A stretch of 64,000 nt of DNA from an uncultured Hyphomicrobiales bacterium. GTDB lineage: Bacteria; Pseudomonadota; Alphaproteobacteria; Rhizobiales; Beijerinckiaceae. The translations under genes and the position numbers were made by a program. Positions 1 to 64,000 of the stretch are shown here, piece by piece; positions within the stretch are counted from its first letter, which is position 1, and every line of letters begins with the position of its first letter. A model generated the notes under the pieces. The model saw nothing but the letters and a program-made list of their open reading frames with translations. It was not told where the DNA came from and did not search any database. Where the stretch lies: assembly GCA_903825465.1 (NCBI GenBank), contig CAIKAR010000089.1:47288-111287 (forward strand), in the 5' to 3' direction.

Positions 1-220
1 AACTCGGGCTCGATTTTGTGGCGACATCGTAGCGCGGCGCGGCCTCGTAGCTGTGCCAGCCGCAATCGTGCAACGCCGCCGCGCGAACAACGGATTCGCG
101 CCGGCGCGGGGCCTCGAAATCGGCGTTGCCCCAACGCGCCGCGAAAAAACCCGAGAGCTCGGCGTGGTCGGTCTGGCGGATGAGGGTCATCGACCCGTCG
201 TCGTGCTGGCGGACGATCAT
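1..220 (-). CDS. DUF3891-like family protein, partial (C-terminus beyond window edge)
   Basis: Own minus-strand translation from ATG at 220: MIVRQHDDGSMTLIRQTDHAELSGFFAARWGNADFEAPRRRESVVRAAALHDCGWHSYEAAPRYD..., open to window edge; resembles the DUF3891 pattern (QxDHAxLSG...W, AAxxHDxGW). Not in the ORF track because no stop is in the window. Confidence 0.7.
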   Translation of the reverse strand, partial: MIVRQHDDGSMTLIRQTDHAELSGFFAARWGNADFEAPRRRESVVRAAALHDCGWHSYEAAPRYDVATKSSPS

Positions 221-230
221 CCCGACCTCG

Positions 231-1304
231 CTATTTTCGCGGCGCCGCGCGCAGAAAATCCGCGAACGGCTGTTTCCACAGCCTCGCCATGCCTGTCGTG
301 CCGTGGCCGCGCGTCTCGGCGCTGGCGGGGATGAGATGGAACTGGGCGCCCGGCACGCGCTTCAACGCCTCGTCCATCAGGCCGAGTTCGACGGGATTGC
401 GCTCGTCGTCGGCGGAATTGACGGCCAGCAGCGCCGCGTGGATTCCCTCGAGCCCCGGCGCGGGATTGTAGTCGCGCGACGCCTCGAACTGGTAAATCGT
501 GTCGTTGGCGTCGCCGCCGGGCGCGGCGAGGCGGGCGTCGATCAATTTGTCCGCGGCCTCGCGCGTTGGCGCCAGCGTCTGATAGCCGCGCGAGCCTCCG
601 CTTGTGCCGACGCCGAACCAGACGCTCGCGAGCTTCAACGCCGCCGGCTGGGCGGAATAGTCGCCGTTGTTCCAGGCGGGGTCGGCCTTGATCGATTCGA
701 TCAGCATGCGCCGCATCATCCAGTTGCGCGCCGACATCTCCGTCGGGCTCGAAGCCATCGGCGCCAGGGCGTCCATGTAGTCGGGATGCCGCTCGCCGAA
801 AATCCACGTCTCCATGCCGCCCATCGAATTGCCGGTCGCGAGCCGCAAATGCTTGATCCCCAGGCCTTGCGACAGCAGAAGATATTGCGCCTCGACCAGG
901 TCGTCGTAGTTATAGCGCGGAAACCCCGCGCGAAGGCCGTCGGAGGGCTTCGACGATTTGCCGGCGCCGATCGAGTCGGGCAGCACGATGTAATATTTCG
1001 AGGCGTCGAGCGGCTGGCCCGGCCCGAACAATTCGCCGGCGTAGTCCTTGTTGAGAAAATTGCCGCCCGACCCGCCAGTGCCGTGCATGATCGCCACGGC
1101 GTCGTTGCGGGGGTCGCCGATGGCCGTGTAGTGCAGCCGCAACTCCGGCATGACCTCTCCCGTGTGGAAGCGGAAGTCTCGGGCGGTCCAATCGCCTTGC
1201 TTCGGCGCGGGATAGTTTTGAGCGCGGGCGCCCCCCGGAAAAAACGACAGCAGACAGGCCGCCGTCAGCGCTTTCAATGCGGTCGATGCCACGCCGTCCT
1301 CCAT
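231..1304 (-). CDS. Secreted alpha/beta hydrolase (homoserine acetyltransferase-like fold)
   Basis: 357 aa ORF with N-terminal signal peptide (..ACLLSFFPGGARA), MHGTGGSGG oxyanion region, nucleophile elbow GNSMGG, C-terminal GHGT. Confidence 0.8.
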   Translation of the reverse strand: MEDGVASTALKALTAACLLSFFPGGARAQNYPAPKQGDWTARDFRFHTGEVMPELRLHYTAIGDPRNDAVAIMHGTGGSGGNFLNKDYAGELFGPGQPLDASKYYIVLPDSIGAGKSSKPSDGLRAGFPRYNYDDLVEAQYLLLSQGLGIKHLRLATGNSMGGMETWIFGERHPDYMDALAPMASSPTEMSARNWMMRRMLIESIKADPAWNNGDYSAQPAALKLASVWFGVGTSGGSRGYQTLAPTREAADKLIDARLAAPGGDANDTIYQFEASRDYNPAPGLEGIHAALLAVNSADDERNPVELGLMDEALKRVPGAQFHLIPASAETRGHGTTGMARLWKQPFADFLRAAPRK

Positions 1305-1420
1305 CCCTGACGCCCGATTGTCGCCTCCGCCGCGGCGAAGTCAATTGACTCCGCCCCCCGCCGTGAAATGATGCTGTCGACAGCGCCGCCCGCGAGGCGG
1401 CGCGCGAACGGGAGGCGGCG

Positions 1421-3493
1421 ATGAAGTGGCGCAACGCGATATTGGCTTTCGCCGTCCTGTTCGCGGCCTTCGCGGCCCCGCCGATTTCCAGCGCTCTGGC
1501 GCAAAGCCCCATCGCGACACAGGGCGTCGAGTGGCAATCCAACGCCGACCCCGCGCAGCGCTATCTTCAGCGCTCGCTTGAAATCTTCGACTTCAAGAAG
1601 GCCGCGGCCAGCGGCGCCGAGCGCGGGCGCGAGATTTTCTATTACAAATGCTGGATGTGCCACAACGAGTTCGTCCAGGAGGGCGGCCCGCGCCTCGACA
1701 GCGTCTTCCAGCGCGAAAACCTCATGACCGGCAAGCCGGTGAACGAGGCCAACATCCGCGAGCAGATCCGCGAGGGCAGCCCCAACATGGCGTCCTACAA
1801 GACGACGCTGAGCGACGCCGACATCGACGACCTCGTCGCGTTCATCAAGACCGAATGCTGCTGGAACGACGACGCGCCGCCAAAAAACCCGCGGTTCATC
1901 GCCGCTTCCGGGCCGCTGGCGCCAACCGCGGGGCGGACGGGCGACGTCGCTCTGGGCGGCGCGAAGGGCTTCGTCAAGACCAACAAGGGCGATCCGCTTG
2001 AAGGCGTGATGGTGCAGTTGATCTCGAAGAAGAGCAACATCCGCACGACTGTTTACAGCGGCGGCGACGGCGCCTACGAGTTCCCGAAGCTCGACGCCGG
2101 CGACTACGCCTTGCGCATCGCCAGGCCGCTCGAATTCTTCCCCTTCGTGAGGGAGGCCGTGGCGATCGACGGTTCGCCGACGCTCGACGACATTGTGTTG
2201 ACGCGCGTCGTCAACACCGAACTGCTGCCGCCGGTGCGCGACATCGCCGCGCAAATGAGCGGCGCGGAATGGCTGGCGAGCCTGTCGGGCACGGCGGAAG
2301 AGAAGTCGCTTCTGACGAACTATTGCAACTGGTGCCATTCCTACCAGCAGATTTTCCGCAACCACTACGACGAGCGGAGCTGGTCCAAGATCGTTTTCCG
2401 CATGACCGCCGGCGCGGGTTCGCCGCTGATCAACGTTCGTCCGCCCGGCCGCATGACCAAGGACGACCAGGCGAAATTGGTGCATTGGCTGGCGACGGTG
2501 CGCGGGCCTGACTCGAAGGATCCGCCCTTCGCCACGCTGCCGCGTCCGCATGGCCGCGCGACGCGCGTCGTGATCACCGAATACGAGCTGCCGCGGCTCG
2601 AAACCGCGACCCACGACGTCACCGGCGACTCGCGGGGGCGGCCCTGGTACTCGACGCACCGCAGTTCCTACGTGGGCCGGCTCGATCCCAAGACGGGCGC
2701 CGTGGAGGAATTCCATGTGCCGCCGCCGCAGGCGGGTTCGCTGCCCGGCACGCACTGGCTCCACGTCGACAAGAACGACATCGTCTGGGGCTCGGAAAAC
2801 TGGGCGCACAACATCTGGCGGCTCGATCCCAAGACCATGGATTTCAAGCGCGTGCCGTGGAAGGTGCGCGAGGGCGTGAATTCGCCGATGGGCGGCAATT
2901 ACGCGCTCGATCCCGACGGGCAAATCTGGCGCTCGCGCGAGAAGGGCGTCAGCATGGTCGACGCGCTTCAAGGCGTCGAGCTCAAAAAATACCCGACGAA
3001 GAAGTTTCCCGGCACCTACGGCTCCGCGGTGAGCGCCGACGGCAAATACTTCGGCGGCGGCGCCTGGCCCAAGGACGGCGTCGTGATCGCAGACCTGAAG
3101 TCCGGCGAAGTCTGGGAGCCCGATTCAGCCCCCAATTCCGGCCCCGCGCGCGGCGAGTTCGATCCCTCCGACAATTACTGGGCCGGCGGGCGCGGCGGCG
3201 AACTCGTCGAATTCAACATGAAGGAAAAACGCGTCCACGAATTCCGGCTGCCCACCGCCTACGCCTCGATGTATTCGGCCAACGCCGACCGCAACGGCGA
3301 AGTCTGGGCGGGCGAGATGCACACGGGCCGCTACTTCCGCTTCGACCCGAAGTCCGAGACCTTCGTGGAATACGAACTGCCCGAGCCCTACGGCCTCGAC
3401 CGCGAGACCTGGATCGACAACACAACGACGCCGGTGACTGTGTGGTACGTGGACCACGAGGGTTTCCTCGTCCGCATCCAGCCGCTGGACTGA
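1421..3493 (+). CDS. Multidomain periplasmic cytochrome c / carboxypeptidase-regulatory-like / Vgb (streptogramin lyase)-like beta-propeller protein
   Basis: 690 aa; signal peptide; two CxxCH motifs (CWMCH, CNWCH); carboxypeptidase-regulatory-like segment (GFVKTNKGDPLEGVMVQLISKK...GAYEFPKLDAGDYALRI); C-terminal repeated propeller blades (WGSENWAHNIWRLDPKT, VWAGEMHTGRYFRFDPKS). Confidence 0.8.
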   Translation: MKWRNAILAFAVLFAAFAAPPISSALAQSPIATQGVEWQSNADPAQRYLQRSLEIFDFKKAAASGAERGREIFYYKCWMCHNEFVQEGGPRLDSVFQRENLMTGKPVNEANIREQIREGSPNMASYKTTLSDADIDDLVAFIKTECCWNDDAPPKNPRFIAASGPLAPTAGRTGDVALGGAKGFVKTNKGDPLEGVMVQLISKKSNIRTTVYSGGDGAYEFPKLDAGDYALRIARPLEFFPFVREAVAIDGSPTLDDIVLTRVVNTELLPPVRDIAAQMSGAEWLASLSGTAEEKSLLTNYCNWCHSYQQIFRNHYDERSWSKIVFRMTAGAGSPLINVRPPGRMTKDDQAKLVHWLATVRGPDSKDPPFATLPRPHGRATRVVITEYELPRLETATHDVTGDSRGRPWYSTHRSSYVGRLDPKTGAVEEFHVPPPQAGSLPGTHWLHVDKNDIVWGSENWAHNIWRLDPKTMDFKRVPWKVREGVNSPMGGNYALDPDGQIWRSREKGVSMVDALQGVELKKYPTKKFPGTYGSAVSADGKYFGGGAWPKDGVVIADLKSGEVWEPDSAPNSGPARGEFDPSDNYWAGGRGGELVEFNMKEKRVHEFRLPTAYASMYSANADRNGEVWAGEMHTGRYFRFDPKSETFVEYELPEPYGLDRETWIDNTTTPVTVWYVDHEGFLVRIQPLD

Positions 3494-3511
3494 GCGGCCG
3501 AGCGACTGGCT

Positions 3512-4561
3512 TCAGTGCGAACCCGGCGGCGGTGAAAGCTGCTTCGTCGCCTTGCCCATCTGCGAGCGCTCGAAAAAGATAATGACGGGGATCGACATGG
3601 TCAGCGGCAACAACAGGTAAAGCAGCCGCCACACCAGCAGCGCGGCGAACACCTGCGTCGCCGGCACCTGCGGCATGACGGCGAGGAACACCGCCTCCAT
3701 CACGCCGACGCCGCCGGGCACCTGCGACAGCAGGCCGGCTGAAAACGACAGCAGGAACGCGCCCAGCACCACCACGAAGCCGGGATTAACGTCCCATGGC
3801 AGCGCGAAATAGATGATGCCGGCGGCGCTCATCAATTCGATCGGCGCGGCGAGATATTGGCGGACGACTATCGGCATGCGGGGATAGACGATACGGAACT
3901 CGCCGATCTTCAAGGGGTGGAGCTTGAGCCAGGCGCCGAGCGTGTAGAGCATGCAAAAGGCGATCAACGCGGCGCCGAGTCCCCGCGCGGCCACCGGGCC
4001 GATGGCGAAATGCCGCGATAGCTTGCTCAAGGGCGCGAGAATGCCGGGGTCGATCAGCAGCGTCAGCCCCATCAGCAACATCGTGCCGAACGCGAAAGTG
4101 AACGAGCACAGCGCGACAAGCACCGCGACCTCGGCCGCCGAAAGCCCCTTGGCGGTGTAGGCGCGCAGACGCACCATGCCGCCGGAAAACACCGACGCGC
4201 CGATGTTGTGCGACAGGGCGTAGGTGACGAAGGAGCAGGTCGCCGTGTAGAGGAACGAGATGCCGGCCAGTTTGCGCAGGTGCAGGAGCGCGATGCGGTC
4301 GTACCAGGCGAGCGACACATAGGCGCCCAAGGTCGAGAGCAGGGCCAGCGCATAGGAGCCGGGCGGGATGGCGGCGAGTTTGCCGCCGATCACTTCCGCG
4401 ATGATCTTGAGGCTCGACCAAAGGTCGCTGGTCGCCAGCGCCGCGCGCGCCGCCGGTTCCGCCGCGGCTTCGATCCTGAGCTTTTCGTAAAGCACCCGGA
4501 CGGACGCGAGCACCGCGGCCAGTCCCAGAAGCGGCCAAAAGAAATCCATCAACCGCTTCAT
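3512..4561 (-). CDS. Lysylphosphatidylglycerol synthase TM region / UPF0104 (YbhN)-like membrane protein
   Basis: Multi-TM protein from MKRLMDFFWPLLGL; family-like SHNIGASVFSGGMVRLRAY and SQVPGGVGVMEAVFL motifs. ORF can extend to 4648. Confidence 0.75.
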   Translation of the reverse strand: MKRLMDFFWPLLGLAAVLASVRVLYEKLRIEAAAEPAARAALATSDLWSSLKIIAEVIGGKLAAIPPGSYALALLSTLGAYVSLAWYDRIALLHLRKLAGISFLYTATCSFVTYALSHNIGASVFSGGMVRLRAYTAKGLSAAEVAVLVALCSFTFAFGTMLLMGLTLLIDPGILAPLSKLSRHFAIGPVAARGLGAALIAFCMLYTLGAWLKLHPLKIGEFRIVYPRMPIVVRQYLAAPIELMSAAGIIYFALPWDVNPGFVVVLGAFLLSFSAGLLSQVPGGVGVMEAVFLAVMPQVPATQVFAALLVWRLLYLLLPLTMSIPVIIFFERSQMGKATKQLSPPPGSH

Positions 4562-4673
4562 AAAGGCCCGCCGAATGACGCCCGCGCCAGCCAATGGCGT
4601 CCCTCCCTGCCCGAAGGCGCCGGCGGACGCAAGTTGCGCGGGAGCCAAAAAAACAGGCGGGCCGCCCGCGGGC

Positions 4674-5078
4674 TTACGCCCCGGCGGGGCGCAGGCCGAT
4701 CAGGCCGGGTTCGAGCCGCTCGCGCACCGCGTCGATGACGCGTTCGCCCTTTTCGCGTCCGTCCAGCGATTGCGCCTTGGCGAGTTCGTCGAGCGCCTCC
4801 GCGAGGCGCGCCTTGGCTTCCTCGACCTGTCCGCGCAGTTCGTCGGTGGAGTTTTTGAGGTTGTCGCGCCGTGTTCGCGCCGCCCTCGCGTAGGTCGAAT
4901 AGGCGAAGTGGGTGGGATTGGCGTTTCCCGACCGTTGTTCCTCGGTGGCGATCTCGCGGTCGAGGTCGCCGCCCATGCGGGTGAACTCCGCGATCATCGT
5001 TTCGATCTGGGCGACGCGCTTGCGCCGGTCCTCGGCCTGGAACCGCTTGAGGCGGATGAGTGTGTCCCGCGACTTCAT
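4674..5078 (-). CDS. fliJ: Flagellar export protein FliJ
   Basis: 134 aa coiled-coil MKSRDTLIRLKRFQAEDRRKRVAQIETMIAEF...; divergent neighbour of ctrA, a typical alphaproteobacterial arrangement. Confidence 0.75.
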   Translation of the reverse strand: MKSRDTLIRLKRFQAEDRRKRVAQIETMIAEFTRMGGDLDREIATEEQRSGNANPTHFAYSTYARAARTRRDNLKNSTDELRGQVEEAKARLAEALDELAKAQSLDGREKGERVIDAVRERLEPGLIGLRPAGA

Positions 5079-5282
5079 TACGCTTTACTCCGTCACGCAA
5101 ATACAGACCAAAATCCCGTCCACCAAAGAGCGGTCGGGCGCAAAACAGTTCCGCGAGACAAATTCACAATGAACGAGGTAGGTTTCCCGTTCCTTACCTT
5201 CGCCGCCGAAACGCCGCTTTTTAGTCGCGGCGACCGAATCGGCGCGCCAATGGCCCTTCGCGGCGGCCCGGCGGCTCTCGAA

Positions 5283-5297
5283 TTAACCATTTGTTGA
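5283..5297 (+). promoter_or_regulatory. Candidate CtrA box TTAA-N7-TTGA (TTAACCATTTGTTGA)
   Basis: One mismatch to the CtrA consensus TTAA-N7-TTAA, located between fliJ and ctrA. Confidence 0.5.
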
Positions 5298-5647
5298 CGT
5301 TCGTCGTTCATTGTCGCCGCGAACGCCTCGCGCGCCGTCCGCCCCGTTGATTTGGCGAAGGGATCGCCCACCGCGAGTCGAATGAGTCGGTTGGCGGTGT
5401 TTCCTCAAGTTTTAGTTTAAGTGTCTGAAAGCGCGAATCTCCGCTCTAAAAAGCGATTTGTTGATTTCCATCTTCCAATCCGCTTGGAGCTTGCGCTAAG
5501 GAATCAGAGTTTGTTAACGATTGCGCGTTAGGGTTACTAAGTTGGAATTACGATGGGGCAGCCGCCCTGAAACCTTGCTAGCCGAACCGCCGTTTACCGG
5601 CTGGACGCGGCCCGGGTGGACGACATGGCGGCAATTCGGGGACGAAC

Positions 5648-6352
5648 ATGCGCGTACTTTTGATCGAAGACGACAGCGCGACCGCACAAAGCATCGAACT
5701 GATGCTGAAGTCGGAAAATTTCAACGTTTACACCACTGATCTCGGCGAAGAGGGCATCGACCTCGGCAAGCTGTACGATTACGATATTATTCTTCTTGAT
5801 CTAAACCTTCCCGACATGTCCGGATACGAGGTGCTTCGCACCCTCCGCGTCGCCAAGGTGAAGACGCCCATCCTGATCCTGTCGGGCCTCGCCGGCATCG
5901 AGGACAAGGTGAAGGGCCTCGGCTTCGGCGCCGACGACTACCTGACCAAGCCCTTCCACAAAGACGAACTGGTCGCCCGCATCCACGCCATCGTGCGCCG
6001 CTCGAAGGGCCACGCCCAGTCGGTCATCACCACGGGCGACCTCGTGGTCAACCTTGATCAGAAGACGGTGGAGGTCGACGGCACCCGCGTCCATCTCACC
6101 GGCAAGGAATATCAGATGCTCGAGCTGCTTTCCCTGCGCAAGGGGACGACGCTCACCAAGGAGATGTTCCTCAACCACCTCTATGGCGGCATGGACGAGC
6201 CGGAACTGAAAATCATCGACGTGTTCATCTGCAAGCTGCGCAAGAAGCTGGCGAACGCCAGCCAGGGCCGCAACTACATCGAGACCGTCTGGGGCCGCGG
6301 CTACGTGCTGCGCGAGCCCTCCGAGAACGACGAGCGCATCACCGCCGCCTGA
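5648..6352 (+). CDS. ctrA: Cell-cycle response regulator CtrA (OmpR family)
   Basis: [67 protein letters not shown]...[53 protein letters not shown]; characteristic CtrA sequence. Confidence 0.96.
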
Positions 6353-6371
6353 ACGGTCGGCCGCGCCGCCG

Positions 6372-7202
6372 TCAGGATCGCGGCGCGAAGGGCCCGTCGG
6401 TCCGCACCAGGGCCAGTGGATTGGCCGACCACGTAATCCAGTTGGGATCGCCGGACGCGATTGTTTCAGTCGCGCCAAGCACGAGAAAGCCGTCCGGTCG
6501 GATCGCTTTCGCCAACCGCGCGAGAATGTCGCGCCGGGTTTCCGCGTCGAAGTAAATCAGCACGTTGCGGCAGAAAATCACGTCGTAAAGCCGGTGCTCG
6601 TTGAACGGCGACAGCAGATTGAAAAGCGAAAACCGCACCTTCGATCTCAATTGCTCGGATATCCGCCAGTTGTCGCCCTCCCTCGTGAAATATTTCAGGA
6701 GGAAATTCGTCGGCGTGCCCCGTTGCGCCTCGAACTGGTTGTAGACGCCCTCGCGCGCGGCGGCGACCGCCGTTCGCGAGATGTCGCTGGCGTGGAGCGC
6801 GACGCGCCACCCCGCCAGTTTCTGCCCGGCCTGGTCCAGGGTCATCGCCACTGAATAGGGTTCCTGCCCGGTCGAACAGGCGTTGCACCAGATGCGGATT
6901 TCGCGCTGCTCGGCGCGGGCGGTCAGAAGGTGCGACAGGATCTCGCCCGCGAGCAGCCGAAACGGCGAGCGGTCGCGGAAAAAGAAGGTCTCGTTTGTCG
7001 CGATCGCGTCGACGATTTCGTCGAGCAGGTCGCTCTTCTGACCCGGACGCACGCTGTCCAGCATCGCCGTGATGTCGCCGTGGCAGCGCGCGACGGCGAT
7101 CGAGGAGAGGCGGGCTTCGAGCGCGAACCGCTTCGTCGGATCGATCACGATGCCTGTGGATTGGCGGAGGGTCTCCGCGAGGCGGTGGAAGCCGGCGTTC
7201 AC
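6372..7202 (-). CDS. cheR: Chemotaxis protein methyltransferase CheR
   Basis: From GTG at 7202 (VNAGFHRLAETLRQSTGIVID...); NETFFFRD, IWCNACSTGQEPYSVAM, VIFCRNVLIYFD motifs. Overlaps the cheB stop by 4 nt. Confidence 0.93.
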   Translation of the reverse strand: MNAGFHRLAETLRQSTGIVIDPTKRFALEARLSSIAVARCHGDITAMLDSVRPGQKSDLLDEIVDAIATNETFFFRDRSPFRLLAGEILSHLLTARAEQREIRIWCNACSTGQEPYSVAMTLDQAGQKLAGWRVALHASDISRTAVAAAREGVYNQFEAQRGTPTNFLLKYFTREGDNWRISEQLRSKVRFSLFNLLSPFNEHRLYDVIFCRNVLIYFDAETRRDILARLAKAIRPDGFLVLGATETIASGDPNWITWSANPLALVRTDGPFAPRS

Positions 7203-7900
7203 GCGACCCTCCCCGGGCGGAGGCCGCGCGCGAGCTCGGCGACGGCGCCGGCGATTTCGTCGAGCGGCAGGATCGCGGCGGCGAGCCCTTCCTTGGCGAC
7301 CACGCCCGGCATGCCCCAGACGACGCTGGTTTCCTCGTCCTGCGCGATCACCGCGCCGCCGGCGGCGACGATGGCCCGCGAGCCCTCCAATCCATCCGAG
7401 CCCATGCCGGTCAGCACGACGCCGAGCGCGCCAGGACCGAACGACTGCGCGGCGGAACGGAACAGCACGTCCACGGCCGGCTTGCAGAAATTCTCCGGGG
7501 GCCCGTCGCTGTGGACGATGATAGGCGTTTCGCCGATCCTCAGGACGCGCAAGTGCGCGTCGCCGGGCGCGAAATAGATCTTGCCCGGCTTGACCGGCTC
7601 GCCGTGCTGCCCGATCCGAACCTCGCGGCGCGTGATCCGCGCGATGTTGGCGGTGACGATGGAGGTGAAATCGGCGGGGACGTGAAGCACGACGAAAATC
7701 GGCAAATCGACGGCCCGGGGCGCGAGAACGCCGAGGACGCGCGCCAGCGCCTGCGGCCCTCCCGTCGAGGCGCCAATGAACAGGGCGCGCGGCGCGCACG
7801 CCGCGAAACGCGCGCGCGCGTATTCCGACGAGGGTCGCGGCGGCGGCCGCGACGGCGTCTGGCGGACGGAAGCGCCGGCCGAATTGACAATGCGACTCAT
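7199..7900 (-). CDS. cheB: CheB-type protein-glutamate methylesterase catalytic domain without receiver domain
   Basis: GASTGG (Ser), VLHVPADF (His), VVLTGMGSDGLEG (Asp); the N-terminus is only a ~40 aa low-complexity stretch. Confidence 0.88.
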   Translation of the reverse strand: MSRIVNSAGASVRQTPSRPPPRPSSEYARARFAACAPRALFIGASTGGPQALARVLGVLAPRAVDLPIFVVLHVPADFTSIVTANIARITRREVRIGQHGEPVKPGKIYFAPGDAHLRVLRIGETPIIVHSDGPPENFCKPAVDVLFRSAAQSFGPGALGVVLTGMGSDGLEGSRAIVAAGGAVIAQDEETSVVWGMPGVVAKEGLAAAILPLDEIAGAVAELARGLRPGRVA

Positions 7901-7988
7901 CGAATGAACTTCCGAACCGGAGCGACGCGCGGAGAAGGCCGGGGGCCGGGACCGGGAGAAGCCGATCCAGGTCCGTCCGGTCTGGCGG

Positions 7989-8354
7989 CTAATAGAAGCC
8001 GATTTCCTCAAGTTTGTTTTGAACGATGTGCCTGTCGAAGGGCTTCAAGATGTATTCGTCGGCGCCGGCGTGCATGGCGCGGGCGATGTGGGCCACGTCG
8101 TTCTCGCTGGTGCAGAAAATCACCTTCGGCGCGGCGCCGTCCGGCAGGCGGCGCAGATGGCGCAGAAACTCGAAGCCGTCCATCACCGGCATGTTCCAGT
8201 CGAGGAGAATGGCGTCGGGCATCTCCATTTCGCAAAGCGAGAGCGCGCGTTGCCCATCCTCCGCCTCGGAGGTTTGAAAGCGCATGCTCTCGAGAATGCG
8301 CTTGGCGACCTTGCGCATCACCGGCGAGTCGTCGACGATCAGAATCCGCTTCAT
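7989..8354 (-). CDS. cheY: Single-domain response regulator CheY
   Basis: 121 aa MKRILIVDDSPVMRKVAKRILES...ILLDWNMPVMDGFEFL...LKPFD. Confidence 0.93.
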   Translation of the reverse strand: MKRILIVDDSPVMRKVAKRILESMRFQTSEAEDGQRALSLCEMEMPDAILLDWNMPVMDGFEFLRHLRRLPDGAAPKVIFCTSENDVAHIARAMHAGADEYILKPFDRHIVQNKLEEIGFY

Positions 8355-8908
8355 TTTTGAGCTCCCTGACGAGGCGAAACCGGCGCGGCCGGCGAATGGA
8401 GAGGGGACGGCGCGGCGTTCGCGCCGGAAAATCGAAACAGCGCGGCCATGTCGAGCACGGACAGAATGCCCCGCTCGAAGCCATAGACCGCGGATGTGAC
8501 GCCAAGCCGCGTCGCGGCGAGGTGCGGCGGCGCCGGAATTCTGTCCGACTCCGCGACCGAAACCACGTCGCCGACCTCGTCGACGAGCAGCGCGATGCTT
8601 TCGCCCAGGTGTTCGATGCCGATGGCGAGCGCCGGGCCCGGATCGAGTTCATGCGCCATGCCGAGCCGGCGTCGCAGGCTGACGACGGTGACGATCTTGC
8701 CGCGCAGGTTGGCGAGGCCGACGACCTCGCGCGGTCCGCCCGGCACCGGCGTGATGCGCGATATCCGGAAAATCGTGTTGACGCACTCGACCGGCAGCGC
8801 CAGCCGCTCCGCGCCGGCCGAGACGATGAAAATGTTGCGTTCGAGCGGCGCCGCCGCCTGGTTGTGGCGTTGGCGCGACGACGTGCGCGTCAGTTCCGGC
8901 AGGCTCAT
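8351..8908 (-). CDS. cheW: Chemotaxis coupling protein CheW
   Basis: IFIVSAGAERLALPVECVNTIFRISRITPVPGGPREVVGLANLRGKIVTVVSLRRRLG; 4-nt overlaps with cheA and cheY. Confidence 0.9.
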   Translation of the reverse strand: MSLPELTRTSSRQRHNQAAAPLERNIFIVSAGAERLALPVECVNTIFRISRITPVPGGPREVVGLANLRGKIVTVVSLRRRLGMAHELDPGPALAIGIEHLGESIALLVDEVGDVVSVAESDRIPAPPHLAATRLGVTSAVYGFERGILSVLDMAALFRFSGANAAPSPLHSPAAPVSPRQGAQK

Positions 8909-11490
8909 GCCGCGGACTCCAGGATGACGCTGCTTTCAAGCGCGTGGAAATTGAACGCGCCGCCGTCGAGGGCGGCGTTGACCGCGGCGAGGAGCGCGCC
9001 GCGGTCGAATTTCCCCACCGCCGTGGTCATGCCCGCCGCCATCGCGGCCTTGATCACAGCCGGCGCGGCGTGCGCCGCCATCGCGATCACCGGAATATCC
9101 CGCTGGCGGTCCTGCCGCAGCGAGCGGGCGAAGGCGTAGCCGTCCATGCCCGGCATGTCGGTGTCGGTCACCACGATGTCGAACGCCGCGCCCTTGTCGA
9201 AATATTCCAGCGCCTCTTCGGCGGAACTGGCGGTGGAAACCTCGTAGCCCGCCGCCGAAACGATGGGCGAGAGCATGTCGCGGAAGAACAGCTTGTCGTC
9301 GACGATCAACACGGTGAACCGGCGCGTGTGGCCGCGCTGGAAGGCGCCGGGCCTGCCGATGCGCATGAAATGGGCGACATCGAGGATCTCGACCGCCTCG
9401 CCATTGATGGTCGTCGAGCCGACCACGCCCGGGCCGGCGCCGGCGATCTCGATTTCGAGATGCTCCTCGACGATATCGACGATTTCGGAGACCAGCAGGC
9501 CCATCGGCTCGCCGCCGACGCCGACCACAAGCACGGGCTGCACGCCGCCGGGCATTGTCGAAACGACGTTTTCGGCGGGACTGACGAGCGGCATGAGCCG
9601 TCCCTGATGCGACATGACTTGGCCGCCGTCGGAGACGATGATGTTCTCGCTGCGCACGCTCTCGATGCGCGAAATGATCGACAGGGGCGCCGCCTTCAGC
9701 GCGCCCGCGCCGGCGCGGAACACGATCAGCCGCATGGGCTCGCGCGGCATGACGAACGCGGGGCGGGTCGGCGCGACGGTGAATTCATTCGTGCTGTCGA
9801 GGCCGAGGGCGCGCGCCAGCCCCGGCGGGTCGAGGATCAAAACCACCGAGCCGTCGCCGAGGATCGTGTTGCCCGAGAAAGCGGTCAGTCCGTGCAGGGA
9901 TAGGCCGAGCGGCTTGACCACGATTTCCTGCACGTCGCAGACGCCGTCGACGATGATCCCGAAATTCAGCGATCCGACGCGCATGACGACGATCAACTGG
10001 TCGTCGCCGACCGAGCTTCGCGGTTCAAAGCCGAGGAATAGGCCGAGGTCGGCGATCGGCAGGACCTGGTCGCGCAGCCGCAGCACGAGCGCGCCCTGCA
10101 CGTTGTCGACCCGCGCGTTGTCGTCCACGACGCCGACCGCCTCGACCACCGCGTGCTGCGGCAAAGCGAAGCGCTGGCCGCCCGATTCGATGATCAGCGC
10201 GGGCGCGATGGCCAGCGTCAGCGGTATTTTCAGAAAGAAGGTCGTGCCGCGGCCGACCGTGGTCGACAGCGATATGCCGCCGCCGATCGCGTCGATGTTC
10301 TCGCGCACCACGTCCATGCCGACGCCGCGGCCGGAGATGCTGGTGACGCGCGTCGCCGTCGAAAAGCCCGGCGCGAAAATGAAGCGGCACGCCATGTCGT
10401 TGGTCATGCGGGCGACCTCGTCGGCCGTCGACAGGCCGAGAGACACCGCCTTGGCGCGGATGCGCGCGACATCGAGGCCGCGCCCGTCGTCCGAAATCTC
10501 GATGTTGATGTGGCCGGTCTCGTGCGACGCGCGCACGAGGATGCGCCCGATCTCGGGCTTGCCGGCGGCGCGCCGCTCCTCCGGCGTTTCAATGCCGTGG
10601 TCGGCGCAGTTGCGCACCATGTGCGTCAGCGGATCGCGGATCAGCTCGATCAACTGGCGGTCGAGCTCGGTGTCCGAGCCCTCCGCGGCCAGCGTGATCT
10701 TCTTGTCGAGCTCGGCGGAGAGCTCGCGCACCAGCCTCGGCAGGTTGGAAAACAGGCGCCCGATGGGCTGCATGCGCGCCCGCATGACGCTGTCCTGCAG
10801 ATCGGTGGTGAGCGAGGACAGGTGCTGCAAGGGGTTCTTGATCTGCTCGTCGTCGCTGTGGCGGGTGATTTCGAGAAGCTGGTTGCGCGTCAGCACCAGT
10901 TCGGACACCAGCGCCATGATGCGCTCGAGCGCCCCCACGGCGACCCGGATGGTGGCGTTTCCCTGCCCGCCGGGCGGCGGCGCGGGATGGCTTTCCCCTG
11001 GCTTTTCCACCGCGCCGGAGGCGGCGATCGCCGCTTCGTCCCGCGCGTCGCCGGGCGCCGGCGTTTCCGCGATCAGCATGGGTTCGACGCCATCGCCGAT
11101 GAAATCCGACTCTTCCTCCCCGCCGACTTCCACTTCGATCGCGGCGACAATGTCGTTGTCGGAGCCTTCCGGCTCCAGCGCGGATTTCTCGAGTTCGGTG
11201 ATGATCAGGCGAATGCGGTCGATGGCGGAGAGGATCAGCGACACCCGGTCGCGCGTCGGTTCGGCGCCGTCGCGCAGCCGGCCCAGCAGGGTCTCGGCGG
11301 AATGGGCGATGTTGGCGAGCCGCGGCAGGCCCAAAAACCCGCAGGTGCCCTTGATCGTGTGAACAAGGCGGAAAATCGAGGCGATGATGCGGCTGTCGGC
11401 GGGATCCTGCTCGAATTGCACAAGCTGCGCGCCGACCGAATCCAGTTGGTCGGTCGTCTCGGCCAGGAATTCCTTGAGAATATCGTCCAT
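8905..11490 (-). CDS. cheA: Hybrid chemotaxis histidine kinase CheA with C-terminal receiver domain
   Basis: MDDILKEFLAETTDQLDSV...HTIKGTCGFLG (Hpt); HATPase motifs (HMVRNCADHGIE, DDGRGLD, GRGVGMDVV); CheW-like domains; C-terminal VLIVDDKLFFRDML...VVTDTDMPGMDG receiver. Confidence 0.93.
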   Translation of the reverse strand: MDDILKEFLAETTDQLDSVGAQLVQFEQDPADSRIIASIFRLVHTIKGTCGFLGLPRLANIAHSAETLLGRLRDGAEPTRDRVSLILSAIDRIRLIITELEKSALEPEGSDNDIVAAIEVEVGGEEESDFIGDGVEPMLIAETPAPGDARDEAAIAASGAVEKPGESHPAPPPGGQGNATIRVAVGALERIMALVSELVLTRNQLLEITRHSDDEQIKNPLQHLSSLTTDLQDSVMRARMQPIGRLFSNLPRLVRELSAELDKKITLAAEGSDTELDRQLIELIRDPLTHMVRNCADHGIETPEERRAAGKPEIGRILVRASHETGHINIEISDDGRGLDVARIRAKAVSLGLSTADEVARMTNDMACRFIFAPGFSTATRVTSISGRGVGMDVVRENIDAIGGGISLSTTVGRGTTFFLKIPLTLAIAPALIIESGGQRFALPQHAVVEAVGVVDDNARVDNVQGALVLRLRDQVLPIADLGLFLGFEPRSSVGDDQLIVVMRVGSLNFGIIVDGVCDVQEIVVKPLGLSLHGLTAFSGNTILGDGSVVLILDPPGLARALGLDSTNEFTVAPTRPAFVMPREPMRLIVFRAGAGALKAAPLSIISRIESVRSENIIVSDGGQVMSHQGRLMPLVSPAENVVSTMPGGVQPVLVVGVGGEPMGLLVSEIVDIVEEHLEIEIAGAGPGVVGSTTINGEAVEILDVAHFMRIGRPGAFQRGHTRRFTVLIVDDKLFFRDMLSPIVSAAGYEVSTASSAEEALEYFDKGAAFDIVVTDTDMPGMDGYAFARSLRQDRQRDIPVIAMAAHAAPAVIKAAMAAGMTTAVGKFDRGALLAAVNAALDGGAFNFHALESSVILESAA

Positions 11491-11619
11491 CGCCACGGGA
11501 TCCGCCACGCCGCGCCAGAAGGCGGCGTCAACCGGAACCACCATGACGGCAATGGGTTAAGGGAGGCTTGCGAGAATTGGACGATCGGTCGAAGGTTCAC
11601 CCCCGGGCTTTTTGGCTTG

Positions 11620-12294
11620 TCAGGGCGCCGCGAAGCGCCAGACGCACGCCCGCTTGACCTCGGCGTCCTCGATGTCGCGCGACACCGCGACGGTGTATTC
11701 GGCGACCAGTTCGAGTTTTTCGCGGGCCAGATAGGATCGGCCGGGGTCGCCAATCAAAACCAGCGCGCCGCGCCGGGCGAGCGTTTCCAGCCAACCGGTC
11801 AACGCCGCGGCCATGTCGCGCTCGTAGGAGATGTCGCCGGCCAGGACCACCTCCCAGCCCTCGTCGCGGCCAATCAGGTTTTCCCACCGCGACGCGATAT
11901 GGACGCCGTTATCGGCGGCGTTCAGGCCGATGGCGGCGATGGCGAAATCGTCGATCTCGCTCGCCTCGACCGGCGCCGCGCCCGCCATCGCGGCGGCGAT
12001 CGCCACCAGGCCGGAGCCCGAGGCGACATCGAGCGTCCGCTTGCCGCGGACTAGGCCGGGGTTGTCGAGAACATGGCGCGCCAGCGCTTGCCCGCCGGCC
12101 CAGGGAAACGCCCAGAAAGGCGGCGGCAGGCCGATCGCGCCCATTTCCGCCTCGGTCTTGATCCACAGCGCCGTGGAATCGTCGGCTGTGTAGAGCCGGA
12201 TTTCAGGCGTCAACGGCGCCGGCTTGAGGCGCGTGTACGCGCGGATGAACGCGGCTTTTCCGGGCATCGCGGTTTTCGCCTTACCCAAGCCCAA
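11620..12294 (-). CDS. Class I SAM-dependent methyltransferase (ETFB lysine methyltransferase / nicotinamide N-methylase-like)
   Basis: PPPFWAFPWAGGQALARHVLDNPGLVRGKRTLDVASGSGLVAIAAAMAGA...VLAGDISYE. Confidence 0.75.
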   Translation of the reverse strand: MGLGKAKTAMPGKAAFIRAYTRLKPAPLTPEIRLYTADDSTALWIKTEAEMGAIGLPPPFWAFPWAGGQALARHVLDNPGLVRGKRTLDVASGSGLVAIAAAMAGAAPVEASEIDDFAIAAIGLNAADNGVHIASRWENLIGRDEGWEVVLAGDISYERDMAAALTGWLETLARRGALVLIGDPGRSYLAREKLELVAEYTVAVSRDIEDAEVKRACVWRFAAP

Positions 12295-14650
12295 GCGCGC
12301 GCCGCGCGATCAGGCCGCGCTGTATCTCCACCGTGCCGCCGTGGATGGTGTTGCGCCGGCTCTGCAAAAACGTCCGCCCCGGCCAGATCAATTCGCCGCC
12401 GATCTCGAGCGGCCCGTCGACCGCCCCGTTCGGACCGAAAGCCTCGATCAACAATTCGCACAGCGTTTGCGCGAGTTCCGCGTTGACGAGCTTGGCGAAG
12501 GCGAAATCGCCCGTGGGCGCCGTCCGCGCCTCGGTCGCGCCGGCGATGCGCGCGTAAACGGCGCAGAGAGCCATGTAGTCGATGGAGGCGCGCGCCAGCC
12601 GGTCGCGGAACGCGGCGTCCCGCGCGGCGCCGGAGTCTTTCGCGGCGCGTGAAATCAACGGGAAAAGCTGCGCGCATTTGCGCGGATTGGCGCCGTTGAG
12701 CCGCTCCTTTTCCAGCACCGCCGTGGCGACGCGCCAGCCATCGTCGACCGCGCCGACGACATTCGAAGCCGGAACGCGGACATCGTCGAAAAACACCTCG
12801 GAAAACTCGTCGTCGCCGGCGAGCGTCTGGATCGGCCGGCGCGTGACGCCCGGCGTCTTCATGTCGATGAGGATAAACGTGATGCCAAGTTGCTTCTTGG
12901 CGTCCGGGTTGGTGCGCACAAGCGCGAACATCCAGTCGGCGTGATGCGCCCAAGTGGTCCAGATTTTCGAGCCGTTGACCACGAAATCGTCGCCGTCGCG
13001 CGCCGCCTTGGTGCGCAGGCTGGCGAGGTCCGAGCCGGCGCCGGGCTCCGAATAGCCCTGGCACCACGTGGTCTCGCCCGACAACATGCCCGGCAAGTGG
13101 CGGGCCTTTTGTTCCGGCGAGCCGAACACCTGCAATATCGGGCCCAAATGCGAGATCGCCTGCCCGGAGATCTCAGGCGCGCCGGCGGCGCCCATTTCCT
13201 CGAACAGGATGAGCTGTTGCGCCACGCTCGCGCCCATGCCGCCGAATTCGCGCGGCCAAGCGGGCGCCACCCAGCCCCGCGCGAAGAGCTGGCGGTGCCA
13301 CGTGTCGGCTTCTTTGTGGTCGGGCCGCGTCGGCAGATTGCGCAGATGGGACGGCAGGTTTTGCTCCAGCCAGCCGCGGACTTCGGCGCGAAACCCCGCG
13401 TCGGCCGCGCTGTCCTGGCGAAAGCCGACCTCCCGCGCGGCGCCGTCGAGCGCGCGCGCGGCGATCCCAACGCGATGATGCGCCTGGGTTCCCCACGCGA
13501 CGTCGAGCGAAATCGCGCGCTTCAGGAAAAGCCCGATGTCGTGCTCGTCGGTGAAGCCGATGGCGCCATGCAGTTGCACCGTGGCGCGCGTCGCTTCGCG
13601 CGCCGCGTCGGCGGCTTTGACCTTGGCGGCCGCGGCGATGACAGCGCCCGCCTCGCCATCGCGGTCGGCCATGCGCGCGGCTTCCGACGTCAGCGCGCGC
13701 GCCAGCGCCACCCCTATGTGAGCGTCGACGGCCCGGAATTGCAGCGCCTGGAACGACCCCAGCGCGCGGCCGAATTGCTGGCGCGTCCGCAAATGCCCGA
13801 GCGTTAGCTCAATCGCCGCGTCGGCGAGCCCCACCAGTTCCGCCGCGCAAAGAATGTCGAGCGCGGTCGTTATCGCTTGGCGCAACCCGGCCGCCTCGGC
13901 GCCGACGATCACCGCGCCGGCGGCGACATCGCACGATGCCGCGATGTCGCCGGTGGAGGCGCCATCGACCGTGCGCGCCATCTTGATGGAGAGGCCCGGA
14001 TTGTTCCTTGGCAACAGCGCCAGCGCGGGCCCGTCCGGCGTGTCGGCCTCGATCAGCAGGAAATCGGCCGCCGGCGCGCCAAACACGCCGCGCGCCGAAC
14101 CCTCGACCCGCCAACCCCCGGCTGCGCGCGTCGCGGTGAAGCGCGCGCCATCCCGCGCGGGCACGGGCAGCGCCAGCATCGAGCCGTTGAGCAGGGCCTG
14201 GAGCGCTTCCGGCCCAAAAGCCGTCCGCAGCGCTTGCGCGGCCAACAGGCACGCCGCCGCGCCGGCGAAGGGGATCGGCGCCAACGCCCGCCCAAAAGCT
14301 TCGGCGACCCCGCAAGCCGCCGCGAGCCCCTGACCCATGCCGCCCTCGGCTTCCGGCGCGAGGATCGCCAGCCAGCCCTCGCCGCCGGCGTCCGCAAGCG
14401 CGGCGCGGTCGAGGCCATCGGGCGTGTCGCGCAAGGCGCGCAGCTTCGCCGGGCCAAAAGCGGCGGCGGCGAAACGCGCCGCTCCCTCGCGAAGGTCGTC
14501 GTCGGGCTCGGCGGAGGCGGTGGTCAAGGTTGAAACTCCCAATGGCGCGGAGGCTGCGGTTTTGATCGACAGATAGCGCGGTTTTCCCGCGCGCGACACA
14601 GAAAGCGAGCGGTTAATCGACGGCGCCGGTCGCGTTCTTGTGTCTTGCAA
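12281..14650 (-). CDS. Fused double acyl-CoA dehydrogenase (two ACAD modules in one chain)
   Basis: First ACAD half ends QLHGAIGFTDEHDIGLFLKRA; second half begins FRAEVRGWLEQNLPSHL and ends TIHGGTVEIQRGLIARRALGLG. Exact start uncertain (TTG at 14527 possible). Confidence 0.85.
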   Translation of the reverse strand: MQDTRTRPAPSINRSLSVSRAGKPRYLSIKTAASAPLGVSTLTTASAEPDDDLREGAARFAAAAFGPAKLRALRDTPDGLDRAALADAGGEGWLAILAPEAEGGMGQGLAAACGVAEAFGRALAPIPFAGAAACLLAAQALRTAFGPEALQALLNGSMLALPVPARDGARFTATRAAGGWRVEGSARGVFGAPAADFLLIEADTPDGPALALLPRNNPGLSIKMARTVDGASTGDIAASCDVAAGAVIVGAEAAGLRQAITTALDILCAAELVGLADAAIELTLGHLRTRQQFGRALGSFQALQFRAVDAHIGVALARALTSEAARMADRDGEAGAVIAAAAKVKAADAAREATRATVQLHGAIGFTDEHDIGLFLKRAISLDVAWGTQAHHRVGIAARALDGAAREVGFRQDSAADAGFRAEVRGWLEQNLPSHLRNLPTRPDHKEADTWHRQLFARGWVAPAWPREFGGMGASVAQQLILFEEMGAAGAPEISGQAISHLGPILQVFGSPEQKARHLPGMLSGETTWCQGYSEPGAGSDLASLRTKAARDGDDFVVNGSKIWTTWAHHADWMFALVRTNPDAKKQLGITFILIDMKTPGVTRRPIQTLAGDDEFSEVFFDDVRVPASNVVGAVDDGWRVATAVLEKERLNGANPRKCAQLFPLISRAAKDSGAARDAAFRDRLARASIDYMALCAVYARIAGATEARTAPTGDFAFAKLVNAELAQTLCELLIEAFGPNGAVDGPLEIGGELIWPGRTFLQSRRNTIHGGTVEIQRGLIARRALGLG

Positions 14651-14707
14651 CTTTCACCGAAGCGGGGCACGCCTATTGCTTGAACTCGGCCGCTATGGAG
14701 GCGATCC

Positions 14708-15421
14708 ATGCAATTCGATGGTCAATGTTTCATCGTCACGGGCGCCGCAGGCAATCTCGGCGCCGCTGTCGCCTCGGAGCTTTCCGCGCGCGGCGCCAGC
14801 CTCGCCCTCGTCGATCGCGCCGCGCCGGCGCTCGAGGCGCTGGTCAAAACGCTGGCGCATCCGGACCGCGCGCTGGCGCTGCCCGGGATTGATCTGACAA
14901 AGCCGGAGGGCGGGGCGAAGATGGCCGAGGCGACGCTGGCGCGGTTTGGCCGGATCGATGGCCTCGTCAACACCGTCGGCGGCTTTCGCATGGGCCGCGT
15001 TGTCGACAACGCGCTGGCGGACTGGGACTTCATGATGGACATCAACGCCCGCGCCGCGCTGGTGTCGAGCGCCGCCACGTTGCCCGCCATGGTCGCGCGC
15101 AAATCCGGGCGCGTCGTGCATATCGCCGCCGGCCCCGGCCTCAAAGGCGCGGCGGGCCTCGCCGCCTACGCGGCCTCGAAGGCGGCGGTTCTGCGCATCG
15201 CCGAATCGCTGGCGGAGGAGCACCGGGCCGATGGCGTGACGGTGAATTGCGTCGTGCCCGGCACCATCGACACGCCGCAGAACCACGCGGCCATGCCCGG
15301 CGCCGACACCAGCGCCTGGGTCAAGCCCGCGGCGATCGCCCGCGCCATCGCGATGTTGCTCTCCGCCGAGGCTGGCGCGATCACCGGCGCGGCGATTCCC
15401 GTCATCGGCGTCGGCGCGTGA
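14708..15421 (+). CDS. SDR family oxidoreductase
   Basis: Variant glycine-rich TGAAGNLGAA, YAASKAAV active-site motif, NCVVPGTIDTP. Confidence 0.85.
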   Translation: MQFDGQCFIVTGAAGNLGAAVASELSARGASLALVDRAAPALEALVKTLAHPDRALALPGIDLTKPEGGAKMAEATLARFGRIDGLVNTVGGFRMGRVVDNALADWDFMMDINARAALVSSAATLPAMVARKSGRVVHIAAGPGLKGAAGLAAYAASKAAVLRIAESLAEEHRADGVTVNCVVPGTIDTPQNHAAMPGADTSAWVKPAAIARAIAMLLSAEAGAITGAAIPVIGVGA

Positions 15422-16521
15422 AAAAGCCGCGCGCGGCGAAGAACGGCGGCGTCAAGCGCGTCAACCTCGGCTTGCAGGGCGGCGGCTCGCACGGCGCCTT
15501 CGCCTGGGGCGTGCTCGACCGGCTGCTGGCCGACGAGCGCGTCGAGATCGAGGCGGTCACTGGCGCGTCGGCGGGCGCGATGAACGCGGTGGTGCTGGCG
15601 CAAGGCCTCGCCGGCGGCTCGCGCGAGGCGGCCCGCAAGACCCTGCGGGCTTTTTGGGAGGGCGTGGCGAAGGCCGCCGAAGCCAGCCCGCTGCGCAAAT
15701 CGCCTTGGGAACACGCGGGCGGCGAATGGGGCTTCAAACATTCGCCCGCGTATTTTTTCCTCGACCTGCTGTCGCGCGTGGCGAGCCCCTACGACGTCAA
15801 TCCGCTCAATCTCAATCCCCTGCGCGACCTGGTCGCCAGGCTGATCGACTTCGAGCGCGTGCGCGCCAACACGAATCTCAAGGTGTTCATCTCGGCGACG
15901 AATGTGGAGACGGGACGCGCGCGCGTCTTCCGCGGCGGCGAGCTCACCGCCGACCACCTGCTCGCGTCCGCCTGCCTTCCCTCGATCCATCAGGCGGTGG
16001 AGATCGACGGCGCGGCTTATTGGGACGGCGGCTACATGGGCAATCCGCCGCTGTGGCCGCTGTTCGACAATTCGAGCAGCGACGACGCGATCATCGTGCA
16101 GATCAATCCGTTCAAGCGGCCGGGCGTTCCGCGCTCGGCGCGCGACATCGACGACCGTTTGAAAGAGGTGGTCTTCAACGCCTCCCTGATGCGCGAACTG
16201 CGAACGGTCGATTTCGTCACGCGCCTCATCGACGACGGCCGCCTTCAGGGCACCGGCTATCGCCGGGTGCTCATCCACATGATCGGCGACGAGGCGACGC
16301 TGACGCCGCTGGGCGCGTCGTCGAAGCTCAACGCCGAACTCGCCTTTTTGAACATGCTGTTCATGGCGGGAACGAAGGCCGCCGACACATGGCTGGCCGC
16401 GCATTTCGACGACCTCGGCGAGCGCTCGACCCTCGACCTGCGCAAGGTGTTCCAGGGCGAGGAGGACGCTCTCGACGGCGAGCGCGTGAAGAGGGCGGCG
16501 GCCTACAAGAGGCCGAAGTAG
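15418..16521 (+). CDS. Patatin-like phospholipase
   Basis: GTG start at 15418 overlaps the SDR stop; LGLQGGGSHGAFAWGVLD, TGASAGAMNA (GxSxG), YWDGGYMGNPP (DGG). Confidence 0.9.
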   Translation: MKKPRAAKNGGVKRVNLGLQGGGSHGAFAWGVLDRLLADERVEIEAVTGASAGAMNAVVLAQGLAGGSREAARKTLRAFWEGVAKAAEASPLRKSPWEHAGGEWGFKHSPAYFFLDLLSRVASPYDVNPLNLNPLRDLVARLIDFERVRANTNLKVFISATNVETGRARVFRGGELTADHLLASACLPSIHQAVEIDGAAYWDGGYMGNPPLWPLFDNSSSDDAIIVQINPFKRPGVPRSARDIDDRLKEVVFNASLMRELRTVDFVTRLIDDGRLQGTGYRRVLIHMIGDEATLTPLGASSKLNAELAFLNMLFMAGTKAADTWLAAHFDDLGERSTLDLRKVFQGEEDALDGERVKRAAAYKRPK

Positions 16522-16535
16522 CGGTTCGCCGCTAC
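16518..16535. terminator. Inverted repeat GTAGCGG-TTCG-CCGCTAC between convergent genes (candidate bidirectional hairpin)
   Basis: Perfect 7-bp stem with TTCG loop; contains the patatin stop (16519-16521) and the opposing tctC stop (16532-16534). Confidence 0.5.
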
Positions 16536-17520
16536 CCGCCGCCCTTGTTCGCCGCCTGCAACCTGCGCAGCGTGTCGAACAACTCCGGCGGCGCCTTCGA
16601 GATGCGGTCGAGCAACGCGTCCTCCTGCTCGCCGGATATCGGACTGACATCGAGGCCGAGCCGCTCGGACTCCGCGACATATTCCGGGTCGCCCTGCATG
16701 GCCATGAAGGCGTCGCGCAAGGCCTTCGCGCGGTCCTCCGGCACGCCGGGCGGAGCGGCGACGGGGCGCGACAGCGTCCACGGCAGCGAGGCGAGCTCGA
16801 TCAACGCGCGCGCGCGAATTGCAGCAGCGCGTTCATGGACGTGTCCGGCTTCAGCCATTCCGGCTTCGACGAGCGCACCGCGGACAAGCCGACAAAACGC
16901 CCGTCGACCTCCTTGCGGTCGATGGCCAGGAACATCGCGCCGCTGTCGGGATAGCCGTTGATGATTTTCAGGTTGAGCCCCAGCGCGTCGCGCAAGAGCA
17001 CCGCGACATCGTTGCCCGTGGCGCCCTCGCCGGTGCCCGACAAGACGATGGGCGCGCCGCCCGGCCGCAGCGCGTCCTCGATGGTGCGCGTGACCGCGTC
17101 CTTCCGAACGAACAGCACATAGGCGTCGTTGAGCGACGACGACGACGAGCCGAGCCATGTGAACTTGCGCGGATCGAACTGGACGGCGGGGTTGCCGCCC
17201 ATGATTCCCATCAACGGCATGTCGCGCGCGAAGGCGCCGATGACCGAGCCGTCGCGCGGCGCCGTGTTGTACAAATAGTTGGTGCCGCGCAGCGAGCCCG
17301 CGCCCGGCATGTTGACGAGCACGACATTGGGCTGCCCCGGAATGTATTTGCCGATGAAGCGCGTCACCAGCCGCGCGTAAACGTCGTAGCCGCCGCCCGG
17401 TCCGTAGCCGAGGACAAACTGCACGGTCTTGCCGCGGTAGAAATCGGCGACGGTCTCGGCGCGGGCCGGCGCGGCGACGGCGAGCAGCGCGAGCAGCGCC
17501 GACTTGAGGCGGATCGACAT
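16532..17520 (-). pseudogene. TctC/Bug-type tripartite tricarboxylate transporter substrate-binding protein, frameshifted
   Basis: Frame 1 (16801..17520) MSIRLKSALLALLAVAAPARAETVADFYRGKTVQFVLGYGPGGGYDVYARL... stops at a (CG)6 tract; the homologous C-terminus (ALIELASLPWTLSRPVAAPPGVPEDRAKALRDAFMAMQGDPEYVAESERLG...) continues in another frame to 16532. Confidence 0.8.
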
Positions 17521-17643
17521 TCAAACCTCCCGCGCGAGCCTCTCTGGCCGCGGCCCATCAAACCCGCAACAAGCCGCGCTTGCAACAGCCGCGCGAACCC
17601 CTATGAAAGCGCCAAGCAAAACACAGGGGATGGGCCGGCGACA

Positions 17644-18405
17644 ATGAATTTCCTGGGAACGCCCGACATTGGGGCCGGCCTGTTCGCCGGCCTGACGCTC
17701 GCTTCTTTCGCCACAGCCTTCATCGGCGTCTTCACCGGCACCGCCGGCGGATTGATTCTGCTGGCGATGATGGCGCAGGTGATGCCGCCCGTTGTGTTGA
17801 TTCCCGTGCACACGGTCGTGCAACTCGGCTCCGGCGTCACGCGCTCCATCATCATGTGGCGCTATGTGCTGCGTTCCACCATGCCGCCTTTCATGATCGG
17901 CGCGGCGCTGGGCGCGTTCGCTGGCGTCAAGGTCTTCGTCTCGCTGCCGACGACGACGCTTCAGGGCATTCTCGCGGTCTTCATCCTGGTTGTGACGTGG
18001 CTGCCGAAGCTCGGCCGCATTGGCGCGGAGCGCGGGCGGTTTCTCCTGCTCGGCTTCGTCGCGACGTTCGCCGGCATATTCGTCAGCGCCACGGGCACCA
18101 TCGTCGCGCCCTTCGTCGCCAGCGTCGCCAAGGACCGGCGCAACCATTCCGCCACGCTTGGCGCGCTGATGATCTTCGTCCACACGGCGAAGATCGTCGC
18201 CTTCGGCTTTCTCGGCTTCGCCGTCGCCGCCTACGTTCCCCTGATGATCGCGATGGTCGCGTCGGGCGCCGTTGGCAACTGGGTCGGCGAGGAGGCGCTG
18301 AACCGCGTGTCGGAACAGAGATTCCGTCTGATTCTTCAGCTTTTCCTCACCGCGCTCGGCCTGCAATTGCTGTGGAACGCGGTGAAGGGATGGGGGCTCG
18401 CCTGA
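17644..18405 (+). CDS. TauE/SafE family sulfite exporter-like membrane protein
   Basis: MNFLGTPDIGAGLFAGLTLASFATAFIGVFTGTAGGLILLAMMAQVMPPVVLIPVHTVVQLGSG...; multi-TM, TauE/SafE-like repeats. Confidence 0.85.
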   Translation: MNFLGTPDIGAGLFAGLTLASFATAFIGVFTGTAGGLILLAMMAQVMPPVVLIPVHTVVQLGSGVTRSIIMWRYVLRSTMPPFMIGAALGAFAGVKVFVSLPTTTLQGILAVFILVVTWLPKLGRIGAERGRFLLLGFVATFAGIFVSATGTIVAPFVASVAKDRRNHSATLGALMIFVHTAKIVAFGFLGFAVAAYVPLMIAMVASGAVGNWVGEEALNRVSEQRFRLILQLFLTALGLQLLWNAVKGWGLA

Positions 18406-18418
18406 AACGACGGGCGAC

Positions 18419-18967
18419 CTATCCCGCCAGCTTCGACGCCGCTTCCGCGTCGAGAAAGGCGCGCACCGCGGGGCTCGCCGCCGGCGAGGCGGCGGTCGCG
18501 TTCATCAACGCCATCAAATCGGCGATGGGCACGAAGCGCTTCGCCTTTGGATCGTAGATCCCGCCGCGGTTGAGCGAGACCGCCGACAACAGGTCGCTTC
18601 CGTCTTTCGCGCGCGCGACGACGCGGTGTTCCATGACAACGGTCGTCGCCTCCCAATAAACGATGCGCGATTCAATTGTGAACCGCCGCCACACCCTCAA
18701 TTGCCGGCGGAAGCGCACTTGCGCCGCGGTCAACACCGGCATCCAGCCGGCCCCGCGGATGGCGCGCAACAAGCCGCCGCGGGCGAAGAGGTCGAAACGT
18801 CCGAGGTCCATCAACGCGAGATAGCGGCCGTTGTTCATGTGCAGGTTGACGTCGAGATCGCTCGGCAAAACGATCATGCAGACGCGCGACACGCCGAAGG
18901 GCGCGGCGATGGGCGGGCGAAACAACGCCGCCGCCCACACCCAAAGCAGGCGCAGCCAGAGGTTCAC
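18419..18967 (-). CDS. Acyl-CoA thioesterase-like protein (4HBT / Them6-like)
   Basis: GTG start at 18967, 17 nt below fadB; LDVNLHMNNGRYLALMDLGRFDLFAR hot-dog motif. Confidence 0.8.
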   Translation of the reverse strand: MNLWLRLLWVWAAALFRPPIAAPFGVSRVCMIVLPSDLDVNLHMNNGRYLALMDLGRFDLFARGGLLRAIRGAGWMPVLTAAQVRFRRQLRVWRRFTIESRIVYWEATTVVMEHRVVARAKDGSDLLSAVSLNRGGIYDPKAKRFVPIADLMALMNATAASPAASPAVRAFLDAEAASKLAG

Positions 18968-18983
18968 GGCGCGCCGCGCGTTG

Positions 18984-21188
18984 TCACGCCGCCTTCGCCG
19001 GCGGAAAGCGGCCGTAGAACGTTTCGCCCTTCGCGGCCATGTCGCGCAGCAGTTTAGGCGGCGCGAAGCGGTCGCCGTGCTTGGCCGCGAGCTTGTCGCA
19101 CATCTCGACAAACGCCTTCGCGCCCATGCCGTCGATGTAGCTCAGCGTGCCGCCCGTGAAGGGCGCGAAGCCAAAGCCGAGAATCGACCCTACATCGGCT
19201 TCGCGCGGATCGGTCACGACGCCCTCTTCGACCGTGCGCGCCGCTTCGACCGACTGGGTCGCCAGCAGCCTTTGCTTCAACTCCTCGACATCGATGGCGT
19301 CCGGGTCGAGGTGGGCGGATTGCAATTCGCCGAGGCCCGCCCACAGCTTTTTCGGCCCCTTCTCGGGATAATCGTAGAAACCCTTGCCGTTCTTGCGGCC
19401 AAGGCGCTGCTGCTTGACGACCATCGTCTCCAGCAGCTTCTCCTGCCGGGGATCGATGGCTTGCGGGCCAAGATCTTTCTTTTCGGCCTGAAGGATTTTC
19501 CAGCCGAGGTCGAGCGCCACCTCGTCGTTGAGCGACAGCGGCCCGACCGGCATGCCGGCCATGCGCCCGGCGTTTTCGATCATCGCCGGCGGCACGCCCT
19601 CGATCAGCATCAGATGGCCTTCGCGGATATAGTTGAGCACGCAGCGGTTGGCGTAGAAGCCGCGCGTGTCGTTGACGACGATGGGCGTTTTCTTGATCTG
19701 CCGCACGAAATCGATCGCGTGGGCCAGCGCCTTCGGCCCCGTCTTCGCGCCGACGATGATCTCGACAAGCATCATGCGCTCGACGGGCGAGAAGAAGTGA
19801 ATCCCAATGAAATCCTCGTGGCGCGAAAAGTTCTCCGCCAGCGAGGTGATCGGCAACGTCGAGGTGTTGCTGGCGAAGATCGTCTCCGCGCCCATCGCCG
19901 CTTCGGCCTTCTTGATCGCGGTCGCCTTCACGTCGCGGTCCTCGAACACCGCCTCGACGACGAGGTCGACGCCGGCGAGCTTCGAATAATCGTCCGTCGC
20001 CTCGATGCGCGCCAGCAAGGCGTCGCGGTCCGCGCTCGTCGCCCGGCCGCGGTTGATCTGCGCCGTGATCAGGTTGCGCGAGATGTCCTTGCCCTTGTCG
20101 GCGGAGGCCTGGTCGCGGTCGATCAACACGACCTCGATGCCGGCCATGGCGCTGACATAGCCAATGCTCGCGCCCATGAATCCGGCGCCGATGACGCCGA
20201 GCTTTTTCACCTTCGAGGCGGGCTCCGCCTTCGGCCGCCGCGCGCCCTTGTTGAGTTCTCCCATCGACACGAAGAGCGAGCGGATCATCGCCGCGGCCTC
20301 CTTCGAGCGCAGGATGCTGGCGAACCAGCGGCTCTCGACCCGCAGCGCGAGGTCCATCGGCAATTGCAAGCCCTCGTAAACCGCGTGCAGGATGGCCTTG
20401 GCGGCGGGATAGTTGTCCATGGTTTCGCGGCGGTAGATCGCGTTGGCCGCGGGCCACGTCATCATGCCCGCCGGCGAAAACACCTTGCCGCTCGGCAAGC
20501 GGAAATCCTTGCGGTCCCACGGCGCGACGGGCGAGCCGCCGTTCTTGATCCACGCCTTGGCCTTGGCGACGATGTCGGCGGCGGGCGCCACCTCGCCCAC
20601 GAGTCCCATCTTCTGCGCGACGGCGCCCTTGAGCTGCTCGCCCTTGAACATCATCTGCAAGGCGTCGCCGGTCTGCATCAGGCGCGGCACGCGCTGCGAG
20701 CCGCCGGCGCCGGGGAACAAGCCGATCTTGATTTCCGGCAGGCCGACGCGCGTTCTGTCGTCGTCCGCGGCGACGCGGTAATGACACGCCAACGCGAGTT
20801 CGAAGGCGCCGCCGACGCACACGCCGTTGATGGCGGCGGCCCATGGCTTGCCACATGTTTCAAGCTTGCGATAGAGCTGCGACAGCTTGCGCGTGCCGTC
20901 GAAGAAAGCTTGCGTCGCCGGCTCTTCGCCCTCTTTCGCGGCGAGGTCGGCGAACTGGCGCGAAAATCCTTCGAGCATCGTGAGATCGGCGCCGCCGGAG
21001 AAATTGTCCTTCCCCGACGCGACGACGCAGCCCTTGATCGCCGCGTCGGCGACGACCTTGTCGATGGCCTCGTCGAGCTCGCGCATGACATCGAGCGTGA
21101 TGACGTTCATCGAGCGGCCGGGCATGTCCCAGGTGAGCAGGGCGACGCCGTCGGCGTCTGTTTCAAATCGGAAGTTGACTGGGGTCAT
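18984..21188 (-). CDS. fadB: Trifunctional FadB/FadJ-type enoyl-CoA hydratase / 3-hydroxyacyl-CoA dehydrogenase
   Basis: Crotonase N-half (KDNFSGGADLTML, NGVCVGGAFELALAC) and HAD half (LGVIGAGFMGASIGYVSAMAGIEVVLIDRD, GIHFFSPVERMMLVEII). Confidence 0.93.
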   Translation of the reverse strand: MTPVNFRFETDADGVALLTWDMPGRSMNVITLDVMRELDEAIDKVVADAAIKGCVVASGKDNFSGGADLTMLEGFSRQFADLAAKEGEEPATQAFFDGTRKLSQLYRKLETCGKPWAAAINGVCVGGAFELALACHYRVAADDDRTRVGLPEIKIGLFPGAGGSQRVPRLMQTGDALQMMFKGEQLKGAVAQKMGLVGEVAPAADIVAKAKAWIKNGGSPVAPWDRKDFRLPSGKVFSPAGMMTWPAANAIYRRETMDNYPAAKAILHAVYEGLQLPMDLALRVESRWFASILRSKEAAAMIRSLFVSMGELNKGARRPKAEPASKVKKLGVIGAGFMGASIGYVSAMAGIEVVLIDRDQASADKGKDISRNLITAQINRGRATSADRDALLARIEATDDYSKLAGVDLVVEAVFEDRDVKATAIKKAEAAMGAETIFASNTSTLPITSLAENFSRHEDFIGIHFFSPVERMMLVEIIVGAKTGPKALAHAIDFVRQIKKTPIVVNDTRGFYANRCVLNYIREGHLMLIEGVPPAMIENAGRMAGMPVGPLSLNDEVALDLGWKILQAEKKDLGPQAIDPRQEKLLETMVVKQQRLGRKNGKGFYDYPEKGPKKLWAGLGELQSAHLDPDAIDVEELKQRLLATQSVEAARTVEEGVVTDPREADVGSILGFGFAPFTGGTLSYIDGMGAKAFVEMCDKLAAKHGDRFAPPKLLRDMAAKGETFYGRFPPAKAA

Positions 21189-21237
21189 GACCGGTCCTCT
21201 CGCAAAACAAATTCACGGCGTGGCCGCGTGGCCGCTC

Positions 21238-22446
21238 TCACACTCTCTCGATGATCGTCGCGGTGCCCATGCCCGCGCCGATGCACAGGGTGATGAGCGC
21301 CGTCGATTTGCCCGAGCGTTCGAGCTCGTCGAGCGCGGTTCCCAGAATCATCGCGCCCGTCGCGCCAAGCGGGTGGCCGAGCGCGATGGCGCCGCCGTTG
21401 ACGTTGACCTTGTCCATGGAAACGTCGAACGCCTGCAAAAACCGCAGCACCACCGCCGCGAAGGCCTCGTTGACCTCGATAAGGTCCATGTCGGCGATCG
21501 ACATGCCGGCGCGCTTCAGCAGCTTCTTCGTCACGTCCACGGGGCCGGTCAGCATCAGCGCGGGGTCCGAGCCGATGTTGGCGAAGGCGCGGATTTTGGC
21601 GCGCGGCTTGAGGCCCGCCGCCTTGCCCGACTCGGCGTTGCCGATCAACACCGCGGCGGCGCCATCGACGATGCCCGACGAATTGCCGGCGTGGTGGACG
21701 TGGTTGATCGTCTCGACTTCCGGATGCGCCTGTATGGCGACGGCGTCGAAGCCGCCTTGCTCTCCCATCATGACGAACGACGCTTTGAGCGCGGCGAGCG
21801 ACTGCATGTCGGTCGCTGGCCGCAGGTGCTCGTCCCTAGCCAATATCGTCAGGCCGTTGATGTCCTTCACCGGAACGACGGACCTCGCGAAGCGCCCCTC
21901 GGCCCAGGCGCGGCCGGCGCGCTTTTGCGACTCCACCGCGTAGGCGTCCACGTCGTCGCGCGAAAAGCCGTATTTCGTCGCGATCAAGTCCGCGGACACG
22001 CCCTGCGGCATGAAGTATGAGGGAATCGCGATGGCGGGATCGACCGGCCACGCGCCGCCCGACGCGCCGATGCCCACCCGGCTCATGCTCTCGACGCCGC
22101 CGCCGACGGCCATGTCGTGCTGGCCCGACATCACCTGCGCCGCGGCGAAGTTCACCGCGTCGAGGCCCGAGGCGCAGAAGCGGTTGATCTGCACGCCCGG
22201 CACATGGTTGCCATAGCCCGCCGTCAGCGCCGACGCGCGGGCGATGTCGCCGCCCGCCTCGCCGACGGGATCGACGCAGCCGAGAATCACGTCGTCCACC
22301 AATTGGGTGTCGAGATGGTTGCGCTCGCGGATCGCGCGCAACGCCGTCGTCGCGAGGCCCAGCGTCGAGACCTCGTGCAGCGAGCCGTCCGGTTTGCCGC
22401 GCCCGCGCGGCGTGCGCACGGCGTCGTAGATGAAAGCGTCTGTCAT
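21238..22446 (-). CDS. fadA: Acetyl-CoA C-acyltransferase (thiolase, FadA-type)
   Basis: MTDAFIYDAVRTPRGRGKPDGSLHEVST...INRFCASGLDAVN...NVNGGAIALGHPLGATGA...TLCIGAGMG. Confidence 0.93.
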   Translation of the reverse strand: MTDAFIYDAVRTPRGRGKPDGSLHEVSTLGLATTALRAIRERNHLDTQLVDDVILGCVDPVGEAGGDIARASALTAGYGNHVPGVQINRFCASGLDAVNFAAAQVMSGQHDMAVGGGVESMSRVGIGASGGAWPVDPAIAIPSYFMPQGVSADLIATKYGFSRDDVDAYAVESQKRAGRAWAEGRFARSVVPVKDINGLTILARDEHLRPATDMQSLAALKASFVMMGEQGGFDAVAIQAHPEVETINHVHHAGNSSGIVDGAAAVLIGNAESGKAAGLKPRAKIRAFANIGSDPALMLTGPVDVTKKLLKRAGMSIADMDLIEVNEAFAAVVLRFLQAFDVSMDKVNVNGGAIALGHPLGATGAMILGTALDELERSGKSTALITLCIGAGMGTATIIERV

Positions 22447-22615
22447 GAGGGGCTCCTGGCCGCTTGTTCCTTCTGCCCGCTCCCGCGGGGAGAGGTGGCG
22501 CGAAGCGCCTGATGAGGGCTCGCTCAACGCCGCCGTGTTAAAAACCTGATCCGCTCCGAAACAGCGAAGGCAACTATCGCGCCAACAAGCGCCGCGTTGT
22601 CCCACGTCCGCCCCT

Positions 22616-24394
22616 TCAAAAAGCCTCCGCCGGAAGGCCCATCATCGTGTCGGCGCCGGTCTTGACGCGCGCCAGATGCGTCGCGGTTTCGGGCAGCGTC
22701 CGCTCCATGAAATAACGCCCCACGGCGAGCCTGGCTTCCATTCCCGGCTCGGCTTTTTTCGCCAGGGCCGCGCGCGCGATCTTCGCCCACATATAGCCCA
22801 GCGCCGCGAGGCCGAACAGGTGCATGTAGTCGTAGGAGCCCGCGCCGGCGTTGTCGGGCTTCGCCATGGCGTTCTGCATGAACCACATGGTCGCCTGCTG
22901 GAGGTCGCCGACGCCCTTTTTCATTCCATCGAGATAAGGCGCCATCTCCGGCGTCGCCGCGTTTTCCTTCGCGAAGGCCTGAACCTCCTCGAAAAACGCC
23001 GTCAGCGCGCGCCCGCCGTCCTTCGGCAATTTGCGCCCCACGAGGTCGAGCGCCTGAATGCCGTTGGCGCCCTCGTAGATCATGGCGATGCGCGCGTCGC
23101 GGACGAACTGCTCCATGCCGGATTCGGCGATGTAGCCATGGCCGCCGAACACCTGCTGCGCCTTGACGGCGTTGTCGAAGCCGCGGTCGGTCAGCACGCC
23201 CTTGAGCACGGGCGTCATCAATCCCAGCAGGTCGTCGGCGCGGCGGCGCTCCTTCTCGTCCGGCGAGCGGCGCGCGATGTCGGCTTGCAGCAGCGCCCAG
23301 ATCGCCAGCGCCCGCGCGCCCTCGTTGAACGAGCGGATGTCGAGCAGCATGCGCCGGACATCGGGATGCACGAGGATGGAATCGGCTGGTTTGTCGGGCG
23401 ATTTCGGCCCGCTCAGCGAACGCCCCTGCAAACGGTCGCGCGCGTAGGCGGCGGCGTTCTGATAGGCGACGTCGGAAATCGCCACGCCCTGCATGGCGAC
23501 GCCGAGCCGCGCCTCGTTCATCATCACGAACATGGCGTTGAGGCCCTTGTTGGCCTCGCCGATGAGAAACCCCTTCGCCTCGTCGTAGTTCATCACGCAG
23601 GTGGAATTGGCGTGAATGCCCATTTTGTGTTCGATGGAGCCGCACGACACCGCGTTGCGCGCGCCAAGCGAGCCATCGGCGTTCGGCAGAAACTTCGGCA
23701 CGATGAACAGCGAGATGCCGCGCGTGCCCGCCGGCGCGCCCTCGATGCGCGCCAGCACGAGATGCACGATGTTGTCGGCGAGATCGTGTTCGCCGGCGGA
23801 TATGAAAATCTTCTGTCCGGTGATCGCGTGGGAGCCGTCGCCGTTGGGCTTGGCGCGCGTCTTCAACAGGCCAAGATCGGTGCCGCAGTGGGACTCGGTC
23901 AGGTTCATGGTGCCGGTCCATTCGCCCGACACCATCTTCGGCAGGTATTGCTTCTTCAATTCCGGCGACGCGTGCTCGTTGATCGCCGCGATCGCGCCCT
24001 GCGACAGGCCGGGATACATGGTGAAAGCCATGTTGGCCGAGGCCGAAAACTGGTTGATGAGCGCCGCGAGCGTATAAGGAAGGCCCTGTCCGCCATATTC
24101 CGCGTCCGCGGCGAGGCCGATCCAGCCGCCGTCCGCATAGGCCTTGTAGGCTTCCTTGAAACCCTTTGGCGTGGTCACGGAACCGTCGGCGTTGCGCACG
24201 CAGCCCTCGCGGTCGCCCGAAAGGTTGAGCGGCTGCAAAACCTTTTCGGAAATCTTTCCGCCTTCTTCCAGAATCGCTTCAACGATGTCGGGCGGGGCGT
24301 CCGAAAAGCCGGGCAAATTGCCATGCCGGCTCCAGTCGAAAACATCGTTGAGCAGAAACAGGGTTTCTTCGACGGGCGCTTTGTATGTGGGCAT
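22616..24394 (-). CDS. Acyl-CoA dehydrogenase (FadE-like, ~590 aa type)
   Basis: MPTYKAPVEETLFLLNDVFDWSRHGNLPGF...MNLTESHCGTDLGLLKTRA...VFGGHGYIAESGMEQFVRDARIAMIYEGANGIQALDLVGRKL. Confidence 0.93.
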   Translation of the reverse strand: MPTYKAPVEETLFLLNDVFDWSRHGNLPGFSDAPPDIVEAILEEGGKISEKVLQPLNLSGDREGCVRNADGSVTTPKGFKEAYKAYADGGWIGLAADAEYGGQGLPYTLAALINQFSASANMAFTMYPGLSQGAIAAINEHASPELKKQYLPKMVSGEWTGTMNLTESHCGTDLGLLKTRAKPNGDGSHAITGQKIFISAGEHDLADNIVHLVLARIEGAPAGTRGISLFIVPKFLPNADGSLGARNAVSCGSIEHKMGIHANSTCVMNYDEAKGFLIGEANKGLNAMFVMMNEARLGVAMQGVAISDVAYQNAAAYARDRLQGRSLSGPKSPDKPADSILVHPDVRRMLLDIRSFNEGARALAIWALLQADIARRSPDEKERRRADDLLGLMTPVLKGVLTDRGFDNAVKAQQVFGGHGYIAESGMEQFVRDARIAMIYEGANGIQALDLVGRKLPKDGGRALTAFFEEVQAFAKENAATPEMAPYLDGMKKGVGDLQQATMWFMQNAMAKPDNAGAGSYDYMHLFGLAALGYMWAKIARAALAKKAEPGMEARLAVGRYFMERTLPETATHLARVKTGADTMMGLPAEAF

Positions 24395-24480
24395 GGCGAA
24401 CTCCAGCGGCTTGAGCATAGGCACAAGAGACGGCTGGTTCCAGCGCGCTCGCAACCTACGCTTCAAAGCCTTCACGAATT

Positions 24481-24498
24481 TAGTTCACATATAAACTA
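24481..24498. promoter_or_regulatory. AT-rich imperfect palindrome TAGTTCACATATAAACTA upstream of the acyl-CoA dehydrogenase
   Basis: Matches TAGTTyAyATrTrAACTA dyad symmetry; about 90 nt upstream of the ATG at 24394 in otherwise GC-rich DNA. Confidence 0.35.
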
Positions 24499-24499
24499 G

Positions 24500-24667
24500 A
24501 TGGCGCGATCGCGCAAGGGCGGACGTGGCGCGCCAACACCGCGCAACGCGAACATGGCCATCCGCGCCCTGGCGCTGGCGATCCCTGGCGCTTTCCTGTT
24601 GAAACGCAGCCGTCCCCGATCGTCCCAAGCCCGCTTCCGCTTGCGTCGCGCGCGCCAATCCGCCTAA
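24500..24667 (+). CDS. Candidate small basic ORF (55 aa), hypothetical
   Basis: MARSRKGGRGAPTPRNANMAIRALALAIPGAFLLKRSRPRSSQARFRLRRARQSA; below the track length cut-off; terminator-like hairpin 10 nt after the stop. No clear RBS. Confidence 0.25.
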   Translation: MARSRKGGRGAPTPRNANMAIRALALAIPGAFLLKRSRPRSSQARFRLRRARQSA

Positions 24668-24677
24668 GGTTAATTCC

Positions 24678-24704
24678 CCCCGGCCTCGGGCCGGGGCGCT
24701 TTTT
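24678..24704 (+). terminator. Rho-independent terminator-like hairpin CCCCGGCC-TCG-GGCCGGGG-CGCTTTTT
   Basis: Perfect 8-bp stem, 3-nt loop, then CGC and five Ts on the + strand; 24 nt before the dnaN ATG. Confidence 0.6.
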
Positions 24705-24727
24705 CGCGGGGATGTGGTCGGGCCGCC

Positions 24728-25846
24728 ATGAAAGTCACTCTTGAACGCAGCGCCTTGCTGAAATCGCTCGGCCACGTCCACCGCGTCGTCGAACGGCGCA
24801 CCACGATCCCGATCCTGTCCAACGTGCTGCTGCGCGCCAATGGGCGGACGCTTGAATTGAAGGCGACGGATCTCGACATCGAGGTCACGGAGGCGATCGC
24901 CGCCGATGTCTCGCAGGCCGGCGCGACGACATTGCCCGCGCACACCCTCCACGACATCGTCCGCAAGCTCGCCGAAGGCGCCCAGGTGTCGCTTGAGACG
25001 ACGGGCGAAAGCGGCCAGCTGCTGCTGCGCTCGGGCCGTTCGCGGTTCAACCTGCAATCGCTGCCCGAAACCGACTTCCCCGATCTCGCGTCGGGCGAGC
25101 TTTCACACAGTTTCAAACTGCCCGCGGCGGATCTGCGCAAGCTCTTCGCCAAGACGCAATTCGCCATTTCCACCGAGGAGACCCGCTACTATCTCAACGG
25201 CGTCTTTCTACACACGATGGATATCGACGGCCACGCCATGATGCGCGCGGTCGCCACGGACGGGCACCGCCTCGCGCGCATTGAAATCCCCGCGCCCGCC
25301 GGCGCCGCCGGGATGCCCGGCGTCATCGTGCCCCGCAAGACGGTCTCGGAAGTCCTGAACATCATCGAGGGCGCGGAAGGCGACATCAGCGTCGAAATCT
25401 CCACGACGAAGGCGCGCTTCACCTTCGGCGATCTCGTGCTGATCTCGAAGCTCATCGACGGCACTTTTCCCGACTACGCGCGCGTCATTCCCACCGGCAA
25501 CGACAAGCGGCTGATCGTCGATTGCACGCCGTTCAAGGAGGCGGTCGACCGCGTCTCGACGATTTCGTCGGAGCGTGGCCGCGCCGTGAAGCTCGCCGTC
25601 GCCGACGGCAAGCTGACGCTTTCCGTCACCAATCCAGATTCAGGCTCCGCAGTCGAGGAACTCGAGGTCGACTACGACTCCGCGCCCATCGACATTGGTT
25701 TCAACGCGAAATACCTGCTCGACATCACGCGGGAGCTCGACAGCGACACCGCGTTGTTCAAGCTCGCCGACCCCGGTTCGCCCACCATCGTCCAGGACCG
25801 CGACGGCGCGGCGGCGCTCTATGTTTTGATGCCGATGCGCGTGTAG
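24728..25846 (+). CDS. dnaN: DNA polymerase III beta sliding clamp
   Basis: MKVTLERSALLKSLGHVHRVVERRTTIPILSNVLL...LMPMRV; characteristic DnaN sequence. Confidence 0.97.
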   Translation: MKVTLERSALLKSLGHVHRVVERRTTIPILSNVLLRANGRTLELKATDLDIEVTEAIAADVSQAGATTLPAHTLHDIVRKLAEGAQVSLETTGESGQLLLRSGRSRFNLQSLPETDFPDLASGELSHSFKLPAADLRKLFAKTQFAISTEETRYYLNGVFLHTMDIDGHAMMRAVATDGHRLARIEIPAPAGAAGMPGVIVPRKTVSEVLNIIEGAEGDISVEISTTKARFTFGDLVLISKLIDGTFPDYARVIPTGNDKRLIVDCTPFKEAVDRVSTISSERGRAVKLAVADGKLTLSVTNPDSGSAVEELEVDYDSAPIDIGFNAKYLLDITRELDSDTALFKLADPGSPTIVQDRDGAAALYVLMPMRV

Positions 25847-25911
25847 GCGCGGCGGCGGCGACCGGGCGGATCAACCGCCGGCGCCAAGGGAGAGCGAAGC
25901 GGAGAGACGAC

Positions 25912-26679
25912 ATGAAGCCCGCCATCGCGGTTCTGTGCCTCGTCTTGAACGCGCCTTTGCTCGCCGCGTCTTCGTCCCGCGCGGCCGAAATCACACTCAT
26001 TGCGCCGGGCGGCGTCAAGGCCGCGATACTGGCTTTGATTCCGGGCTACGAAAAAGCCACGGGCAACCATGTGACGACGACGTTTGGCAGCGGCGGCGGC
26101 ACGCAATCGCAAGTGATCGACGGCGGCGCGTTCGACGCGCCGATTGTGCAGCCGCCGCTTGAGAAAGTGATCGCCTCCGGCCGCGTGATCGCGGCGACGC
26201 GCACGCCGCTGGCGAAGGTGTGGGTTGGATTCGCGGCCAAGACAGGCGCGCCGCATCCCGATGTCTCCACGCCCGAGGCGGTGAAAAAACTGCTGTTGGG
26301 CGCGCGCGCGGTGGCCTATCCCAACGCGGCCAGCGGCGCGGCGGCGGGCGTCAGTTTCGACGCGACGTTGAGGAAACTCGGTATCTTCGACGAGGTCGCG
26401 GCGAAGCGCAAAATGACCCGCGGCGGCGCGGAAACCATGGCCGCGCTCGCCCACGACGAAGTCGATGTGGCGCTGACTTTCATCAGCGAGATCGTCACCG
26501 AACCCGGCGTCGAGGTTGTCGGGCCCGCGCCCGCCGCGATTTCCGAGCCCACGCGCTTTGTCGCGTTCGTGTCGGCCCAATCGAAGGAGCCCGAGGCGGC
26601 GAAAGCCCTGTTGGCGTATCTGTCGTCGCCGGAAGCGGCGGCTGTTTACAAGGCGCGCGGCATGGAAGCGGGGGAATAG
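25912..26679 (+). CDS. Periplasmic substrate-binding protein (molybdate-binding ModA-like)
   Basis: Signal peptide; AEITLIAPGGVKAAILALIPGYEKATGNHVTTTFGSGGGTQ... Confidence 0.75.
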   Translation: MKPAIAVLCLVLNAPLLAASSSRAAEITLIAPGGVKAAILALIPGYEKATGNHVTTTFGSGGGTQSQVIDGGAFDAPIVQPPLEKVIASGRVIAATRTPLAKVWVGFAAKTGAPHPDVSTPEAVKKLLLGARAVAYPNAASGAAAGVSFDATLRKLGIFDEVAAKRKMTRGGAETMAALAHDEVDVALTFISEIVTEPGVEVVGPAPAAISEPTRFVAFVSAQSKEPEAAKALLAYLSSPEAAAVYKARGMEAGE

Positions 26680-26706
26680 CGGCGGCGCGAACCGCTGGCA
26701 CGCGGC

Positions 26707-28092
26707 TTACGCGCCGCGCGCCGCCGACGCCCGCGTCGACAAATCCGCCGGCCGCTTCAATCCAAGGTTTTCGCGCAGCGTCTTGCCTTCGTATTCCTCG
26801 CGGAACAGGCCGCGGCGGCGCAGCTCCGGCGCGAGCTTGTCGGCGAGGCCGGCGATCGCGCCCGGCACGTCGCTGGGCAGGATGTTGAAGCCGTCCGCGG
26901 CGCCTTCGCGGAACCACGCCTCAAGCTCGTCGGCGACCTGTTTGACCGAGCCGATGATCGTCCAGTGATGTTTGGCCGCGGCCGAACGCATCGCCATCTG
27001 GCGCAGCGTCAGGCCCTCGCGCCGCGAGATCGTCAGATAGCTTTCGACCGAGCTGACGCGCGCGTTGTTGGTTGGAATATCCGGCAGCGGCTTGTCGAGG
27101 TCGAACTTCGAGAGATCGACGCCGCCGAGGTTCTGCGTCAGGCGCTGCATGGCCACCTTCAGCGGGATGAGCGAATTCAGCTTGTCGTATTTCTCCTGCG
27201 CTTCGCTCTCCGTGTCGGCCATGAACAGCAGCGCGCCGGGCATCACCAGCAAGTCCTCGGGCCGGCGGCCGAAGCGGTCGCAGCGGCTCTTGAGGTTGTC
27301 GTAGAACGTCTTGGCCGTCTTCAGCGCCGACTGCGAGGTGAAGGCGATGTCGGCGACGCGGGCCGAAATGTTCATGCCGGGCTCCGACGAGCCAGCCTGA
27401 ATGAGCACGGGATGCCCTTGCGGCGAGCGCGGCACGGCCGAGGGCCCGCGCACCCTGAAGTGCTTTCCCTTGTGGTTGAGGAAATGCGCCTTGTCGGGCC
27501 GCAGATAGACGCCGGATTCCTTGTCGCGCGGAAACGCGTCGTCGTCGTAGCTGTCCCAGACGCCGCGCACGACATCGACGAATTCCTCGGCCCGCTCGTA
27601 GCGCTCGCCGTGCGGCGCGTGCGATTCGCGGCTGAATTGCAGCGCGTCGTCCTTGTTGCTGCCGGTGACGATGTTCCACGCGGCGCGGCCGCCGGAAACA
27701 TGATCGAGCGAAGCCATCGTGCGCGCGAGATTGTAGGGCTCGAGATAGGTCGTCGACATGGTGGACGCCAGGCCGAGGTTTTTCGTCGTCATCGCGACCG
27801 CGGCGAGGATCGGAATCGGATCCATGCGGTCGATCCGCGCGGTCAGGCTTTGCGTCGCGAGGTCGTCGGTGCCGGGCGGGCTGGCGGCGTCGGCGATGAA
27901 CAGCATGTCGAGCTTGGCGCGCTCGATGGCTTGCGCCGCGTCGATCCAGCGCTGAATGTTCTGGCCGGCGTCGTTCGTCGAACCCGGCAGCCGCCAGCCC
28001 GCCATGTGATAGTTGCCGTCGCCGGTCATGAACAGCGAGAGCTTCATTTTACGGTCGGCTTTGGCGGCGCCAGAGGTCATTTTCCGCTCCAT
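26707..28092 (-). CDS. LLM-class flavin-dependent monooxygenase (nitrilotriacetate monooxygenase component A / NtaA-SnaA family)
   Basis: KLSLFMTGDGNYHMAGWRLPGS...RIDRMDPIPILAAVAMTTKNLGLASTMSTTYLEPYNLARTMASLDHVSGGRAAWNIVTG. Confidence 0.9.
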   Translation of the reverse strand: MERKMTSGAAKADRKMKLSLFMTGDGNYHMAGWRLPGSTNDAGQNIQRWIDAAQAIERAKLDMLFIADAASPPGTDDLATQSLTARIDRMDPIPILAAVAMTTKNLGLASTMSTTYLEPYNLARTMASLDHVSGGRAAWNIVTGSNKDDALQFSRESHAPHGERYERAEEFVDVVRGVWDSYDDDAFPRDKESGVYLRPDKAHFLNHKGKHFRVRGPSAVPRSPQGHPVLIQAGSSEPGMNISARVADIAFTSQSALKTAKTFYDNLKSRCDRFGRRPEDLLVMPGALLFMADTESEAQEKYDKLNSLIPLKVAMQRLTQNLGGVDLSKFDLDKPLPDIPTNNARVSSVESYLTISRREGLTLRQMAMRSAAAKHHWTIIGSVKQVADELEAWFREGAADGFNILPSDVPGAIAGLADKLAPELRRRGLFREEYEGKTLRENLGLKRPADLSTRASAARGA

Positions 28093-28170
28093 TGACAGCT
28101 TTTCGTCCCGCGGCGCCGCCGCGTTTGTCGATGTTGTCTAGCCGCGCGGCGTGGCCGCGTCCATCGACGG

Positions 28171-29127
28171 TTATTGCGCCAGACCGAGCCTGTCGATCAC
28201 GCCCTTCCATCGCGATATGTCCGACTTCAACAGCCCGGCCATCGCCTCGGGGGAACCACCAACCCCTTCCATCCCCAAAAGCCTCAGCCGCTCCCGCGTG
28301 TCCGGCGATTTCAACGCTTCGTCCATTTCTCGATTGAGCCGCGCGACGATATCCGCTGGCGTGCCGGCGGGCGCGGCGACGCCGTTCCATGACGACGCGA
28401 CATAATCGGGCCAGCCGCTTTCGACAACGGTCGGCGTGTCCGGCGTCAAGGCGCCGCGCTCCCGCCCGCCGGAGGCGATGATCGCGAGCTGTCCTTGCGC
28501 GACGGCGGAGGTGAAAGCGGCGAGGTAGTCGAAACCCACGTCCACGTCGCCGCGCTGCATGGCGAGGATCAGCTCTGGCGAGCTTTTGAATGTCACAACC
28601 GTCGCCTCGCTGCCGATGGCCATCTTGAACATTTCGGCGGCCAGATTCTGCGTGCTGCCCGCGGAAATCGCGCCGAAATTGAGCTTGCCCGGATGGGCCC
28701 GGTCAAACGCGACAAGCTGGGCGACCGACCCGAGATCGCCACCGCGCGTGGCGAGCAGCACGTCGAATTTCGCCAGCGCCGCGACGGGCGTGAAATCCCT
28801 CGCCACGTCGAAGGGCAGCGACTTGAACAACGACGCGCCGAGCGCGTAGCTGTTGCCAACCTGCGCCAGCGTGTATCCGTCGGGCGCCGCTGTTTTGCCG
28901 GCCACGGCCGAAGCTATGCCGCCGGCGCCGGGGCGGTTCTCGATGACGAAGGTCATGTTGGTCCGTTCCGAGACCTTGGCCGTCACGAGGCGAAACGTGA
29001 TGTCGCCAATGCCGCCCGGCGCGAACGGGAGAAAAATCCGGATGGGCCTGTCCGGGTATTCCGCCATCGCTGGGCCCGCGGCGAGCAAAAACGCGAGCGC
29101 TAAAAACGGGCGGAAGCTTCGACGCAT
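28171..29127 (-). CDS. TctC/Bug-family tripartite tricarboxylate transporter substrate-binding protein
   Basis: MRRSFRPFLALAFLLAAGPAMAEYPDRPIRIFLPFAPGGIGDITFRLVTAKVSERTNMTFVIENRPGAGG; alternative start 29151. Confidence 0.88.
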   Translation of the reverse strand: MRRSFRPFLALAFLLAAGPAMAEYPDRPIRIFLPFAPGGIGDITFRLVTAKVSERTNMTFVIENRPGAGGIASAVAGKTAAPDGYTLAQVGNSYALGASLFKSLPFDVARDFTPVAALAKFDVLLATRGGDLGSVAQLVAFDRAHPGKLNFGAISAGSTQNLAAEMFKMAIGSEATVVTFKSSPELILAMQRGDVDVGFDYLAAFTSAVAQGQLAIIASGGRERGALTPDTPTVVESGWPDYVASSWNGVAAPAGTPADIVARLNREMDEALKSPDTRERLRLLGMEGVGGSPEAMAGLLKSDISRWKGVIDRLGLAQ

Positions 29128-29230
29128 CCGCAAATGAGTCCACGCGCGCATCCGCCCTCCGGTTGGCCGACGCCCCGAACGGTCGAACGGCGGCGCGCGC
29201 CTGATCATCCAGAACAGCGACGATGTCGCG

Positions 29231-29908
29231 ATGCTTTCCAATGCCGGCGTCGCGGCCCCCGACATGATCAGGCTCGTGCGCGGCTCCGGCGTCGATTGCG
29301 CGCGGTTTCTGCCGCCAGCGCCGGACGCGGCGAACCGAACCGGGTTCCGCGTCGTGCTCGCCTCGCGGCTGTTGTGGGACAAGGGCGTCGGCGAATTCGT
29401 CGAGGCGGCGCGGAAAATAAAGGCCGACGACGCGGCGGTCGAGTTCGTTCTGGCGGGCGCGCCCGATCCGGGCAATCCAGCCTCGGTCGACGAGGCGGCC
29501 GCGCGCGCCTGGCAAGCGGAAGGATTGGTGACGTGGCTCGGCCATGTCGACGACATGCCGGCGCTTTTCGCGCAAGCCGATGTCGTCGCCTTGCCGAGCT
29601 ATCGCGAAGGCCTGCCGAAGTCGCTGATCGAAGCCGCGGCCTGCGCGCGTCCTCTGGTGACGACGGATGTGGAGGGATGCCGCGAGGTCGTGACCCATGA
29701 AATCGACGGACTGCTTGTGCCCGCCCGCGACCCGCTGGCGCTGGCCGCGGCGATCGCCCGCTTGCGCGCCGACCCGGCCTTGGCCCGGCGGCTTGGCGAG
29801 GCCGCGCGCGCCAAAGCGCTGACGGACTTCGACGAACGCATTGTGATCGCGAAAACGCTCGCCGTTTACGACGAGCTGGAAACGGGGCGAAGGAGGGCGG
29901 GCGCGTGA
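29231..29908 (+). pseudogene. 5'-truncated GT4-family glycosyltransferase (C-terminal GT-B domain only)
   Basis: VVLASRLLWDKGVGEFVEAARKI...FAQADVVALPSYREGLPKSLIEAAACARPLVTTDVEGCREVV. In-frame family-like residues (ARLIIQNSDDVA) lie upstream of the first ATG, but the N-terminal Rossmann domain is absent and the region runs straight into the divergent tctC. Confidence 0.7.
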
Positions 29909-30597
29909 GCGCCGTCGGCGGCGTCGTTTCCCCCGCGGTCCGCCGCGTCATCGCGACGCGCGTTCTTTTCGTTCTCGCGTTGTTGTCGCTGGCGGCCGCG
30001 GCGGAACGGGAGCGGCTGGCCTGGCCAGTCACCGCCGTGAAAGCCATGGCGGCGCTCGAAAACCGCTTCCCGCCCTGGACCAATCAATGCGCCACGCCGA
30101 TCGCGGGAATTGTGGCGCTCGGCGGATCGTTCAACGGGATCAACGACCCCGGAGCGCGCGTGAAGGAGGCGATCGACCTGGCCCGCCGGTTTCCGACGGC
30201 GCGCGTGATGTATTCGGGAAAGAAGGAGAACGACGGCATCGCCGCCGTCGACGCCGGGAAAACATTTGAACAAGCCGGCGTCGCCGCCGACCGCGTCCTT
30301 CTCGAAGGGAACTCCCGCGACACCCATGAAAACGCGCTGTTTTCGAGCGAGGTCGCGCGTCCGGCTCCCGCCGACCGCTGGCTGCTTGTCACCTCGGCGT
30401 TTCACATGCCCCGCGCGATGGGGGTCTTTCGCGCCGCCGGTTTCAATGTCGAGGCGGTTCCCGTCGAGCGCGGGATCACGCCGCGTTCCGGAGTCGAATT
30501 CATCGCGCTAAAGGAAATCGAGGGACTGATCGCCTACCGCCTTCAAGGCTGGAGCGACGCTTTTTTCCCCGGGCCGCTGCCGCCGCGATGCGGGTGA
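29905..30597 (+). CDS. YdcF/ElyC-like DUF218 domain protein
   Basis: GIVALGGSFNGINDPGARVKEAIDLARRFPTARVMYSGKKEN...LEGNSRDTHENALFSSE...LLVTSAFHMPRAMGVFRAAGF. Confidence 0.85.
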   Translation: MSAVGGVVSPAVRRVIATRVLFVLALLSLAAAAERERLAWPVTAVKAMAALENRFPPWTNQCATPIAGIVALGGSFNGINDPGARVKEAIDLARRFPTARVMYSGKKENDGIAAVDAGKTFEQAGVAADRVLLEGNSRDTHENALFSSEVARPAPADRWLLVTSAFHMPRAMGVFRAAGFNVEAVPVERGITPRSGVEFIALKEIEGLIAYRLQGWSDAFFPGPLPPRCG

Positions 30598-30608
30598 CGC
30601 GCCGCGTG

Positions 30609-31664
30609 TCAGCGCAGGGCGGCGTTGACGCGCTCCAGCGCTTCGACGCCCGGACAAAGGTCGGCGTCGCCGAGCCGGTTGAGCGGTCTGTCAACGGTGC
30701 CGAGGCGGTCGTGCAGGTCGCCCGAGTCCTCGTCGGCGTAGAGCAGGCCGGTGACGATTTCGCCCTGCGATTGATGGCGGTGGATGGCCGCGAGCGCGGC
30801 GGCCCGGTCCGTGACATCGTGCGTCGCGTCGAGCTTGCGCAGGCGGATCATGCCGCCGTCGTGCAGCTTCACGGTCTGCGTTTCGCCGGGCTCGTAGTCG
30901 GCGGTGATCGGCGCGCGGCCCGTGATGACGTCGAGCGTGTTGAGCGCGGCGTTGTGGGCGCGGACGTAGTCGAAGCTTTTCGTCGAGCCGGCGTGGTTGT
31001 TGAAGGCGACGCAGGGCGAAATACAGTCGATGAAGGCGGCGCCCCGGTGCTCGAACGCGCCCTTGATCAGTGGAACAAGCTGGCTCTTGTCGCCGGAAAA
31101 GCTGCGCCCGACATAGGTCGCGCCGAGCTGGATGGCCAAGGCCACCATGTCGATGGGGGAATCCGGGTTGGCGACGCCTTTTTTGCTTTTCGACCCCTGG
31201 TCGGCTGTGGCCGAGAACTGGCCCTTGGTGAGCCCGTAAACGCCGTTGTTCTCGACGATATAGACCATGTTGACGCCGCGCCGGATGGCGTGGACGAACT
31301 GGCCGATGCCGATGGAGGCGCTGTCGCCGTCGCCCGACACGCCGAGATAAATAAGATCGCGGTTGGCGAGGTTGGCGCCGGTGAGCACCGAGGGCATGCG
31401 GCCATGCACGGTGTTGAAGCCGTGCGATTGTCCGAGAAAGTAGGTCGGCGTTTTCGACGAGCAGCCAATGCCCGACATTTTCGCCACGCGGTGCGGCGGA
31501 ATCGACAGCTCGAAACAGGCGTGGATGATCGCCGCGGAAATCGAGTCGTGGCCGCAGCCCGCGCAGAGCGTCGAGATCGCGCCCTCGTAGTCGCGGTGGG
31601 TGAAGCCGAGCTGGTTCACCTCGATGGCGGGATGGTGGAACTTCGGCTTGGCGAGATAGCTCAT
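30609..31664 (-). CDS. 2-oxoacid:acceptor (ferredoxin) oxidoreductase beta subunit (KorB-like)
   Basis: ISTLCAGCGHDSISAAIIHAC...MSGIGCSSKTPTYFLGQSHGFNTVHGRMPSVLTGANLAN...GVSGDGDSASIGIGQFVHAIRRGVNMVYIVENNGVYGLTKGQ; ThPP-binding half. Confidence 0.93.
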   Translation of the reverse strand: MSYLAKPKFHHPAIEVNQLGFTHRDYEGAISTLCAGCGHDSISAAIIHACFELSIPPHRVAKMSGIGCSSKTPTYFLGQSHGFNTVHGRMPSVLTGANLANRDLIYLGVSGDGDSASIGIGQFVHAIRRGVNMVYIVENNGVYGLTKGQFSATADQGSKSKKGVANPDSPIDMVALAIQLGATYVGRSFSGDKSQLVPLIKGAFEHRGAAFIDCISPCVAFNNHAGSTKSFDYVRAHNAALNTLDVITGRAPITADYEPGETQTVKLHDGGMIRLRKLDATHDVTDRAAALAAIHRHQSQGEIVTGLLYADEDSGDLHDRLGTVDRPLNRLGDADLCPGVEALERVNAALR

Positions 31665-33496
31665 GACTCGACCTTTTCCTTGCGGCCACGCGCGGCGACG
31701 CCGACCGCCGCGCCGATGGCGGCGCGGATGAAGCGCGCGGTGATCGGATTGCCGTCGTAGTGGAGGATCGCCGTCAGCCGCGCCGGATCGACGCCGCATT
31801 CGACCTGGAGAAGCTGCCGCAACTGGCCGTCGCGGTTCTGCTCGACGACGAGCACGCGCTCGTGCTCCTCGATGAAGTCCGACACCGCGCCCGAGAAGGG
31901 GAAGCCGCGCACGCGCAGGAGGTCGAGATCGACGCCGTCGCCGCGCAGCAGCTCCGCCGCCTCGCGCATCGCGGGGCTGGTCGAGCCGAAATAAATCACG
32001 CCGAGGCCGGTCCGCCGCTTGCTCTTCGTTTCGACCGGCGCCGGCACAAGCGACTTCGCCGTTTCGAACTTGCGCAGCAGGCGCTCCATGTTCTCGATGT
32101 AGTCGGGCCCCTCTTCCGAATAGCGCGCGAACCGGTCCTTGGTGGTGCCGCGGGTGAAATAGGCGCCGCGGCTGGGGTGCGTCGCCGGCAGCGTGCGGTA
32201 GGGGATGCCGTCGCCGTCCACGTCGAGATAGCGGCCGAAGGTCTTGCCGGCGTCGAGCTCCTCCGCGGTCATGATCTTGCCGCGGTCGTACTTGCGCGCG
32301 GGATCCCACTTGAAGGGCTTCGACAGGTGGTGGTTCGAGCCGATGTCGAGGTCGAGCATGACGAAGATGGTGGTTTGCAAACGCTCGGCGAGATCGAAGG
32401 CGAGCGCGCCGAACTCGAAGCATTCGAAGGGGTCTTCGGGGAACAGCAACACATGCTTCGTGTCGCCGTGCGACGCGTAGGCGGCGCTGAGCACGTCGGC
32501 CTGCTGCGTGCGGGTGGGAATGCCCGTCGAGGGGCCGCCGCGCTGCACGTCGAAGATCACGGCGGGAATTTCAGCGAAGTAGGAAAGGCCGATGAATTCC
32601 TGCATCAGCGAAACGCCGGGCCCCGAGGTCGCGGTGAAGGCGCGCGCGCCGTTCCAGCCCGCGCCGATGACCATGCCGATGGAGGCGAGCTCGTCCTCGG
32701 CCTGCACGATGGCGACCTTTGTCTTGCCCGTTTCCTTGTCGGTCCGCAGGCGCTTGCACTGCGCCATGAAGGCCTCGGCCAGCGACGTCGACGGCGTGAT
32801 CGGATACCACGCGCAGACCGTCGCGCCGCCATAGACCGCGCCGAGCGCGGCGGCGTCGTTGCCCTCGATGAAAACGCGGTCGCCGACGTTGTCGGCCCGC
32901 CGCAACCGGATGCCGAGCGGGCAAGCGAAATGCGCCTTCGCGTATTCGTGGCCGGCGCGCAGCGCCTCGACATTCGGCGCAATGAGCTTGTCCTTGCCCT
33001 TGAATTGCTCGCCGATGAGCTGTTCGGCGACGCCCAGCTCGATGTCGAGCAGGGCCGCGAGCGCGCCGACATAGATGATGTTCTTGAAGAGCTGGCGCAG
33101 CCGCGGCTCCTTGTAGCGCGCGTTGCAAAGCTCCGTGAGCGGCATGCCGATCACGTTGATGTCGTCGCGGAACTTGTCTTTCGGCATGGGGCGCGAGGAA
33201 TCGTAGAACAGGTAGCCGTCCGGCTCTATGCCGGCGACATCGCCGTTCCACGTTTGCGGGTTCATCGCCACCATCAGGTCGGTGCCGCCGCGCGCGCCCA
33301 GGTGGCCCTCGCCGCTGACGCGCACTTCGTACCAGGTCGGCAGGCCCTGGATGTTCGAGGGAAAGATGTTGCGGGGCGCCACTGGCACGCCCATGCGCAT
33401 GACGCACCGGGCGAAAAGCTGGTTGGCGCTGGCCGAGCCCGAGCCGTTGACATTGGCGAACCGAACGACGAATTCGTTTATGCTCTGGATCGGCAT
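31661..33496 (-). CDS. 2-oxoacid:acceptor oxidoreductase, fused gamma-alpha subunit (KorA-like)
   Basis: Gamma domain FVVRFANVNGSGSASANQLFARCVMRMGV...; alpha domain YGGATVCAWYPITPSTSLAEAF...ATSGPGVSLMQEFIGLSYFAEIPAVIFDVQRGGPSTGIPTRTQQADVL. 4-nt overlap with the beta gene. Confidence 0.92.
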   Translation of the reverse strand: MPIQSINEFVVRFANVNGSGSASANQLFARCVMRMGVPVAPRNIFPSNIQGLPTWYEVRVSGEGHLGARGGTDLMVAMNPQTWNGDVAGIEPDGYLFYDSSRPMPKDKFRDDINVIGMPLTELCNARYKEPRLRQLFKNIIYVGALAALLDIELGVAEQLIGEQFKGKDKLIAPNVEALRAGHEYAKAHFACPLGIRLRRADNVGDRVFIEGNDAAALGAVYGGATVCAWYPITPSTSLAEAFMAQCKRLRTDKETGKTKVAIVQAEDELASIGMVIGAGWNGARAFTATSGPGVSLMQEFIGLSYFAEIPAVIFDVQRGGPSTGIPTRTQQADVLSAAYASHGDTKHVLLFPEDPFECFEFGALAFDLAERLQTTIFVMLDLDIGSNHHLSKPFKWDPARKYDRGKIMTAEELDAGKTFGRYLDVDGDGIPYRTLPATHPSRGAYFTRGTTKDRFARYSEEGPDYIENMERLLRKFETAKSLVPAPVETKSKRRTGLGVIYFGSTSPAMREAAELLRGDGVDLDLLRVRGFPFSGAVSDFIEEHERVLVVEQNRDGQLRQLLQVECGVDPARLTAILHYDGNPITARFIRAAIGAAVGVAARGRKEKVES

Positions 33497-35265
33497 CCGT
33501 CCCCCGCTTGCGTGGTGTCCAGCCTGAACTTCCGCATGTCCCACGCGCCGGTCGGGCAGCGTTCGGCGCAGAAGCCGCAGTGCAGGCACAAGTCCTCGTC
33601 CTTGATCATGATCCGCGTGGTCGGCAGCGCGGCGGACACGTAGAGGTCCTGCGTCAGGTTGGCGGCCGGCGCGGTGAGCCGCCCGCGCAACTCCGCCTCG
33701 TCGCCGTCGGGCGCGAAGGTGATGCAATCCTCCGGGCAGATGTCGACGCAGGCGTCGCACTCGATGCAGAGTTTTTCCTCGAACACGGTTTCGACGTCGC
33801 AGTTCAGGCAGCGCTGCGCCTCCTTGAAGGCGAGCTTGTCGTCGAACCCGAGCTCGACTTCGGCGCGGATGTCCTTCAGCGCGATTTCGGCGGCGCGGTG
33901 CGGCACTTTGTAGCGGATGTCGTTGGCGATGTCGTTGTCGTAGGTCCACTCGTGGATGCCCATCTTCTGGCTGACGAGGTTTGTCAGCGGCGACGGGCGT
34001 TCCTTGACGTTCTCGCCTTGGCAGAACTTGTCGATGGAAACGGCGGCCTCGTGTCCGTGCGCGACCGCCCAAATGATGTTCTTCGGGCCAAAGGCCGCGT
34101 CGCCGCCGAAAAACACATTGGGTATTTCGCTCTGGAAGGTGACTTCGTCGACCTTGGGCATGCCCCAGCGGTCGAAGGTCATGCCGAGGTCCTTCTCGAT
34201 CCAGGGGAAGGCGTTTTCCTGGCCGACCGCGACCAGCACGTCGTCGCAAAGAATATGCTCGTCGGGCTCGCCCGTCGGCACGAGGTCGCGGCGGCCCTTC
34301 GCGTCGCGCGTGGCCTTCACCTTTTCAAAGACGACGCCGGTGAGCTTGCCGTTGTCGTGGGTGAATTCCTTCGGCACGAGCCAGTTGAGGATCGGAATGC
34401 CCTCGCCCTGCGCGTCCTCCTTCTCCCACGGCGAGGCTTTCATTTCGTCGAAGCCGGAGCGCACGACGACCGTCACGCTCTCGCCGCCGAGACGGCGCGA
34501 GGAGCGGCAGCAGTCCATCGCCGTGTTGCCGCCGCCGAGCACGATGACGCGCTTGCCGATGCCGGTGACGTGGCCGAAGCTGACGCTCGAAAGCCAGTCT
34601 ATGCCGATGTGGATGTTGGCGGCGGCCTCTTGCCGTCCTGGTATTTCAAGTTCGCGGCCGCGCGGCGCGCCGGTGCCGACGAACACCGCGTCGAAGCCCA
34701 TGCCGAGCATTTCCTTCATGCTCTCGATCTTTTTCCGGCGCAGCTCGACGCCGAGGTCGAGCACGTAGCCGACCTCCTCGTCGATGACGGTTTCCGGCAG
34801 GCGGAACTTCGGAATCTGCGTGCGCATCATGCCGCCGGCGAAGGGATCCTGGTCGAACACCACGACCTCGTAGCCCAGCGGCGCGAGATCGCGCGCGACG
34901 GTGAGAGAGGCCGGTCCGGCGCCGAGGCAAGCAATTCGCTTGCCGTTTTTCGTCGTCGCCGGCTTGGGCAACAGGGCGTGGATGTCGCCCTTGTAGTCGG
35001 CGGCCACGCGCTTCAGGCGGCAGATGGCGACGGGTTGTTCCTCGACGCGGCCGCGCCGGCACGCCGGCTCGCAGGGACGGTCGCAGGTGCGGCCTAAAAT
35101 TCCCGGAAACACATTAGATTTCCAGTTGATCATATAGGCGTCGTCGTAGCGCCCGGCGGCGATGAGCCGAATGTATTCGGGAACCGGCGTGTGCGCGGGG
35201 CAGGCCCACTGGCAATCGACAACTTTGTGGAAGTAGTCCGGGTTGGCTGTATCCGTGGGCTTCAC
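33478..35265 (-). CDS. GltD-like FAD/NAD(P) oxidoreductase fused to 2x[4Fe-4S] ferredoxin domain (KorC-like electron-transfer subunit)
   Basis: WACPAHTPVPEYIRLIAAGRYDDAYMIN...LGRTCDRPCEPACRRG...; nucleotide-binding segments IACLGAGPASLTVARDLA and VIVLGGGNTAMDCCRSS; C-terminal CIECDACVDICPEDC and CLHCGFCAERCP. Overlaps the alpha subunit start. Confidence 0.9.
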   Translation of the reverse strand: MKPTDTANPDYFHKVVDCQWACPAHTPVPEYIRLIAAGRYDDAYMINWKSNVFPGILGRTCDRPCEPACRRGRVEEQPVAICRLKRVAADYKGDIHALLPKPATTKNGKRIACLGAGPASLTVARDLAPLGYEVVVFDQDPFAGGMMRTQIPKFRLPETVIDEEVGYVLDLGVELRRKKIESMKEMLGMGFDAVFVGTGAPRGRELEIPGRQEAAANIHIGIDWLSSVSFGHVTGIGKRVIVLGGGNTAMDCCRSSRRLGGESVTVVVRSGFDEMKASPWEKEDAQGEGIPILNWLVPKEFTHDNGKLTGVVFEKVKATRDAKGRRDLVPTGEPDEHILCDDVLVAVGQENAFPWIEKDLGMTFDRWGMPKVDEVTFQSEIPNVFFGGDAAFGPKNIIWAVAHGHEAAVSIDKFCQGENVKERPSPLTNLVSQKMGIHEWTYDNDIANDIRYKVPHRAAEIALKDIRAEVELGFDDKLAFKEAQRCLNCDVETVFEEKLCIECDACVDICPEDCITFAPDGDEAELRGRLTAPAANLTQDLYVSAALPTTRIMIKDEDLCLHCGFCAERCPTGAWDMRKFRLDTTQAGDGCRSRA

Positions 35266-35281
35266 GTTGCCTCCACGACGA

Positions 35282-35340
35282 GCGTCGATAAACGCGCCGT
35301 CCCGATGAGGCCGCGCGCGCGATGGGCGTTTTATCGACGC
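35282..35340. repeat. Near-perfect inverted repeat GCGTCGATAAACGC ... GCGTTTTATCGACGC
   Basis: 14/15-nt arms with one bulged T, 30-nt spacer, in the divergent promoter region between the KorC-like gene and tctC. Confidence 0.6.
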
Positions 35341-35489
35341 ACAGGTAGGGTCAGAAAATCGATGCCGTCAAGCCGCGCCGCCGCCATTTGAATGCTGCGC
35401 TGCGGCATGCGGAGCGCTTTGACCTCCCGCTGATTCGCCGCTACCGACAAGCCGCGTTCGGGCCGACGCGCCATCAAGGAGAACATCGC

Positions 35490-36524
35490 ATGTTTCCAGT
35501 TTTTCGCGCGCGCGCCGGGTGGATGGCCTTGACGGCGATTGTGGTGGCGGCGTCGGCGGCCTCGGCCCAGACGCCGGAGGCCTTCTACAAGGGCCGGGCC
35601 ATCGACCTGATCGTCGGCTATCCCCCCGGCGGCAGCAACGACCTCTACGCCCGCATTGTGGCGCGCCACATGGGCAAATACATTCCCGGCAATCCGACGC
35701 TGGTGTTCCGCAACATGCCGGGCGCGGGCAGCATCGTCGCCTCGAACTACGTTTACAACATCGCGCCGAAAGACGGCTCCGTGCTGGCGCTGGTGTCGCC
35801 GACGTCGCCGCTCGACGAGAAGCTCGGCGCGGTCGGCGCGAAATACGATTCCGGCAAGTTCACCTGGATCGGCCGCATGGCGGCGTCCACGAACGCGACG
35901 TTTTTCATGAAGGATTCGCCGATCAAAACGGTCGACGACATGTTTACGAAGGAGTCGCGGCTGTCGGCGACGGGCGCGGGCTCGACGGTCGTCGTGTTCC
36001 CCACGGTCATGAACAACGTGCTGCATTCGAAGTTCAATCTGATCATGGGCTACAAGGGCTCGGGCGAGGCGATGCTGGCGATGTCGCGCGGCGAATCCGA
36101 CGGTCATTCAACCTCGCTGGACGCGCTCGACGCCGAGCATCCCGACTGGATCAAGGACGGCACGGTGCGCGTGCTCGTGCAATACGGGCTGGAGCGCCAC
36201 CCCCTGCTGCCAGATGTCCCCACCGTCGTCGAACTCGCGAAGACCGACGAACAGCGCGACATTCTGCGCGCGGTCATGAGCTCGGTGGAGGTTGGCAAGA
36301 TGATCTTCTCGTCGCCCGGCATTCCCGCCGACCGCGCGGAGACGCTGCGCCGCGCCTTCGACAAGATGGTGAAGGATCCCGAGTTTGTCGCCGATGTCGA
36401 GAAGGCGCGCATGGACATCGGCCCGATGCGCGGCGAGGATTTGCAGAAGCTTGTCCAGAGCGTCGTCGGCATGCCGCCCGATCTTCTCGAAAAAGTGAAG
36501 AAGATTTATCCGCAGGGCGGGTGA
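35490..36524 (+). CDS. TctC/Bug-family substrate-binding protein
   Basis: MFPVFRARAGWMALTAIVVAASAASAQTPEAFYKGRAIDLIVGYPPGGSNDLYARIVARHMGKYIPGNPTLVFRNMPGAGS; intact paralogue of the frameshifted 16.5-17.5 kb gene. Confidence 0.9.
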   Translation: MFPVFRARAGWMALTAIVVAASAASAQTPEAFYKGRAIDLIVGYPPGGSNDLYARIVARHMGKYIPGNPTLVFRNMPGAGSIVASNYVYNIAPKDGSVLALVSPTSPLDEKLGAVGAKYDSGKFTWIGRMAASTNATFFMKDSPIKTVDDMFTKESRLSATGAGSTVVVFPTVMNNVLHSKFNLIMGYKGSGEAMLAMSRGESDGHSTSLDALDAEHPDWIKDGTVRVLVQYGLERHPLLPDVPTVVELAKTDEQRDILRAVMSSVEVGKMIFSSPGIPADRAETLRRAFDKMVKDPEFVADVEKARMDIGPMRGEDLQKLVQSVVGMPPDLLEKVKKIYPQGG

Positions 36525-36546
36525 GGGCCGGGCCTTTCCCCGGCGC

Positions 36547-37803
36547 TCAGCGTTTCTTGGAGGGATGAAGGTCGATCGCCCGCGTGTAGAACAACGCCGC
36601 GACGAGCAACTCCGCCGCCAGCAGGGCGAACATGGCGCGGTATCCCTCCGGCGAATAGGCGGGGGCGCCGTCCACCATGCGCGACCCGAACGATTCGACG
36701 ACCAGGCCCGTCACCGCCTGTTGAACGAACACCCCGCCCATGTTGCCGACATTGAGAAGCGTCAGTCCGCGGCCGACAAGCTCCAGCGGAAACAACGCCC
36801 GTCCATGCGCCGTCAGGACGGGCGTGACCGCTATGAAAAACGCGAACACCACGAGAAGCGGCGTCAACCATTCGCGCGACGGCGGCGCGGCGGCGGCTAT
36901 TGTCAGCATGACGATGCCACCGCCGACGCCGATCAGGCTGGCGGGCTTGTAGGCGCGGAAAAAACGGTCCGTCCATCCCCAGAGGAACAGGCCGATCACC
37001 TGCGCCAACACCGCGATGAAAAGGACGCGGCCGCGCTCGTCCAGATTCATGCCGTAGATTTGCGCCAGCCAGGGGCCGCCCCAGAGGCCGACAATGCTGG
37101 CGAAGGCGGAATAGGTCGTCGCCTGAATGAAAAACAGCGGCCAGAACGACGGAACCCGCGAGGCCGCGACAACGCCCGCGAGCAGGGAGCGGAGGCTCTC
37201 CCGCCGCGCCAGCCGCGCTTTGGCGGTTTCCGGATCCTCGCGCAGCAGCGGCACGGCGACAATCGTCAGCACGAGGCAGAGAAGTCCGACGCCCAGAAAC
37301 GACGCGCGCCAGCCAAACCGCGCGCTCGCGGCGGCGAGCGGCGACGTCGCCGCCAGCGAGCCCAATGTGCCAACGCCAAGTTGAACGCCCGCCATCAACG
37401 CGAAGCGTTCGGGCGGAAAACGCCGCGCGTAAACGGACAGGGCGCCCATGTAGAAGCTCGAACATCCCGCGCCGATAATGAAACGCCCCGACGCGAGCGT
37501 GAAGAAATCCGGCGCGAGCGCGAACATGAGCGAACCGGCGAACGCGACCAGGGCCGTCGACACAATCGTCGCGCGGGCGCCGAAACTGTCGAGCGCGAGC
37601 CCGACGGGAATCTGCGCGAACGCGAACGAAAAATAGAACACCGATCCCAAAAGCCCCAGCGACGCCGCGTCGAGGCCGAATTCGCGCGCGAGATCGGGTC
37701 CGATGACCGCGATGGAACTGCGGAAGAACTGGCTGAGGGAATAGATCGAGATCAGCGCCGCGAGCAGCGCGAAAACGCGGCCATTCAAGCTTCCTGTCGT
37801 CAA
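36547..37803 (-). CDS. MFS transporter
   Basis: 418 aa, about 12 TM; SLGLLGSVFYFSFAFAQIPVGLALDSFGARATIVSTALV motif region. Confidence 0.88.
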   Translation of the reverse strand: MTTGSLNGRVFALLAALISIYSLSQFFRSSIAVIGPDLAREFGLDAASLGLLGSVFYFSFAFAQIPVGLALDSFGARATIVSTALVAFAGSLMFALAPDFFTLASGRFIIGAGCSSFYMGALSVYARRFPPERFALMAGVQLGVGTLGSLAATSPLAAASARFGWRASFLGVGLLCLVLTIVAVPLLREDPETAKARLARRESLRSLLAGVVAASRVPSFWPLFFIQATTYSAFASIVGLWGGPWLAQIYGMNLDERGRVLFIAVLAQVIGLFLWGWTDRFFRAYKPASLIGVGGGIVMLTIAAAAPPSREWLTPLLVVFAFFIAVTPVLTAHGRALFPLELVGRGLTLLNVGNMGGVFVQQAVTGLVVESFGSRMVDGAPAYSPEGYRAMFALLAAELLVAALFYTRAIDLHPSKKR

Positions 37804-37889
37804 TCGCCCTCGCGTCCGCCCGGCGGCTCGTGTATTGAAGAGCGCCCTCCTAACATGGCGCGGCGAAGAGGCAACAGGGACGCCCCCGC

Positions 37890-38690
37890 ATGAAGCCGGT
37901 CGATTTCGTCGATTTTGTCGAGCGTCTTGCGAACGCCGCCGGCGAGGCGATCCTGCCGTTTTTCCGCACCGCCCTCGGCGCCGAGGACAAGTCGCGCGGC
38001 GGCGTTTTCGATCCCGTGACCGAAGCCGACCGCGCCGCCGAAACGGTGATGCGCCGTTTGATCAACCAGAATTTCCCCGATCACGGCGTCATCGGCGAGG
38101 AATTCGGCGACGAGCGCTCCGACGCGGAATATGTCTGGATCCTCGATCCCATCGACGGCACCAAGAGCTTCATTTCGGGCATTCCGCTTTGGGGCGTGTT
38201 GATCGGCCTCGAACACAAGGGCCGGCCCGTTTACGGCATGATGCATCAGCCGTTCACGCGCGAGAAATTCTCTGGCGACGGCGCCGGCTCGGTCTGGCGC
38301 GGCATTGGCCCGAACGGCAAGCCCTCGGAGCGCCGCCTGCGCGTCCGGCCCTGCGACGGGCTCGCGACGGCGACGCTGATGACGACGCATCCGGCGTTGC
38401 TTGAGCCGGGCACGCTCGAACCCTACCGCAGGGTCGAAGCCTCCGTGCGCCTGTCGCGCTACGGCGGCGATTGTTATTCCTATTGCATGCTGGCCGCGGG
38501 TCAGGTCGATCTCGTCATTGAAAGCGGGCTGAAGCCCTACGACATCGCCGCGCTGGTGCCGATCGTCGAAGGCGCGGGTGGACTCATCACGACATGGGAC
38601 GGGGGAAGCGCGGCGCGCGGCGGCGCCATCGTCGCGGCGGGCGACAAGCGCGCGCACGAGGCCGCGTTGAAGCTGCTGTCGGGTTCTTAA
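37890..38690 (+). CDS. Inositol monophosphatase family phosphatase (HisN-like histidinol-phosphatase)
   Basis: FDPVTEADRAAE, GEEFGDE, WILDPIDGTKSFISGIPLWGVLIGL motifs. Confidence 0.88.
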   Translation: MKPVDFVDFVERLANAAGEAILPFFRTALGAEDKSRGGVFDPVTEADRAAETVMRRLINQNFPDHGVIGEEFGDERSDAEYVWILDPIDGTKSFISGIPLWGVLIGLEHKGRPVYGMMHQPFTREKFSGDGAGSVWRGIGPNGKPSERRLRVRPCDGLATATLMTTHPALLEPGTLEPYRRVEASVRLSRYGGDCYSYCMLAAGQVDLVIESGLKPYDIAALVPIVEGAGGLITTWDGGSAARGGAIVAAGDKRAHEAALKLLSGS

Positions 38691-39571
38691 ATTTCGATCT
38701 TTTCCAGTTCGACCACCGGCCCGTCGCCCGCCGTCAGGCCTCGCGAGCGCGCCTCGATGCGCCAGACGCCGCCGATTTTCTCCAGTCGGTAGAGGTTGTA
38801 GCCGGCCAGATGGCGCGGCGTGCCCGGCACCGCCGAGGCGGATTTCACGCCGATCACCGGAATGGGTCCGCCGGGGCCGGGAATATGCTTGATCTGCGTG
38901 CGGTGGTTGTGCCCGTGGATGATCAGCTCCGCGCCATGCGCCGCGACGACTTTCTCGAACTCGCGCGCGTCGCGCAGCCCCCGGCCGGGCGTCGCGCCGC
39001 CCCGCCACGGGGGATGGTGAATCATGATCACGCGCGGCAGGCCGCGGGCCCGGGTCAGTTCGAGCATGCGCGACAAAAAGCCGAGCTGTTCTTCCCCGAC
39101 CCGTCCGGACGCCAGAAACGGCGCGGTCGGAATGGCGGAACTCACGCCGATCAGCGCGACGCCGCCGCGCTCGCGCAAATAGGGAAACACGCCGCCTTCG
39201 CCCATGTCGCCGCGCATCCATGGACGCAGCGCGCTCGCCATCCACGGCGCCGAGCCCTCGACATAGGCGTCGTGGTTGCCCGGTGTGAAGCTGACGTCGT
39301 CGGGCTCGCCGAGGGTCGCCATCCAATGGGCGGCCGCGAGAAACTCGTCGGGCAGGCCGAGATTGACCACGTCGCCCGTCATGGCGACGTGATCGGGCCG
39401 CTGCGCGCGCAGGTCGGCGACCACGCGCGCCAACGCGTTCATGTTGTGAATATGCTTGCGCCGTTTCCAGTTGACGTAGCCGGTCAGCCGCTTGCCCCCG
39501 AGGTCGCCCTTTCGGAGCTTCGGCAAAGGGCCAAGATGCGGGTCGGAAATATGGGCGATCAGAAAACTCAC
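38687..39571 (-). CDS. Calcineurin-like metallophosphoesterase
   Basis: FLIAHISDPHLG, MTGDVVNLGL, FTPGNHDAY, IMIHHPPW, LIIHGHNHRT. Confidence 0.92.
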   Translation of the reverse strand: MSFLIAHISDPHLGPLPKLRKGDLGGKRLTGYVNWKRRKHIHNMNALARVVADLRAQRPDHVAMTGDVVNLGLPDEFLAAAHWMATLGEPDDVSFTPGNHDAYVEGSAPWMASALRPWMRGDMGEGGVFPYLRERGGVALIGVSSAIPTAPFLASGRVGEEQLGFLSRMLELTRARGLPRVIMIHHPPWRGGATPGRGLRDAREFEKVVAAHGAELIIHGHNHRTQIKHIPGPGGPIPVIGVKSASAVPGTPRHLAGYNLYRLEKIGGVWRIEARSRGLTAGDGPVVELEKIEI

Positions 39572-39637
39572 GGCGCGTCCATCGCCGCTTGGACGCGCGC
39601 GGTCAAGGGCGGCGAACCCTCCGCGCCAATTCGCGGG

Positions 39638-40813
39638 CTATTTCGCCAAGGCCACCCCGTTGGGGCCGCTCACCCAGACAAAGGCCTTCTTGGCCGCGTC
39701 CCACCGCGTCACGACGGCGGCGTCGGTTCCCAGGCCGCGCTCCGGATATTTCTTGAAGTCGTAGACGCCGCCAATGCCGGGAAAATTCTGCAAATTGGCG
39801 ATGAAGTCGCGCAACTGCGTGGGCGTGCCGTCCGCCCCGATCTTGTTCAGGCCGGCGACGACGATCAATCCCGCGTCCCACGACGTTGAAACCGCGTTGT
39901 CGGGCGCGACGTTGCGCGCGGCGAGCGCGGCGTACATGTCCTTCTGCGCCTGCTCGACGCGCGGGTCGAGTTTGAAAGCGCCGTCGTGCGCCGGCCAGAG
40001 CCCCGACGGCAGGACGAGCTGCTTGGGCAGAAAGTCCGCCCATTGCGTCATCTGGGCGACCGTTTGGTTGCCGGAGGTCGGCGCGACTGGAATATCGAGG
40101 CCCGCCTGGATCATGCCCTTGAACACGGTGGCGACCGGCGAGCCCGTGGACCAGCTGACCAACGCCTGCGCGCCCGACTGCCTGATGCGCTCCATCTGCG
40201 CGGACACGTTGATGTCGGTCGGGTTGAAATGCTCGTAGGCGACCATTTTCAGCCCGGCGTTCTCGGGCTTCGCCATGGCGGCCTTGATGGCGTCGTCGCC
40301 GTCCTGGCCGCTGGCGTCGGTCGTCTGCAAGGCGGCGATCTTGGCGACGCCGTTCTCGCGGAAATAATTGATCGTCGCGGCGACCTGATCGGTCGAGGAA
40401 CTGGCGGACGAGAACGCGAAGCCGCCCGGCGCTGGATGCAGCCCCGGCGACAAGCAGAAATGCACCGGGCCATTCTTCATCAGCGCCGTCATCGCGCGGC
40501 ACATGGCGACGAGGCTCGAGCCCATCACCACCTTGGGTTTCAGCGGCAAAATCTCGTTTATCAACTGCACCGCGACCTGCGGGCTCGTCTGGTCGTCGTG
40601 ATAGACGAATTTGATGTTCTGGCCGTTGACGCCGCCCGCTTTGTTGACGACCTCCGTCAGCGCTCCCAGAACATCCTGCTGGCCCTTGCCGGCGAACGCG
40701 CCGCCGCCGCTGGTGGGGATGACGACGTGGATGTCGTAGTCCGCGGCCAGCGCCGGCGCGGCGGCGAGGCCGGCGAACAGCGCGAGGATGGGAAGGCTGG
40801 CGTATGGGCGCAT
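39638..40813 (-). CDS. Branched-chain amino acid-type ABC substrate-binding protein (LivJ-like)
   Basis: Signal peptide; AADYDIHVVIPTSGGGAFAGKGQQDVLGALTEVVNKAGGVNGQNIKFVYHDDQTSPQVAVQLINE. Confidence 0.88.
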   Translation of the reverse strand: MRPYASLPILALFAGLAAAPALAADYDIHVVIPTSGGGAFAGKGQQDVLGALTEVVNKAGGVNGQNIKFVYHDDQTSPQVAVQLINEILPLKPKVVMGSSLVAMCRAMTALMKNGPVHFCLSPGLHPAPGGFAFSSASSSTDQVAATINYFRENGVAKIAALQTTDASGQDGDDAIKAAMAKPENAGLKMVAYEHFNPTDINVSAQMERIRQSGAQALVSWSTGSPVATVFKGMIQAGLDIPVAPTSGNQTVAQMTQWADFLPKQLVLPSGLWPAHDGAFKLDPRVEQAQKDMYAALAARNVAPDNAVSTSWDAGLIVVAGLNKIGADGTPTQLRDFIANLQNFPGIGGVYDFKKYPERGLGTDAAVVTRWDAAKKAFVWVSGPNGVALAK

Positions 40814-40945
40814 GGGGGTTTCCTCGCGTGTTTAAGGCTTGGCGGCGCGAAAGCTTTGTTCTCGCGGCGCTTATAGCGTGAACACCGGTCGATGGCGAGA
40901 CGCGGGAGGATTGACGGCGCCGGCGCGGCTTTCTACCTCTGGCCA

Positions 40946-42208
40946 ATGGTACGGATCGGCGAAGGCCTCGCGAGCGCCAATATTTCCAGCGCCGCGTTCT
41001 GGCGCGACGCGCGCCTCGCGCGGTTGATCGCGGCGCTGAACGGCGGCGGCGAGGAAACGCGCGTGGTCGGCGGGGCCGTGCGCGACGCTCTGCTGGGCAA
41101 GCCGGTCGCCGATGTCGATCTCGCCACCACGGCGACGCCGGACGAGACCATTCGCCGCGCCAAGGCCGCGGGCTTCAGGACCGCGCCAACCGGCGTCGAC
41201 CATGGCACCGTGACAGTGATCGTCGAGGGCAAGCCCTTCGAGGTCACGACGCTGAGGGAGGACATCGAGACCGACGGGCGACACGCCAAAGTGCGCTTTG
41301 GCCGCGATTTCGAGGCCGACGCGCGGCGGCGCGACTTCACCGTCAACGCGCTGTCGGCGGACGCCGCGGGCCGGGTTTACGACTACGCGGGCGGGCTCGC
41401 CGACATCGCCGCGCGCAAAATCCGCTTCATTGGCGACGCCCGCCAGCGCGCGCGCGAGGACTATCTCCGCATCGTCCGCTTTTTCCGCTTTCACGCCTGG
41501 CATGGCGAGGGGCCGCTCGACCGCGAGGGGCTGGACGCGGCGATCGCCGAACGCGGCGGCCTGGCGGGGCTGGCGCGGGAGCGAATCCGCGCCGAGATGC
41601 TGAAAACGATGACAGCGCCGGGCATCGCCTTCGTGGCTCGGGAAATGTCCGACGCGGGAATTCTGGGGCTGATCTCCGGCGGCGTCGCCTATCCCGAACG
41701 GCTGCGGGCCTTCATCGACATCGAGCGCGCCCGCGAAATCGCGCCCGACCCCTTGGCGCGGCTCGGCGCGCTGCTCGTCGTCGTCGAGGAGGACGCCGCG
41801 CGGCTGGCGGCGAACTGGCGCCTGTCGAACGCGGAGGCCGTGCGCCTGCGCCAGGGCGCGGCTGCGCTGGTGGAACGGCACGGACAAGAAGCGCCGCCCC
41901 CGCCGGGCCGACTGCGCGAAACGCTGATGATCCACGGGCGGCGCGCGGCGCTCGACGCGGTCATGCTGGCGCAGGCGGAGGCGGGTGTGGCGCCCGACGA
42001 TATCGGTTGGACAGCCGCGTGGCGCTTTCTCAGCGACACGCCGGAGCCACGGCTGCCGTTCAGCGGCGCGGACCTGATGGCGCGCGGCGTGCCCGCCGGG
42101 CGCGGCATGGGCGAAACATTGAAGCGCCTGCAAGCGCTGTGGATACGCGCGGGGTTTCCCAGCGATCCGCAAACGCTGTCGAGGCTGCTGGAGCAAGCGC
42201 GGGAATAA
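40946..42208 (+). CDS. cca: CCA tRNA nucleotidyltransferase / poly(A) polymerase family
   Basis: RVVGGAVRDALLGKPVADVDLATTATPDET, RRRDFTVNALSAD, RIRFIGDARQRAREDYLRIVRFFRFHA-type motifs. Confidence 0.93.
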   Translation: MVRIGEGLASANISSAAFWRDARLARLIAALNGGGEETRVVGGAVRDALLGKPVADVDLATTATPDETIRRAKAAGFRTAPTGVDHGTVTVIVEGKPFEVTTLREDIETDGRHAKVRFGRDFEADARRRDFTVNALSADAAGRVYDYAGGLADIAARKIRFIGDARQRAREDYLRIVRFFRFHAWHGEGPLDREGLDAAIAERGGLAGLARERIRAEMLKTMTAPGIAFVAREMSDAGILGLISGGVAYPERLRAFIDIERAREIAPDPLARLGALLVVVEEDAARLAANWRLSNAEAVRLRQGAAALVERHGQEAPPPPGRLRETLMIHGRRAALDAVMLAQAEAGVAPDDIGWTAAWRFLSDTPEPRLPFSGADLMARGVPAGRGMGETLKRLQALWIRAGFPSDPQTLSRLLEQARE

Positions 42209-42209
42209 A

Positions 42210-42232
42210 CGGGCGGGAGCAAGTCCCGCCCG
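42210..42232 (-). terminator. Rho-independent terminator-like hairpin CGGGCGGGA-GCAAG-TCCCGCCCG
   Basis: Perfect 9-bp stem between convergent cca and amidohydrolase genes; on the minus strand followed by TTTATT. Confidence 0.6.
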
Positions 42233-42242
42233 CGAAAGAAAG

Positions 42243-43259
42243 CTACTTGATTCCCAACAACGCCTGCGCGTTCTTGAAGCAGATATTTTCCTTGTCGGCC
42301 TGGCTGAAATCCAGCTTTTCCATGATCGCGATGGTCTCGCGGATGTAGCCGGGGCCCTTCTCCGGGTCGAAGGGGCAGTCGGAGGCGAACAGAGCCTTGT
42401 CCGCGCCGTAGAAGGCGAGGCCGCAATCCGTCGCGGCCTTCGAGCCGAACACCGCGGTGTCGGCGTAGAAGTCCTTGAAGTAGGCGAGCGGGCTCTTCTT
42501 CATGTTGGCGCGCAAGGTCTTGTAGTCCTCGTCAGTGGTGCGGTTGCCAAGCTGGTCCCAGCCCGGGCCGACGCGGCCTTCGAAATAGGGCACCATGGCG
42601 CCGAGGTGATGCGCCAGCACCTTGAGATTCGGGTGGTCGTCGAGCACGCCGCCGAACACGAGGCGGGCCATCGCGACCGAGGTCTCGTAGGGCCAGCCGA
42701 AGGTCCACCAGATTTCGTATTTCGACTTCTGCTCGGTCTTGTAGTCGGAGAGGTCGAAGGCGCCGCGCGAGGGGTGCAGAAACACCATCTTGCCGGCTTT
42801 CTCGGCCACTTCGAACACCGGGCGGAATTCCGCCTCGTCGAGCGGCTTGCCGTTGATGTTGGTGTGGATCTGCACGCCGCAGGCGCCGTTCTTGAAGGCG
42901 CGCTCAAGCTCCTTGGCGGCGTTGGGCGAGTTCATCGGCAGCGAGGCGAGCCAGCCGCAGAAATAGTCTTTCTCTTTCACGCACAGCTCGGCCATGCCGT
43001 CGTTGCCAAGCTTGGCGAATTCCTCGACCTCGGCGGGCGTGCCGAGCGCTTCGAGCGGCGGCATGCCGAGCGAAATCACCTGCGTGTAGTCGTATTTTCC
43101 GCGGAACATGTCGCAGACCTGCTTGCGACGGTCGAGATCGTAGATCGCGGGCACGCCGCGCATGCGCGCGCCGATGTCGGCGACGGCGCCCGGGGTGGCC
43201 ATGATCTTGTCCCAGATCCCCTGCGGGAAGAAATGGTTGAAACAATCGATGTAACGCAT
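42243..43259 (-). CDS. Amidohydrolase_2 / ACMSD-like family protein
   Basis: MRYIDCFNHFFPQGIWDKI...MVFLHPSRGAFD...LKVLAHHLGAMVPYFEGRV...LFASDCPFDPEKG. Confidence 0.85.
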   Translation of the reverse strand: MRYIDCFNHFFPQGIWDKIMATPGAVADIGARMRGVPAIYDLDRRKQVCDMFRGKYDYTQVISLGMPPLEALGTPAEVEEFAKLGNDGMAELCVKEKDYFCGWLASLPMNSPNAAKELERAFKNGACGVQIHTNINGKPLDEAEFRPVFEVAEKAGKMVFLHPSRGAFDLSDYKTEQKSKYEIWWTFGWPYETSVAMARLVFGGVLDDHPNLKVLAHHLGAMVPYFEGRVGPGWDQLGNRTTDEDYKTLRANMKKSPLAYFKDFYADTAVFGSKAATDCGLAFYGADKALFASDCPFDPEKGPGYIRETIAIMEKLDFSQADKENICFKNAQALLGIK

Positions 43260-43407
43260 GCGGAACGATCCTCGCGACGGGGGTGAAGCTCGCGGCTGAC
43301 ATAGCGGGGATTTCGCGAGGGGGGAAGGGCGCCGCGGCGACGCGCGCCAGACTTGCGCGCCCGACGGGGAGGGGCCAAAAGGCGCTCGTCGAACGGGGGC
43401 CGCGCCG

Positions 43408-44781
43408 ATGCCGGAAAAATCAGTCAACACCATCGCGGAAACCGTCGCCGACTGGCTCGTCGCGTCGCAAACGCGGGCCTTGCCGCCGGCCGTGGTCGAA
43501 ACATGCAGAAAGCTGTTTCTCGATGTCGTCGGCCTCTGCGTAGCGGCGCGCAACGAGGATTATGTCGCCGCGACGCTCGCAGCTGGCGGCCCCGGCGGCT
43601 GCACCGCTTTCGGCCACGCTGGCGGTTGCGATCCGTTCAGCGCGGCGCTCGTCAACGGAACGGCGGCGCATGGCGAGGATTTCGACGACACGTTCGAAGG
43701 CGGCCCCGTGCATTCGGGCGCTGTGATCATTCCGGCGATCTCGGCCCTTTGCGAAAAAGAGGGGCTTGGCGGCGACAGGTTTTTGATCGGCGTCGCGACC
43801 GGCGTCGAACTCCTGTGCCGGCTCAGCCTGGTGACCCCGAAGGCGATCCACAAAGCGGGCTTTCACCCCACCGCCGTGTTCGGCACGATGGCCGCGGCCG
43901 GCGCCTGCGCGGCGGCGTTGGGGCTGGATCGCGCGCGAACCGTTTCGGCGATGGGCGTCGCGGGCAGCATGGCGTCCGGCATCATCGAATATCTCGCCGA
44001 GGGCACCTGGACGAAGCGCATGCACGCGGGCTGGTCGGCGCAATCGGGCCTGCGCGCGGCGCTCATGGCGCGCGGCGGCTTCCTCGGGCCGCGCACGGTC
44101 TTCGAGGGCACGCACGGATTTTACAAGGCGTTCGCCCCCTCGGCCGCGCCCGCGTTTAACTTGCTGCTCGATGGTTTGGGCGAAAACTGGCTGATGGAGG
44201 ACATCGCCTACAAGCCCTACGCCTGCGGAACCATGACGCAGCCCTTCATCGATTGCGCCATCAAGCTGGCCGAAAGCGGCGTCAAGGCGGACGACATCGC
44301 CGACATCGTCTGCAAGGTTGGCGAAGGCACGGTCCACCGCCTGTGGGAGCCGCTGGCGGTCAAGCACGCGCCCAACACGCCGTTCGGCGCGAAATTCTCC
44401 ACGCCGTTCTGCATGGCGATCGGCTTTTTCGATCGCAAGGCGGGGCTGGCGCAATTCACCGAGGCCGCGATCGGGAATCCGGACGCGCTGAAACTCGCGG
44501 CGAAAATCCGCTACGAGATCGACCCCAACGACGAGTATCCGAACAACTTCACCGGGCATTTGCGCGCCACGCTGCGCGATGGATCGATCAAAGAGTTTCG
44601 CCAGCCGCACATGCGCGGCGGCGCGCGTCAGCCGCTGACGACGACGGACCTCGAATCGAAATGCGTCGACAACGCCCTGCATGGTGGCTGGAACGCGGGC
44701 CAGGCGGAATCGCTGCGGGCAATGTCGCGCGACCTGTTCGCGGCGAAGACGTTGGCGGCCTTCGCGTCGCTGCGGGCGTAA
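43408..44781 (+). CDS. MmgE/PrpD family protein
   Basis: LFLDVVGLCVAARNEDYV...ALVNGTAAHGEDFDDTFEGGPVHSGAVIIPAISAL...HPTAVFGTMAAAGACAAALGL. Confidence 0.92.
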   Translation: MPEKSVNTIAETVADWLVASQTRALPPAVVETCRKLFLDVVGLCVAARNEDYVAATLAAGGPGGCTAFGHAGGCDPFSAALVNGTAAHGEDFDDTFEGGPVHSGAVIIPAISALCEKEGLGGDRFLIGVATGVELLCRLSLVTPKAIHKAGFHPTAVFGTMAAAGACAAALGLDRARTVSAMGVAGSMASGIIEYLAEGTWTKRMHAGWSAQSGLRAALMARGGFLGPRTVFEGTHGFYKAFAPSAAPAFNLLLDGLGENWLMEDIAYKPYACGTMTQPFIDCAIKLAESGVKADDIADIVCKVGEGTVHRLWEPLAVKHAPNTPFGAKFSTPFCMAIGFFDRKAGLAQFTEAAIGNPDALKLAAKIRYEIDPNDEYPNNFTGHLRATLRDGSIKEFRQPHMRGGARQPLTTTDLESKCVDNALHGGWNAGQAESLRAMSRDLFAAKTLAAFASLRA

Positions 44782-44785
44782 GCGC

Positions 44786-45859
44786 TCACATCGCGGCGAT
44801 GATGGCCTTTGTCATGGCCTGCGTGCCGCCGGTTCCCTTGATGTCGCCGGTGCGCGTCGCTGGATTGGCGAGAGCCGCGGCGACCCCGCGTTGCATCGAC
44901 GCCGCGGCGGCCACCGCTTGCGGCAGATCGCGGCGGCGGCCGAGCCAGTCGAGCAGCATGCGGGTCGATTCGATCATCGCGTAGGGGTTGGCGATGCCCT
45001 TGCCGGCGATGTCGGGCGCCGAGCCGTGCGTCGCCTGCGCCATGGCGAAATCGCCGTCGCCGATGCACAGGCCCGGCGCCATGCCGAGGCCGCCGACGAG
45101 GCCCGCCGCCTCGTCCGTCAAGATGTCGCCGAACATGTTGGTCGTCACCACCGTGTCGAAGCTTTCGGGGTCGCGCAGCAGGCGCATCGCGAAGGTGTCG
45201 ACGATGCAGTCGTTGACGGTCACGTCGGGAAATTCCGTCGCCGCCTTGAGCACCTCCTCGTTGAACATGCCGCAGCCCATTTTGAACACCGTGTCCTTGT
45301 GGACGTAGGTCAGCAGCTTGCGCGGCCGCGCTTGCGCCAGTTGCAGCGCGGCGCGCGCGACGCGGCGGCTGCCGACGCGCGTGATCACCCGCACCGAGAT
45401 GGTCATGTCGTCGGTGGGCCGGAACTCTCCCGTGCCCATCACGACGTTGCGGTCTGGTTGAAAGCCCTCGTTGTTCTCGCGCACGATGACGAGATCGACA
45501 TTGTCCTTCAAACAGCCGATGTCGGCGAAGGATTTCGTCGGCCGCACGTTGGCGTAGAGGTTGAATTGCTTGCGCATGACCGGATGCGGATTGATGGCGC
45601 CGGGGCCCTTCGGATAGTCGCGGTGGCCGATCGGGCCGAGGATGAATCCATCATAGGTCCGCAGCGTTTCGAGGGTGCCCGCGGGCAGCGTCGTGCCGTG
45701 CGTTTCAAGCGCCTTCGCGCCGATGGGCATGGGTTTCCACGCGATGTTCAAGCCGTGCTTTTCGGCGGCGGCCCGGGCGGCGGCGACCGCGGCCGGCACG
45801 ATTTCATGTCCGATGTCGTCGCCGTTGAGGACGCCGAGCGTGAGGTGCGGAGAAGCCAT
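44786..45859 (-). CDS. Isocitrate/isopropylmalate (tartrate) dehydrogenase family protein
   Basis: LGVLNGDDIGHEIVPAAVAAARA...VDLVIVRENNEGFQPDRNVVMGTGEFRPTDD...VTTNMFGDILTDEAAGLVGGLGMAPG...ATHGSAPDIAGKGIANP. Confidence 0.9.
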   Translation of the reverse strand: MASPHLTLGVLNGDDIGHEIVPAAVAAARAAAEKHGLNIAWKPMPIGAKALETHGTTLPAGTLETLRTYDGFILGPIGHRDYPKGPGAINPHPVMRKQFNLYANVRPTKSFADIGCLKDNVDLVIVRENNEGFQPDRNVVMGTGEFRPTDDMTISVRVITRVGSRRVARAALQLAQARPRKLLTYVHKDTVFKMGCGMFNEEVLKAATEFPDVTVNDCIVDTFAMRLLRDPESFDTVVTTNMFGDILTDEAAGLVGGLGMAPGLCIGDGDFAMAQATHGSAPDIAGKGIANPYAMIESTRMLLDWLGRRRDLPQAVAAAASMQRGVAAALANPATRTGDIKGTGGTQAMTKAIIAAM

Positions 45860-45897
45860 GTGTGTTTCCAATCGGGACGGGAGACGAGGGCCGCGCG

Positions 45898-47616
45898 TCA
45901 GCCGCGCGCTTGCGGCGGCCCGCCAAGCACGGGCAGGCGGTTGGCGACGGCGACAACGGCGAAGGTGATGACGAGAAGCAGGATGCCGAGCACGGAAATG
46001 GCGCCGAGGTCGCCGCTCTCGTTGAGGTCGTAGATGATCACGGAAACAAGCTTGGTGTTGGAGGTCGTCAGCAGGATCGTCGCCGACAACTCGCGGATGG
46101 CGCCGATGAAGATGAAGCACCAGGCCGCGACGATGTTGGCGCGCAGCAGCGGCGCGGTGATCTGGCGCAGCACGGTGAGCCGCGAGGCGCCGAGGATGCG
46201 GGAGGCCTCCTCCAGCTCCGGATGCAGGCCGCGCAGCGCCGACGCGAATTGCTGGTAGCCCGCCGGCATTTCAATCGTGAGGAAGGCGATCAGCAGAATC
46301 CACAACGTGCCGTAAAGCTGCAACGGCGGGCGCGAATAACTGAGGAACAGGGCGACGCCAAGCACGACGCCGGGAATGGCGACCGGCGCCATCGCGAGAA
46401 ATCCGAGCGCGCCGGTCAGCCGGGATTTGCCTCGCGCGACGAGCCACGCGGCGGCGAGCGCGATGACGACGCCGATCGTCGCCGCGCCGAAGCCGAGCAG
46501 AAACGTGTTGCGCAGCGCCAGCCGCGTCGACGACAGCTCGAACAACACGAAATGAAAGTTGTGCAGCGTCAGGCTGTCGAGCGTCAGCGGCCCCGCGACC
46601 TCGCTCGTCAGCGCGGTCTTGAGCAGCGCGAGATAGGGCAGCGCGACCGTCAGCCCCAAAACTATTCCGGCGAAGCCGGCGGCGGGCCACCGCCACGCGC
46701 CGAGTTTCGTCGGCCGCGCCCGCCCGCTCTTGCCGCCGACGACGGCGTAATTCCCGCGGCCAAGCAGCCACGCTTGCCCGCGCAACAGAAGAATCGTGAT
46801 AATCAGCAGCGGAAAAGAGGCGGCGGCGGCGAGGCCGAGGCGCGGCGGATATTGAAACAGGCTCCAGATTTTCGTCGTGATGACGTGGAAGCCGGCGGGC
46901 ATGGCGAGGATCGCGGGCGAGCCGAACATGGTCAGCGCCTGCAAAAACGCGATCAACGCGCCCGCGAGCAGCGCGGGCAGAACGAGCGGCATCGTCACGC
47001 GCGAAAGCGTGCGCGCGCCCCGCGCGCCGAGGATCGCCGAGGCTTCCTCGAGGTCGGTCGGAACCCTGTCGAGCGCGGTCGCCACCAGCGTGAAGACATA
47101 GGGAAACGTGTAGCAGGCGATGACGAAGACGAGGCCTTCGAAGGTGTAGATGTCGACGAGCGCGTCGAACGGGTCGAGATCGAACGCCCAGCGCCAGGCC
47201 TGATTGATCAATCCGCTGTTGGGCGCCGCCAAAAACTCCCACGCCACCGCGCCCAGAAACGGCGGCGTCACGTAGGAGGCCATGACGAGCGCGCGCACGG
47301 CGCCGCGGCCCGGCATGTCGGTGCGCGCGACAAGCCACGCGAGCGGCGCCGCGATGGCGCAGGACAGGGCCGACACGCACGCCGCCATGGCGAGCGCCAG
47401 AACGAACGGCTTTGTCATCGTCGGGTCGGTGGCGAGCGCGATGAAATTGGCCGTCGTGAACGCGCCCTTCGCGTCCGTGAGCGCGTACCAGCACAGCCAA
47501 AAGAACGGCAGCGCGACGAGCGCCGCCAACACCGCGATCAACAGCCCCGCCAGCGGGCGAAAGGCGTCGAAGCCCCGCGCCGGCGCGGCCAGGGCGGCGC
47601 TCGATTCAGGTGCCAA
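45898..47616 (-). CDS. ABC transporter permease, two fused permease modules (FbpB-type)
   Basis: 572 aa; two EAA-like loops (LEEASAILGARGARTLSRVTMPLVLPAL; LEEASRILGASRLTVLRQITAPLLRANI). Confidence 0.9.
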   Translation of the reverse strand: MAPESSAALAAPARGFDAFRPLAGLLIAVLAALVALPFFWLCWYALTDAKGAFTTANFIALATDPTMTKPFVLALAMAACVSALSCAIAAPLAWLVARTDMPGRGAVRALVMASYVTPPFLGAVAWEFLAAPNSGLINQAWRWAFDLDPFDALVDIYTFEGLVFVIACYTFPYVFTLVATALDRVPTDLEEASAILGARGARTLSRVTMPLVLPALLAGALIAFLQALTMFGSPAILAMPAGFHVITTKIWSLFQYPPRLGLAAAASFPLLIITILLLRGQAWLLGRGNYAVVGGKSGRARPTKLGAWRWPAAGFAGIVLGLTVALPYLALLKTALTSEVAGPLTLDSLTLHNFHFVLFELSSTRLALRNTFLLGFGAATIGVVIALAAAWLVARGKSRLTGALGFLAMAPVAIPGVVLGVALFLSYSRPPLQLYGTLWILLIAFLTIEMPAGYQQFASALRGLHPELEEASRILGASRLTVLRQITAPLLRANIVAAWCFIFIGAIRELSATILLTTSNTKLVSVIIYDLNESGDLGAISVLGILLLVITFAVVAVANRLPVLGGPPQARG

Positions 47617-48670
47617 AATACTGCTCGTATTTCTGCTTGATCGTCTCGATCTCTTTTTCCAGCGCGACGGGATCGGATTCGAGCAGCTTGATTTGCGACA
47701 GCGGCACGCGCCCGGCCTTTTCCTTCACGCCGGGATGCAGCGAACGCAATCCGCCCACGTCGCTGAGGCCCTGCTGTCCCTCCAGCGAATAGATGTACGC
47801 GAAGTACAGCTTCGCGGCGTTGGGATGCGGAGCGTCCTTCAGGATCGCGGCGTTGCCCGGCACGAAGGGCGTGCCCTCCGGCGCGTAGACGGGCACGACG
47901 GGCACGCCCTTCTCCGCGAGAATGTGGATGTTGTATTCGTTGCCGTCCGCCATGACGGGGCGTTCGCCGAGCGCCAGCTTTTTGGGCGGATCGGACGACG
48001 ATTGCACCTGCATGACGCGCTGGTGGCCGAGCTTCTCGAAATAGTCCCAACCCAGCGCGTGGCTGATGACATAGGTCGCGGTCATGATCGTGCCGCTGTA
48101 GCCGGGATGCGCCTTGACCATCTTGCCGCGCCACTTGGGGTCGAGCAGCGAGGCGAGGCTTGTCGGCGCGTCGGCGGGCTTGATGAACTTGGTGTTGTAG
48201 GCGATCACGCTGAGGTTGGCGCGCGCCGTGGCGAATTCGCCGTCGGGGTCGACGCCGTTTTTCGGCCAGAGTTTCACGACCTCCGCGGGCAGCGACTTGG
48301 CCAGCCATCCCGCCCGCTTGAAGATCGGGAATTGCACCGCGTCCGAGGCCTCGTAGATATCGACGACGTGCAGATCGCTGCCGTATTCCTGGTTGATGCG
48401 CTGGAAGTTGCGTTCGGCGCCCGAGCGTTCGGTGCTCACCTCGATCTTCGGATATTTGGCGTGGAAATCGTTGGCGAGGCGTTCCACAACCTCGGTGTCG
48501 GCGGACGTGTACCAGACGACCTTGCCTTCCTTTTCCGCCGCCGCGATCAACTCGGGCGTCACCTCGTAGGTCCCAGCGGACTGCGCGCGCGCGGCGCAAG
48601 GCGCGACAAGCAGCGCGGCGAGCGCGGTCGCGAGCGCGTGATTGGCTTGGCGCGAATGTGTGCTTCGCAT
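47606..48670 (-). CDS. ABC transporter substrate-binding protein (FbpA-like extracellular solute-binding)
   Basis: Signal peptide; TPELIAAAEKEGKVVWYTSADTEVVERLANDFHAKYPKIEV. Confidence 0.88.
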   Translation of the reverse strand: MRSTHSRQANHALATALAALLVAPCAARAQSAGTYEVTPELIAAAEKEGKVVWYTSADTEVVERLANDFHAKYPKIEVSTERSGAERNFQRINQEYGSDLHVVDIYEASDAVQFPIFKRAGWLAKSLPAEVVKLWPKNGVDPDGEFATARANLSVIAYNTKFIKPADAPTSLASLLDPKWRGKMVKAHPGYSGTIMTATYVISHALGWDYFEKLGHQRVMQVQSSSDPPKKLALGERPVMADGNEYNIHILAEKGVPVVPVYAPEGTPFVPGNAAILKDAPHPNAAKLYFAYIYSLEGQQGLSDVGGLRSLHPGVKEKAGRVPLSQIKLLESDPVALEKEIETIKQKYEQYFGT

Positions 48671-48679
48671 GGGCGTTTC

Positions 48680-49744
48680 CTAGCGTTCGAGCGCCCAGCA
48701 CGCGGCGGGCGGCAGATAAAGCCACACCCCGCGCCCGGCGGCAATGTCGATCTCCGTCGGCGCGACCACGCGGACTTGCCGGCCGCCGGCGAGTTCGATC
48801 AGATAGTCGCGGTGCGAGCCGAGATAGGTTTGCCGCGCGACGGTTCCACGCGCGCTGTTGACGCTCTCGCCCGTGGCGGCTTCCGACAGCTTGATGTCGT
48901 GCGGGCGGATGGAAACGCTGGTGGGGCCGGCCGCCGCGTAGGCGCCGCCCGCGCAACGCAGCACGAGGCCTTCGCCGCAATCCACGGCGTCGGCGCCCGA
49001 CCTCGCGCCCTCGAACAGATTCGTGCCGCCAAGAAAGCGCGCCACGAACCCGGTCGCCGGGCGCCGATAGATCTCGCTCGGCGAGGCCGTTTGTTCGACG
49101 CGGCCCTGGTTCATCACCACCACCACGTCGGCGGCGGTCATCGCCTCGGTCTGGTCGTGCGTGACGTAGAGGCTGGTGAAGCGGAATTGGTCGTGCAGGC
49201 GGCGGATTTCGAAGCGCATTTCCTCGCGCAGATTCGCGTCGAGATTGGAGAGCGGCTCGTCAAGCAGGAGGATTTCCGGCTCGACGACGAGCGCGCGGGC
49301 GAGCGCCACGCGCTGTTGCTGCCCGCCCGACAGCTCGCCGGGATGGCGCCGCGCCAGCGCCGAAAGCTTCGTCGCGTCGAGAATGGCGCCGACGCGCTTG
49401 TTCAGATCGTCGGCCGGAATCTTGCGCAGGCGCAGGCCATAGGCGACGTTTTCGAACACGCTCATGTGCGGCCACAGCGCGTAGTTCTGGAAAATCATCG
49501 ACATGCCACGCCGCTCGGGCGGCAGGCTCGACTTCGGCGTCGAGATCGCGCGGCCGCCGACGCGGATTTCGCCTTGGTCGGGCTCCGCGAAGCCGGCGAC
49601 GAGCCGCAGCGTCGTCGTCTTGCCGCAGCCCGAGGGGCCGAGCAGGCAGATCAACGAGCCCTTCTCGATCGACAGCGAGACATTGTCGACGACCGTCAAG
49701 GCGCCGTAGCGCTTGGTCAGGCCGGCGATTTCGACAAACGACAT
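48680..49744 (-). CDS. ABC transporter ATP-binding protein (FbpC/PotA-like)
   Basis: Walker A GPSGCGKTTT, signature LSGGQQQRVALARAL, Walker B ILLLDEPLSNLD; C-terminal TOBE-like region. Confidence 0.95.
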   Translation of the reverse strand: MSFVEIAGLTKRYGALTVVDNVSLSIEKGSLICLLGPSGCGKTTTLRLVAGFAEPDQGEIRVGGRAISTPKSSLPPERRGMSMIFQNYALWPHMSVFENVAYGLRLRKIPADDLNKRVGAILDATKLSALARRHPGELSGGQQQRVALARALVVEPEILLLDEPLSNLDANLREEMRFEIRRLHDQFRFTSLYVTHDQTEAMTAADVVVVMNQGRVEQTASPSEIYRRPATGFVARFLGGTNLFEGARSGADAVDCGEGLVLRCAGGAYAAAGPTSVSIRPHDIKLSEAATGESVNSARGTVARQTYLGSHRDYLIELAGGRQVRVVAPTEIDIAAGRGVWLYLPPAACWALER

Positions 49745-49790
49745 GCGCGCCCCTCCGCGGCGCTCCCGCGCCGCCTGTTCCGCCGCGTGG

Positions 49791-50552
49791 TCACGGCATC
49801 ACGATGCCGCCGTTCACGTGGATCGTCTGCCCGGTGATGTAGGCGCCGGTCGGCGCGCACAACATGCGCACGACCTCGGCCACTTCCTCCGGCGTTCCTT
49901 CGCGCCCGACGAGCGGCCCGGAGCCAGGGGGCAGCGTCACGCTGCGGCCCGAGGTCGCCGAGCGCGGACCGCCGATCTTGCCCGGCACGACGCAATTGAC
50001 GGTGACCCCGTTGCGCGCGAACTCGACCGCCAGCGCGCGGGTGAAGCCCACCAGCGCGCCCTTCGCCGCGGCGACATGCGCGCGTTCGTGGCCGCCGGCG
50101 TGGGCCGTCACGCCGCCGATGTTTACGATGCGGCCGTTGCCCCGCGCGACCATGTGCGGAACCGCCGCGCGCGAGCACAAAAACGCCCCGTCGACGATGG
50201 GCGACACGACGGCGCGCCACTCGGCCAGCGTCATGGTCGCCAGCGCGCCTTCGCCGCGGTTGGCGGCGTTGTTGACGAGAATATCGAGGCCGCCGAACTC
50301 CGCGACGACGCGCGCCGCCATGTCGGCGACGGCCTGTTCATCGACGACGTCGGCGAGAATGAGCATGGCGCGGACGCCCATGCCTTTGAGCCTGGCCACC
50401 AGCGCCTCGCCCTCGGCGCGCGAGGAGCGGGCGTTGATCACGATGTCGGCGCCTTCCTCGGCGAGAGCCGTCGCGATCGCCGCGCCGATGCGGCGCACGC
50501 CCCCGGTGACGAGCGCGACCTGGCCCTCAAGCCGTCTTGTTTTCTCCGCCAA
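49791..50552 (-). CDS. SDR family oxidoreductase
   Basis: VALVTGGVRRIGAAIATALAEEGADIVINAR..., VNNAANRGEGAL, ERAHVAAAKGALVGFTRALAVEFARNGVTVNCVVPG. Probable TTG start; ORF opens to 50600. Confidence 0.83.
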   Translation of the reverse strand: MAEKTRRLEGQVALVTGGVRRIGAAIATALAEEGADIVINARSSRAEGEALVARLKGMGVRAMLILADVVDEQAVADMAARVVAEFGGLDILVNNAANRGEGALATMTLAEWRAVVSPIVDGAFLCSRAAVPHMVARGNGRIVNIGGVTAHAGGHERAHVAAAKGALVGFTRALAVEFARNGVTVNCVVPGKIGGPRSATSGRSVTLPPGSGPLVGREGTPEEVAEVVRMLCAPTGAYITGQTIHVNGGIVMP

Positions 50553-50642
50553 CGCAAAGCTCCCCGCCCTTGGGCTGTCTTTGGGGCGAGGGCGTAGCAC
50601 GCGCGCGGCGGGCGCGCCACCAAGCCCGGGCGCGCTTCAAGC

Positions 50643-51560
50643 CTAAGCGCGATTGGGCGCGCAATCGACGCGGATGAACGCCTCGAGTTCGCGTTCGATC
50701 GGGTCGCCGGCGCCGAAGCCGATGCGGAAACACGACGTGTAGTGATTCTGACCGCTCTGGCGCACGAAGCGGGGAAATCTTCCATCCCGTTCGAACAACG
50801 CGTTGACGAGCGTAAGCGCCTGTTCCTGAAAATCGTGGGTCTCAATCTCGCCGACCGACACCATGACAGGCAGTTTCGACTCGCGGACGCCGGGCAGCGG
50901 CGAATGCGCCGCGTAATCCGGCCCATAGTAGTTGCCGACGTTGACGGCGTTGACCAGCTTCGCGAAATCATAATTGCCGGAGCCGAGCGCCGCGCCGACG
51001 ACGCCGCGGGTGTCGGCGCCCATGCGCGCGATCTGGTCGGCGACGAGAACCGCGCCGGCGGAGTGGCCCATCAAAACAATGTGACCGGCGTCGCCGCCGT
51101 GCTCGCCCGCGTGCAGGCGGATCCATTCGACCGCGGCGGTCACGTCGTCCTGCGCGGTGGGCGCCGGGTCGGTCGTGGCCAGCCGGTAGGTGATGTTGAC
51201 GCCCAGAAAGCCGCGCCGCGCCGCCCAGACGCCGATGTTGTGAAAGTAGGGCAGGCCGGGGCTTTTCTTGTCGCCGCGCACAAAGCCGCCGCCATGGACA
51301 TAGACCAGCACGGGCCTTTTCGCCGCGCCGTCCGCCGGCTCGAAAATGTCGAGGCGCTGCCGCGGGCGCGGGCCGTAGGGAACGTCCTCGCTCACCTTGA
51401 TTCCAGCGTAGGGCGGGGCCTCGTGAAGGTCAGCGTAAAGCTTTTGCGATTCGAGCAGCAATTCGCGCGTGAGTTCGCGGCCCAGCGGTGGCGTGGCGGC
51501 GGCGAGGCGGGCCTCGATGAGCGCGCGGTCGGCGGCGCTCAATTCGATCATCCCCTTCAT
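50643..51560 (-). CDS. Alpha/beta hydrolase (esterase/lipase, HSL-like)
   Basis: PVLVYVHGGGFVRGDKK (HGGG oxyanion), LMGHSAGAVLVADQIA (GxSxG). Confidence 0.88.
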   Translation of the reverse strand: MKGMIELSAADRALIEARLAAATPPLGRELTRELLLESQKLYADLHEAPPYAGIKVSEDVPYGPRPRQRLDIFEPADGAAKRPVLVYVHGGGFVRGDKKSPGLPYFHNIGVWAARRGFLGVNITYRLATTDPAPTAQDDVTAAVEWIRLHAGEHGGDAGHIVLMGHSAGAVLVADQIARMGADTRGVVGAALGSGNYDFAKLVNAVNVGNYYGPDYAAHSPLPGVRESKLPVMVSVGEIETHDFQEQALTLVNALFERDGRFPRFVRQSGQNHYTSCFRIGFGAGDPIERELEAFIRVDCAPNRA

Positions 51561-51597
51561 CCCGGCCTCCTCCCTGTGACCGTGGAATTGACCGGAC

Positions 51598-51609
51598 GAT
51601 TGCGCAATC
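51598..51609. repeat. 12-bp perfect palindrome GATTGCGCAATC in divergent intergenic region
   Basis: Flanked by TTGAC (left) and GTCAA (right); between the esterase (-) and LLM oxidoreductase (+) genes. Confidence 0.4.
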
Positions 51610-51727
51610 TGTCAAGCCGCGATACGAGCGAAGGAGAACTTAAAAAAAACATTCGCGCGTCATCGCCGCGGTTAAAGCCGCGGCCAATCCCCAACAGGGA
51701 ACGCGGCCGCGATGAGGGAGCAAATCG

Positions 51728-52768
51728 ATGCAATTCGGCGTGTTTTCCAACGGGCAGCGTCGCAACCAGATCGCCGCCGACAGCTACGACGAGGATCTGG
51801 AGGAATTGATCCTCGCCGACGACCTCGGTTTTCGCGAGGCGTGGATCAGCGAGCACGGCGTTTTCGTCAGCCGGCCCGAGCCGGATCATCTGCCCAGCGC
51901 CGACATATTGATCGCCAAGGCGGCGGCGCTGACCAAGCAAATCAAATTTGGCCCCGGCATCCGGCCGCTGCCGTTCTTCCACCCGCTGCAAGTGGCGACG
52001 GACGCCGCGGTTTGCGATCACATCACGCGGGGACGCTACATGGCCGGCTTTGGCCTTGGCCTCGGCGGCGGCGGCGAGCCGCGCGGCAAGATGCCCGGCG
52101 CGCCGCGAGAAATGGCGGCGGAATCGATCGATTTTATTTTGCGCGCGTGGAGCGAGCCCGAGCCGTTCGATTTCGAGGGCCGCTTTTGGCAAGTGAAAAA
52201 CGCGCGGATTGTTCCCATGCCCTACACCAAGCCGCGCATGGAGGTGGGCATCGCCTGTTCGCGCACGGACTCGACGATGGAGCTCGCCGCGCGCAAGGGT
52301 TTCCTGCCGTTGCTGACATGGACGACGCCGGCGCCGCCGCTCGCCGCGATGATCGAAACATATCTGGGCGCGAAGGGGGAAGGCCTGGGCGCGGGCGAAG
52401 AGCGCGCGCCGTCGCGTCAAAGCGTCCGCGTCGGACGCTTCGTGTACATCGCGGATTCGGTCGCGCAGGCGAAGCGGGAACTGGCGAACGCCGACATCGA
52501 CGCGATCAACCGCGGCCGTCTCGACGGCTACATTCCGGCGGGCGGAACGCGCGGCGACATCGATCTGGACTACTTGATCGACTCGGGCGCGTTCGTTTGC
52601 GGCGACGTGGACCGGGTGGCGGAAATCCTCGCCGAATTCCACCACGATGTCGGCGGCTTCGGCGCGCTGCTGCTGGTCTGCGGCAAGGACTGGGGCGTGA
52701 AGGAGGGCCGCGACCGCACATGGCGGCAGTTCATGGCCGAGGTCGCGCCAAAGCTGGCGGCGCTGTAG
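51728..52768 (+). CDS. LLM-class (luciferase-like) flavin-dependent oxidoreductase
   Basis: MQFGVFSNGQRRNQIAADSYDEDLEELILADDLGFREAWISEHGVFVSRPEPDHLPSADILIAKAAALTKQIKFGPGIRPLPFFHPLQVATDAAVCDHITRGRYMAGFGLG. Confidence 0.88.
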   Translation: MQFGVFSNGQRRNQIAADSYDEDLEELILADDLGFREAWISEHGVFVSRPEPDHLPSADILIAKAAALTKQIKFGPGIRPLPFFHPLQVATDAAVCDHITRGRYMAGFGLGLGGGGEPRGKMPGAPREMAAESIDFILRAWSEPEPFDFEGRFWQVKNARIVPMPYTKPRMEVGIACSRTDSTMELAARKGFLPLLTWTTPAPPLAAMIETYLGAKGEGLGAGEERAPSRQSVRVGRFVYIADSVAQAKRELANADIDAINRGRLDGYIPAGGTRGDIDLDYLIDSGAFVCGDVDRVAEILAEFHHDVGGFGALLLVCGKDWGVKEGRDRTWRQFMAEVAPKLAAL

Positions 52769-52783
52769 GCGGAAGCGCTTCCC

Positions 52784-54274
52784 TCACTCCGTCAAATAGC
52801 CGAATTTTTTGCGCGCCAGCGCCCGCATCTCGGGCGAGGGCTGGTTCACCTTCGGGTACTTGTCCTTCCAGTGGAAAGGCTTGCAGGCGTCGATGATGGC
52901 GCGGCTGTTTGTGAAGTCGCCCTTGGCCTTCCGCTCGGGCTCGATGCGCGGGTCAAGCGGCGTCGACCAGGCGTTTGTGATGATGTCGATGGATGTCGCT
53001 GGATCGCTGCGCGTCAGCACCGCCCACATCACCTCCTCCAGATTCGACACGTCGATGTCGTCGTCGACGACGATCACGTAGCGCCCCGCGTAGGCGCCGG
53101 AGTGGCACATGGCGGCCACGTGGCCCGCCTGCTTCGCGTGGCCGCCGTAGCGCTGCTTGATGGCGACGGCCAACAACAGGCGCGCCGTGCCGATTTCATG
53201 CGCCCAGGCCGCCGTCACGTCGGGCACGCCCGCCTTGGCGATGTTTTCTCGCACGATCGCCGAGCGCGTCAGCGCGCGGTACCGCGCGATCTCGTCGGGC
53301 GGCCGCTGCGGCGCGCAACCCAGCAATATCGGATCGTTGCGATGGTAGATCGCCTTGATGTCCATGACCGGCTCGGGCCGCACGTCCGAGCCGTAGTAGC
53401 CGAACCATTCGCCGAACGGCCCCTCCGGCTTCATGTTGCCGGGCATGACAAAGCCCTCGATGACGATTTCCGCGTCGGCGGGCACGGGCAGCCCGGTGAT
53501 CGGCGCCTTGACGAGGTCGACCGGCTTGCCGCGGATGCCGCCGATGACTTCGTATTCGCAAACGCCGTAGGGAATTTCGCTCGACGACATCAGGAACGAC
53601 ATGGGGTCGCAGCCCACGACGATCGCGACGGGCATGGGCTCGCCGCGCGCCTCGTATTTGTCGCGCATGATGCGGCCGTGCTTGCCGGGCGAAATGTAGA
53701 AGCCGACCGTCTGCTTGTCGTGGATCATCACGCGGTAGGTGCCGCAGTTGATCCAGCCCTCCTCGGGGTCGCGCGTCACGTTGAAGCTGCCGGTGCCGAT
53801 GTAGCGGCCGCCGTCATCCTCGTGCCATTTCGGCGTCGGAAAAATTCCGACGTCGATGTCGTCCCCCGTGATCTTGTTCTCGAACACCGGCCCGTCGTTG
53901 ACGTAGCGCGGCTCGACGCGCTTGAGGTCGGCCATGTAGTTGACGCGGAAGGCCTCGCTCAGTTCGAGCTTGGTCATGTCGGTTGGAAATCCAAGCGTCA
54001 TCGCCGCGCGCTTGCCGCCGAAGAAGTTCACCAGCACGCGGCTGCCCTTCAGCGTGCCGGGCACGTCGGAAAACACCACGGCGGGCGCCTTCTCGTCGTG
54101 CAGCAGCACTTCCGCGGCCATGCCGATGTCTTGTTGCCAGCTCAATCCGCTGGCCTCGCGCACCTCGCCGAGCTTGCGCGCCTCCTCGATCCATTCGCGC
54201 AGGTCGGTGTAGGCGAGGGCGGGCGCGACCCGCTTTTCGGCGCCGGAATCGTTCGTCATCGGGGCGGTCTCCAC
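52784..54274 (-). CDS. UbiD family (prFMN-dependent) decarboxylase
   Basis: FNVTRDPEEGWINCGTYRVMIHDKQTVGFYISPGKHG..., PADAEIVIEGFVMPGNMKPEGPFGEWFGYYG; Arg/Glu/Glu positions expected for UbiD catalysis appear present. Confidence 0.92.
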   Translation of the reverse strand: METAPMTNDSGAEKRVAPALAYTDLREWIEEARKLGEVREASGLSWQQDIGMAAEVLLHDEKAPAVVFSDVPGTLKGSRVLVNFFGGKRAAMTLGFPTDMTKLELSEAFRVNYMADLKRVEPRYVNDGPVFENKITGDDIDVGIFPTPKWHEDDGGRYIGTGSFNVTRDPEEGWINCGTYRVMIHDKQTVGFYISPGKHGRIMRDKYEARGEPMPVAIVVGCDPMSFLMSSSEIPYGVCEYEVIGGIRGKPVDLVKAPITGLPVPADAEIVIEGFVMPGNMKPEGPFGEWFGYYGSDVRPEPVMDIKAIYHRNDPILLGCAPQRPPDEIARYRALTRSAIVRENIAKAGVPDVTAAWAHEIGTARLLLAVAIKQRYGGHAKQAGHVAAMCHSGAYAGRYVIVVDDDIDVSNLEEVMWAVLTRSDPATSIDIITNAWSTPLDPRIEPERKAKGDFTNSRAIIDACKPFHWKDKYPKVNQPSPEMRALARKKFGYLTE

Positions 54275-54280
54275 CGGCTT

Positions 54281-55330
54281 TTATTTCGATTTCGCGACGT
54301 AGGGACCGAGTTCGCGGACGGCGGCCTCGGTCATGCGGAGATCGACGGCTTGCGCCGCCGAAACCCCGCCCTCGATCCAGCCCTGCGTCCTGTAGAAGTC
54401 GAGGTCTTTCTGCAAACCCGCGACATTGAGCCGGCCGTTGGGATCGACGCCTTGTGGCGCGATGGCGCGGTAGATCGCGGGATCCTTTATCGCCGTGTAT
54501 TCCGTCAATATCGAGACCACTTCGTCCGCGTTGGGGCCTGCGATCAATCCATCCTTCAACGCGTCGTTGTAGAAGCGCGCGCCCTTGATGAACGCGCGCA
54601 TGAAGCGGCGCGCGGCGTCTGGCCGTTCGTTGATGAATTTTCCCGACATCAGCGTGACGGAGGCCTCGTGGCCGGGGTCCATGACATCGTCGGATGTCAC
54701 GCGCGTGGCGTAGCCGGCCGTGATCGCTTGGCTCGCCGAGGGTTCCGCCGTCAATCCCGCGTCGATCGCGCCGTTCGCGAGCGCCGCGACCGTGTTGGGA
54801 TAGGAGAGATAGACGGGCTCGATGTCCTCGAATTTCAGGCCGATTCCACGCAGGTAGTTGGCGAGCGTCGCCGTCGCGCTCGATCCCGTCGAGGGCATGG
54901 CGATCTTCATGCCCTTGATGTCGCGGGGGCTCTTGTAGCGGCCCGACGCGATCAGGTCGCCGCGGACGATCAGCAGGTTGTGGCCGTAGCCCGCGGGGGC
55001 GTTGCCGCTGCTGACGACGATCTTCAGGCCGATGCCGCGCCCCACCGCGTTGTAAAGCGCGGCGTTGCCCGAGCTTGTCGCGGCGTCGAGCTCGCCCGTG
55101 CCCAAGGGCGCGATCATTTTAACGCCGGTGTCGAACGGCGTCATCGCGACGTCGAGGCCCTCGTCGGCGAAAAACCCTTTTTTGCTGGCGATGAAAACGC
55201 TGACGTCCGAGGATGTGCCGGCGGTCGCCATCTCGACATGGTCGAGCGCGCGCGCCGGGCCGGCGAACGACAGCGCGGCCGCGAGCGCCGCCGCCGCGGC
55301 GATGACATGAAATCCGGCGCCAGCGCGCAT
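54281..55330 (-). CDS. ABC-type substrate-binding protein (NMT1/SsuA-like) with signal peptide
   Basis: MRAGAGFHVIAAAAALAAALSFAGPARALDHVEMATAGTSSDVSVFIASKKGFFADEGLDVAM. Confidence 0.87.
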   Translation of the reverse strand: MRAGAGFHVIAAAAALAAALSFAGPARALDHVEMATAGTSSDVSVFIASKKGFFADEGLDVAMTPFDTGVKMIAPLGTGELDAATSSGNAALYNAVGRGIGLKIVVSSGNAPAGYGHNLLIVRGDLIASGRYKSPRDIKGMKIAMPSTGSSATATLANYLRGIGLKFEDIEPVYLSYPNTVAALANGAIDAGLTAEPSASQAITAGYATRVTSDDVMDPGHEASVTLMSGKFINERPDAARRFMRAFIKGARFYNDALKDGLIAGPNADEVVSILTEYTAIKDPAIYRAIAPQGVDPNGRLNVAGLQKDLDFYRTQGWIEGGVSAAQAVDLRMTEAAVRELGPYVAKSK

Positions 55331-55428
55331 GGAAGCCTCCCGATCTTCGGTCGAAAGTGGTCGGCGACGGGGGGAGAGTCAACCACCTCTCGAAGGGTGG
55401 CGTCGATGGCGGGGACCGGCTGTGAAAG

Positions 55429-56631
55429 TCAAACGCGCTCCAGCAGCAGCGCGACGCCCTGGCCGACGCCAATACACATCGTCGCGAGCGCGTAGCGGCC
55501 CTTGATCGCCCGCAACTGGTTGACCGCCGTCGTCGCGAGACGCGCGCCGCTCGCGCCGAGGGGATGGCCGAGCGCGATGGCGCCGCCGTTCGGGTTCACG
55601 CGGGGGTCGTCGTCGGCGAGGCCGAGGTCGCGCAACACCGCCAAGCCCTGCGCCGCGAAGGCCTCGTTCAACTCGATCACGTCGAGCTGGTCCAGCTTCA
55701 CGCCGACGCGGCCCAGCAATTTGCGCGTCGCCGGCGCCGGGCCGATGCCCATGACGCGCGGCGGCACGCCGGCGGTCGCCATGCCGACGATCCGGGCGCG
55801 CGGTGTCAGGCCATGTTTGGCCGCGGTCTTCTCGTCGGCGACGATCAGCGCGCAGGCGCCGTCGTTGACGCCGCTGGCGTTGCCCGCGGTGACGGTTCCA
55901 TCCGCCCTGACCACGCCCTTCAATTTCGCGAGCGCTTCGAGGCTGGTTTCGCGCGGGTGTTCGTCCCTGGCGAAGACGATCGCGTCGCCTTTTTTCTGGG
56001 CCACGGCGACGGGCACGATCTCGGCGTCGAAAAATCCAGCCTTTTGCGCCGCGAGGGCCTTCGTCTGGCTCGCCAGCGCCATGCGGTCCTGCGCCTCGCG
56101 CTCGATATTGAATTCCACCGCGACGTTTTCCGCGGTCTCGGGCATGGCGTCCACGCCATATTGCTTCTTCATCAGCGCGTTGACGAAGCGCCAGCCGATC
56201 GTGGTGTCGTACACCGCGTTGGCGCGGCTGAAGGCGCTGTCGGCCTTGGGCATGACGAAGGGGGCGCGGCTCATGCTTTCGACGCCGCCCGCGATCATCA
56301 AACAGGCTTCGCCGCCGACGATGGCGCGCGCGGCGCTTCCCACCGCGTCGAGGCCGGAGCCGCAAAGGCGGTTGATCGTCGCCCCGGGGACGGTGTGCGG
56401 CAGGCCGGCCAGCAGCAGGCTCATGCGCGCCACGTTGCGGTTGTCCTCGCCCGCCTGGTTGGCGCATCCGTACAAAACATCGTCCACGGCGGCCCAATCC
56501 ACCCGCGCATTGCGCGCCATCAGCGCCTTCAGCGGCGACGCGCCGAGGTCGTCGGTCCGCACGCTCGACAGCGCGCCGCCGTAGCGGCCAAAGGGCGTTC
56601 GCACGGCGTCGCAAACGAAGGCGTGGTTCAT
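55429..56631 (-). CDS. Thiolase (3-oxoadipyl-CoA / acetyl-CoA acyltransferase, PcaF-like)
   Basis: MNHAFVCDAVRTPFGRYGGALSSVRTDDLGASPLKALMARN...GATINRLCGSGLDAVGSAARAI...NPNGGAIALGHPLGASGAR...TMCIGVGQGVALLLERV. Confidence 0.93.
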   Translation of the reverse strand: MNHAFVCDAVRTPFGRYGGALSSVRTDDLGASPLKALMARNARVDWAAVDDVLYGCANQAGEDNRNVARMSLLLAGLPHTVPGATINRLCGSGLDAVGSAARAIVGGEACLMIAGGVESMSRAPFVMPKADSAFSRANAVYDTTIGWRFVNALMKKQYGVDAMPETAENVAVEFNIEREAQDRMALASQTKALAAQKAGFFDAEIVPVAVAQKKGDAIVFARDEHPRETSLEALAKLKGVVRADGTVTAGNASGVNDGACALIVADEKTAAKHGLTPRARIVGMATAGVPPRVMGIGPAPATRKLLGRVGVKLDQLDVIELNEAFAAQGLAVLRDLGLADDDPRVNPNGGAIALGHPLGASGARLATTAVNQLRAIKGRYALATMCIGVGQGVALLLERV

Positions 56632-56649
56632 GCGCGGCCTCTTGGGAAA

Positions 56650-57393
56650 TCAGATCGCGGCGTTCTTGCGCAGCAGGTTCACGCGGAACACCTGCGTGAA
56701 GGCGAGGCGGCCGCCGCTCGTGTCGGCGTTGGCCTCGAAGCGGCGGCGCGCTTCCGCCGGCCGCAGGTCGAACAGGGCCTTGCGTTTGACGTCGCGGTCG
56801 ATCTGGTCTTCGCGCCACTCCTCGAAGTCGGCGAAGTCGCGCGTCGAGCGCCACATCTTTTCGCTCAGGGGCGAGAAGCCCGCCGCGCCCAACGCTTCGA
56901 TCGCCGCGTAGGCGAGCGTCCTCACCTCGGTTTCGTCGTTCACCAGGACGGTCGCGTCGTGATAGTTGCCGGCCGGCACGGGTTCCATCGCGTAGAGAAG
57001 GCCGCCGGGCTTCATCACGCGCGCCGCCTCCTTCAGCGCCCGCGCCGCGTCGGGCATGTGGTGCAGGCTGTTTGAAAACGCCACGACGTCGAAGTGTCCG
57101 TCGGGCCACGGCAAGGCTTCGCCGCTGGCGACGCGGAAATCGACCGCGACGCCCTCGCTCGCCGCCGCGGCTTTCGCCGCGCCGATTTGCTTTTCCTTGA
57201 CATCGACGCCGGCGACCTCGGCGAATTCGCGCGCCAGCGAGCGCGTGAACTTGCCCTCGCCGCAGCCTATGTCGAGAACGCCGCCGCCTTGGCCAGCGAG
57301 CAGCTCGCGCGCCGCCGCGGCGTTGGAGCCGATTTCGAGCGCCGCGATCTCCTCGCGCGTCGGCGCCATCGCGCGGCGGACGTTCTCCCGCAT
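56650..57393 (-). CDS. Class I SAM-dependent methyltransferase
   Basis: GGVLDIGCGEGKFTRSLAREFAEVAGVDVKEKQI...FDVVAFSNSLHHMPDAARALKEAARVMKPGGLLYAMEPV. Confidence 0.88.
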   Translation of the reverse strand: MRENVRRAMAPTREEIAALEIGSNAAAARELLAGQGGGVLDIGCGEGKFTRSLAREFAEVAGVDVKEKQIGAAKAAAASEGVAVDFRVASGEALPWPDGHFDVVAFSNSLHHMPDAARALKEAARVMKPGGLLYAMEPVPAGNYHDATVLVNDETEVRTLAYAAIEALGAAGFSPLSEKMWRSTRDFADFEEWREDQIDRDVKRKALFDLRPAEARRRFEANADTSGGRLAFTQVFRVNLLRKNAAI

Positions 57394-57405
57394 CCCCAGC
57401 TCCCG

Positions 57406-58281
57406 TCAGCCGACAACGAGCGCGATGTGCTCGCTGTGGCCGTCGCTCATGCCGCGCGCCTTCATCCAGTCGTAGGCGCGGGTGAACAACTCCTCGCTGT
57501 AATGATCGACGTGCTTGTAATGCACGAAGGCCCGCAGCAATTCGCTCGGCTCGAGCGCGCCCTTGGCCTGCGCGGCGATGTGACGCGCGTATTTGCGGAA
57601 GTCGGCGTTGATCATGTCGACCGCCTTGTTCTCGGCGTCGTAATAGGCCTTGCGCAATTCCGGCGAGAGATCGGGCGCGATGACCTCGCCGCCGCGGTAG
57701 AAGGAGGCGGCGATGATGTGCGCGCCTTCCTTGAGGCCGAGGCTGATGAAGGGCTCCATTACGGCGACGGCGCGCGCCGTTCCCGCCTTCAGCGCGGCCC
57801 AGCGGGCCTGCGGCAATCCGCCGTTTTCGATTTTGACATGGCCGGCGCCGCAGGCGCTCTCCAGCATTTGCAGCGTCGTGTAGTGCGAACCCGTGAGTTC
57901 CTGCACCATGACGGGCACGTCGACCATGTCGCGCGGCGTCTGCAGGGCGTCGTCGAAGGAGAGGATCGCCTGGGCGGCGACGGCGGCGCGCAGCGCGGCG
58001 AGCTTGCCGCCGCGGGCGCCGCGCTCGAGCCTGTCGATGCTGGCCCACTCGCAAACGTTGTAGCTGTCGGCGCCGCCGCAATCGAACAACTGTTCCTTGA
58101 GCCGCCCCATGAACGGGGTTTGCGCGTTGTCGCGCTCGCGGTCGGCGTAGGTGGCGGAGAACGCCACATCGAGGCCAGCTTGGGCGAACAGGCCCTCCTC
58201 GATGCCGACGATGACGGGGAGGTCGAACACGGGGTTGTTCGGCGCGATGCGCACGGTCGCGGGTTCCGAATGGGATGACAT
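57406..58281 (-). CDS. NMT1/THI5-like substrate-binding-fold protein without evident signal peptide
   Basis: MSSHSEPATVRIAPNNPVFDLPVIVGIEEGLFAQAGLDVAFSATYADRERDN...; no hydrophobic N-terminal segment. Confidence 0.7.
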   Translation of the reverse strand: MSSHSEPATVRIAPNNPVFDLPVIVGIEEGLFAQAGLDVAFSATYADRERDNAQTPFMGRLKEQLFDCGGADSYNVCEWASIDRLERGARGGKLAALRAAVAAQAILSFDDALQTPRDMVDVPVMVQELTGSHYTTLQMLESACGAGHVKIENGGLPQARWAALKAGTARAVAVMEPFISLGLKEGAHIIAASFYRGGEVIAPDLSPELRKAYYDAENKAVDMINADFRKYARHIAAQAKGALEPSELLRAFVHYKHVDHYSEELFTRAYDWMKARGMSDGHSEHIALVVG

Positions 58282-58393
58282 GGCTTGCTCCTGTGCGGGA
58301 TGTCGCGCGCCTGTTTAAACCCGTTCTCCAGCCGCGGGAAGCCCGCGCCGTGGCGCTTGTGTCGGGACGGGCGCGGACTTCGAAATGGCGCCC

Positions 58394-60103
58394 TTACAGG
58401 CCGAAGACGAACAGCATCGCCGCGCTTGGCTGGTCCTTCATTTCCGGCGCGCGCTTCAGCTTGCCGCGCGCGTTGTTGAAGAGGCCGGAGGCGATGGCGA
58501 CATATTGCTTGCCATCGACGGCGTAGCTCATCGGCGGCGCGTTGAAGCCCGCGCCGACGTTGACGCTCCACAATTCATCGAGCGTCTCGTCGTCGAGCGC
58601 GACGATGGTCCCGTCCAGCAGGGCGGTGAACACCACGCCGCCCGCCGTGGAAAGCACCCCGGCGAAATTCGGATAGTCGAACTCCTTCCGGCCGCGCACG
58701 CTCGCGTCCGTCGGGTCGATCGCGATCACGCTCGACGTGATGCGCCCAGCGTCGGCCGTCTTGCCGCCGACGAAATTGCCCCTCGTGTGCGATTGATAGT
58801 CCGGCGTGACGTTGGCGCAGCCCTCGTTCGCGGCGACATAGATCGTCTTCGTTTTCAGGCTGTAGGACGCGGGCCAATAATTGTTGCCGCCCGACGTGTC
58901 CGGGCACATGCGGCGCGTGCGGCCGTCGTCGTTGACGTTGGGGCCCTCGTTGTAGATTTGCACGTCGCGGGCTGGATCGTAGTCGACGGGCTTGCCGGTC
59001 TTGACGTCGACGCCCTTCGTCCAGGTGACTTCCTTCACGTATTGGCCGGCTTTGAGGAACTGGCCGTTCAGCCGGTCGAACACATATTCAAATCCGTTGC
59101 GACCCGTGTGCGAAACGACCTTGCGGCTTTCGCCGTTCACCATCTCGTCGAGGAGGATGTGCGTTCCCGTCTCGTCGTAGTCGTGGTTGTCGTTGGGATT
59201 GTATTGGTGCCACCAGCTGATTTTGCCGGTCGCGGCGTCGAAGGCGATGGCGCTCGACGTGTAGAGGTTGTCGCCGGGCCGGAAATGCGAATCATAGCCG
59301 GGCACCGGATTGCCCGAGCCCCAATAGGAGAGGTTCGTCGCGGGGTCGTAGGAGCCCGTCACATAGAACGCGCCGCCGCCGGTTTGCCAGGCGTTGTTCT
59401 TGTCTTTCCAGGTCTCGCTTCCGGGCTCGCCGGGCGCGGGAATGGAATAGGTCTTCCACTTCAATTCGCCGGTGCGGGCGTCGAGCGAGGCCACCCAGTC
59501 GCGCACGCCGCGGTCGCCGCCCGACGCGCCGATCAATATCGAGTTCTCGAGCGCCAGCGGCGCGGCGGTGAGCTCGAGATCGGGCTGGTCGTGAAGGTTC
59601 TTGTCCCAGACGACCTTGCCGCTGTCGCGGTCGGTGGCGACAACGCGGCCGTCGTGGCTGGTGATGGAGATCACGAGGTTGTTCCACAGCGCGACGCCGC
59701 GGTCGCGGTCGAGCTTTTGCTGGCCTGGGTCCATCTTCCACACAAGGGCGCCGCGCGATCCGGAACGGACGTCGATTTTGTAAACGACGCCCCATGGATC
59801 GACGATGTACATGAAGCCGTCGTCGACGAGGGGCGTCGCCTCGACGCCCTCGTTGCCCGATGTGCCGCCGAGCGGCAGCGCGAATTTCAGCTTCAGGTTC
59901 TTGACGTTCGTTTTGTCTATTTGCGACAGCGGCGCGTGGCGTTGCGCGCTGTAGTCGCGGTGGTTCGTCAGCCAGTTGCCGGGCTCGGGATTTCGCAGCC
60001 GTTGAAACGTCGCGTCCGCCGCGCCCGCGGCTTGCGCCGCGCCCAACACGGCGAGCGCCACCGCCGCCGCCTTCAAGGCTTCCGTCCTCAAGCCTTCCGT
60101 CAT
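58394..60103 (-). CDS. PQQ-dependent methanol/ethanol-type alcohol dehydrogenase
   Basis: Signal peptide; W-motif repeats; VEATPLVDDGFMYIVDPWGVVYKIDVRSG, WGSGNPVPGYD, HDYDETGTH, CPDTSGGNNYWPASYSLKTKTIYVAANEGC. Confidence 0.92.
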   Translation of the reverse strand: MTEGLRTEALKAAAVALAVLGAAQAAGAADATFQRLRNPEPGNWLTNHRDYSAQRHAPLSQIDKTNVKNLKLKFALPLGGTSGNEGVEATPLVDDGFMYIVDPWGVVYKIDVRSGSRGALVWKMDPGQQKLDRDRGVALWNNLVISITSHDGRVVATDRDSGKVVWDKNLHDQPDLELTAAPLALENSILIGASGGDRGVRDWVASLDARTGELKWKTYSIPAPGEPGSETWKDKNNAWQTGGGAFYVTGSYDPATNLSYWGSGNPVPGYDSHFRPGDNLYTSSAIAFDAATGKISWWHQYNPNDNHDYDETGTHILLDEMVNGESRKVVSHTGRNGFEYVFDRLNGQFLKAGQYVKEVTWTKGVDVKTGKPVDYDPARDVQIYNEGPNVNDDGRTRRMCPDTSGGNNYWPASYSLKTKTIYVAANEGCANVTPDYQSHTRGNFVGGKTADAGRITSSVIAIDPTDASVRGRKEFDYPNFAGVLSTAGGVVFTALLDGTIVALDDETLDELWSVNVGAGFNAPPMSYAVDGKQYVAIASGLFNNARGKLKRAPEMKDQPSAAMLFVFGL

Positions 60104-60197
60104 GGCGTCCTCCCGATTTCCACATAGGCCGCGCGCGGCGGCTCCGTACGCGCACCTTGACCCACATCGCGGCGTCCCGCAATCGCGCCGCGGCTTA

Positions 60198-60219
60198 TGT
60201 GACGCCGCTGTGACGCCGC
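60198..60219. repeat. Tandem direct repeat (TGTGACGCCGC)x2 upstream of PQQ-ADH
   Basis: Two exact 11-nt copies at 60198-60208 and 60209-60219, 95-116 nt upstream of the ADH ATG. Confidence 0.6.
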
Positions 60220-60326
60220 GCCGCGGTCTTCGGGGCCGCTTGAATGATCCGACTGGCGGCGGCGGCGGTTTTGTCCTACATGCCCGGCGCGGCTGTTTCG
60301 CCGCGTTTCCCGTTCACGACAGCACC

Positions 60327-61748
60327 ATGGCAGCCGCGCGCTATTCGTTTGCGATTCCCCTGATCGTCGGCTGTTCGCAGTTCATGCATCAGTTCGACGG
60401 CGTCGTCATCGCGACCGCGTTGCCGACGATGGCGCGCTCGATGAACGAGGATCCGCTTCGCCTCAACCTGGCGATCACCTCCTATTTGCTCGCGCTCGCG
60501 GTTTTCGTGCCGATCAGCGGCTGGCTCGCCGACCGCTTCGGCGCCAAGCGGGTCTATCTGACGGCGATCGCGGTTTTCACCGCGAGTTCGCTCATGTGCG
60601 GCTTGTCGCAATCCCTCGCGGCGCTCGTGGTGTCGCGCGTCGTCCAGGGAATCGGCGGCGCGATGATGATTCCCGTCGGGCAGACGATCGTCGCCAAGAC
60701 GGCGCCGCGGACCGATCTGGTCAAGGCGATGAGCTATGTGTCGATCCCGGCGGCGCTCGCGCCGCTGTTCGGCCCCTCGGTTGGCGGCTTCATCGTCACC
60801 TACTTCGACTGGCCCTGGATATTCTTCATCAACCTGCCCATTGGCGTTCTCGGGCTGGCGATGGTCTGGTCGAAAATTCCCGATCTTCCGCCGGAGCCGC
60901 GCGCGCCGCTCGACGTGCGCGGCTCGATTCTGTTGTCCGCCGCCGTGATCGGCCTTGTGTTCGGCTTTGAATCGATGGGCCGCGGACTGTTGCCCGCCGA
61001 AGTCGTCGCCGCGGTGATTGTCGGCGGCGCGATTTGCGGCGTCCTGTATGTGCTGCACGCGCGGCGGATCGACAACGCCGTCGTCGATTTGAGCCTGCTG
61101 CGCGTGCCGACGTTCCGCTTCGCCATCGCCGGCGGCGCTTTGTTCTACGTCGGCACGACCGCGGTTGTGTTCCTCCTGTCGCTGATGTTGCAGCTTGGCT
61201 TCGGCTTCAGCGCCTTCGCCGCGGGGGCGACGACGCTGGCCGGCGCGATTGGGTCGTTCTCCTCGCGCTTCCTGATCCGTCCGACGCTGCGGCTTTTCGG
61301 CTTTCGCGTTTCGCTGCTGATCAACGGCGCCGTCACGGGCGCTTATCTTGTCATCTGCGGGTTCTTCCGGCCTTCGACGCCGTTTTCGCTCATTCTCGTC
61401 CTGCTGTTCATCGGCGGCGTCGCGCGCTCCAACCAGTTCACCGCGATTCAATCGCTGGCCTACGCGGACATGCCGCGCTCGCGCATGAGCGGCGCGACGA
61501 GCTTCGCGGCCATGAGCCAGCAATTGGCGCAAAGCTTCGGCGTCGGGCTCGCCGCGCTGGTCATTCATCTCGGCCTTGTGTGGCACGCGGACGCCTCCCC
61601 CACCGCGGCCGATATCGGACCCGGCTTCTTCGCCCTCGCCGTCGTGTCGATCGCCTCGCTCTTCGTGTTTTTCCGGTTGCCGCCGCAAGCCGGCGCTTCG
61701 CTGGGGCCCGGCAATCCGCGCGCCGCGCGCGCGCCCGGCGCGGATTAA
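60327..61748 (+). CDS. MFS drug-resistance transporter (EmrB/QacA DHA2-like)
   Basis: FDGVVIATALPTMARSMNEDPLRLNLAITSYLLALAVFVPISGWLADRFGAKRVYL...RVVQGIGGAMMIPVGQTI. Confidence 0.9.
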   Translation: MAAARYSFAIPLIVGCSQFMHQFDGVVIATALPTMARSMNEDPLRLNLAITSYLLALAVFVPISGWLADRFGAKRVYLTAIAVFTASSLMCGLSQSLAALVVSRVVQGIGGAMMIPVGQTIVAKTAPRTDLVKAMSYVSIPAALAPLFGPSVGGFIVTYFDWPWIFFINLPIGVLGLAMVWSKIPDLPPEPRAPLDVRGSILLSAAVIGLVFGFESMGRGLLPAEVVAAVIVGGAICGVLYVLHARRIDNAVVDLSLLRVPTFRFAIAGGALFYVGTTAVVFLLSLMLQLGFGFSAFAAGATTLAGAIGSFSSRFLIRPTLRLFGFRVSLLINGAVTGAYLVICGFFRPSTPFSLILVLLFIGGVARSNQFTAIQSLAYADMPRSRMSGATSFAAMSQQLAQSFGVGLAALVIHLGLVWHADASPTAADIGPGFFALAVVSIASLFVFFRLPPQAGASLGPGNPRAARAPGAD

Positions 61749-61754
61749 GCGGCT

Positions 61755-62984
61755 CTACCGCCCAGACAGCGCTTCGATCGGCGGCTTTCGAAACGCCGCG
61801 ATCGCCGGCCCGATGGCGGCGACGAGGCCAAACGCGACAAACCCCGCGACCAGGTCGATCTCGCTTTCGCCGATTTCCAGCGGCATCGCGATGCCCGTCT
61901 TGGCCGCGAACACCGCCGACACGACGAAGGCCGACAGCCAGCCGAGCAGCAGCCCCGCCAGCGCGCCGCCGACAATCAGAAACGCGCTCTGCGCGAACAC
62001 GCAGGCGAAGATGTAAAGGCGCGGCGCGCCCAGCGCCCGCAGCACCGCGAATTGGCGCCGGTGCAGCGACAGGATGGCGACAATGCCGGCGAGGATCGCC
62101 AGCACCACCAGGCCCTGCGTCGCCAGCGCGAACCAGCTCATGGCGTCGCGGATGTCGCCCATCACGGCGTAGAGCGGCACCAGCGCCTCGGCGGGGAAAA
62201 ACGCCATCGTCGAGGCCGTGCGCCACAGCCCGCGCAATCCATAGGCGTCGTTGATGGTGCGCGGCGCCATGACGATGGCGGGCGAGCCCGGCACGCGCCC
62301 CGGCGTGAACGGCGGGCCGATGCGCGTCTCGCCCTCGGCGTGGCCGGTCGGCAATTGATGCGTGCGCCACACCGATTCGATGGGGATGACAATCGCGTTG
62401 TCCCACGGCGTGCCCGTCGGCTTCATGCGGCCGACGACCTTCAGCGTGACTCCCGCGTGTTCGTGATGGACATGGTTGGGGTCGCTTTCGTCCTCGTCGT
62501 CCTCGCCGACGCCGTGAACGGGATGAAAGCGCCCGCCCAGCGGCAGATCGACCGCGGCGCCTTCCACCGCGTCGCTCTCGTCCTCGAACATGTGGCCGAG
62601 TTGCAGCCCGCCCGACAGATAGTCGACGAACGCCGACGTGGTGCCGACAATCGGCGAGCCGTGGTAGCTGTCGCCATAGCCGAGCGGCGCCGCGAATTTC
62701 ACGCGGGGTTCCGCCAGCGCGCGCTCGGTGTCGGCGGGCGACATCAGCGGCACGGAACCCGGCCGCAGATAGATCGCCGCCAGCGTCACATCGGTCTGGC
62801 TGCCGGGCGCGGCGACGACGAGATCGAACTTGTCCGCCGCCCGCGCGCTGCCCTGCCGCAACGCCGCCTCCTGCGCCGACACGGCGACGCCGATGGCCGT
62901 GGCGAGCGTGATCAACGCGAAGAACAGCGCGTAGGTCCAGAAGTGCCGGGCCATGCCCGCGCGCGCGACCAGCCAAGGATTCAT
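61755..62984 (-). CDS. FtsX/MacB-like ABC transporter permease with His/acidic-rich periplasmic loop
   Basis: MNPWLVARAGMARHFWTYALFFALITLATAIGVAVSAQEAAL...; C-terminal FtsX TM block ILSLHRRQFAVLRALGAPRLYIFACVFAQSAFLIVGGALAGLLLG; loop HPVHGVGEDDEDESDPNHVHHEHAG. Confidence 0.85.
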   Translation of the reverse strand: MNPWLVARAGMARHFWTYALFFALITLATAIGVAVSAQEAALRQGSARAADKFDLVVAAPGSQTDVTLAAIYLRPGSVPLMSPADTERALAEPRVKFAAPLGYGDSYHGSPIVGTTSAFVDYLSGGLQLGHMFEDESDAVEGAAVDLPLGGRFHPVHGVGEDDEDESDPNHVHHEHAGVTLKVVGRMKPTGTPWDNAIVIPIESVWRTHQLPTGHAEGETRIGPPFTPGRVPGSPAIVMAPRTINDAYGLRGLWRTASTMAFFPAEALVPLYAVMGDIRDAMSWFALATQGLVVLAILAGIVAILSLHRRQFAVLRALGAPRLYIFACVFAQSAFLIVGGALAGLLLGWLSAFVVSAVFAAKTGIAMPLEIGESEIDLVAGFVAFGLVAAIGPAIAAFRKPPIEALSGR

Positions 62985-63108
62985 GAGCGTTTTCTCCCGC
63001 GTCGATATTGCGCGCTCCCGCGCGGCTCCGCAATCGCGTCCGCCGCTGGAAAAACCGCGCCGCCCGTGGCATGGGTTCGGCCGGACACATTGCAAGGGAG
63101 CGCGACGC

Positions 63109-63996
63109 GTGAAGACCATTGGATTCATCGGCACCGGCGGCATGGGCGCCGGCATGGCGGCCAACCTGATCAAGGCCGGCTACAAGCTCGTCGTGAACGA
63201 TCTCGAACCTTCGCGCGCCAAGGGCCTGGAAGGCCAGGGCGCGCGGTTCGCGAACTCGCCCAAGGCGGTCGCCGAATCCTGCGAACTCGTGCTCTCGATG
63301 TTGCCGAACAACGACGCGGTCAAGGCGGTCGCGGTTGGCGAGGGCGGCCTCGTCGAGGCGGCGTCGGGCGCCAAGGCGTGGATCGATTTCAGCAGCATCG
63401 ACAAAAAAACAATCGTCGAGGCCGGCGAGGTTCTCGGCGGCAAGGGCTGGACAATCGTCGACGCGTCCGCCGGCGGCGTCGAGGAGGTCGCGGCCGCCGG
63501 CCAGCTGGCGTTGTGGTTTTCCGGCCCCAAAGCCCTGTTCGACGAGAACCAGCCCGTCTTCAAGCCCATGGGCAAGTCAATTCTCCACGTCGGCGAGCTC
63601 GGCAACGCCAAGCTCGTCAAGAACGCGATGGCGATGCTGGCCGCCGTCCAGCACCTGAGCCTCGTCGAAGTCGGCTCCTGGCTCAAGAAAGGCGGCCTCG
63701 ACGAGGCCACCTTCAAAACCATTCTCGAAAACTCGCAGCAGGATTCGATCGCGATGCGCCGCATCATGGAAATCGTGGTCAGCCGCGACTTCAAGCCGCG
63801 CAAGTCGTGGATGCCGAAGGACGTGGGCTTCGGGCTCGACATGGCGCGCGAGATGGAGGTGCCGATGCCTTTCGTCGGCCTCGCCAGCCAGATGTTCGCC
63901 ATCGCGCAGGCGATGGGCCAGGACGGCTACGAGGCCACGGGGCTGGCCTGCAACGTGTACGACGCGATCACCGGCGCCAAGGGCAAGCGGAGCTAG
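63109..63996 (+). CDS. NAD(P)-dependent beta-hydroxyacid dehydrogenase (3-hydroxyisobutyrate dehydrogenase family)
   Basis: GTG start; KTIGFIGTGGMGAGMAANLIKAGYKLVVNDLEPSRAKGL...SSIDKKTIVEAGEVLGGKGWTIVDASAGGVEEVAAAGQLALWFSGPKALF. Confidence 0.9.
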   Translation: MKTIGFIGTGGMGAGMAANLIKAGYKLVVNDLEPSRAKGLEGQGARFANSPKAVAESCELVLSMLPNNDAVKAVAVGEGGLVEAASGAKAWIDFSSIDKKTIVEAGEVLGGKGWTIVDASAGGVEEVAAAGQLALWFSGPKALFDENQPVFKPMGKSILHVGELGNAKLVKNAMAMLAAVQHLSLVEVGSWLKKGGLDEATFKTILENSQQDSIAMRRIMEIVVSRDFKPRKSWMPKDVGFGLDMAREMEVPMPFVGLASQMFAIAQAMGQDGYEATGLACNVYDAITGAKGKRS

Positions 63997-64000
63997 GCGC

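Follow-up and report, generated by a model that had tools for sequence, protein, structure and literature searches.

Here we ask whether a gene of the PQQ-dependent alcohol dehydrogenase (PQQ-ADH) fold, located in a 64-kb window (the whole stretch of DNA analysed, 64,000 nucleotides) from an uncultured Hyphomicrobiales bacterium, encodes a functional lanthanide-type enzyme, given that its product carries the lanthanide-type aspartate, lacks the vicinal cysteine pair (CC) and has an aspartate at a metal-ligand glutamate. The vicinal disulfide of alcohol-oxidising quinoproteins is a rare structure, and its presumed role as an electron carrier from PQQ to cytochrome c rests on few enzymes. The gene (P0002) and its predicted export signal lie as follows:

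58394..60103, minus strand: PQQ-ADH-fold gene P0002, 569 aa, supported by its open reading frame, NCBIfam and Pfam matches, an AF2 model (pLDDT 87.6) and PedH as best PDB match
60017..60103, minus strand: predicted signal peptide, about residues 1-29, from a hydrophobic Ala-rich N-terminus in the sequence and a model helix at 5-21

The reading frame, read from 60103 to 58394, is intact over its 569 residues, and the signal peptide read off its N-terminus implies that the protein would be periplasmic. An antisense frame on the plus strand (58385-60127) was discarded as a shadow of P0002 without homology support. Comparison of P0002 with its orthologues gave dN values of 0.10-0.14 and dS values of 1.06-1.18, the latter near saturation, and a dN/dS of about 0.1, showing purifying selection. 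The protein matches the Pfam PQQ domain (PF01011, E 8.9e-55), and Foldseek placed its AlphaFold2 model (pTM 0.89) closest to PedH (TM 0.83-0.85), with PedH, XoxF and MxaF ranging between TM 0.81 and 0.85; PedH was also the top PDB match by sequence (261 bits). The eight-bladed propeller predicted by the model and the Pfam domain together place P0002 in the PQQ-dependent alcohol dehydrogenase superfamily. Its score with the NCBIfam model for PQQ-dependent methanol/ethanol dehydrogenases (TIGR03075) was 442.3 bits (E 2.4e-132), below the curated cut-off of 480; the CC-less members of its clade that were tested scored 411-451 bits, and the CC-containing sisters tested (L059, L061, L043) passed the cut-off with 521-527 bits.

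Residues were mapped by alignment with XoxF (6oc5, 6dam, 4mae), PedH (6zcw) and quinohaemoprotein ADHs (1kb0, 1kv9), which located these features:

59165..59185, minus strand: HDYDETG, residues 307-313, with catalytic Asp308 and lanthanide-type Asp310
59498..59530, minus strand: GASGGDRGVRD, with Asp197 in place of the metal-ligand Glu
59309..59311, minus strand: Asn265, the metal-ligand Asn, retained
59684..59734, minus strand: shortened loop M124-W140 at the vicinal CC site of XoxF and PedH, with Arg135 (equivalent to MxaF R109) retained
59363..59365, minus strand: Tyr247 at the PQQ-stacking Trp (W243 of MxaF)
58904..58906, minus strand: Cys400, first of an ordinary non-vicinal pair
58817..58819, minus strand: Cys429, second of that pair

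The earlier note on this DNA had claimed an extra lanthanide-type aspartate in HDYDETG, an aspartate at the usual glutamate ligand in GGDRGVRDW (residues 195-203), no vicinal pair in the segment DPGQQKLDRDRGVALW (residues 125-140) and a single cysteine pair in the mature protein, and the alignments bear it out on each point. D308 and D310 align with the catalytic and lanthanide aspartates, D197 aligns with the metal-ligand glutamate, and the CC columns are gapped in P0002, its loop being shorter by 6 (relative to PedH) to 8 (relative to XoxF) residues. No shift of the alignment with XoxF, PedH and the quinohaemoprotein ADHs restores CC or Glu. C400 and C429, the only cysteines of P0002, align with the second, non-vicinal pair of XoxF (ICP...NHVC), which rules them out as a substitute ring. 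Chance is excluded as the origin of the two aspartates, since D310 does not vary among 42 aligned homologues and conservation at D197 is at least 90%. The residues R135, T179, S194, N265, D308, D310, R335 and N408 are all retained in the alignment, R335 aligning with the active-site arginine. The second tryptophan position (W476) is Phe480 in P0002, and the E55 and W476 positions are variable. The side chain of aspartate is one carbon shorter than that of glutamate, and the metal geometry must therefore differ from that of the Glu enzymes.

Phylogenetic analyses used a 112-row tree and a careful 76-row tree from which the trait columns had been removed. Both trees put P0002 among sequences that mostly lack CC and have Asp. 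In the latter tree, 41 sequences including P0002, nearly all of them CC-less and with Asp, formed one clade (bootstrap/SH-aLRT 100/99), the exceptions being one member with Gly, one pair with Asn and one pair having a longer loop with VW replacing CC. The hosts of the clade are uncultured Hyphomicrobiales, Acidobacteriota (Terriglobia, Bryobacterales) and Betaproteobacteria. Because the nearest relatives outside the clade (L043/L046 and L059/L061/L092/L100/L101/L104) retain CC, Glu and DxD, the loss of CC and the replacement of Glu by Asp are most simply read as derived changes within the DxD lineage. Among these sisters, L059 and L061 from the same hosts and L043 and L046 from Betaproteobacteria are about 40-46% identical to P0002 and share its DxD, but unlike P0002 they have kept CC and Glu. 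The two changes also occur separately, with CC missing and Glu retained in a Paracoccus/Roseomonas group and in L030/L032, and with Glu replaced by Asp and CC present in the L063 group. In two subgroups within the clade both metal ligands are altered together, E177D+N261Q in L026/L084 (Asp for Glu and Gln for Asn) and E177N+N261E in L096/L105 (an Asn/Glu swap), and these paired changes would fit a metal site that has been maintained. L049 was grouped with these two subgroups as showing paired metal-ligand changes.

The position of P0002 on the trees agrees with the suggestion, made previously from the motifs, of a divergent clade with the lanthanide-type aspartate, P0002 lying outside the XoxF, PedH/ExaF and sorbose dehydrogenase clades. 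With the lanthanide-dependent ethanol dehydrogenases of the PedH/ExaF type (6zcv/6zcw) it has in common DxD, the Asn ligand and the Arg; it is about 30% identical to PedH and differs from it in lacking CC, in having Asp for Glu and Tyr for the stacking Trp, and the PedH clade (100/100) excludes it. XoxF (XoxF1/2/5: 7o6z, 4mae, 6oc5) shares with P0002 the DxD pair, the Asn ligand, the second cysteine pair and the propeller, but P0002 has no CC, has Asp for Glu and is excluded from the XoxF clade (100/100); no xoxG/xoxJ-type neighbours were seen within the 64-kb window. The absence of CC has a precedent among solved PQQ enzymes in the sorbose dehydrogenase/type I ADH family (4mh1 and 4cvb; matched with 7wmd and 9m2c). 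Unlike P0002, this family lacks both the DxD pair and, at the corresponding position, a Glu/Asp ligand motif, and 4mh1 and 4cvb are far from P0002 on the tree, which excludes this assignment too; their lack of CC is independent of the loss in the P0002 clade. The host genome also encodes a sorbose-dehydrogenase-like paralogue (L064, C5:36284-38011) with Ser at the Glu ligand, Glu at the active-site Arg and DxD retained. Judged by its sequences, the clade represents a genuine variant within the family of lanthanide-type PQQ-ADHs, and a widespread one; in the literature searched, subscription papers being outside the search, we found no description of it. It constitutes a natural experiment: single genomes encode close relatives with and without the ring, and their cytochrome c partners are related, leaving the role of the ring open to test by comparison within the clade and its sisters. 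It also takes the candidate lanthanide enzymes beyond what the motif definition now covers (Glu, Asn, DxD).

Taking these results together, we consider it rather probable that P0002 functions as a secreted alcohol dehydrogenase dependent on PQQ, that it comes from the DxD lineage and belongs to a clade that has lost the vicinal disulfide and changed its ligand Glu to Asp, and that it works with scavenged PQQ, likely a lanthanide, and ring-free electron transfer. Under this explanation the apoprotein would bind environmental PQQ and a metal in the periplasm, with D197, N265, D308 and D310 as ligands of the metal, most probably a lanthanide; D308 and the metal-polarised PQQ would oxidise the alcohol; and a small c-type cytochrome would take up the electrons directly, with no disulfide ring involved. 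The extra aspartate has been reported to be essential for lanthanide coordination (PMC8546591; PMC11996626), and P0002 is probably lanthanide-capable, lanthanide dependence being plausible. The PedH and PQQ-ADH matches, the retained residues, the invariant D310, the paired ligand changes, the dN/dS of about 0.1, the existence of solved PQQ enzymes that have no CC, the cytochrome neighbours and the canonical homologue L062 (the last two described below) fit this explanation, whereas the geometry imposed by Asp, the lack of a recognised PqqU, the lack of a cytochrome gene within 1.5 kb in its own subclade and the tryptophan changes count against it. We infer in this way the scavenging of PQQ, the use of lanthanide, the cofactor, the alcohol substrate and the electron route. 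Tyr247, Phe480, the number of paralogues, the absence of PQQ biosynthesis genes over the cut-off and the cytochrome neighbours are features additional to those in the earlier note.

The supply of PQQ bears directly on this explanation. The host genome (98.6% complete) contains 12 homologues, nine of them close (44-100% identity to P0002) and three distant, and members of its genus have from 0 to 23 PQQ dehydrogenase matches per genome (23 in G011), some of which are fragments. Tandem CC-less dehydrogenases, in two or three copies per locus, were observed at L003, L011, L012, L019 and L115. Searches with TIGR02111/TIGR02109, for which order relatives were useful controls and 14 named control genomes were uninformative, gave no PqqC match and no PqqE over the cut-off in the host genome. 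PqqC passed the cut-off in none of the 37 genomes of the genus and in 5 of 24 order relatives, and PqqE in none of the ten genus genomes tested and in all five order controls. Of the genomes reached through clade loci, only three that host CC-less members had PqqC over the cut-off (G065, G068, G088), as did both Betaproteobacteria bearing the CC-containing L043/L046. The host nonetheless retains a canonical CC/Glu homologue, L062, which passes the PQQ-ADH cut-off with 590.7 bits. That the loss of PQQ synthesis caused the loss of CC is not supported because this host, without PQQ synthesis, retains L062, and such genomes also keep the CC homologues L059 and L061. The signature Y99/R304/R365 employed in the PqqU paper (PMC12124388) was present in none of the three host TonB receptors in a rough alignment; their best scores with the PqqU model were 71-88 bits against 1200, and nothing in the 61 genomes passed that model. 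Adopting a conservative view, PQQ would be scavenged from the environment, since many bacteria are reported to have PQQ enzymes and no PQQ synthesis (PMC12124388), and this fits a host with no PqqC or PqqE over the cut-off that retains L062. The multiplication of DxD dehydrogenases in a genus with neither PQQ synthesis genes over the cut-off nor a recognised PqqU points to uptake by a route not yet described, or to a cofactor not yet recognised.

A TonB receptor family is encoded beside a PQQ dehydrogenase gene (L010:3057-5363, minus strand; host copy G000:C57:22412-24649), with strong matches in 7 of the 12 genus genomes having at least four PQQ dehydrogenase matches and in none of the 25 others (Fisher p 7.7e-5, uncorrected for phylogeny). 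This receptor is a candidate importer of PQQ or lanthanide, although it occurs in the PqqC-positive G037 as well.

The same absences could mean that the clade no longer uses PQQ, its site being empty or filled by another cofactor; its members would then be 'empty quinoproteins' with a new task in binding or in some other redox reaction. We regard this as unlikely. The missing biosynthesis genes, the occurrence of PqqC in only three of the clade hosts reached by locus, the unrecognised PqqU, the lost CC, the altered stacking Trp of P0002 and the variability of E55 and W476 would all agree with it, and NCBIfam names a related group 'acido-empty-quinoprotein group A' (TIGR04528), PQQ-ADH relatives named for Acidobacteria whose name implies PQQ-less hosts. 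But P0002 reaches 376.5 bits with that model against a cut-off of 650, and the clade members tested, including acidobacterial ones, also fall far below it, which rules out their assignment to this group. Moreover, most PQQ residues and all metal residues are retained or conservatively altered, G065, G068 and G088 do have PqqC, and the PQQ-minus host keeps canonical CC/Glu homologues.

Another improbable alternative concerns the metal, namely that the enzyme is a PQQ alcohol dehydrogenase using Ca2+ or promiscuous for metals, in which DxD would simply be inherited and Asp197 would make the site less suited to lanthanides. The replacement of Glu by Asp does shorten one ligand, and promiscuity is predicted for one DxD enzyme type, the membrane GDH, which is known to form complexes with several metals (PMC11996626), whereas D310 is invariant in the 42 homologues and the net ligand charge is the same in P0002 (three Asp and Asn) as in XoxF (Glu, Asp, Asp and Asn). 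Quite improbable is the broader scenario of a large and expanding secreted PQQ-ADH-fold family in uncultured Hyphomicrobiales and Acidobacteriota, which would keep the lanthanide site, remodel the cofactor floor and depend on some cofactor different from PQQ, its host cells having neither PQQ synthesis nor a recognisable means of importing PQQ. That P0002 is a decaying or non-catalytic paralogue of an expanded family is very improbable, for in spite of the many paralogues per genome (12 in the host, 23 matches in G011) and of the few relatives with internal stop codons, its frame is intact, it has orthologues elsewhere with dN/dS near 0.1 and its catalytic residues are retained.

If P0002 is a ring-free alcohol dehydrogenase, as we favour, its electrons would require an acceptor. 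For MxaFI and XoxF the acceptor is a dedicated c-type cytochrome, and a part for the disulfide ring in the transfer is presumed (PMC8546591). In both Hyphomicrobiales and Acidobacteriota, many members of the clade have a neighbouring c-type cytochrome gene (CxxCH, Pfam Cytochrome_CBB3), which lies no more than 1.5 kb away at 12 or more of the 35 other CC-less loci with enough flank and within 5 kb at 19 of them, these counts being lower bounds as some loci lay outside the searched set. In the Tyr247 subclade to which P0002 belongs, no such gene was found within 1.5 kb at any of the 12 loci with enough flank; four clear homologues of the clade cytochrome are encoded elsewhere in the host genome. 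Downstream of P0002 lie five genes on the same strand (52784..58281, minus strand; Pfam and NCBIfam):

57406-58281, minus strand: substrate-binding-like protein
56650-57393, minus strand: methyltransferase
55429-56631, minus strand: PcaF thiolase (3-oxoadipyl-CoA thiolase)
54281-55330, minus strand: NMT1-type binding protein
52784-54274, minus strand: UbiD-family decarboxylase

These genes and P0002 form a possible operon, and the UbiD and PcaF members hint at aromatic catabolism. A conserved operon of this arrangement was not found at orthologous loci, and because of this a benzylic or small primary alcohol as substrate is only a guess.

Two further arrangements were observed around related genes. 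A secreted protein of about 230 aa with neither annotation nor Pfam match (L009:10217-10918, minus strand; L113:4545-5270, minus strand; and others) recurs with PQQ dehydrogenases, cytochrome c and a pentapeptide-repeat protein. On host contig C44 (L114:1148-5672), the CC-less paralogue L060 directly precedes a hydroxylase pair of the 2Fe-2S and molybdopterin kinds, an arrangement that suggests the oxidation of an alcohol to an aldehyde and then to an acid.
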